In this document: in pieces, positions 1-32,969 of the stretch
How the letters are laid out: each line of letters starts with the position of its first letter
Position numbering within the stretch: position 1 is the stretch's first letter
Assembly (NCBI GenBank): GCA_024635755.1
Contig: JAGXIF010000012.1
Location: 1 to 32,969 of the forward strand
Length of the DNA stretch: 32,969 bases
Reading direction: 5' to 3'
Origin: Halothiobacillus sp.
GTDB lineage: Bacteria > Pseudomonadota > Gammaproteobacteria > Halothiobacillales > Halothiobacillaceae
Made by a program: the position numbers and the translations under genes
The notes under the pieces: model-generated
The model's input: only the letters and a program-made list of their open reading frames with translations
The model's database searches: none
What the model was told of the DNA's origin: nothing

Positions 1-2
1 AA

Positions 3-110
3 CGGTGGAGCGGCAAGACGAGAGCCTGGTCGCCGATCGGCGAGGTCTGGCTCAACCCGGACCCGCCGGCGGCGGAACCCGCCCAGGAAATGAGAGGCCG
101 GGCAGCCTAG
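3..110 (+). CDS. C-terminal fragment of an unrecognised protein, cut by the window edge
   Basis: An open frame enters from the left and stops with TAG at 108-110, giving 35 residues that begin RWSGKTRAWSPIGEVWLNP and end in a proline/alanine-rich tail. I do not recognise the family. It sits just upstream of the DUF3892-like frame on the same strand inside the comM island, so it may be the preceding cargo gene. The fragment is too short to assign a function, and an overlapping frame starting at GTG 5 is also open, so the choice of frame is uncertain. Confidence 0.3.
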   Translation, partial: RWSGKTRAWSPIGEVWLNPDPPAAEPAQEMRGRAA

Positions 111-381
111 AAATCACGACATCTTTCTTGACAAACGTCGTGATGGAGACATCACCGCTCTTTGCAATCGCAGTCAAGCTGGCCAAGGCTGGTCACCGCG
201 CCCTAAGGCCAAAGCCATTCGGGACATCGAGAGTGGTGTGTACCAGTACTACGTCGGCCTAAACGATGGGAGCCGAGCCATCATTAAGGTGGTAAATGGC
301 TCCTCCGGCAAGTACCTCAGGACTAGCTGGGACTCCACCAGTCGAAACAATCTTGATGATCTTCCGGACTGTGCCGGGTAA
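94..381 (+). pseudogene. DUF3892-like small protein, no usable start codon in frame
   Basis: The frame is open from 94 (after a TGA at 91-93) to TAA at 379-381. It encodes a recognisable DUF3892-type protein: an N-terminal DIFLDKRRDGDITALC segment, a central AIRDIESGVYQYYV segment, then GKYLRTSWDST and NNLDDLP near the end. DUF3892 proteins are small and have no defined function. No ATG, GTG or TTG lies in frame before the conserved part. The ATG at 90-92 is in another frame that ends at the TAG at 108-110. Loss of one base near 107-109 would join that ATG to the DUF3892 frame, so a frameshift, or less likely a sequencing error or rare start codon, is the simplest reading. It ends 17 bases before the DUF2188 gene and would share its transcript. 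Confidence 0.55.
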
Positions 382-398
382 AGCCGAGGAGGCAACAG

Positions 399-635
399 AT
401 GAGCGAAAAGCGAGATATTCATGTAGTGCCCCACAAAGAAGGTTGGGCGACCCGGCGCGAAGGGAGTTCCCGTGCCTCGGGCGTCCATCGGACCCAAGCC
501 GATGCTCTGGAAAATGGACGCGAGCAAGCCAAGCGCGATCGGGTAGAGCTCGTCACGCACGGCAGGGATGGGCGCATCCGTGACTCCGACAGCTATGGGA
601 ACGACCCCTATCCACCCAAAGACAGGAAGCACTAA
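399..635 (+). CDS. DUF2188 domain protein
   Basis: This 78-residue protein is almost entirely one DUF2188 domain. An N-terminal strand (IHVVPHKEGWATRREG) is followed by SRASGVHRTQADALENGRE, then VELVTHGRDGRIRDSDSYGND and a proline-rich end. This is the usual length and order for the family, whose molecular role is unknown; members are common on plasmids and islands. A strong ribosome site (GAGGAGG, 386-392) precedes the ATG at 399. The gene lies 17 bases after the DUF3892-like frame, so the two look like one small cargo operon. It ends 26 bases before the convergent stop of the TnsE-like gene. Family assignment is confident; function is not known. Confidence 0.88.
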   Translation: MSEKRDIHVVPHKEGWATRREGSSRASGVHRTQADALENGREQAKRDRVELVTHGRDGRIRDSDSYGNDPYPPKDRKH

Positions 636-661
636 TAGCCCAGTGGCCACGGAAGGTCTTC

Positions 662-2485
662 TTACAACTTCACCCCCAGCTTCCTCAGCGCATTACGGGC
701 CGCCGCCTCACAAGGCACCAGGTCGTCTTTCGACTTGCTGTGGGCAAATATTTCCGCGTGTCCCGGGCATGACCCAACAAGCTCCTTGAAGACTCCTTTG
801 GTGTAACGGACCGTCGACAGGAGTGTCCTTATCCACCTCTCGAGGCTTGCTTCCCCGTCAAGAAAGAAGCAAAGCCCGCTCATTGATTCCTCGTTCTGTT
901 CCCCGGAGCCGTCATTTTTTGGACGCTTCATGCGTTGAATTTCCACGACATAAAAATGTCGATCATCTGCCTGGATGTGCATGATGAGAGCCCCTCGGGG
1001 TTGCCCGGTATCGTAGTCGAGGAAAGGCCACTTGCGCTTATCGCGAGAGATGTGCTCCGTATCGTCAAACGGTTCTATCCGAATGAGCGTGGGCCACCCC
1101 TCTCTCCGCATGCCATCCTCGAAAGTGAACCATTCGACGCTCTGAATTCGTTGGGGGTGGGTGCGTTGGAGGTGCCGGAAAGCTTCCCACATGTCCTTAA
1201 CCTTGCCCTTCGACTCCATTTCCACCGGAGCGTGGCACAAGGCGAGGCCGACTCCCTTATCATTTCCATAGGGGGCGCCGCTGGCGAACGTGTCTGCTTC
1301 GCTGGCAGTGCCCTCACGTGTGATTGGAGCCTCAGCCAGGCCCCCTTCGATTTTTCTTGACACCACCTGCTGCCGTTCGCCGGATGGGGGAAGTAGCTCT
1401 TCGAATTTGGGGTCATGAATTGTGGCACAAGGTCCGGAGCGGTCAGGCTCCTCGTTTTGGGTCAAAGGTAGGTCCGTTGCGCCTTTCAGTGAGGTTCGGT
1501 GGGTCCTCCGTGGAGAACATCCGTCGGATGTCGAATCCAAAGAGTCGGTCATCCAGCCTTCTCCCGTCTTGCGGTATAGGGTAATGGGTGGGCTCTCTGG
1601 AATGCTGCAACCGATAATGTCTAGGGCTAGGAAAGATTTCTCGTGGTCGAAAGCGAGGCCACGGACTCGTAGCCGGGCGGGCTGCTTGAACCATGGTCCT
1701 ATTTTGGGGTGCGCTAGCTTATTTTTTCCCTGTTGTAGACCGGCGTCGTGCGCTTGCTCGATTTGGGCATAAACTTCCTTCAGTCTGTTTGTGGCGTCAG
1801 GGTCATATTTGGCAAACGCCAAGATCCTAGCGTCTCCCGTTACAAGTCGGCCATTTCCTTTGATTGCTACCTGCCATTGGCCGTCTGTCTCTGGCCGGTT
1901 CAGGGGCGCATAAAGATGGCTATGCGGGTCACTGGGGCCACTCCAGGGGTAAGTCGCTAGGACGCGAGACAGCTCTTGCGACCGACCGTAGCATCTCGAA
2001 AAAAATTCCAGTGATGGGATCACCAGCTTTCCATCGGTTCCGAGGCTCAGCTCGATCATGGGGTTTTGGTCGCGTTCATACTTCAGTGGATGAAGTGACT
2101 GAGGGTACGGGGGCTCCTCGGCCTTCCATGCGGCCTGTGCGAATGAGTTGTAACGCCAGCCGCCTTCGCGGAAATCCACCAAGAACTCCTGCCTCTGGAA
2201 GACTAGCCGTTCCCGGCTCCGATTGTTCTCCCAGATCGTCCCGATCCTCACTTGCCCCAGTGCTGTTAGAAGGACGGTTCGGACGAGGTAGTCGCCGAAA
2301 GAGGAGTCATCGGCGATCAGTTCCCGGAAGACGACTGCGACGAGAGGTTGGGTTTCTGCTTGGCGATTTTTCATCAAACCGCCGTACCACCATGTGACCC
2401 AGCGTCTGCCGTCGGCTTTTGGCAGGGAGTCCAAAGTTACTGAAGAAGCGTCCCTTTGGATTTGCAATCTAGGTTTGTTGTTCAT
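662..2485 (-). CDS. TnsE-like (TniE-like) transposition protein of the comM island
   Basis: The product is about 607 residues from the ATG at 2485; a TTG at 2503 is an in-frame alternative, but the ATG has the better upstream purines. It resembles Tn7 TnsE in layout. An N-terminal beta-rich part has a tryptophan-rich strand (GRRWVTWWYGG, about 25-36), a middle part has IPSLEFFSRCYGRS (about 156-170) and PARLRVRGLAF (about 269-279), a polar low-complexity linker spans roughly 305-410, and a C-terminal domain (about 430-607) contains FYVVEIQRMKRP. TnsE of Tn7 (about 538 residues) is an accessory target-selection factor that binds DNA and the replication clamp. The gene starts about 130 bases inside the element end and reads inward, away from comM. 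The family call rests on pattern comparison by eye, so similarity is likely but weak. Target choice by this protein is inference. Confidence 0.62.
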   Translation of the reverse strand: MNNKPRLQIQRDASSVTLDSLPKADGRRWVTWWYGGLMKNRQAETQPLVAVVFRELIADDSSFGDYLVRTVLLTALGQVRIGTIWENNRSRERLVFQRQEFLVDFREGGWRYNSFAQAAWKAEEPPYPQSLHPLKYERDQNPMIELSLGTDGKLVIPSLEFFSRCYGRSQELSRVLATYPWSGPSDPHSHLYAPLNRPETDGQWQVAIKGNGRLVTGDARILAFAKYDPDATNRLKEVYAQIEQAHDAGLQQGKNKLAHPKIGPWFKQPARLRVRGLAFDHEKSFLALDIIGCSIPESPPITLYRKTGEGWMTDSLDSTSDGCSPRRTHRTSLKGATDLPLTQNEEPDRSGPCATIHDPKFEELLPPSGERQQVVSRKIEGGLAEAPITREGTASEADTFASGAPYGNDKGVGLALCHAPVEMESKGKVKDMWEAFRHLQRTHPQRIQSVEWFTFEDGMRREGWPTLIRIEPFDDTEHISRDKRKWPFLDYDTGQPRGALIMHIQADDRHFYVVEIQRMKRPKNDGSGEQNEESMSGLCFFLDGEASLERWIRTLLSTVRYTKGVFKELVGSCPGHAEIFAHSKSKDDLVPCEAAARNALRKLGVKL

Positions 2486-2570
2486 CTGGTCGTCTTCGAA
2501 CAAGGAGAAGCAGCCGCACCAAGGGTGGAGTGGGCGACTCTATGAAGACAACGTACCAGCCTTTGGCTTT

Positions 2571-2616
2571 TGTCGCATCTATTTCCGAAATGTCGCACCA
2601 ATTGCGATAACTGACA
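2571..2616 (-). repeat. Transposon end with spaced TGCGACA repeats (candidate transposase-binding sites)
   Basis: Read on the minus strand from the comM junction, the element begins TGTCAGTTATCGCAATTGG. It then carries TGCGACA at 2597-2591 and again at 2577-2571, exactly 20 bases apart, each preceded by a purine-rich TGG or AGA. Tn7-family ends carry several roughly 20-22 bp transposase (TnsB) sites and begin with TGT, so two regularly spaced copies at the very edge fit that design. The site assignment is by pattern only. Confidence 0.6.
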
Positions 2617-2621
2617 ACCGC
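2617..2621. repeat. ACCGC, one copy of the presumed 5-bp target-site duplication
   Basis: These five bases belong to the comM glycine codons and directly touch the TGT end of the island. Tn7-family insertion duplicates 5 bp, and I recall ACCGC as the AbaR duplication in comM. The partner copy must lie outside the window, so duplication is not shown here. Confidence 0.6.
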
Positions 2622-3480
2622 CGCCGATCAGGGCCACGGCGGAGGCCGAATGGTGGGGGCTGCGAAACGGCCGCCGGCCGAAACGCCGCGGCTCGAACCC
2701 GCCGGGCGTGACGGCCGCGACCTCTGCAGCGGCCAGGGCCTCCGCCTCGGTCATCGGCGGCAGGATGCCGGCCAGTCGCAGGGCCAGCATGCTCTTGCCC
2801 GCCCCGGGCGGACCGATCAGCAACAGATTGTGTGCGCCGGTGGCGGCGATCGCCAGGGCCCGCTTGGCACGCGGCTGGCCGCGCACATCGGCCAGATCGC
2901 CGTCGGCCGCGGGATCGATCGGCGGCGGCGCGACATGCTCGAGCGCCTGCAGCTCGCGTTCGCCGGCGAGAAAGCCCACCAGCTGGGACAGGTGGTTCAC
3001 CGTGTAGCCGCCGCACGCCGGGGGTCAGTTGCGCCTCGTGGCGGCCTGCCTCGGGCAGGATCAGGCAGCGTCTGGCATCCCGTGCGGCACGGGCCGCGGA
3101 CAGGGCGCCGCGAATCGAGCGGATGCTGCCATCCAGCGACAGTTCGCCCAGGCATTCGACTTGGCCGAAGCGGTCCTGCGCACTGGCGGGCAACTGGCCG
3201 GTGGCGGCGAGAATGGCCGCCGCGATGGCCAGGTCGAAACGGGCGCTTTCCTTGGGCAGGTCGGCGGGGGCGAGGTTGACCGTCAGGCGCCTTGGTGGGA
3301 ATTCGAAGCCCGAGGAGAGGATGGCCGCGCGCACGCGGTCGCGGGACTCGCGTACCGCGGTTTCGGGCAGGCCCACCAGCGTGAAGGCGGGCAGCCCCGG
3401 GGCCACACGTGGGCCTCGACGGTTACCAGCGGGGCGTCAATGCCCAGTAGGGCACGGCTGTGAATCTTGGCGATCGGCAT
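2617..3480 (-). pseudogene. comM: comM (yifB) 5' remnant, interrupted by the island and frameshifted twice
   Basis: ComM is a hexameric AAA+ branch-migration helicase that helps integrate DNA during natural transformation; intact proteins are about 500 residues. The remnant covers roughly the first 285. It starts at ATG 3480 with IHSRALLGIDAPLVTVEAHV. The frame changes near 3404, where GTG is followed by an extra TG, and resumes with APGLPAFTLVGLPETAVRES and LAPADLPKESARFDLAIA. It changes again near 3010-3030, before NHLSQLVGFLAGEREL. The Walker A segment LLLIGPPGAGKSMLA and PFRSPHHSASAVALIGGG follow, and the island begins right after the glycines. The Walker B/sensor and C-terminal parts are missing. 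The gene cannot make a working helicase. Adjacency to ubiK is the usual chromosomal arrangement. Confidence 0.93.
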
Positions 3481-3510
3481 GTCCGTATGCCTCGATGGTC
3501 ACGGGAGTTG

Positions 3511-3530
3511 GCCGGGCATCCATGCCCGGC
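3511..3530. repeat. Perfect 9-bp inverted repeat between ubiK and the comM remnant
   Basis: GCCGGGCAT and ATGCCCGGC flank a 2-base CC centre. The hairpin lies after the ubiK stop and before comM on the minus strand. No T-run follows on either strand, so it is not a standard intrinsic terminator. It could slow or stabilise the ubiK transcript end. Confidence 0.5.
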
Positions 3531-3548
3531 ACGGACGAAAATGGCGAA

Positions 3549-3833
3549 TCAGCTGGCCAGGTCGCCTTCTTCCGACTCGGGCGGCCGGCCGTTATGCCGG
3601 GCCTCCATTTCAGCGACCCGTTGCTCGAGAATTTCGAGTTTGGCGCGCGTGCGGGCCAGTACCTGGGTCTGTACGTCGAATTCCTCGCGCGTGACCAAGT
3701 CCATGCGCGAAAAGCCGTTGCTGACCGCTTGGCGCACGGCCTTCTCGAATTCCTGCTTGCCCTCGCGCATGCCGTCGGGCATGGCCTGTTCGATGCGCTG
3801 GGAGATCTCTTCGATCGTGTGGGTGATGGACAT
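3549..3833 (-). CDS. ubiK: UbiK (YqiC) ubiquinone-biosynthesis accessory factor
   Basis: This 94-residue BMFP/YqiC family protein acts as an accessory factor for aerobic ubiquinone synthesis, thought to assist UbiJ and the Ubi complex near the membrane. The N-terminal helix (THTIEEISQRIEQAMP) is amphipathic. The C-terminal half (REEFDVQTQVLARTRAKLEI to about residue 80) is a heptad coiled coil typical of the trimeric family, with an acidic tail. The start at 3833 is chosen because GAGG precedes it and it matches the family length; the frame stays open further upstream without homology. It lies just upstream of comM on the same strand, a common pairing. Confidence 0.9.
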   Translation of the reverse strand: MSITHTIEEISQRIEQAMPDGMREGKQEFEKAVRQAVSNGFSRMDLVTREEFDVQTQVLARTRAKLEILEQRVAEMEARHNGRPPESEEGDLAS

Positions 3834-4198
3834 CTCGTTACCTCGGTCTGGCTCACCGTCGAACCGGGCGGGCCCGGGCCTTCGAGCCCGTTCGGGCTCC
3901 ATGGAAACCCGATTGTTGGGGATAGATCGCCCGGATGCAAATACGGTCGGGTTGGATGGCGCCGCTGCATCCATCCGTGCCGCTGCGGGTCGGCTGTGCG
4001 GGGACGGCCTCGTTCTGCACCAAATCAGGGAGGTGGTGTGAAATGCGGGCCCCAATATGGGGAGGAGGGCTTTTCCCGCGTCACCCTTTCTCGTCTGAAA
4101 TATCGTCTAACATGCTGTTAAAAAATAGGAAACAGAACATGGCACGCCGGATGCTTTACGAGGGGCGAACCCGAACGTTCACTTGTGGAGCACAGATC
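3834..4198. promoter_or_regulatory. Divergent control region between ubiK and the porin-glnK-amtB operon
   Basis: These 365 bases hold no convincing gene. A short perfect hairpin (GAGCCCG-TT-CGGGCTC, 3884-3899) lies in the probable ubiK leader. An imperfect inverted repeat (TGCACCA at 4016-4022 and TGGTGTG at 4034-4040) lies about 100-125 bases upstream of the sigma-54 promoter. That is the distance expected for NtrC enhancers, but the half-site spacing is not the usual one, so it is only a weak candidate. An AT-rich stretch follows at about 4100-4135, where IHF-type bending would be plausible. Confidence 0.45.
4140..4155 (+). promoter_or_regulatory. Sigma-54 (RpoN) promoter for porin-glnK-amtB
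   Basis: TGGCACG, four bases, then ATGCT: this is the RpoN -24/-12 consensus (TGGCACG-N4-TTGCW) with one mismatch. The essential GG (4141-4142) and GC (4153-4154) are separated by exactly ten bases. The expected start of transcription near 4166 is about 33 bases before the porin ATG. RpoN with NtrC drives glnK-amtB in many proteobacteria, so the context supports the motif. Confidence 0.82.
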
Positions 4199-4918
4199 AT
4201 GAAAAAGACCCTTATCGCAACCAGCATCGCCTCGGCCGTCAGCCTGTCGGCCCTCACCCTGCCTTCCATCGCTGCCGCCGAGGTTTCGGCCAACATCGGT
4301 GTGGTTTCCAACTATCTGTTCCGTGGCGTCACCCAGACCGACGACAGCGCGGCTGTCCAGGGTGGTCTCGACTACGCGCACGAGTCCGGCTTCTACGCGG
4401 GCACCTGGGCGTCGACCGTCGATTTCGGGGCGGATGCCGCCAACTACGAGCTGGACCTGTACGCCGGCTACGGCGGCAGCGTCGGCGACCTGAGTTACGA
4501 CGTCGGCTACGTCTACTACGCCTACCCGGATTCCCCGGACGACATCGACTTCGGCGAGATCTACGGCTCCCTGACGTACAGCTACCTGACCGCCGGTCTG
4601 GCGTACACCGCCAACGGCCAGGCTGACGCCGGCCCGTTCATCCAGGGCGACCTGTACTACTACGCCGGCGTTGACGTGCCGTTCGCCGACACCGGCTTTA
4701 CCGGCAGCCTGTACTACGGCTACTACACCTTCGAGGACGATGGTAAGCCGGCCTATGGTGATATGGACTACGGCCACTGGACCGCGTCCATCGCGAAGGA
4801 CGCCGGTGATTTCGGTTCGTTCAATATGAACTTCGAAATGGCGGATGTCAGCGCGAATAACTTCGTTTCGACCAACGACGACCTGCAGGTCTGGGTCGGC
4901 TGGTCCAAGAGCTTCTAA
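4199..4918 (+). CDS. TorF-family putative outer-membrane porin
   Basis: The 239-residue product starts with a clear signal peptide (MKKTLIATSIASAVSLSALT, cleavage after about AAA at residues 23-25). The mature part opens with a segment containing SNYLFRGVTQTDDSAAVQGG, characteristic of the TorF/gcw_chp family. The rest alternates tyrosine- and glycine-rich strands and ends in a strand closing with phenylalanine (WVGWSKSF), as expected for an outer-membrane beta barrel. Family members are predicted porins with unproven substrates. The start at ATG 4199 is fixed by GGAG at 4186-4189 and the signal peptide. It lies directly behind a sigma-54 promoter and 64 bases before glnK. A role in letting ammonium or small nitrogen compounds through the outer membrane under nitrogen limitation is inference. 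Confidence 0.88.
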   Translation: MKKTLIATSIASAVSLSALTLPSIAAAEVSANIGVVSNYLFRGVTQTDDSAAVQGGLDYAHESGFYAGTWASTVDFGADAANYELDLYAGYGGSVGDLSYDVGYVYYAYPDSPDDIDFGEIYGSLTYSYLTAGLAYTANGQADAGPFIQGDLYYYAGVDVPFADTGFTGSLYYGYYTFEDDGKPAYGDMDYGHWTASIAKDAGDFGSFNMNFEMADVSANNFVSTNDDLQVWVGWSKSF

Positions 4919-4931
4919 AGCATTCCTCTAA

Positions 4932-5321
<390 letters not shown>

Positions 5322-5336
5322 GCGGAGGATTTCACC

Positions 5337-6581
<1,245 letters not shown>

Positions 6582-6623
6582 CTCGGTCCCAGTGACGCAC
6601 CGAAGGGTGTGTCGCAAACGAGC

Positions 6624-6652
6624 AGGCCCGGGCGCAAGTCTGGGCCTTTTTC
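6624..6652 (+). terminator. Rho-independent terminator after amtB
   Basis: AGGCCCGGG and TCTGGGCCT pair around a GCAAG-type loop and are followed by a run of five T, closing the porin-glnK-amtB operon. On the other strand the facing gene yigZ ends at 6678. Confidence 0.85.
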
Positions 6653-6677
6653 GTGTCCGGGGTGGTGACGCGACGGA

Positions 6678-7325
6678 CTACCGGGGCTCGGGTTCGCCCA
6701 GTCGGGTGATGTTCTGCGCGCCGAGAAAGGCCTGCAGTTCGTCTTCGTGTTCTAGGGGAACGGACAATCGAGCGGTGACCTGCGGGCCGTACTCCACGTC
6801 CAGCAAGTGGGCATCGTGCTGTTCGGCCCAGTGGCGCAGCGGTTGCTCGCGGGAGAAGTCGAGTTGCAGGGGATGAACCCGTCGGGGTCGGTGTTCGGTC
6901 AGGGCGAGGTCGGCGAGCACCTGCTGGGTCGCACCCGAGTAGGCCCGTACCAGCCCGCCGGCCCCAAGCTTGATGCCGCCGAAATAGCGAGTGACCACCA
7001 CGATGAGATCGCCGATGCCCTTGTGCTGGATTACGTTGAGAATGGGTTTGCCGGCGGTGCCGCTCGGCTCGCCGTCGTCGCTCATGGCCGCCGCAGCGGC
7101 GGTGGCCGGGTTGCCCAGCAGATAGGCCCAGCAGTGGTGACGGGCATCCGGGTAGTCACCACGGACCGATTTGACGAAGGTCAGTGCCTCCTCGCGACTA
7201 CTGACCATGCCCGCTCGGGCAATGAAGCGGCTTTTCTTGACCTCGAGCTCGCGTTCGAGGGTTTCGGCCGGGTTGAAGAAGGAATCGCGTTGGCTCAAAT
7301 CCTGACTCGCGGGTTGCAACGGCAA
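6678..7325 (-). CDS. yigZ: YigZ/IMPACT family protein
   Basis: The product is up to 215 residues. An N-terminal domain has KKSRFIARAG and YPDARHHCWAYLLG, followed by SDDGEPSGTAGKPIL and VTRYFGGIKLGAGGLVRAY, the diagnostic motifs of the UPF0029/IMPACT family; a C-terminal DUF1949 ferredoxin-like domain completes it. The biochemical role in bacteria is not settled, though ribosome- or translation-linked roles are suggested from the eukaryotic homologue. The start is uncertain: no ATG precedes the conserved part, so a TTG is used at 7325, 7319 or 7298. A 9-bp hairpin (7326-7348) lies directly against the first of these, which favours a later one. Confidence 0.9.
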   Translation of the reverse strand: MPLQPASQDLSQRDSFFNPAETLERELEVKKSRFIARAGMVSSREEALTFVKSVRGDYPDARHHCWAYLLGNPATAAAAAMSDDGEPSGTAGKPILNVIQHKGIGDLIVVVTRYFGGIKLGAGGLVRAYSGATQQVLADLALTEHRPRRVHPLQLDFSREQPLRHWAEQHDAHLLDVEYGPQVTARLSVPLEHEDELQAFLGAQNITRLGEPEPR

Positions 7326-7348
7326 ACGCCTGCCACAGGGGCAGGCGT
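7326..7348 (-). repeat. Perfect 9-bp hairpin between the DJ-1 gene and yigZ
   Basis: ACGCCTGCC and GGCAGGCGT flank a 5-base loop. On the minus strand the stem is followed by TTTGCC, so it may act as a weak terminator of the upstream gene or a leader structure of yigZ. The T-run is too short for a confident terminator. Confidence 0.45.
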
Positions 7349-7375
7349 GGGGGAGGAGGGGGCTTTCGCGCCGGC

Positions 7376-7930
7376 TCAGCGGGCTAGCCTGGCCTCGACG
7401 GCATCACGTGTCTCCCGGTCGGCGAGCTGCTCGACCAGTGCCAGGGCAAAGTCGATGGCCACACCCGGGCCACGCCCGGTGACCAGATCGCCATCGACCA
7501 CTACGGCCTCGCCGACCACCTCGGCCCCCTGGGCCTCGGTATCGGATAGGGCGCCGGGAAAGTGCGTGAGCCGCCGGCCCTTGAGCAGGCCGGCGGCAGC
7601 CAGCACCTTGGGCGCGGCACAAATGGCGCCGATCAACCGATTGGCGACCGATTGCTCCTGCAGGCGCTTGATTACGCGCTTGTCGGCGGCCAGATTGTTC
7701 GCGCCGGGCTGTCCGCCGGGCAGGACGATGGCGTCGTAGACCGGTTCGCTGCCGAGCAGGGTCAGGTTGGTGTCCGGGATGATTGTGTTGCCTCGGGCAC
7801 CGGTAACCCGATCATTGTGTAGGGAGGCCACGAGCACCTGGATCTTGGCGCGTCGCAGAATGTCTATGGTGGTGATGGCCTCCAGGTCCTCGAACCCGGG
7901 GGCCAGAAGGATCAGCGCCTTGCTTGCCAT
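7376..7930 (-). CDS. DJ-1/PfpI (YajL-like) family protein
   Basis: A 184-residue cytosolic protein of the DJ-1/YajL branch. The N-terminus reads KALILLAPGFEDLEAITTID, where the glutamate of GFEDLE is the conserved acidic residue. DAIVLPGGQPGANNL follows, and the nucleophile cysteine sits in GAICAAPKVLAAAGLL. Family members have been reported as chaperones and as glyoxalase or deglycase enzymes, and the exact activity is debated. The ATG at 7930 is preferred over an upstream extension because GAGGGA precedes it and it matches the family start. It lies between yigZ and the ctp protease on the same strand. Confidence 0.9.
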   Translation of the reverse strand: MASKALILLAPGFEDLEAITTIDILRRAKIQVLVASLHNDRVTGARGNTIIPDTNLTLLGSEPVYDAIVLPGGQPGANNLAADKRVIKRLQEQSVANRLIGAICAAPKVLAAAGLLKGRRLTHFPGALSDTEAQGAEVVGEAVVVDGDLVTGRGPGVAIDFALALVEQLADRETRDAVEARLAR

Positions 7931-7989
7931 CTTCGTGAGTCCCTCTTCGTCTGTATACGCGGGCGAACTGGCGGCCGCCCGCAACCGAT

Positions 7990-9327
7990 TTAGCGGCGTG
8001 TGTTCTTGCTGACGATCACCATGCCCTTGAGCATGTTGAGCGCCTCGTAGAGCTGGTAGTCGCGTATTGCCAGCGGCTCTCGGTTGTCCTTTTTAGCCTG
8101 CTCGCCGTCCTTCGACGGCTTGATCACGTCCATCATCTCGGAATTACCGTTGCTCAGATGGCCCGCCAGGCTGGCCTCGGAGATCGAGAAAACCTCTTCG
8201 ATGTCGCTGACCTTGAGCTGATGGACCTTGACGTCGGGCTCGATGCCCTCGGCCTGGATCGAACGCCCGTTGGGCGTGTAGTAGCGCGCCGTGGTCAGGC
8301 GCAATGCGCCGCCGTTGGACAACGGCATGATCGACTGGACGGAGCCCTTGCCGAAGGTCCGCTCGCCGATCACCAGCGCGCGTCCACTGTCCTGCAAGGC
8401 GCCGGCGACGATCTCGGAGGCCGAAGCCGAACCGCCGTTCACCAGTACCACCATGGGTGCGCCGTCGAGCTTGTCGCCCCGACTGGCCTCGAAACTCATC
8501 TTGGCATCGGCCACCCGGCCCTTGGTGTATACAATCTGACCTTCCTCGAGGAAGCTGTCGACCATCTCCACCGATCCTTGCAGCACCCCGCCGGGGTTGT
8601 TGCGCAGGTCGAGCACCAGACCCTTGAGTGGCTTGTCGTCATTCTCCTCGACCAGTGCATCGAGCGCCTCGTGCATCTGCTCGACCGTGCGGGACTGGAA
8701 CTGCGAGATGCGGATGTAGCCCATGCCGGTCTCGAGCAATTCGTGCTTGACCGACTCGGTCTTGATGATCGCGCGGGTGATAGTGAATTCCAGCGGCTTC
8801 TTCTCGCCCTGGCGGGCGATGGTCAGGTCGATGTCCGTCTCCGGCTTGCCGCGCATGCGCTTGACGGCTGCTTCCAGATCCATGTCCTGCGTGAGCTCGC
8901 CGTCGATACGGATGATCTTGTCGCCCGCTTCCAGGCCGGCCTTCTTGGCGGGGGTGTCATCGATGGGGGCGATGACCGTGAGTACCCCGTCTTTCATGCC
9001 CACCTGGATACCCAAGCCGCCGAACTCGCCCGAGGTGGACTCTCGCAGGCTCTTGAATTCCTCCTCGTCGAGGTAGCCCGAGTGCGGATCGAGCTCGGAA
9101 ATCATGCCACGGATCGAGTTCTCGATCAGCTCGCTCTCGCTGATGTCGTCGACGTAATCCGAGCGCACCTGGTCGAGGACGTCGGAGTAGGTGCGCAGCT
9201 GTTCGAGCGGCACGTCGACCGCGTTTTCGGCGGGCCGCTCGGCCACGGCATCGATCGCGATGGCAATGGCAAAACCGAAGAAGGCGGCAACGCCCAGGCT
9301 CGAGGCCTTGCGAATCCAGCTGGTCAT
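7990..9327 (-). CDS. S41 carboxy-terminal processing protease (Ctp)
   Basis: The product is 445 residues from the ATG at 9327, with AGAGAG just upstream; an ATG at 9345 is in frame. An N-terminal hydrophobic segment (about 10-28) anchors or exports it to the periplasm. A PDZ domain (GGLGIQVGMKDGVLTVIAPI region, about 100-180) precedes the S41 core. The nucleophile is the middle serine of GGSASASEI (about Ser302) and the general base is the lysine of GERTFGKGS (about Lys327), 25 residues later as in Tsp. Such proteases trim or degrade periplasmic and lipoprotein substrates, including cell-wall hydrolases. It lies downstream of envC on the same strand, a recurrent pairing fitting a cell-wall remodelling role. 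Confidence 0.94.
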   Translation of the reverse strand: MTSWIRKASSLGVAAFFGFAIAIAIDAVAERPAENAVDVPLEQLRTYSDVLDQVRSDYVDDISESELIENSIRGMISELDPHSGYLDEEEFKSLRESTSGEFGGLGIQVGMKDGVLTVIAPIDDTPAKKAGLEAGDKIIRIDGELTQDMDLEAAVKRMRGKPETDIDLTIARQGEKKPLEFTITRAIIKTESVKHELLETGMGYIRISQFQSRTVEQMHEALDALVEENDDKPLKGLVLDLRNNPGGVLQGSVEMVDSFLEEGQIVYTKGRVADAKMSFEASRGDKLDGAPMVVLVNGGSASASEIVAGALQDSGRALVIGERTFGKGSVQSIMPLSNGGALRLTTARYYTPNGRSIQAEGIEPDVKVHQLKVSDIEEVFSISEASLAGHLSNGNSEMMDVIKPSKDGEQAKKDNREPLAIRDYQLYEALNMLKGMVIVSKNTRR

Positions 9328-9528
9328 AGTGTTCTCTCTAGACATGTTCGGCGTATCGGCCCTTTAGGGTAGTGATCGAGGTGGTGAACGTCGCGGTGCG
9401 ACGCCACCGGAATCCGTCTGCTGGCAAGAATGGGGATGCCCATCCGACAATCAAGCGACGGCTGTCGCTCGCTGCCACAAGCGCAACTATGCCATGCCCA
9501 ACGGGGACTCGCGAGCCCGCGAGCCCCA

Positions 9529-10779
9529 TCAGCCACCGGCTACCTTCCGCCAGGCCGGCCAGCGGCCGGGATCGATCGGGCGGCTACCGCGGCGCACCTC
9601 GACGTACAGACCATGTCGGTCGGCGTCCACGGTGCCGGATTCGCACACCTGGGTGCCTGCCTCGACGCGGTCGCCCTTGTTGACGTTGACCGCGCGGCAG
9701 TGCGCGTAAAGGGACATGTAGTTGTCTCGATGGCGCAGCATCACCAGCTTGCCCCAGCCCTTGAGTATGCCGGCGAATGCCACGGTGCCGGCATCGATGG
9801 CACGCACCGGCTGCCCGTCCTGCGCACTGAATATCACCCCTTCGTTGCGTAACTGTCCATTGGAGATGGATTCCCCGTAGCGGCGCTCGATAATCCCGTC
9901 GATGGGGATGGCGCCGGATGAGGGGGGCGTGGCCGAGGGGCGGCTCTTGACCTGGTTTGACGCGGTTGCCGCCTTGGTCCGCTTTTCCCGCTGGGCCCGC
10001 TTCGCGCGCGCCTTGGCCTCGGCTTCGGCCTGTGCCTTCGCCTCGGCACGCGCCGCGGCCACTTCGCGGTCCAGGCGCTTCTTTTTCTGCAGGAGGGCCT
10101 GGAGTGTCATCTGTTGCTGGTCAAGCGCCTCGCCCAGACGAGCCAGGACGGACTGCTGCTGGGCCAGGTTCTCGGCCACCTGTTGCTGGTGTTGGTCGAG
10201 TTGGTGGCCGGCCTCGTCGAGGGCTCGGGCGGTGGCGCTGATGGCCTGGTGGTTGCTCTCGAGGGCGGCCTGCTGCTTCTGTAGGTCCAGCCGGGCTTGC
10301 TGGATGGGCTCGATCAGGCGCTTGATGTAATGGAAGTCGCGTCTCGCCTGCAGGATGTCGCCTTCGGCCAGCAGGGCTTTCAACGCGCCGCCGCGAGTCA
10401 GCGGATAGGCGGCCTGCAGGCGGTGATCAAGCTCGGCCTGTCGTTCGGACAAGCCTTGGCGCAGTTGCGTCTCCTGCGTATCGAGGGACTCCCGGCGCTC
10501 CTCCAGGGCAGCCCGCTCTTGTGCCAGTTCCCGGGCCTGCCGTTTGAGCTGTTCCATCGCCTCGCGGTGAGTCTCGAGTTCCGCCCGGGCGCGCTCGTGC
10601 TGCGCCTCGGTCGCCTGGATTGCCTCGCGTTGGGTTTCGATCTTCTGCTCGACCTCGACGGCCGAGGCAGCCCCCATCACGAGCAGGCACAACCAGGCCA
10701 GGACAAGCCGGGAGCAGCCGCTTCGGCCATGGGCCAAAAGCCGGTGCGTGCGGTTGGCAGGAGATGGGAAATCAGGCAA
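9529..10779 (-). CDS. envC: EnvC-type murein hydrolase activator (LytM/M23 domain)
   Basis: About 416 residues. A hydrophobic export segment (LVLAWLCLLVMGAASA) is followed by a long coiled coil of Gln/Glu/Arg/Ala heptads (roughly 45-260), a lysine/alanine-rich linker, and a C-terminal LytM domain with VRAIDAGTVAFAGILKGWGK and NYMSLYAHC. The zinc-binding histidine/aspartate set of active M23 peptidases appears incomplete, as in EnvC, which activates AmiA/AmiB at the division septum rather than cutting murein itself. The start is not certain. No ATG precedes the signal segment; TTG 10779 with CGGGGA just upstream is chosen, while TTG 10737 gives a shorter signal peptide. A further open extension overlaps the divergent arsR-type gene and is unlikely to be coding. 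Confidence 0.88.
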   Translation of the reverse strand: MPDFPSPANRTHRLLAHGRSGCSRLVLAWLCLLVMGAASAVEVEQKIETQREAIQATEAQHERARAELETHREAMEQLKRQARELAQERAALEERRESLDTQETQLRQGLSERQAELDHRLQAAYPLTRGGALKALLAEGDILQARRDFHYIKRLIEPIQQARLDLQKQQAALESNHQAISATARALDEAGHQLDQHQQQVAENLAQQQSVLARLGEALDQQQMTLQALLQKKKRLDREVAAARAEAKAQAEAEAKARAKRAQREKRTKAATASNQVKSRPSATPPSSGAIPIDGIIERRYGESISNGQLRNEGVIFSAQDGQPVRAIDAGTVAFAGILKGWGKLVMLRHRDNYMSLYAHCRAVNVNKGDRVEAGTQVCESGTVDADRHGLYVEVRRGSRPIDPGRWPAWRKVAGG

Positions 10780-10959
10780 GACGATCCCCGAATGCTGGAT
10801 AACGGAAATGAAAAAGCGGGCGCTGGGAAGGAGACTGCAACAAAACGCTGCAAAAGCGGTAGTATACGGCCCTTGAGGCATTTCGCCGAGCCGCCGGCGC
10901 CGGATGGACGGGGCGGTGCGGCGAGGTCCGACACCCTTTCCTGGACTTGGGTCAACGCC

Positions 10960-11289
10960 ATGAATTTGGAAACCGAGCAATACCTTTCCACCCGGCTGAT
11001 GGGTCGTTCCGATGACATCGAGCGGGCGTCGCGCTCGCTGAAGGCCATGTCGCACCCGCTGCGGCTCAAGATCCTGTGCGTGCTGGGTGACAACGAACTG
11101 AGCGTCCAGCAGATCGTCGAGGCGGTCGGCACGACCCAGAGCAACATCTCCCAGCACCTCGCGATCCTGCGCGACAAGGGCATTCTCGCCTCGCGCAAGG
11201 ACGCCAACCGGGTTTTCTACCGGGTCTCGGACGCGCGGACGTTGCGCCTGATCGGCATGATGCAGGAAGTGTTTTGCCCCATTGATTAG
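10960..11289 (+). CDS. ArsR-family regulator, SqrR/BigR/YgaV-like persulfide sensor
   Basis: A 109-residue winged-helix repressor. The helix-turn-helix lies around VQQIVEAVGTTQSNISQHLA, and the wing around SRKDANRVFYRVSD. Only two cysteines occur, Cys40 (KILCVLG) and Cys106 (EVFCPID), 66 residues apart. This is the same spacing as the Cys41/Cys107 pair of SqrR, which forms a tetrasulfide bridge with reactive sulfur species and releases DNA. The metal-binding CVC motif of ArsR itself is absent. The next genes, a DUF2892 membrane protein and a rhodanese, echo the E. coli ygaV-ygaP pair. Control of sulfide or persulfide handling is therefore a good inference. The start at 10960 fits the family length. 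Confidence 0.86.
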   Translation: MNLETEQYLSTRLMGRSDDIERASRSLKAMSHPLRLKILCVLGDNELSVQQIVEAVGTTQSNISQHLAILRDKGILASRKDANRVFYRVSDARTLRLIGMMQEVFCPID

Positions 11290-11294
11290 GGTGT

Positions 11295-11306
11295 AATAAA
11301 ATTATT
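11295..11306. promoter_or_regulatory. AT-rich palindrome behind the ArsR gene, candidate operator or promoter
   Basis: AATAA-AA-TTATT is a short palindrome in otherwise GC-rich DNA, between the regulator stop and the DUF2892 gene. It overlaps sequence that could serve as a -10 region. ArsR repressors bind AT-rich dyads, so it may be the binding site, but this is weak evidence. Confidence 0.35.
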
Positions 11307-11313
11307 CTATTCG

Positions 11314-11337
11314 GACCGGGCGGGATGCCGCCCGGTC
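11314..11337 (+). repeat. Perfect 10-bp GC-rich hairpin in the DUF2892 leader
   Basis: GACCGGGCGG and CCGCCCGGTC enclose the loop GATG, 38 bases before the DUF2892 start codon. No T-run follows. It may partially terminate the regulator transcript or set different expression of the two genes. Confidence 0.55.
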
Positions 11338-11375
11338 ACACTCGAAAACAATTCCCGTGTCGCGGAGGCAACATC

Positions 11376-11588
11376 ATGACGACTGATCGCTACGTTCGCA
11401 TCATTGCCGGGCTGATGATCCTGATCACCCTGTTACTGACTCACCTGACCGGCCAGGCCGATCTGGGGCATGTCTCCTGGCTGTGGCTGACAGCCTTCAT
11501 CGGCCTGAACCTGTTCCAGAGCGGGATCACGCGGTTCTGCCCGATGGACTCGATCCTGACCAAACTGGGCGTTCGTCGCGCTTCCTGA
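11376..11588 (+). CDS. DUF2892 (YgaP-like) inner-membrane protein
   Basis: A 70-residue protein with two hydrophobic helices (about 8-26 and 33-50) joined by a short loop, ending FQSGITRFCPMDSILTKLGV. The RFCPM motif with its single cysteine is typical of the DUF2892 domain, which forms the membrane part of YgaP, a rhodanese that passes sulfane sulfur. Here the rhodanese is encoded separately (11735-12163). GCGGAGG precedes the ATG at 11376. It follows the persulfide-sensor-like regulator and ends at a terminator, so the two form one unit. Confidence 0.85.
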   Translation: MTTDRYVRIIAGLMILITLLLTHLTGQADLGHVSWLWLTAFIGLNLFQSGITRFCPMDSILTKLGVRRAS

Positions 11589-11632
11589 GGGAGCCTCGCC
11601 ATGCACCGGTTCCCGGAACCGGCCGACCCCAT

Positions 11633-11676
11633 CAAGGCACCGACCCGGCCCCCGCGCTGGCGGTGCCTTGAATTTT
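11633..11676 (+). terminator. Rho-independent terminator after the DUF2892 gene
   Basis: CAAGGCACCG and CGGTGCCTTG form a 10-bp stem around an 18-base GC-rich loop, followed by AATTTTT. It separates the regulator/DUF2892 unit from yibN. Confidence 0.85.
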
Positions 11677-11734
11677 TCTGCCCGCCCGGCCATTGTATTG
11701 CGCACTTTCCCGCGCCCAAGTACAGAGAAGACCC

Positions 11735-12163
11735 ATGCAACCGTTTATTGATTTCCTCGTTCGTCACTGGGCGCTGTCCACGGTGGCGATTGTTCTGGTG
11801 GTACTGCTGATTGGCAACGAGTTGTCCCGACGCCTGCAGAAATTCAAGACACTCGAGCCCTCGGACGTGGCCCGCAAGGCCGGCCGCGAGGGCATCGCGC
11901 TGATCGACGTGCGCGAGAGCAACGAATGGAAGGACGGCCATATCAAGGGGGCGCGTCACATTCCGCTCGGCCAGCTGGACAAGAAACTGGGCGAGATCCG
12001 GGCGGAGTCCCCCGACGAGGTGGTGCTGTACTGCCGCTCGGGCAACCGCTCGGCCACAGCGGCCAACCTCCTGGTCAAGGACGGGATGGAAAACGTCAGC
12101 CACCTCGGCGGCGGCATCCTGGCCTGGGAAGCGCAGAACTACCCCGTCAGCAAGGGCAAGTGA
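11735..12163 (+). CDS. yibN: Membrane-anchored rhodanese (YibN-like)
   Basis: The 142-residue product has one N-terminal transmembrane helix (about 13-28) and a single rhodanese domain (about 38-135). The active-site loop is CRSGNRS with the catalytic cysteine at 100, the six-residue loop of sulfurtransferases rather than phosphatases. DVRESNEWKDGHI is the usual CH2A-type segment. It probably moves sulfane sulfur at the inner face of the membrane. It starts the conserved gammaproteobacterial block yibN-grxC-secB-gpsA, with grxC only 9 bases downstream. GAGAAG precedes the ATG at 11735. Confidence 0.93.
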   Translation: MQPFIDFLVRHWALSTVAIVLVVLLIGNELSRRLQKFKTLEPSDVARKAGREGIALIDVRESNEWKDGHIKGARHIPLGQLDKKLGEIRAESPDEVVLYCRSGNRSATAANLLVKDGMENVSHLGGGILAWEAQNYPVSKGK

Positions 12164-12172
12164 GCCCGCTCG

Positions 12173-12505
12173 ATGAACGCTGATTCCCATTCGACGGCTC
12201 CGATCGATCCGCCGCCGATCGTCGTCTACCAGAGCCCGCTGTGTCCGTTCTGCCACTTCGCCAAGCGCTTGCTCAAAAAGCGTGGCCTGCCGTTTGAGTC
12301 GATCAACGTCCAGCTGTCGTCGGCCAAGCGCGACGAGATGATCCAGCGGGCCAAGCGGGTCACCGTGCCGCAGATCTTCATCGGCGAGACCCACGTGGGC
12401 GGTTACGACGAGCTGGCCGCGCTGAACCGTGATGGCGCCCTCGATCGCCTGGTCGAGGGCGAGGCCCGGCGGGCTGCCGGTGAGCCGCCCATGGGCGATG
12501 CCTGA
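12173..12505 (+). CDS. grxC: Glutaredoxin 3 (GrxC)
   Basis: A 110-residue glutaredoxin with the dithiol motif CPFC (Cys24, Cys27), the cis-proline segment VTVPQIFIG and the glutathione-binding GGYDEL. It reduces disulfides and glutathionylated proteins in the cytosol with glutathione. It is 9 bases after yibN. Both ends are extended relative to E. coli GrxC: a disordered start of about 14 residues and an acidic/Arg tail. Confidence 0.94.
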   Translation: MNADSHSTAPIDPPPIVVYQSPLCPFCHFAKRLLKKRGLPFESINVQLSSAKRDEMIQRAKRVTVPQIFIGETHVGGYDELAALNRDGALDRLVEGEARRAAGEPPMGDA

Positions 12506-12563
12506 ATGCGGCGTGCGTTGGCGCTATCATGGGCCAGCGGGTCCCGGTTGAGGAGAGGCGGTC

Positions 12564-13001
12564 ATGGCTGATGCAAAACACGTGGTCTGTCCCGCTTGCG
12601 GGGCCGTCAACCGGCTGCCCGCCGAGCGGCTGGGCGGGGGCAACTGCGGTCGCTGCGGGCAGGCGCTGTTTCCCGGTTGTCCACTGGACCTCGACGAGCC
12701 GGGCTTCGACCGGCAGGTCGGGCGCAACGATTTGCCGGTACTGGTCGATTTCTGGGCAGAGTGGTGTGGTCCCTGCAAGATGATGGCGCCGGTGTTCGAG
12801 CAGATCGCCCGTGACTACAGCGGCCGGCTGGTGGTGGCCAAGCTCGAGACCGAGCGAGCCCCGGGTGTCTCGGCACGCTTCGGCATCCGCAGTATTCCGA
12901 CTTTGATTCTCTTTTCCGGCGGCCGAGAGATCGACCGCCTTTCCGGTGCCCTGCCCGCCGCCCAGTTGACGCAATGGCTGGCCGGACACGGCATCCGCTG
13001 A
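12564..13001 (+). CDS. trxC: Thioredoxin 2 (TrxC)
   Basis: The 145-residue protein has the TrxC design. An N-terminal zinc finger carries two CxxC pairs (Cys9/Cys12 and Cys28/Cys31), and a thioredoxin domain has WCGPC (67-71) and the cis-proline in RSIPTLILF. TrxC is a stress-linked disulfide reductase in the cytosol, often under OxyR control. An oxyR gene lies elsewhere in this window, but no site was identified here. AGGAGAGG precedes the ATG. The gene sits between grxC and secB, which are direct neighbours in E. coli. Confidence 0.95.
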   Translation: MADAKHVVCPACGAVNRLPAERLGGGNCGRCGQALFPGCPLDLDEPGFDRQVGRNDLPVLVDFWAEWCGPCKMMAPVFEQIARDYSGRLVVAKLETERAPGVSARFGIRSIPTLILFSGGREIDRLSGALPAAQLTQWLAGHGIR

Positions 13002-13035
13002 ATTTTCGCAAACGCAACAAGCAGGAGAAGCTGAC

Positions 13036-13551
13036 ATGGCAGAGGGTGAACAGGAACAGAACGCGGCTGCCGGTGGCGAGAACGCCGGTCAGGACGAGCA
13101 GCAGTTCTTCGTGCAGAAGGTCTACCTCAAGGACCTGTCTTTCGAGTCGCCACAGACTCCAGACATCTTCACGCGCGGCGACTGGTCGCCCGAGATCAGT
13201 GTTCAGGTAGGCAACAACGCCACCCGCCTGAGCGACAACGCCTTCGAGACCGAGCTGACCATCACGGTTACCGCGACCCACGAGGAGAAGACCGTCTACC
13301 TCGCCGAGGTCCAGTATGCCGGCGTGTTCACCATCAAGGGCTTCGAGGACGCCACGCGTCGCCAGCTGCTGGGTGCCTACTGCCCGACGCTGATCTTCCC
13401 CTACATCCGCGAAACCGTCTCGGATCTGGTGATGAAGGGCGGCTTCCCGCAGATGGTCCTCCAGCCGATCAACTTCGATGCCCTCTACGCGCAGCACGAG
13501 CAGGAGCAGGCGGCCCAGGCCGAGGCGCCCGCCGACGCGCGTCCCAACTAA
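13036..13551 (+). CDS. secB: Protein-export chaperone SecB
   Basis: A 171-residue SecB. The core (about 22-155) has FFVQKVYLKDLSFESP, then FTIKGFEDATRRQLLGAYCP and LIFPYIRETVSDLVMKGGFP, and is followed by QPINFDALYAQ. The tetramer keeps preproteins unfolded and hands them to SecA. The N-terminus and C-terminus are extended and rich in Glu/Gln/Ala. AGGAGA precedes the ATG. It lies 34 bases after trxC and 24 before gpsA. Confidence 0.97.
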   Translation: MAEGEQEQNAAAGGENAGQDEQQFFVQKVYLKDLSFESPQTPDIFTRGDWSPEISVQVGNNATRLSDNAFETELTITVTATHEEKTVYLAEVQYAGVFTIKGFEDATRRQLLGAYCPTLIFPYIRETVSDLVMKGGFPQMVLQPINFDALYAQHEQEQAAQAEAPADARPN

Positions 13552-13575
13552 GCGATCGCACGGGCAGCAGCCACC

Positions 13576-14583
13576 ATGACGCAGCCGGGGCAGACAACGA
13601 TCGCGGTGCTCGGGGCCGGTTCCTGGGGCACGGCACTGGCATCCCTGCTGGCGGCGAACGGCGCCCGGGTGCGCCTCTGGGCGCGTGACCCCGAGCAGGC
13701 GGCGGCCATCGACCGAGATCACCAGAACGCGCGCTACCTGCCGGGAATCGGCCTGCCGGAGACGCTGCGTGCCGGTTCTGACCTGCCGTGGGCCGTCGAG
13801 GATGCCGATCAGGTCTGGCTGGTGTTGCCGACCAAGATCCTGGGTGAATTCCTGGCCGAGCACGCCGCGACACTGCCACGCTCGGCGGTTTATGTCACCG
13901 CCTCCAAGGGGTTCGAGCCCGGTACCGGGCGGCGTATCGACGAACTGGTGGCCGGCGCCTTGGGCGACGTGTCGTTCGCGGTGGTTTCGGGACCGACGTT
14001 TGCCATCGAGGTGGCACACGGTCGGCCGGCGGCACTCGCCGTCGGCAGCCAGGACCGGGCCGTGGCCGAGCGGGTCGCCGATGCATTGCGCAACGAGCAT
14101 ATCCGCTGCTATCCCAGCAGCGACGTCGTGGGCATCGAACTGGCCGGTGGGCTGAAGAACGTCCTGGCGATCGCCGCCGGCGTGTCCGATGGTTTCGGCT
14201 TCGGGGCCAATACCCGTGCGGCCCTGATCACACGGGGGCTGGCGGAGATCATGCGGTTGGGTGAGGCGATGGGCGCGCGGGTGGAGACCTTCACCGGGCT
14301 GGCCGGGTTGGGTGACCTGGTGTTGACCTGCACCGACGATCATTCGCGCAACCGGCAGTTCGGCCTGCGTCTCGCGCAAGGCGAGTCGGTGGATGCCGCG
14401 GTTGCCGCGATCGGCCAGGCGGTCGAGGGCATCAGCGCCGCCCGCGAGGGACACCGGCTGGCCCAGGCCCACGGGCAGGACATGCCGATCACCGAGGGCG
14501 TCTATCGCGTGCTCTACGAAGGGCTGCCCGCCCGGCAAGCCGTGGCCGAATTGCTTGCCCGCGACCCGCGTCCCGAGGGCTGA
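13576..14583 (+). CDS. gpsA: Glycerol-3-phosphate dehydrogenase [NAD(P)+] (GpsA)
   Basis: This 335-residue enzyme reduces dihydroxyacetone phosphate to sn-glycerol 3-phosphate for phospholipid synthesis. The N-terminal Rossmann motif is VLGAGSWGTALA. VTASKGFEPGTG, SGPTFAIEVA and the catalytic lysine region ELAGGLKNVLAIAAG follow, then the C-terminal helical domain with GLAGLGDLVLTCT and SRNRQFG. It is the last gene of the yibN-grxC-trxC-secB-gpsA series; trmO ends convergently 30 bases downstream. Confidence 0.97.
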   Translation: MTQPGQTTIAVLGAGSWGTALASLLAANGARVRLWARDPEQAAAIDRDHQNARYLPGIGLPETLRAGSDLPWAVEDADQVWLVLPTKILGEFLAEHAATLPRSAVYVTASKGFEPGTGRRIDELVAGALGDVSFAVVSGPTFAIEVAHGRPAALAVGSQDRAVAERVADALRNEHIRCYPSSDVVGIELAGGLKNVLAIAAGVSDGFGFGANTRAALITRGLAEIMRLGEAMGARVETFTGLAGLGDLVLTCTDDHSRNRQFGLRLAQGESVDAAVAAIGQAVEGISAAREGHRLAQAHGQDMPITEGVYRVLYEGLPARQAVAELLARDPRPEG

Positions 14584-14613
14584 GCCCGTCTTCCGACCCT
14601 GATCCGGCGGCCG

Positions 14614-15315
14614 TCAGTCCGTCACGGGCACGATCTCGCGAATCTCCGCGCGGTGCTCGCGCACCACGAAGCGCACGTCGATTTCCTCGATACGCATACC
14701 GTAGACCCGGTCGGCGTCGTCGTGGAATGCCGGGCGGGGGTCCTGGGCCAGGGTCTGCTCGATCAGCGCGATCCGTTCGGGCGACAGTCGTTCCAGCCAC
14801 GGTTCGGCCGCGCCCCAGACCACGGCCAGCCGCTCCGGCGGCGTGCTTGCCCAGCCGCCACGGCTGTCCGCTGGGCAGTCGGCGTAGGGCACGTGCGGTT
14901 TGACGTCGAGGATCGGCGTGCCGTCGAGCAGATCCAGCCCGCCCAGGTGCAGCCGGACCCCACCGTCGACCGGCTGCACGTCGATCAGCCGCACCACCGA
15001 CAGCCCGATCGGGTTGGGCCGGATCGGCGCGCGGCTGGCAAACACCCCCACCCGTTCGTTGCCCCCCAGTCGCGGTGGCCGGACCGCCTTGCGGTCGCCG
15101 GGCTGCATGCGCCGCTTGGCATGGAATACCCACACCAGCCACAGGTGGGAAAACGCCTCGATGCCCTGCCACGCGGCGGGATCCTGCCATTCCGTCGTGG
15201 GCACCAGGATGCCGGTGGCCGCCGGCACGATGCCCGACTGACGCGGGATGCCGAAGCCTTCGCGGTAGGGGCTCTCGATGTGCCCGATGGGCTCCATGCG
15301 CCAGTCGTCCGTCAT
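14614..15315 (-). CDS. trmO: tRNA m6t6A37 methyltransferase TrmO (TsaA/YaeB family)
   Basis: The 233-residue protein has the TsaA/VirR-like beta-barrel: MEPIGHIESPYREGFGIPRQ at the start, then GIEAFSHLWLVWVFH, and the signature segment FASRAPIRPNPIGLS followed by DLLDGTPILDVKPHVPYAD. TrmO adds a methyl group from S-adenosylmethionine to t6A37 of certain threonine tRNAs. The start at 15315 overlaps the trmL stop in an ATGA arrangement, implying translational coupling. Two tRNA-modifying enzymes are thus co-expressed. Confidence 0.93.
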   Translation of the reverse strand: MTDDWRMEPIGHIESPYREGFGIPRQSGIVPAATGILVPTTEWQDPAAWQGIEAFSHLWLVWVFHAKRRMQPGDRKAVRPPRLGGNERVGVFASRAPIRPNPIGLSVVRLIDVQPVDGGVRLHLGGLDLLDGTPILDVKPHVPYADCPADSRGGWASTPPERLAVVWGAAEPWLERLSPERIALIEQTLAQDPRPAFHDDADRVYGMRIEEIDVRFVVREHRAEIREIVPVTD

Positions 15316-15773
15316 TTCGCCCCCATGAAGTTCAGTTGTCGCCAGGCCTCGAAGAAGGCCACTGCCGCGGCATTCGCCAGGTTCAGGCTGCGCGAGCCCG
15401 GTGCCATCGGCAGGTAGAGCCGTTGCGATGTGGGCAGTGACTCGATCACCTCGTCGGGCAGGCCGCGGGTCTCGGGCCCGAACAGCAGCACGTCGTCGGC
15501 TCGGTAGTCGACCCGGTCGTAACGCGTCGTGCCGCGCGTGGAGAAGGCCAGCAGCCGACCGGGCGCCGCCGCCCGGGCCTGATCGAGGTCGACATGACGA
15601 TGGACGTGCGTGAGGGCGTGATAGTCGAGGCCCGCCCGGCGCACCGCCTTCTCGGACAAGGAAAAACCCAGCGGCTCGACCAGATGCAGCTGGGTGCCGG
15701 TATTGGCGCACAGCCGGATCAGGTTGCCGGTGTTGGGTGGGATCTCGGGTTCGAACAGCATGATCGATGGCAT
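15312..15773 (-). CDS. trmL: tRNA (cytidine/uridine-34 2'-O)-methyltransferase TrmL
   Basis: The 153-residue enzyme is a minimal SPOUT methyltransferase. EPEIPPNTGNLIRLCANTG and EPLGFSL lie in the N-terminal part. The trefoil-knot motifs LLFGPETRGLP and LYLPMAPGSRSLNLANAAAV form the S-adenosylmethionine site. It methylates the wobble ribose of tRNA-Leu isoacceptors. Length matches E. coli TrmL (157). It reads into trmO with a 4-base overlap and is divergent from purD. Confidence 0.95.
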   Translation of the reverse strand: MPSIMLFEPEIPPNTGNLIRLCANTGTQLHLVEPLGFSLSEKAVRRAGLDYHALTHVHRHVDLDQARAAAPGRLLAFSTRGTTRYDRVDYRADDVLLFGPETRGLPDEVIESLPTSQRLYLPMAPGSRSLNLANAAAVAFFEAWRQLNFMGAK

Positions 15774-15927
15774 CTTGGCATTGTAGGCCAGCCGGTCGAC
15801 ACTGCGGCCGCGGCCGGGGACTTGGCCGGTTGGCATCGCCTGCTGATGTAGAATGCGGCCCATTCCTGTTCGCCGGCCAGCGACTCTGTGGTGGGCGAAT
15901 CGAGCAGACGCGAATCGAGGTGAAGGC

Positions 15928-17199
15928 ATGAAGGTACTGGTAATCGGTGGAGGCGGCCGCGAGCACGCCCTGGCTTGGAAGATCGCCCAGTCGTCGCGGG
16001 TGGAGACCGTCTTTGTCGCCCCGGGTAACCCCGGCACGGCCGCCGAGGCCAAGTGCCGAAACGTGCCGATTGCCGCGACCAACGTCGCCGAACTGGTCGC
16101 CTTCGCCGCCGACAACGCGGTCGGCTTGACTGTGGTCGGCCCCGAGGCGCCGCTGGTTGAGGGCGTGGTCGACACCTTTCGCGACGCCAGCCTCCCGATC
16201 TTCGGCCCCACGCGCAAGGCGGCCCAGCTGGAGGGCTCCAAGGCCTTCGCCAAGGACTTCATGGAGCGCCACGGCATCCCGACCGCCGCCTACCGGGTGT
16301 TCGACACGGCCGCCCCGGCGATCGACTTCGTCCACGAACACGGCGCACCGGTGGTGGTGAAGGCAGACGGCCTGGCCGCCGGCAAGGGCGTGATCGTCGC
16401 CCAGACCATCGAGGAGGCCGAGGCGGCCATCCGCGACATCTTTGCCGGCCAGTTCGGCGCGGCCGGCGCCCGCGTGGTGGTCGAATCCTTCCTCGAGGGA
16501 GAGGAGGCGAGCTTCATCGTCATGGTCGATGGCGAGCACGTCCTGCCGATGGCCTCCAGCCAGGACCACAAGGCCCGTGATGCGGGCGACAAGGGGCCGA
16601 ATACGGGCGGCATGGGCGCCTACTCGCCCGCCCCGGTGCTGGACGACGCCATGATCGCCCGGGTGATGGCAGAGGTGATCGAGCCGACCGTGAAGGGCAT
16701 GGCCCTCGACGGCCTGCCCTACACCGGCTTTCTCTACGCCGGCCTGATGATCGGCTCGGATGGCGAGCCGCAGGTGCTCGAGTTCAACTGCCGCTTCGGC
16801 GACCCGGAGACCCAGCCGGTGCTGATGCGGTTGGACAGCGACCTGGTCGACCTGGTCGAGGCCGGTGTCAACGGTACGCTCAATCAGGTCAGCGCCGAGT
16901 GGACCGAAAAGGCAGCCGTGGGCGTGGTGCTGGCCTCGGCCGGCTACCCGGAGAGCTCGTCGAAGGGTGACGTGATCACCGGCCTCGACGCCCTGCCCGC
17001 GGGCGTGAAGGCCTTCCATGCCGGCACCGCCGAGAAGGACGGCCAGGCCGTCACCAACGGCGGGCGGGTGCTCTGCGTCACCGCGTTGGGCGAGACCGTT
17101 GAGGCGGCGCAGCAGGCCGCCTACGCCGGGGTCGACCAGGTCTCCTTCGAGGGCGGTTTCTGCCGCCGCGATATCGGGTGGCGCGCCATCGGTCGCTGA
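15928..17199 (+). CDS. purD: Phosphoribosylamine-glycine ligase (PurD)
   Basis: A 423-residue GAR synthetase, the usual length. The order is: N-terminal domain VLVIGGGGREHALAWKIAQS and APGNPGTA; ATP-grasp domain with GSKAFAKDFMERHGIPTA, VVKADGLAAGKGV and SSQDHKARDAGDKGPNTGGM; metal-binding LEFNCRFGDPETQ; and C-terminal GGRVLCVTALG. It joins glycine to phosphoribosylamine in de novo purine synthesis. The ATG at 15928 is chosen on homology, with GAGGTGAAGG upstream. purH, a frequent partner, is not adjacent. Confidence 0.97.
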   Translation: MKVLVIGGGGREHALAWKIAQSSRVETVFVAPGNPGTAAEAKCRNVPIAATNVAELVAFAADNAVGLTVVGPEAPLVEGVVDTFRDASLPIFGPTRKAAQLEGSKAFAKDFMERHGIPTAAYRVFDTAAPAIDFVHEHGAPVVVKADGLAAGKGVIVAQTIEEAEAAIRDIFAGQFGAAGARVVVESFLEGEEASFIVMVDGEHVLPMASSQDHKARDAGDKGPNTGGMGAYSPAPVLDDAMIARVMAEVIEPTVKGMALDGLPYTGFLYAGLMIGSDGEPQVLEFNCRFGDPETQPVLMRLDSDLVDLVEAGVNGTLNQVSAEWTEKAAVGVVLASAGYPESSSKGDVITGLDALPAGVKAFHAGTAEKDGQAVTNGGRVLCVTALGETVEAAQQAAYAGVDQVSFEGGFCRRDIGWRAIGR

Positions 17200-17251
17200 C
17201 CGAACAAGCGCCTCGTCCGCGCATCAATACGATCCTTCGCAGCGGTAGGGG

Positions 17252-17386
17252 CTAGTCGTCGTGTTCGACGTGCTCGTGCTCGTCGCCCTCGCTCAGGGGC
17301 ACACCGCCCAGCTGCCACCAGCCGGAGGCGGCCAGGCCCATTGCCAGCAGTACCATCAGGATCAGGGCTGGGATCGGGGTTTTCAT
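17252..17386 (-). CDS. 44-residue single-span membrane protein with His/Asp/Glu tail
   Basis: A short frame starting ATG at 17386 encodes a basic start (MKTPIP), one hydrophobic helix (about 6-22), GWWQLGGVPL, and an acidic histidine-bearing tail ending HEHVEHDD. It begins 2 bases after the stop of the cytochrome b561-type gene, whose last codons supply the ribosome site GAGGAGG. This strongly suggests co-translation. No family is recognised. The tail could bind metal or haem on the periplasmic side, or the peptide could be a small subunit of the cytochrome; both are inference. Confidence 0.6.
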   Translation of the reverse strand: MKTPIPALILMVLLAMGLAASGWWQLGGVPLSEGDEHEHVEHDD

Positions 17387-17388
17387 GC

Positions 17389-17979
17389 CTATTCCTCCTC
17401 AGGACGGTTGGCGCGCTTGCGGCCGGTGACCATTGCGCGGACGAGATTCTCGCGATGCAGCAGGCTGCTGAACAGCACGCCCAGCACATGCAGGCCGATC
17501 AGGGCGAGGGTGAAGTTGGCGAAGAACTCGTGGGTTTCCTCGAGCGCCTCCTCACCGGCCTCCCCGGCCAGGCCGATCTGGGCGACGAAGCCATGCAGGG
17601 CGTTGCCCGGTTCGGTGCCGAGCAGCAGCATGCCGAGCACGGTGGTGGTCAGCAATGAGCCCATCAGGGCGATCACCATCACGCCGCCGGCCGGGTTGTG
17701 GCCCAGATAGCGGCGCGCGCGCCCGGCGAGGGTCGACTTCAGGTAGCCGAGCACCTCGCGGGGGCGTCGGACGAAATCGGCGAAGCGGGCGTGCTCGCTG
17801 CCGACGAGTCCCCAGGCGATGCGCAGCACCACCAGGCTGAAGACGAGATACCCGGCCCAGACGTGCGCGCCGAGCCAGTCGTCTTCGACCAGGTAGGCGG
17901 TGAAAAATCCGCCCACCAAAAGCCAGTGAAACAGCCGCACGAAGCGGTCCCAGACGGTGATTTCGTGGCCGGTTGTCAT
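17389..17979 (-). CDS. Cytochrome b561-type membrane protein
   Basis: The 196-residue protein has four hydrophobic helices (about 16-31, 39-60, 97-120, 150-173). Histidines are placed as haem ligands: His18 (RLFHW), His39 (GAHVWAGY), and histidines in the fourth helix region (EETHEFF and GLHVLG). The C-terminus is basic then acidic. The family moves electrons between quinol and periplasmic or membrane partners; the partner here is unknown. Divergent from the peroxiredoxin gene and near a c-type cytochrome, it suggests a small periplasmic redox cluster. Confidence 0.87.
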   Translation of the reverse strand: MTTGHEITVWDRFVRLFHWLLVGGFFTAYLVEDDWLGAHVWAGYLVFSLVVLRIAWGLVGSEHARFADFVRRPREVLGYLKSTLAGRARRYLGHNPAGGVMVIALMGSLLTTTVLGMLLLGTEPGNALHGFVAQIGLAGEAGEEALEETHEFFANFTLALIGLHVLGVLFSSLLHRENLVRAMVTGRKRANRPEEE

Positions 17980-18140
17980 TTCGATGGCCCTCTTTGTCGC
18001 GTGAGTGACCGACAGGATGCGCGTCCTTCCTGAAATGACCCTGAATGATGTGCGGGTATCGAATGGAGCGCGAACGGCGGTGAAACCTGCTTAACTGGGT
18101 GTCCGACCGCAATCGCGATACCAACAGGAGATCGCCTTCC

Positions 18141-18680
18141 ATGAGACGACATGCCCTTTCCCTGCTGGCGGGCCTGTTTGGCGCGCTGGCCGCCCCGCTG
18201 GGCCTGGCGGCCGAGGCGGTGCTCGGCGTTGGTGATCCGGCGCCTGCCTTCACCCTACCCGACCAGCACGGTGAGCCCCGCTCGCTGTCCGACTATCGCG
18301 GCGACTGGCTGGTGTTGTACTTCTATCCCAAGGACGACACGCCCGGTTGCACCACCGAGGCCTGCAGCTTTCGCGACAACATCAACCGGCTGATCGCGCA
18401 GGATGCCGCCGTGCTGGGCGTGAGCATGGACAGCGTGGCAAGCCATGCCGCGTTCGCGAAGGAATACGAGCTGCCCTTCCCGCTGCTGGCCGACCCGGGG
18501 GGTGAAGTGGTCGAGCGGTATGGTGCGTTGAGTGACTACCTGGTGGTGAAGTTCGCCAAGCGCCAGACCTTCATCGTTGATCCTGAGGGGCGCATCGCGG
18601 CGATCTACCGTAAGGTGGATCCAGATGCACATGTTCAGGATGTGCTCGAGGATCTCAAGGCGCTGTCCCAGCCGGAGTAA
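18141..18680 (+). CDS. Periplasmic peroxiredoxin of the BCP/PrxQ type
   Basis: A 179-residue thiol peroxidase. A clear signal peptide (MRRHALSLLAGLFGALAAPL, cleavage near residue 24) precedes the PrxQ domain with FYPKDDTPGCTTEACSFRDN: Cys70 is the peroxidatic cysteine and Cys75 the resolving one, the CxxxxC spacing of BCP. VVKFAKRQTFIVDPEG is the C-terminal family motif. It should destroy peroxides in the periplasm, whereas E. coli BCP is cytosolic. CAGGAG precedes the ATG at 18141. The reductant is not evident from the neighbours. Confidence 0.92.
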   Translation: MRRHALSLLAGLFGALAAPLGLAAEAVLGVGDPAPAFTLPDQHGEPRSLSDYRGDWLVLYFYPKDDTPGCTTEACSFRDNINRLIAQDAAVLGVSMDSVASHAAFAKEYELPFPLLADPGGEVVERYGALSDYLVVKFAKRQTFIVDPEGRIAAIYRKVDPDAHVQDVLEDLKALSQPE

Positions 18681-18718
18681 CGCTTGCATCTCTCCCGGCG
18701 CCGGGATTGGAACTCGAC

Positions 18719-19180
18719 TCAGTCCGCCTGGAATTGCGCGTGGCAGGCCATGCACTGGTTCATGGCCTCTGCCGTCATGGCCGTGATGTCTTCGAGCGGA
18801 TCGGTTTGTGCGCGGACGGAAATTTCCTCGAAGGTCATGTGTATGGGTCCGCCGATCGCCTGAAACTCGGCCGGTACCTTGGCACGGATGGTCGCGGGGG
18901 TGTTGCGGGCCATGCGGTTGCCCGAGCGCTTGGCCGCGGCGATGATCATCTCCCGGTCGTCTGCGGCGATGCCCTGCATGATCTGCTGGACGCTGCCGAG
19001 CATGTGGCGCATGTCCTCGAGAAAGGCCGCCTTTTCCTCGGCGGTGAAGCCGAGGTTCTGACGAGGGTCGGGGTCGTTCGCCTCGGCCGGCGACACGATC
19101 GGTACGACAAGCAGGGCCAGCCCGCCCAGCACCGCGAGCGCTCGGCCGACCGGACGGACGTGGTCGGATTGGTTCGCCAT
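18719..19180 (-). CDS. Class II-like (c'-type) cytochrome c
   Basis: The 153-residue product has an N-terminal signal segment (about 12-34, ending SPAEA) and a mostly helical body. The single haem-binding motif CMACH (143-147) lies almost at the C-terminus, the usual position in class II/c' cytochromes. The body contains several methionines. Periplasmic electron transfer or gas binding is plausible. AAGGAG precedes the ATG at 19180. It converges with the peroxiredoxin gene. Confidence 0.86.
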   Translation of the reverse strand: MANQSDHVRPVGRALAVLGGLALLVVPIVSPAEANDPDPRQNLGFTAEEKAAFLEDMRHMLGSVQQIMQGIAADDREMIIAAAKRSGNRMARNTPATIRAKVPAEFQAIGGPIHMTFEEISVRAQTDPLEDITAMTAEAMNQCMACHAQFQAD

Positions 19181-19264
19181 GCGGGAGGTCTCCTTGCGCT
19201 AGTCTGACAATGATCATAGGCGGTCGGATACGACACCGCACCAGTCCGCAAAGGTTTCACCATC

Positions 19265-19290
19265 AAAAAACCCCGGCATAGCCGGGGTTT
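19265..19290 (-). terminator. Intrinsic terminator after rho
   Basis: On the minus strand AAACCCCGGC, loop TATG, GCCGGGGTT then a run of T ends the rho transcript. The stem is near perfect. On the plus strand only three T follow, so it is mainly a minus-strand terminator. Confidence 0.9.
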
Positions 19291-19314
19291 CTCGTCTCGG
19301 GCGGGGGGCGTTCG

Positions 19315-20574
19315 TTAGCCGCGGCGCATCGAGTCGTAAAACTCGTTGTTGGTCTTGGTCTGCTGCAGCTTGTCGAGCAGGAACTCCACCGCCTCGAGCT
19401 CGCCCATCGGGTGGAGGAACTTCCGCAGGATCCACATCTTCTGCAGTTCCTCGGTATCCGTGAGCAGCTCCTCGCGGCGGGTGCCGGAGCGGTTGATGTT
19501 GATCGCCGGGTAGGTGCGCTTTTCCGCGATGCGCCGGTCGAGGTGGAGCTCCATGTTGCCGGTGCCCTTGAATTCCTCGTAGATCACCTCGTCCATCTTC
19601 GAGCCGGTGTCTACCAGCGTGGTGGCGAGGATAGTCAGGCTGCCGCCTTCTTCGACGTTGCGCGCGGCACCGAAGAAGCGCTTGGGACGGTGCAGGGCGT
19701 TGGCGTCCACGCCGCCGGTGAGCACTTTGCCCGAGGACGGCACCACGGTGTTGTAGGCGCGCGCCAGACGGGTGATCGAGTCGAGCAGGATCACCACGTC
19801 GCGCTTGTGCTCGACCAGACGCTTGGCCTTCTCGATCACCATCTCGGCGACCTGCACGTGGCGCGGTGCCGGTTCGTCGAAGGTCGAGGCGACCACCTCG
19901 CCGCGCACGGTGCGCTGCATCTCGGTGACTTCCTCGGGCCGCTCGTCGATCAGCAGGACGATCAGGTCGCACTCGGGGTGGTTGTGGGCGATGCTCTGCG
20001 CGATGTTCTGCAGCAGCATCGTCTTGCCGGCCTTTGGGGGAGCGACGATCAGGCCGCGTTGGCCCTTGCCGATCGGCGAGACGATGTCGATGATCCGTGC
20101 GGTCAGATCCTCGGTCGAGCCGTTGCCGCGCTCCATCCGCATGCGCTGTTCGGCGTGCAGCGGTGTGAGATCCCCGAACAGGATCTTGCTCTTGGAGGCC
20201 TCGGGCTTCTCGAAGTTGATCTTCTCGATCTTCAAGAGCGCGAAGTAGCGCTCGTTGTCCTTGGGCGGGCGGATCGAGCCGCTGATGGAGTCGCCGGTCT
20301 GCAGGTTGAACCGCCGGATCTGCGAGGGCGACACGTAGATGTCGGCCGGCCCGGCGAGATAGGAGCCGTCGGAGCTTCGCAGAAAGCCGAAGCCATCCGA
20401 AAGGATCTCCAGTACCCCGTCGCCGTGGATCGATTCGCCCGTCTTGGCGTGGGCCTTGAGCAGGCCGAATATCACGTCCTGTTTGCGGGTCCTGGCGAGG
20501 TTTTCCAGCCCCATGGACTGGGCCAGCTCCATGAGTTCCGGAACGGGCTTGCTCTTGAGTTCGGTTAGATTCAT
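19315..20574 (-). CDS. rho: Transcription termination factor Rho
   Basis: At 419 residues it is the length of E. coli Rho. The N-terminal domain ([20 protein letters not shown]) and cold-shock-like RNA-binding fold ([21 protein letters not shown]) are followed by the RecA-like ATPase core with Walker [11 protein letters not shown], Walker [18 protein letters not shown]-loop and R-loop region [20 protein letters not shown], and [13 protein letters not shown]. Rho is an ATP-driven RNA translocase that ends untranslated transcripts. The ATG at 20574 matches the family start. It follows trxA on the same strand after a 256-base leader. Confidence 0.98.
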
Positions 20575-20830
20575 TCGGATGGATTCGTCGTGGGGACCGC
20601 AGCGGGCCACAGATGGATAATCAACGGGATGTTCGAGGGTGACATCAAATGCTTGAGATCAGGAGGTCGCCGAGGCGCGACCGGACGACGGAAGGGGCGC
20701 GTCGTCTTTAAAGCGGTCGGGAGTTTGGCACATAACCGGTCGGTTGCCAAACCAAGTCAAGCCACCTGTGGGCGCATGGGGTCGATCAACCGGCCATGCG
20801 CGCCGTGGAAGCTGTCGAACCCGGGTCAGT
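20575..20830 (-). promoter_or_regulatory. Long untranslated leader between trxA and rho
   Basis: The 256 bases contain no convincing gene. In enterobacteria rho is autoregulated through a long leader in this position. By analogy this stretch may carry rho's own promoter and Rho-responsive RNA, but I see no decisive motif. Confidence 0.4.
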
Positions 20831-21157
20831 TCAGAGCGCGGAGTCGATGAAATCGGCCAGCTGCGATTTGGAAACCGCGCCGACCTTGGTGCCTTCGACC
20901 TTGCCGTCCTTGAACAGCATCAGCGTCGGAATGCCGCGAATGCCGTTCTGGCGCGGGGTTTCCGGGTTTTCGTCGATGTTCACCTTGGCGATCTTGAGCT
21001 TGCCGGCGTAGTCGTCGGCTACCTCGTCGAGGATCGGGGCGATCATCTTGCAGGGACCGCACCATTCGGCCCAGAAATCCACCAGCACGGGCGTGTCGCT
21101 GTTGAGGACCTGGGTTTCGAAATCCGCGTCGGATACGTAGATGATGTTGTCGCTCAC
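20831..21157 (-). CDS. trxA: Thioredoxin 1 (TrxA)
   Basis: A 108-residue thioredoxin: [20 protein letters not shown] with Cys33/Cys36, the buried Asp of VLVDFWA, and the cis-proline in [11 protein letters not shown]. It is the general cytosolic disulfide reductase. The trxA-rho order is conserved. A candidate sigma-70 promoter lies at 21200-21228, and oxyR is divergent. AGGAGT precedes the start. Confidence 0.97.
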
Positions 21158-21199
21158 GGCATGACTCCTGAATCAGTAACTGTTAATGCCTAGGCGGCA

Positions 21200-21228
21200 A
21201 TTGTTCATCCCTTAACGCCGCTTTTCAA
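21200..21228 (-). promoter_or_regulatory. Candidate sigma-70 promoter for trxA
   Basis: On the minus strand TTGAAA (21228-21223) and AACAAT (21205-21200) are separated by 17 bases, about 45 bases upstream of the trxA start. The -10 is imperfect. Confidence 0.5.
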
Positions 21229-21317
21229 GCCGATCTGCCTGGCGGTGCTATTCTGAGCCCCCAGCAAGCGGGCCAGCGGGGCGTTGCGAACGGCCCGAGT
21301 ATGGCCCGGGTTTCATC

Positions 21318-22289
21318 ATGACGCAAAAAAGAACCCCGCCCATGGCCTCTCTTACCGAGCTCCGATACGTGGTTGCCGTTGCCCGCGAGCGACACTTCGG
21401 TCGTGCCGCCGCCCGCTGTTTCGTCAGCCAGCCGACCCTGAGCGTGGGGGTCAAGCGCCTGGAAGAGGCCCTGGGTGTGCAGATCTTCGAGCGGGCGAGC
21501 CGATCGGAGGTACAGATCACGGTCGAGGGGCGTGAGATCGTCGAGCAGGCCGAACGCGTGCTCGACGAGATGGGGCGGCTCGAGGACCTGGCGCATGGGC
21601 GCCGCGATCCGCTCGCCGCCCCGCTGCGCGTCGGCCTGATCCACACCGTCGGCCCCTATCTCCTGCCGCGACTGATCCGCCGCCTGCACGAACTGGCGCC
21701 GAGGATGCCGATCGAGATCACCGAGGGGCTGACGGCCGATCTGGCCGAGCGACTCGAGCATGGCGAGCTGGACGTGGTGGTGCTGTCCCTGCCGTTCCAG
21801 GTCCCCTCGGTCGAGGTCCAACCGGTCTATCGCGAGCCCTTTACCGTGGCCGTGCCGGTGGACCACCCGTTGGCTGCGCAGGCGGCGATCGAGCCGGACC
21901 AGCTGGCCGAGCATGATCTGCTGCTGCTCGGCCAAGGGCACTGCTTTCGCGACCAGGTGCTGGGCGTGTGCCCGCGCTGTGCCGACGGACGCGCGTTCGG
22001 CCGGCTCCAGCGCACGCTCGAGGGCGGTTCGCTGGAAACCATGCGCATGATGGTGGCCACCGGCGCGGGCATCACCGTGCTGCCCTGCGCCTCGACCGCG
22101 TCGGAGGACGAGGGCACGCGGGCGCTGATCCGCTACCTGCCCTTCGCCAAGGCCGCGCCGACGCGGGATATCGCGCTGGCATGGCGGACCAGGTTCACGC
22201 GGCCGCAGACGATCGAGGTCTTGGCCCGCTCGATCCGCGAGACGCTGCCGGCCTGTTGTCAGCCGTTGCCGGCTGTCAGTCGAGGATGA
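21318..22289 (+). CDS. oxyR: Peroxide-sensing LysR-type regulator OxyR
   Basis: The product is 323 residues from ATG 21318, or 315 from ATG 21342, which aligns with the family start ([20 protein letters not shown]). The HTH contains [15 protein letters not shown]. The redox loop [15 protein letters not shown] has cysteines at about 201 and 210 (from ATG 21342), the 9-residue spacing of the Cys199/Cys208 switch of E. coli OxyR. It activates antioxidant genes when oxidised. It is divergent from trxA, a plausible target. Its end overlaps the convergent cold-shock gene by 14 bases. Confidence 0.93.
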
Positions 22290-22716
22290 CGACTTCCTCG
22301 GCCTGAGGGCCCTTGCGGCCCTGACCGATCTGGTACTCGACCTTCTGGCCCTCGTCGAGGCGCGAGGAACCGCCCTCGTTGATGGCGCGGAAATGAACGA
22401 ACAGATCTTCGCCGTTTTCGCGGACGATAAAGCCGAAACCCTTGTCGACGTTGAACCACTTGACCGTGCCGGTCTCACGGACGGGATCGTGCTCGACGGC
22501 CACTTCCTTGGGGCGCAGGCCGGGTTTGTTGGAGCGATCGGCGAAGCGGACGGCCAGCAGTGAGATGGCCAGAAAGACGACCGCCGAGGCAATGAATTGC
22601 ATGCCCGGCTGATCGACGGGATATGCGTAGATCTGGCCGATGGCCAGTGCGCCGATAATGGCGAGTCCGAGGATGACGAGAAAGTTGGTGAGTCGGGAGT
22701 CCTGCCAGGTTTTCAT
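22276..22716 (-). CDS. Membrane-anchored cold-shock-domain protein
   Basis: The 146-residue protein joins two hydrophobic helices (about 10-31 and 39-58) to a complete C-terminal cold-shock domain (about 81-146). [16 protein letters not shown] carries RNP1 (KGFGFI, 92-97), and LFVHF (105-109) is RNP2. Free CspA-type proteins are about 70 residues and soluble. Here the RNA-binding domain would be tethered to the cytoplasmic face of the inner membrane by a charged linker. Function is unknown; RNA chaperoning at the membrane is inference. GAGG-type sequence is weak before the ATG at 22716; a run of A and GCGG lies just upstream. Confidence 0.9.
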
Positions 22717-22963
22717 GAGGTGGGTTATTCCGCTTTTTTGCTGTGTTGTGTCGAGAATCGCGGCGGGATCGCCGGACGTTATGGCTTAACGCCAACCGCT
22801 CCGCACGGGGCCGCATCGGCACGTAGACGCCCGAGTCTGTTCGGCGCCGGGCCGTCACGACGGGGTTGGCGCCTGTTATTCTGTCACATTTTGCGCATGA
22901 CTTGGCGCCCCGTCCGCCGCGAGACGGCGTGGGGCGCTTGCGACGAGGAAGGGGAGAAAGGGC

Positions 22964-23812
22964 ATGTCGGGAAACAACGACTGGGTCTACGAGACCGTCG
23001 AGGAGATGGGCGCACGTTTCGGCATTCGCGTCACGGACAAGCTGCTCGACGAGCGGACGCCCTACCAGCATCTCGAGGTCTACCGCACCCAGCATTGGGG
23101 CAACCTGATGCTGCTCGACGGGGTGATCATGCTTTCCTCGTTGGAGAACTTCGTCTACCACGAGATGATGTCGCACCCGTCGCTGCAGAGCCACGCCGCG
23201 CCGCGCAACGTCGTGATCATCGGTGGTGGCGATTGCGGCACGCTCACTGAGGTGCTCAAGCACCGGGAGGTCGAGACAGTGACCCAGATCGACATCGATC
23301 AGGCGGTCACCCGGGCCGCCGAACGGTTCTTCCCCGAACTGGTGGCGCACAACGACGATCCGCGGGCCGCGTTGCAATTCGAGGACGGGGTGGCCTGGAT
23401 GCGCAATGCGCCTGCCGCGAGTGTGGATGTGATCATCGTCGATTCCACCGATCCCATCGGCCCGGGCACCGGCCTGTTTGGCCCCGACTTTCTCGCCGAC
23501 TGTCACCGGGTCCTGCGCGACGACGGCATCATGGTCGGCCAGAGCGAATCGCCCTTCTACCACATGCCGCTGATGATCGATTACCACCGTGCCATGGTCG
23601 CCGCGGGTTTTGCCGAACGGCGCTCGCTGTTGTTCCCGCAGCCTGTCTACCCCGGTGGTTCGATCACCGGCACGCTGGCCCGCAAGACCGGTCGGCTTGA
23701 CGAGATCCGGCCATTGACCGACGGCATCGCCACGCGCTTTTACAACACCGCACTGCACCGCGGGCTGCTGGAAACGCCGGCCTTCATGCGCGAGGCACTT
23801 GACGGCGTCTGA
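22964..23812 (+). CDS. speE: Spermidine synthase (SpeE)
   Basis: The 282-residue aminopropyltransferase has an N-terminal beta domain (YQHLEVYRTQHWGNLMLLDG), the decarboxylated-SAM site VVIIGGGDCGTLTEVLKH, and the catalytic loop IIVDSTDPIGPG with its aspartates. QSESPFYHM and FPQPVYPGGS follow. It transfers an aminopropyl group to putrescine. The usual second glycine of GGGDGGT is a cysteine here, which also occurs in some homologues. GGGGAGAAAGG precedes the ATG. A decarboxylase partner (speD) is not adjacent. Confidence 0.95.
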   Translation: MSGNNDWVYETVEEMGARFGIRVTDKLLDERTPYQHLEVYRTQHWGNLMLLDGVIMLSSLENFVYHEMMSHPSLQSHAAPRNVVIIGGGDCGTLTEVLKHREVETVTQIDIDQAVTRAAERFFPELVAHNDDPRAALQFEDGVAWMRNAPAASVDVIIVDSTDPIGPGTGLFGPDFLADCHRVLRDDGIMVGQSESPFYHMPLMIDYHRAMVAAGFAERRSLLFPQPVYPGGSITGTLARKTGRLDEIRPLTDGIATRFYNTALHRGLLETPAFMREALDGV

Positions 23813-23848
23813 CTTCTTCCCGGCATGCGCCCTTGAAAATCCGGCTCA

Positions 23849-23867
23849 TGCCCCGAAAACCGGGGCA
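23849..23867 (+). repeat. Short perfect hairpin between speE and thiI
   Basis: TGCCCCG and CGGGGCA enclose AAAAC, 37 bases after the speE stop and upstream of the chosen thiI start. No T-run follows, so it is not a clear terminator. Confidence 0.4.
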
Positions 23868-23907
23868 CGAGCGACGTTCCTTGCACCATCGAGTTGATTC
23901 CCTGCCC

Positions 23908-25380
23908 ATGACCGACCGGCCCGACCTGATCATCATCCGGCCCGCCCCGGAGATGCAGCTCAAGTCTTCGTCCACGCGGCGGCGCTTTCGCAACATCCTG
24001 ATCCACAACCTGCACCAGGCGCTGGGCGAAATCCCGCACGAATTGCAGGTCGATCAAGGGCGCCTGCTGTTGCGATCCCCCGCGGTCGATGCGGCCTGCG
24101 AATGCCTGGGGCGGGTGTTCGGCGTGGCCTCCTTTTCGCCGGTGGAAGCGGTGGTCGACGCGGATATCGACGCCCTCGAACGTGTCGCCCGCGAGCGGTT
24201 TGCCGAAGCGGTGCGCGGACACAGCTACGCGGTGCGCTGCAAGCACCACGGCGGACCGAAGCTGTCCACTCGCACGGTGGAGCGCCGCCTGGGCGCGATG
24301 CTGAATGATGTCGGTACCGTCGACCTGACGCGGCCGCAGGTCACGCTGCGGGTCGATCTGACCGACGAGGGGGCCTGGCTGTACACCCGCCGTCTCCCCG
24401 GCCCCGGAGGCATGCCGCTGGGCGTCCAGGATCGGGCGGTGACGCTGATGTCGGGCGGTTTCGACTCGGCCGTGGCCGCCTGGTACACCATGCGTCGCGG
24501 TGTCGGCATCGACTATGTCTTCTGCAACCTGGGCGGGGCCACCCACGAGCACATGGTGCTGCAGGTGGCCCATCGACTGGTGCGGGACTGGGCCATCGGC
24601 GACCGGCCGCGCCTGTTCGTGGTCGATTTCCTGCCGGTGGTCGCCGACTTGCGCGCCCGACTACCTGGCGAGGTCTGGCAGTTGGTCCTCAAGCGCCTGA
24701 TGTACCGGGCCGCCGAGGCCGTGGCCAACCGGCGCGGCGCCCAGGCGCTGGTGACCGGCGAGGCGCTCTCGCAGGTGTCGTCGCAGACACTGTCGAACCT
24801 CAATACCATCGACGCGGCCTGCGATCTGCCGGTGCTGCGTCCGCTGATCGGGTTCGACAAGTCGGAAATCATGCGCATGGCGCGTGATATCGGCACCTAC
24901 GAGCTTTCCGAGGGGGTGCCGGAATTCTGCGCCCTGTCCTTGAGCCGCCCGGTGGTCGTTTCCCGGCGGGGGCGGATCGCCGCCCTGGAAGAGGCGCTGG
25001 ATGACCAGCTGCTCGACAAGGCGGTCGCCGAGGCGCGCGAGGTCGACCTGCTGGCGATCGACGAGGCCGACTTGGTCGAGCCCGACGTGCTGACCGAGGA
25101 CATTCCCGCGGACGCGGCGATCATCGACTGCCAGCCGCCGCGGCGCTTTCGTGACTGGCACCTGCCCGGTGCCGTCAACTACCCGCCGGACGAGCTGGCG
25201 CGCTGCTACGAATCGCTGCCGAAGGACCGCCCCTATCTGCTCTACTGCCTGCGGGGCACCAACGCCTCCTTGCTGGCCGAACGGATGCAGCGTGCCGGCT
25301 TCGACGCGCGGGCATTCCGGGGCGGGGTGAACCGGCTGCGCAAGGTGTGGTCGAAGCGGACGGAGGGCGAGTCGTCCTGA
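23908..25380 (+). CDS. thiI: tRNA 4-thiouridine synthase / sulfurtransferase ThiI
   Basis: About 490 residues. A ferredoxin-like and THUMP RNA-binding region (1-170) is followed by the PP-loop ATPase with SGGFDS (182-187), VTGEALSQVSSQTLSN, and Cys341 (PEFCALS), the disulfide partner of the E. coli enzyme. A C-terminal rhodanese domain has Cys447 in LLYCLRGTNAS, equivalent to E. coli Cys456. It passes persulfide sulfur to U8 of tRNA and to ThiS for thiamine. The frame is open upstream to TTG 23833, but homology starts near ATG 23908. Confidence 0.94.
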   Translation: MTDRPDLIIIRPAPEMQLKSSSTRRRFRNILIHNLHQALGEIPHELQVDQGRLLLRSPAVDAACECLGRVFGVASFSPVEAVVDADIDALERVARERFAEAVRGHSYAVRCKHHGGPKLSTRTVERRLGAMLNDVGTVDLTRPQVTLRVDLTDEGAWLYTRRLPGPGGMPLGVQDRAVTLMSGGFDSAVAAWYTMRRGVGIDYVFCNLGGATHEHMVLQVAHRLVRDWAIGDRPRLFVVDFLPVVADLRARLPGEVWQLVLKRLMYRAAEAVANRRGAQALVTGEALSQVSSQTLSNLNTIDAACDLPVLRPLIGFDKSEIMRMARDIGTYELSEGVPEFCALSLSRPVVVSRRGRIAALEEALDDQLLDKAVAEAREVDLLAIDEADLVEPDVLTEDIPADAAIIDCQPPRRFRDWHLPGAVNYPPDELARCYESLPKDRPYLLYCLRGTNASLLAERMQRAGFDARAFRGGVNRLRKVWSKRTEGESS

Positions 25381-25437
25381 GCGGGGATGGGGTCGCTTCG
25401 ATTCGCGGTAACTGCTGGATATAACAGCGCTTTCCGG

Positions 25438-25443
25438 TATACT
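25438..25443 (+). promoter_or_regulatory. Candidate -10 element for mnmG
   Basis: TATACT lies about 100 bases before the mnmG start in an otherwise GC-rich gap after thiI. A convincing -35 is not visible. Confidence 0.35.
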
Positions 25444-25541
25444 GCGCCGCCCCCGGATGCCGGGCGGCCCCGAGCGGGTCGGCCCGGCGTGTTTTTCTTG
25501 TTTGCCCGGGCGGCCAGGCCGCGTTGCGGCAGGAGGTTTCC

Positions 25542-27422
25542 ATGGACTATCCAGATCGATTCGCCGTGATCGTCATCGGTGGCGGCCATGCTGGCACGGA
25601 AGCGGCGCTGGCCGCCGCGCGCATGGGCGTGGAAACCCTCCTGGTCACCCACAACATCGAGACCCTCGGCCAGATGAGCTGCAATCCGGCCATCGGCGGG
25701 ATCGGCAAGGGGCACCTGGTCAAGGAAATCGATGCACTGGGCGGCGCCATGGGGCATGCCGCCGACTTGGGCGGCATCCAGTTCCGCACGCTTAACGCGC
25801 GCAAGGGGCCGGCGGTTCGCGCCACACGTGCTCAGGCGGATCGCGCGCTCTACAAGGCGGCGGTGCGCCGCATCCTGGAAAACCAGCCGCACCTGACCCT
25901 GTTCCAGCAAGGGGTCGATGACCTGATCCTCGACGGCGAGCGGGTGGTCGGTGTGCGCACCCAGGGCGGGATCGACTTCCGCGGCGACGCCGTGGTGTTG
26001 ACCGCCGGCACCTTTCTCGCCGGGCAGATCCATGTCGGTCTGGAGCGCTCCGAGGGTGGCCGGGCCGGCGATCCGCCGGCGAAGAAACTGGCCGATACCC
26101 TGCGCGCGCTCGACCTGGGCGTCGCGCGGTTGAAGACCGGCACCCCGCCGCGCCTCGACGGACGCAGCCTCGATTTTTCCGTGATGCAGGCCCAGCCGGG
26201 CGATACGCCCACGCCGGTGTTCTCCTTCCTCGGGCGGCCCGAGGAGCACCCGCGTCAGGTCGACTGCTTCATCACGCACACCAACGAGCGTACCCACGAG
26301 ATCATCCGCGGCGGGCTGGATCGCTCGCCGATGTTCACCGGCGACATCGAGGGCATCGGTCCGCGCTACTGCCCGTCGATCGAGGACAAGATCCACCGCT
26401 TTGCCGACAAGGCCTCGCACCAGATCTTCGTCGAACCCGAGGGGCTCGATACCCACGAGGTCTACCCCAACGGCATCTCCACCAGCCTGCCCTTCGACGT
26501 GCAGCTGGAGCTGGTGCGCTCGATCCGCGGTTTCGAGAACGCGCACATCACCCGCCCGGGCTACGCGATCGAGTACGATTTTTTCGACCCGCGCGGCCTG
26601 AAGCCCACGCTCGAGACCCGCGGGATCGAAGGCCTGTTCTTTGCTGGCCAGATCAACGGCACCACCGGCTACGAGGAGGCCGCCGCGCAGGGGCTGATGG
26701 CCGGGGCCAACGCCGCCGCGCGCGTGCTCGACCGCGAGCCGCTCACCCTGCGCCGCGACCAGGCCTACCTGGGCGTGCTGGTCGACGACCTGACCACGCA
26801 GGGCACGCTCGAGCCCTACCGCATGTTCACCAGCCGGGCGGAGTACCGCCTGATGCTGCGCGAGGACAACGCCGACCAGCGCCTGACCTCGATCGGCCGC
26901 GAGCTGGGCCTGGTGGACGAGCGTCGCTGGCGGGCCTTCAACGAGAAGATGGAGGCGGTCGAGGCCGAGCGTGGCCGCCTCAAGGACATCTGGGTCCATC
27001 CGGGCCATCCGGCCGCCGACAAGCTCGACGGCTCGGTCTCGCGCAACGTCACCGCGCTGGATCTCTTGCGTCGCCCGGAGCTCGACTACGCCGCGATCGC
27101 CGCGATCGACGAGCTGGCACCCGAGTCGATGCCCGCCCTGGCGGTGATCGAGCAGCTCGAGATCGAGGCCAAGTACGCCGGCTACATCGACCGGCAGCGC
27201 GACGAGGTCGCCCGCTCGGTCAAGCAGGAGCGCGAGGCCATCCCGGCAGAGATGGATTACGCTTCCATCCCGGGGCTGTCCAACGAGGTGCGCGACAAGC
27301 TGGCCGCCCAGCGGCCGGCGACCGTCGGCCAGGCCGCCCGCATTCCCGGGGTCACTCCGGCTGCCGTGTCCCTGTTGCTGGTGCATCTCAAGCGCCACGG
27401 CCACCTGGCCCGTTCGGCGTAA
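25542..27422 (+). CDS. mnmG: tRNA uridine-5-carboxymethylaminomethyl modification enzyme MnmG (GidA)
   Basis: The 626-residue protein is the usual length. The FAD-binding motif [20 protein letters not shown] opens it. Family motifs [37 protein letters not shown] and [14 protein letters not shown] follow, with [20 protein letters not shown] further on and the C-terminal helical domain at the end. With MnmE it installs cmnm5U34 in tRNA. AGGAGG at 25531-25536 fixes the start at 25542. It heads mnmG-rsmG-parA-parB, the typical replication-origin-proximal order. Confidence 0.98.
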
Positions 27423-27429
27423 GCGGCGC

Positions 27430-28095
27430 ATGCCCTCGACCCTCAGCGCCGACCAGCGCAGCCGCCTCGAGCGCCGCTTGCTGTCGGGGGCCGATGAACT
27501 CGATGTGCCACTGGCATCCGAGGCGGCCGGGCGGTTGCTGGACTACATCGAGTTGCTGCTGCGCTGGAACCGGGCCTACAACCTCACGGCGGTGCGCGAG
27601 CCGGAGGCCATGGTGATTCGCCACCTGCTGGATTCCCTGGCGGTATTGCCGCACCTGCCCCACTGCGCGCAACTGCTGGATATTGGCAGTGGCCCCGGGA
27701 TACCGGGTATCATCTTGGCGGTTTGTCGCCCCGACAGTGAGGTCACCTTGGTCGACTCCAATCTCAAGATGACGCGTTTTGCCGCCCGTGCCCAGCGGGC
27801 GCTGGGCTTGTCGCACGTGACGGTCTGCCGCGAACGCGTCGAGCGCCTCGATTCTGCGGACCGCTTCGACTGCATCATCTCGCGCGCCTTTGCCTCCCTG
27901 GCGGATTTCGTCCGGCTGGGCGGGCCCTTGCTGGCCGATGCGGGCTCGATGTTTGCCATGAAGGGCCGCCTTGATCCCAACGAAATGGCCGATCTGTCGT
28001 CAGACTTTCGTATCACGGAGCGCCATGCGCTCGCCGTGCCGGGGCTGGATGCCGAGCGGCACCTGTTGGTCCTGCGTCGGGTGACCGGTTCATGA
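27430..28095 (+). CDS. rsmG: 16S rRNA (guanine-527 N7)-methyltransferase RsmG (GidB)
   Basis: A 221-residue Rossmann methyltransferase. RWNRAYNLTAVREPEAMVIR is the substrate-side motif, LLDIGSGPGIPGI is the S-adenosylmethionine loop and CIISRAFASLADFV the late motif. It methylates G527 of 16S rRNA, and loss gives low-level streptomycin resistance in other bacteria. It begins 7 bases after mnmG and its stop overlaps the parA start (ATGA). Confidence 0.96.
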   Translation: MPSTLSADQRSRLERRLLSGADELDVPLASEAAGRLLDYIELLLRWNRAYNLTAVREPEAMVIRHLLDSLAVLPHLPHCAQLLDIGSGPGIPGIILAVCRPDSEVTLVDSNLKMTRFAARAQRALGLSHVTVCRERVERLDSADRFDCIISRAFASLADFVRLGGPLLADAGSMFAMKGRLDPNEMADLSSDFRITERHALAVPGLDAERHLLVLRRVTGS

Positions 28096-28895
28096 GCTGG
28101 GTGATCGCGATTACCAACCAGAAGGGCGGCGTGGGCAAGACCACCACGGCGGTCAACCTGGCCGCGGCCCTGCAGTCCTTCGGCCGCCGGGTCTTGCTGG
28201 TGGATATGGACCCGCAGGGCAACGCCACCGTCAGCTCGGGTTATGCCAAGAATCAGATCGAGCGCCACGTCGGCCAGGTCCTGCTCGACGAACTGCCGGC
28301 CCAGGAGGTGATCCTCGAGACCGATCCGGGTGGCTACGACTTGTTGCCCGCCACCATCGATTTGGCCGGGGCCGAGTTCCAGCTGGTGACCCGTATCGGC
28401 CGAGAGACCAAGCTGCGCCAGGCCCTCGCCCCGCTCAGCGAGGACTACGACTTCATCCTGATCGACTGCCCGCCGGCCCTGAACACGCTCACCATCAATA
28501 GCCTGGCGGCGGCCGACGACGTGCTGATCCCGGTGCAGTGCGAGTACTTCGCCCTGGAGGGGCTCAGCGCCCTGCTGGACACGGTCGAGCAGGTGCGCCT
28601 GGCGCTGAATCCGGACCTCGGCATCGCCGGGGTATTGCGCACGCTGTATGATGCTCGCAACCGCTTGGCGCAGGATGTCAGCGCGCAGCTGCGTCAGCAT
28701 TTCGGCGAGCGGGTGTTCGACGCCCTGGTGCCGCGCAACGTGCGTCTGGCCGAGGCACCCAGTCATGGGCTGCCGGCCATGTTCTACGACAAGAGTTCCG
28801 CGGGCGCCGAGGCCCATGCCGATGTGGCGCGCGAGCTGGTCAAGCGGGCCCGCAAGCGCGGCCGCCTGGGCAAGCCGGTCGCTCTGCGCCGCTGA
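28092..28895 (+). CDS. parA: Chromosome-partitioning ATPase ParA (Soj)
   Basis: The 267-residue ATPase has the deviant Walker A NQKGGVGKTTTAVNLAAAL close to the start, Walker A' VDMDPQGNAT, and Walker B FILIDCPPALN. There is no N-terminal DNA-binding extension, so it is the chromosomal type (ParA Ib-like/Soj). It forms dynamic nucleoid-bound patterns that move ParB-parS. The 4-base overlap with rsmG suggests coupling; parB starts 41 bases later. Confidence 0.96.
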   Translation: MSWVIAITNQKGGVGKTTTAVNLAAALQSFGRRVLLVDMDPQGNATVSSGYAKNQIERHVGQVLLDELPAQEVILETDPGGYDLLPATIDLAGAEFQLVTRIGRETKLRQALAPLSEDYDFILIDCPPALNTLTINSLAAADDVLIPVQCEYFALEGLSALLDTVEQVRLALNPDLGIAGVLRTLYDARNRLAQDVSAQLRQHFGERVFDALVPRNVRLAEAPSHGLPAMFYDKSSAGAEAHADVARELVKRARKRGRLGKPVALRR

Positions 28896-28936
28896 TCGCC
28901 GTCCGTGCCACTGCACTTGAGCTTGGGAATCCATCG

Positions 28937-29788
28937 ATGAGCACCAAACGCAAAGGACTGGGTCGTGGCCTGGATACGCTGCTCGGCACCGCCGACCGGC
29001 CCCAGGAGGAAGGTGCGCAGCTGCGCGAGATCGCCGTCGATCTGATCCACCCGAACCCCTTCCAGCCGCGCACCCACTTCGACGAGGATGCCCTGACCGA
29101 GCTGGCCGATTCGATACGCGCCCAAGGCGTGATCCAGCCGGTGGTGGTGCGCCGTCGCTCCGGCGAATACGAGCTGATCGCAGGCGAGCGCCGCTGGCGT
29201 GCCGCGCAGCAAGCGGGACTGGCGCGCATTCCGGCGGTAATCCGCAAGATCGACGACAACCAGGCCGCCGCCATGGCCCTGATCGAGAACCTCCAGCGAG
29301 AGGATCTCGACGCCATCGAACAGGCCAAGGCGATGCAGCGACTGGTCAAGGAATTCGACCTGACCCACCAGCAGGTGGCCGACGTGCTGGGGCTGTCGCG
29401 CCCCGCCGTCAGCAATGCCCTGCGGCTGCTCGACCTCGCCGCCCCGGTCCAGAAGCTCCTGCGCGAGCGACGCATGGAGGCGGGGCACGCCCGCAGTCTG
29501 GCGGCCCTGCCCAAGAAGGAGCAGTCGGCCGTGGCCGACAAGGTGGTGGCCCGGACCTTGACCGTCCGTCAGGTCGAGTCGATGGTCAGCCGGCTTCTCA
29601 AGGAGTCGACCCGTCAGGAGGCCGCGTCGGACGACCCGGATACCCGTGCCCTGGAGCGCCGCCTTGGTGACGCGCTCGGGCTCCCCGTCGCCATTCACGC
29701 CAACCGCCGTGGCAAGGGCCGGGTGACACTGGGCTTCGATAGCCTCGAGCAGTTGGACGCATTGATCGAGAAGGTCGCCGGCAAATAG
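28937..29788 (+). CDS. parB: Chromosome-partitioning CTPase/DNA-binding protein ParB (Spo0J)
   Basis: The 283-residue protein starts with the ParA-interacting KRKGLGRGLDTLLG. The ParB core with PNPFQPRTHFDED and LIAGERRWRAAQQAG forms the CTP-binding clamp, ENLQREDLDAIEQA follows, then the HTH (HQQVADVLGLSRPAVSNALR), and a C-terminal dimer domain ends it. It loads on parS sites near oriC. No parS consensus was seen in this window. Confidence 0.96.
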   Translation: MSTKRKGLGRGLDTLLGTADRPQEEGAQLREIAVDLIHPNPFQPRTHFDEDALTELADSIRAQGVIQPVVVRRRSGEYELIAGERRWRAAQQAGLARIPAVIRKIDDNQAAAMALIENLQREDLDAIEQAKAMQRLVKEFDLTHQQVADVLGLSRPAVSNALRLLDLAAPVQKLLRERRMEAGHARSLAALPKKEQSAVADKVVARTLTVRQVESMVSRLLKESTRQEAASDDPDTRALERRLGDALGLPVAIHANRRGKGRVTLGFDSLEQLDALIEKVAGK

Positions 29789-29833
29789 GTTGTCCCGGGT
29801 GGCCGGCTCGTTAGCGTTGCGAGCCATAACTGC

Positions 29834-29862
29834 TTGTCGATCCGCGACCGAATCGCTACACT
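29834..29862 (+). promoter_or_regulatory. Candidate sigma-70 promoter of the ATP synthase operon
   Basis: TTGTCG and TACACT are separated by exactly 17 bases and lie about 25 bases upstream of the AtpZ start codon. Each hexamer matches the consensus at four of six positions. A short 6-bp hairpin (29805-29825) precedes it after parB. Confidence 0.5.
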
Positions 29863-29886
29863 GGCCGCCAATTTTTGGGCTCCGTG

Positions 29887-30177
29887 ATGACCGATCCAGA
29901 CAAGATGCCCGACGAGACAGCCCACGATTCGAGCCGCGGCGGCTACCTGCAGTCCCGCTTCAAGGGGCTGCTGCACATCGGGGCGGGCAACATGTTCGCC
30001 GCGAGCATCATCGCGGGCCTGTTGATGGGCTACCTGCTGGATGTCTGGCTGGGGACGGCGCCGATTTTCATGCTGGTCCTGGGTGCGCTCGGCTTTGTCA
30101 GCGGAATGCTCAAGGCCCGCAAGAACCTGCTCGCCACAGGGCGGGGCGACCAGGACAAGGATTCGGATCGCCCATGA
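29887..30177 (+). CDS. atpZ: AtpZ/AtpI-family membrane protein
   Basis: The 96-residue product has a polar N-terminus, then two transmembrane helices (about 35-55 and 59-77) of the AtpZ/DUF type: NMFAASIIAGLLMGYLLDVW and PIFMLVLGALGFVSGML. The C-terminus is charged. AtpZ-type proteins precede atpI in many ATP synthase operons and are linked to Mg2+/Ca2+ supply or assembly; the role is not settled. It overlaps atpI by 4 bases (ATGA). Confidence 0.85.
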   Translation: MTDPDKMPDETAHDSSRGGYLQSRFKGLLHIGAGNMFAASIIAGLLMGYLLDVWLGTAPIFMLVLGALGFVSGMLKARKNLLATGRGDQDKDSDRP

Positions 30178-30569
30178 GCCGGATGGCCGAGGCGATCACC
30201 CGCCGCGGACGGCGCGTGGTGCAGGTCCAGTTGGCCCTGCTGGTGTTGTTCGCTGGCGCGGCGTTTTTTCATTCCCCGCACGCGGCGCTGTCCGCGGCGG
30301 CGGGAGTGGTGGTGGCCATGGTGCTGGCGTGGATGCTGCGCCGCTCCATGGCGCGGGCCACCGAGCTGGCGGTGGAGTCACCGCAGCAGAGCATGAACAT
30401 GATGTATCTCGGGGCGGCAGTGCGTTTCGTCGCGCTGCTTGCCCTGATGGCGGCGGGCCTCGGTCTGCTGGGGCTGGACGCCCGATTCATGGTGGGGGCT
30501 TTTGTCGCCGCCATGATCGCGGGAGTCCTGGCAGCGCGCGGACAGGACTCCGGTCGACCGACCGCCTAG
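30174..30569 (+). CDS. atpI: ATP synthase subunit I (AtpI)
   Basis: A 131-residue protein with four hydrophobic segments and a basic N-terminus (ITRRGRRVVQVQ). It is the family that helps assemble the c-ring. Sequence conservation is low, so the call leans on its position before atpB, the four-helix profile and the ATGA overlap with atpZ. Confidence 0.84.
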   Translation: MSRMAEAITRRGRRVVQVQLALLVLFAGAAFFHSPHAALSAAAGVVVAMVLAWMLRRSMARATELAVESPQQSMNMMYLGAAVRFVALLALMAAGLGLLGLDARFMVGAFVAAMIAGVLAARGQDSGRPTA

Positions 30570-30596
30570 AAACGATTACTGATTTTCAAGTCTTGA

Positions 30597-31427
<831 letters not shown>

Positions 31428-31479
31428 GCCCGTTGAGTTTCCTTTGACCCTTTGTTTTTCTTGATTAGGAGAAGTAGCT

Positions 31480-31767
31480 ATGACCCCCGATATGCTCGCC
31501 ACGATCTATGCTTACACCGCTGTTGGCGTTGGTGTAATCCTCGCTGCCGCCGGCCTGGGTTCGGCCATCGGCTGGGGGCTGATCTGTTCCAAGACGCTTG
31601 AGGGCATCGCACGTCAGCCGGAAATGCGTCCGCAGCTGATGACCAACATGTTCATCTTCGCTGGCCTGATGGAATCTTTCCCGTTCATCATCCTCGCGTT
31701 CGCCATGTGGTTCCTGTTCGCCAACCCGTTCGTTGGCGCCCTGTCCGCTGCGCTGGCCGGTATCTAA
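31480..31767 (+). CDS. atpE: ATP synthase F0 subunit c (AtpE)
   Basis: A 95-residue hairpin of two helices. The loop ARQPE is present. The ion-binding carboxylate is glutamate in GLMESFPFI, where E. coli has Asp61. No sodium signature is obvious, so proton coupling is expected. TAGGAGAAG precedes the ATG. The C-terminus is slightly longer than E. coli's. Confidence 0.97.
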
Positions 31768-31863
31768 ATCGCGGCCTGAACGGCCATGCGAGACGCACTG
31801 GCGGCCCCGGCTGGCAGTGCGTGCCGACCTGAAACCCAATTCGTTTATACGCGAGGGGACATT

Positions 31864-32334
31864 GTGAGTATTTCGATCACACTGCTTGCTCAGCTGATCG
31901 CCTTCGTGCTGATGATCTGGCTGGTCAACAAGTATCTCTGGGCGCCGCTGTCCGCATTGATGGAAGCGCGTCGCAAGAAGATTGCTGACGGCCTGTCCGC
32001 TTCCGAGCGCGGCAAGCACGAGCTAAAGCTGGCCCAGGAGCGCTCCACGGAGCTGCTGCGAGAGGCCAAAGACAAGGCAAACGACATCATTGCCCAGGCC
32101 AATTCGCGGTCCAACCAGATTCTGGAAGAGGCCCGCGACAACGCCAAGACCGAGGCAGAGCGCATCGTGGCGCAGGCCAACACCGAGATCGACCGCGAGG
32201 TCAATCGTGCCAAGGAAGAGCTCCGCACCCAGGTGGCCGACGTGGCCGCGACCGGTGCCGAGCGGATTCTCAAGCGTGAGGTGACGGACAAGGACCACGA
32301 ATCCGCGATCTCAGATCTGATCGCTCGGATCTAA
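31864..32334 (+). CDS. atpF: ATP synthase F0 subunit b (AtpF)
   Basis: The 156-residue product, identical in length to E. coli b, starts at GTG 31864 (GCGAGGGG upstream). One N-terminal transmembrane helix (about 4-22) precedes a long polar coiled coil rich in Ala/Glu/Arg that reaches the F1 head. It is the peripheral stalk. Confidence 0.97.
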
Positions 32335-32350
32335 CGAAAGCGGAGGCCCT

Positions 32351-32887
32351 ATGTCTGAGAACACCACAGTCGCGATCTCGTACGCGAAGGCAGTGCAGGA
32401 CCTGTGCGCGGATGCCGTGCAGTCCAAGCATTGGTCCGAGACCCTTGCCGGACTGGCCGCCGTGGCCCAGAACCCCGACATGGTCGCGTTTCTGGGCGAC
32501 GACTCGCGCAGCCGTGACGCCCGGGTCGCCGGGTTCGTCAAGGTGGTCGAGGACGCCGTCGACCAGCAGGCGCTCAACCTTGTGCGCCTGCTGGGCGAGA
32601 ACGACCGTCTCGAGATCCTCCCGGAGGTTGCCACGGAGTTCGAAAAGCTGCGTGCCGAAGCGGAGCGTCGGATCGTTGCATCCGTTGTCTCTGCCAAGCC
32701 CCTGACCGACGAGCAGTCGAACCAAATCAAAACAGCGCTCGGCAAGCGACTCGATCGCACCGTAGAGCTCGAAACAACCGTCGACGAGGACCTCATCGGA
32801 GGCGCGGTCGTCCGCGCCGGTGACCTCTTGATCGACGGATCGATGCGCGGAGAGCTCGAGCATCTTGCCGTACAAATGAGTCGCTAA
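32351..32887 (+). CDS. atpH: ATP synthase F1 subunit delta (AtpH)
   Basis: The 178-residue soluble delta subunit has the N-terminal helical bundle (AISYAKAVQDLCADA) and the C-terminal motif DEDLIGGAVVRAGDLLIDGS. It links subunit b to the F1 alpha subunits. Gap to atpF is 16 bases and to atpA 11. Confidence 0.97.
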   Translation: MSENTTVAISYAKAVQDLCADAVQSKHWSETLAGLAAVAQNPDMVAFLGDDSRSRDARVAGFVKVVEDAVDQQALNLVRLLGENDRLEILPEVATEFEKLRAEAERRIVASVVSAKPLTDEQSNQIKTALGKRLDRTVELETTVDEDLIGGAVVRAGDLLIDGSMRGELEHLAVQMSR

Positions 32888-32898
32888 GGAGATCTTCC

Positions 32899-32969
32899 AT
32901 GATCAACCCGTCTGAAATCAGCAGTCTGATTAAAGAGCGCATCGAAAATTTCGATGCCGGCGCGGAAGC
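32899..32969 (+). CDS. atpA: ATP synthase F1 subunit alpha (AtpA), N-terminus only
   Basis: ATG 32899 follows AAGGAGA. The 23 visible residues (MINPSEISSLIKERIENF and on) match the start of AtpA, including the conserved IKERI segment. The gene continues beyond the window edge. Confidence 0.93.
   Translation, partial: MINPSEISSLIKERIENFDAGAE

Follow-up and report, generated by a model that had tools for sequence, protein, structure and literature searches.

Evidence for a Tn6022-Type Transposon in comM of the Halophilic Sulfur-Oxidizing Genus Guyparkeria

Results

Junction and comM Remnant

The window, by which we mean the whole stretch of 32,969 nucleotides analyzed here, is contig C24 of its assembly from the first base, and its left end carries the remainder of an insertion sequence, two cargo genes, a long gene on the minus strand, a pair of short repeats and a TGTCA terminus that abuts a truncated comM (Table 1). 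Positions 2612–2621 read TGACA|ACCGC, and the boundary between comM and foreign sequence proposed in the original prediction is confirmed at 2616/2617, with two 15-bp repeats of the TnsB type behind the TGTCA end. Read on the minus strand, comM extends from an ATG at 3480 as far as the third codon of a Gly-Gly-Gly motif at 2617 and then gives way to TGTCAGTTATCGCAATTGG; the bases straight after this third glycine codon are TGTCAGTTATCGCAATTGGTGCGACATTTCGGAAATAGATGCGACA. End, site and repeats are all read directly from the window. The G+C content is 56% in the foreign part (142–2616) vs. 65.5% in 2617–32969. For the repeat GNAATNGNTGCGACA, present in two exact copies, the chance mean is 0.14 and none of 100 shuffles had two copies, a post hoc comparison in that the motif was first taken from these sequences. 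AbaR islands duplicate ACCGC. The ACCGC touching the boundary in the window, which the original prediction had pointed out, lies where the target duplication is expected, and the string has no occurrence in the main texts of PMC7253598 and PMC12904642.

Table 1. Features at the left end of the window.
Position	Strand	Feature	Evidence
1..141	+	3' end of IS3-family insertion sequence; cuts into the island and ends the contig	98–100% identity with sequence that opens contigs C40, C28 and C47 of this genome
142..381	+	DUF3892 cargo gene, truncated by the IS at its 5' end	74% identity with its complete counterpart in the congener's element, where Pfam recognizes PF13031
399..635	+	DUF2188 cargo gene	83% identity with its counterpart in the congener, where Pfam recognizes PF09954
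662..2503	-	tnsE homologue, 613 aa; start codon TTG, with ATG at codon 7 as an alternative	AlphaFold2 model, Foldseek matches; 65% identical to the congener's
2571..2585	-	TnsB-type repeat 2 (GAAATAGATGCGACA), predicted binding site	Motif scan; motif also present at each end of the element in the congener
2591..2605	-	TnsB-type repeat 1 (GCAATTGGTGCGACA), predicted binding site	Motif scan
2612..2616	-	Transposon terminus TGTCA	Read from sequence; homologous terminus in locus L041
2617..2621	.	ACCGC (comM strand: GCGGT), where a 5-bp target duplication is expected; sole copy in the assembly	Sequence; congener shows both copies (GCGGC on the comM strand)
2617..3480	-	comM 5' part, 864 bp, two frameshifting indels	PF13541 and PF01078 positions 1–96 of 207; alignment to unbroken congener comM

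In what remains of comM, Pfam matches the N-terminal domain of ChlI and Mg_chelatase from its first position up to 96 of 207. It had been described as reading normally up to the three glycines; the break after the third glycine codon stands, but the frame does not, given that alignment to the unbroken comM of congener G008 (89.9% identical) reveals a 2-nt indel near codon 24 and a 1-nt indel near codon 157, and translation from the ATG meets a stop at codon 66. The corresponding remnant in the congener Guyparkeria sp. SCN-R1 is still open over 287 codons, a difference that might reflect an older insertion, faster decay or assembly errors in the window. An assembly join at 2616, raised beforehand as an objection, is unlikely, since a homologous junction interrupts comM at this very codon in the independently sequenced SCN-R1.

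Left Edge of the Window

Positions 1–141 recur at the starts of three other contigs of the genome and encode the end of an IS3-type transposase; therefore, the contig stops at a multi-copy insertion sequence that cuts the DUF3892 gene. The slightly longer copy in C28 encodes 55 amino acids, whose plasmid relatives are annotated in several records as IS3 family transposase, and for which NCBIfam gave no match. To the left of this edge, the original prediction had expected the other end of the island, with the comM 3' half, a second duplication, an inverted TGTC and tnsABC. The window's own assembly did not yield them: the comM C-terminal domain (PF13335) was not found, a TnsB protein search returned nothing, no DNA resembled the tns module of the congener, and a DNA search with the congener's comM 3' half and flank gave three short, weak matches only. 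All of them are, however, present in one contig of SCN-R1.

The absence of the left half of the island and of the comM 3' half is most simply explained by a gap, because the assembly is 87.86% complete. Alternatively, the IS3 copy would have deleted the DNA next to it, the tns module and the comM 3' half included, so that tnsE and one end stay behind as a dead, stranded remnant. The absences themselves, the cut through DUF3892 and the two indels in comM would all fit such a deletion, but a missing contig explains the same absences in an incomplete assembly that breaks at a multi-copy repeat, and the congener's DNA beyond the comM 3' half likewise matches the assembly only shortly and weakly, which points to a gap, even though a deletion could have reached that far. 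We therefore regard a dead remnant as unlikely, and a gap as the simpler account.

The 613-Amino-Acid Protein

Sequence searches offered little on the product of the minus-strand gene: Pfam gave no match even at E 10, the one NCBIfam match was far below the cut-off (E 0.012), and sequence-only PDB searches with the TnsE and TnsF profiles returned nothing credible. An AlphaFold2 model built from 21 sequences (mean pLDDT 81.6, pTM 0.82) has a TnsE-like fold. Its seven best Foldseek PDB matches are C-terminal domains of TnsE (5d17, 9d5l, and 5d16) with E from 2.4e-4 to 1.2e-3, probability 1.00 and a TM-score by target of up to 0.67, followed by a next match at E 0.045; the similarity to TnsE is limited to a C-terminal domain of some 160 residues and does not extend over the whole protein. 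The PriB domain, expected in the N-terminal part of TnsE (PMC10293859), appears only at E 1.1. Judged from this model, the protein is a TnsE homologue with a TnsE-like C-terminal fold, in agreement with the placement of tnsE on the opposite strand in Tn6022 elements (PMC10293859, section 11) and with the near universality of TnsE homologues among elements that target comM (PMC11406308).

A Complete Element in Guyparkeria sp. SCN-R1

The genome of SCN-R1 (G001) carries an element of 10,908 bp on NZ_QZMT01000014.1 (contig C14) that starts with TGTCA, ends with TGACA and has GCGGC on both sides. Parts of comM flank it, with PF13335 at C14:43568–43846, and joining the flanks restores an open comM frame, which reads ALIGGGSHPAPGEISLAHH. 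Both the duplication and the gene set are observed directly: TnsA, TnsB, TnsC and TniQ were recognized by Pfam (PF08722/PF08721, PF09299, PF05621, and PF06527, respectively), with a short TniQ of about 361 amino acids, and the counterpart of the window's 613-aa gene encodes 608 amino acids on the strand opposite to the tns operon. The end repeats number six (two with one mismatch), four on the TnsA side and two at the other end. The remaining contents are an IS3 element, DUF3892, DUF2188 and a 138-aa ORF. With its TnsABC-TniQ genes, TGTCA ends and GCGGC duplication, this element supports the proposal of a Tn7-family island with AbaR/Tn6022 insertion specificity in this lineage.

In the position of TnsF lies a protein of 478 amino acids with many conserved Cys pairs. 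Aligned with its counterpart in an A. baumannii plasmid element, it shows 37% identity over 467 columns. A TnsF would be expected to combine zinc fingers at the N-terminus with a C-terminal part resembling tyrosine recombinases. Its model (pLDDT 72.9, pTM 0.38) had no PDB match at E 0.001 or better; the best of the weak matches were the JADE1 PZP (E 0.09), LIM domains (from E 0.13) and an integron integrase (E 1.1).

No antibiotic-resistance family was found among the ORFs scanned in the SCN-R1 element (Pfam, and NCBIfam on some), and no resistance gene was recognized in the right part of the element that the window holds; the reading as a resistance island was therefore rejected.

Insertions within Guyparkeria

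Among ten congeners of this gammaproteobacterial genus, the island is present in SCN-R1 and the site is unbroken in six (G002, G003, G005, G006, G008, and G010), and no match was obtained in G004, G007, and G009. The window's comM is nearest to the unbroken copy of G008 (above) and is 78.9% identical to that of SCN-R1, and the comM of SCN-R1 is in turn 90.2 and 88.6% identical to the unbroken copies of G003 and G002. A midpoint-rooted mnmG tree of nine of the 11 genomes, leaving out G004 (no match) and G007 (part only), groups the window's genome (G000) with G008 (100/100) and SCN-R1 with G002 (90/96), and requires two changes of the island label, also when well supported branches only are counted. 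Because each of the two elements belongs to a branch of its own, where the closest relatives sampled have an unbroken comM, the site has, on these comparisons, probably been entered twice in Guyparkeria.

Alternatively, both elements might descend from one old insertion in the ancestor of the genus that was lost without trace in the other lines. Their common site and common cargo order (DUF3892, DUF2188, tnsE) are what a single event would leave, but each broken comM is nearest to unbroken ones and the mnmG tree needs two changes, so that we consider one ancestral insertion quite improbable and favor two separate ones.

Relatives of TnsE and TnsF

Relatives of both proteins are rare in the 369 genomes of the class that were searched, with three matches for the 613-aa protein (its own genome, the congener and a remnant in G294) and four for TnsF; a scan of viral contigs alongside these searches gave no relative. 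The G294 remnant (locus L028, 1249–1716) is a 155-aa ORF that matches the TnsE C-terminus (residues 553–611, 44%), and the transporter-like ORF beside it resembles, by eye, one near the Halomonas TnsE. Locus L030 of G145 (1–1791) has a single frame of 596 amino acids from a GTG (690 open) in which, by eye, a TniQ-like part is joined to TnsF-like zinc fingers, resembling the single TniQ-TnsF fusion mentioned in PMC10293859.

The plasmid database holds a TnsE relative in 32 records, 14 of them over at least 80% of its length, and a TnsF relative in 70. All five records that were examined (from Methylobacter, Halomonas, Pseudomonas and Acinetobacter) have both relatives in one stretch, with the tnsE relative broken into pieces in the P. 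veronii and Halomonas records. Four of these stretches (L034, L036, L037, and L038) have no comM match, whereas the Halomonas element lies in comM at codon 289. The latter (L035, Halomonas sp. PA16-9 p_unnamed1, 3384–6058) has the comM 5' part beside a window-type TnsE in two frames; the record is labeled a 1.8-Mb plasmid and may be chromosomal. The co-occurrence on plasmid records fits a plasmid-directed role but does not prove it.

When the TnsE alignment was used to scan named genomes, 27 loci emerged. Fifteen of them have, on the TnsE side, a comM 5' part that stops at codon 288/289; its distance from TnsE is at most about 0.9 kb in 11 and 6.8–7.9 kb in four Acinetobacter. The bases TGT directly follow the third glycine codon in 13 of these 15 right ends (L043 and L055 differ). 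Besides the four Acinetobacter, the hosts include Acidithiobacillus, Microbulbifer, several Burkholderiales MAGs and a MAG labeled Deltaproteobacteria. The AbaR target site had thus been named correctly, as the four Acinetobacter loci break comM at the same codon. A comM 3' part lies on the TnsA side in two further loci (Pandoraea captiosa and Pseudomonas reinekei). No break is visible in the other ten: in eight, the DNA examined yielded no comM match, L042 has comM codons 1–109 only, and the tenth is L067. In this last locus (Acinetobacter haemolyticus CIP 64.3, 6–599), about 9 kb from the TnsE relative, the comM copy is unbroken at the site, since its match (codons 119–326) runs through it.

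Discussion

What interrupts comM in this Guyparkeria species is very likely a Tn7-like transposon of the Tn6022 (TnsF) type, whose cargo-side end lies in the window. Since the SCN-R1 element agrees with the published system in its five genes, in their order and in the type of insertion point, TnsF-type targeting, as known from the work of Faure and colleagues and described in PMC10293859 and PMC11406308, is the best explanation for it. The roles of TnsF, TniQ and TnsABC are inferred from published work on the Acinetobacter johnsonii Tn6022, and the reading of the comM Walker B region by TnsF was published in 2023 (PMC10293859). By analogy, TnsF would act through TniQ to locate the conserved stretch of comM that encodes the Walker B region, and TnsC would recruit TnsA and TnsB. 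These two would cleave at the TGTCA termini and join the termini to comM behind the third Gly-Gly-Gly codon, always at the same point; the joining would duplicate 5 bp and break comM. TnsE, encoded just inside the end, might serve a second route onto conjugating plasmids, a route for which the mechanistic data come from Tn7 itself only, according to a review. In the window's genome, an IS3 copy later interrupted the island, and comM carries frameshifts.

Tsy elements (a tyrosine recombinase and HTH genes with TnsF, and no Tn7 genes) and CRISPR-associated transposons are both reported to target comM (PMC10293859, PMC11406308), but it is hardly conceivable that either accounts for the Guyparkeria insertions, given that the congener's element has TnsABC-TniQ, a 5-bp duplication and end repeats, and that no tyrosine recombinase or cas family was matched in the ten ORFs scanned by Pfam.

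The proposed Tn6022-type element can be compared with several known systems. Tn7 and the Guyparkeria element have a common transposase logic. They are also alike in the C-terminal fold of TnsE; unlike Tn7, which targets glmS and uses TnsD/TnsE, the Guyparkeria type would select its target by TnsF with a short TniQ, and this target lies inside comM and is broken by the insertion. A close parallel is Tn6022 of Acinetobacter (AjTn6022; the AbaR backbone), which is alike in its gene order (TnsA-TnsB-TnsC-TniQ-TnsF), in carrying TnsE on the opposite strand, in being inserted in comM and in its 5-bp duplication. However, the Guyparkeria proteins are about 26–56% identical to those of the A. baumannii pC13-2 plasmid element, the recognized cargo consists of DUF3892, DUF2188 and IS elements with no recognized resistance gene, and the host is a halophilic sulfur oxidizer. 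The plasmid-record elements likewise have TnsF together with a window-type TnsE, but mostly differ in having no comM match in the stretch. Tn6929 of Acinetobacter variabilis, as described in PMC12904642, is also inserted in comM with a 5-bp duplication, and the first 11 bases of its left repeat TGTCATATACT are common to the TnsA-side end of the Guyparkeria element, whereas the rest of the repeat, the duplication (GCCAC) and the cargo differ.

The mechanism is already in print, and what we describe is a new host rather than a new system. Our literature search found no published report of this element in Guyparkeria, and the two Guyparkeria genome papers make no mention of transposons, Tn7, genomic islands or mobile elements. 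The additions are the host genus, a complete element in a congener, the TnsE-like gene of the window, the comM frameshifts and the evidence for repeated insertion. At 10.9 kb, the SCN-R1 element is compact and complete, in a non-clinical genus whose sampled relatives include unbroken comM, and offers a setting in which to study TnsF targeting and the TnsE of this branch.

The comM site known from AbaR islands is an entry point in environmental proteobacteria too. It seems fairly likely that Tn6022-type transposons are active in halophilic, sulfur-oxidizing Guyparkeria, where they would have inserted at least twice at the same site and kept the terminal TnsE as a second, plasmid-directed route; if so, loss of comM recurs in environmental bacteria far from the clinic.
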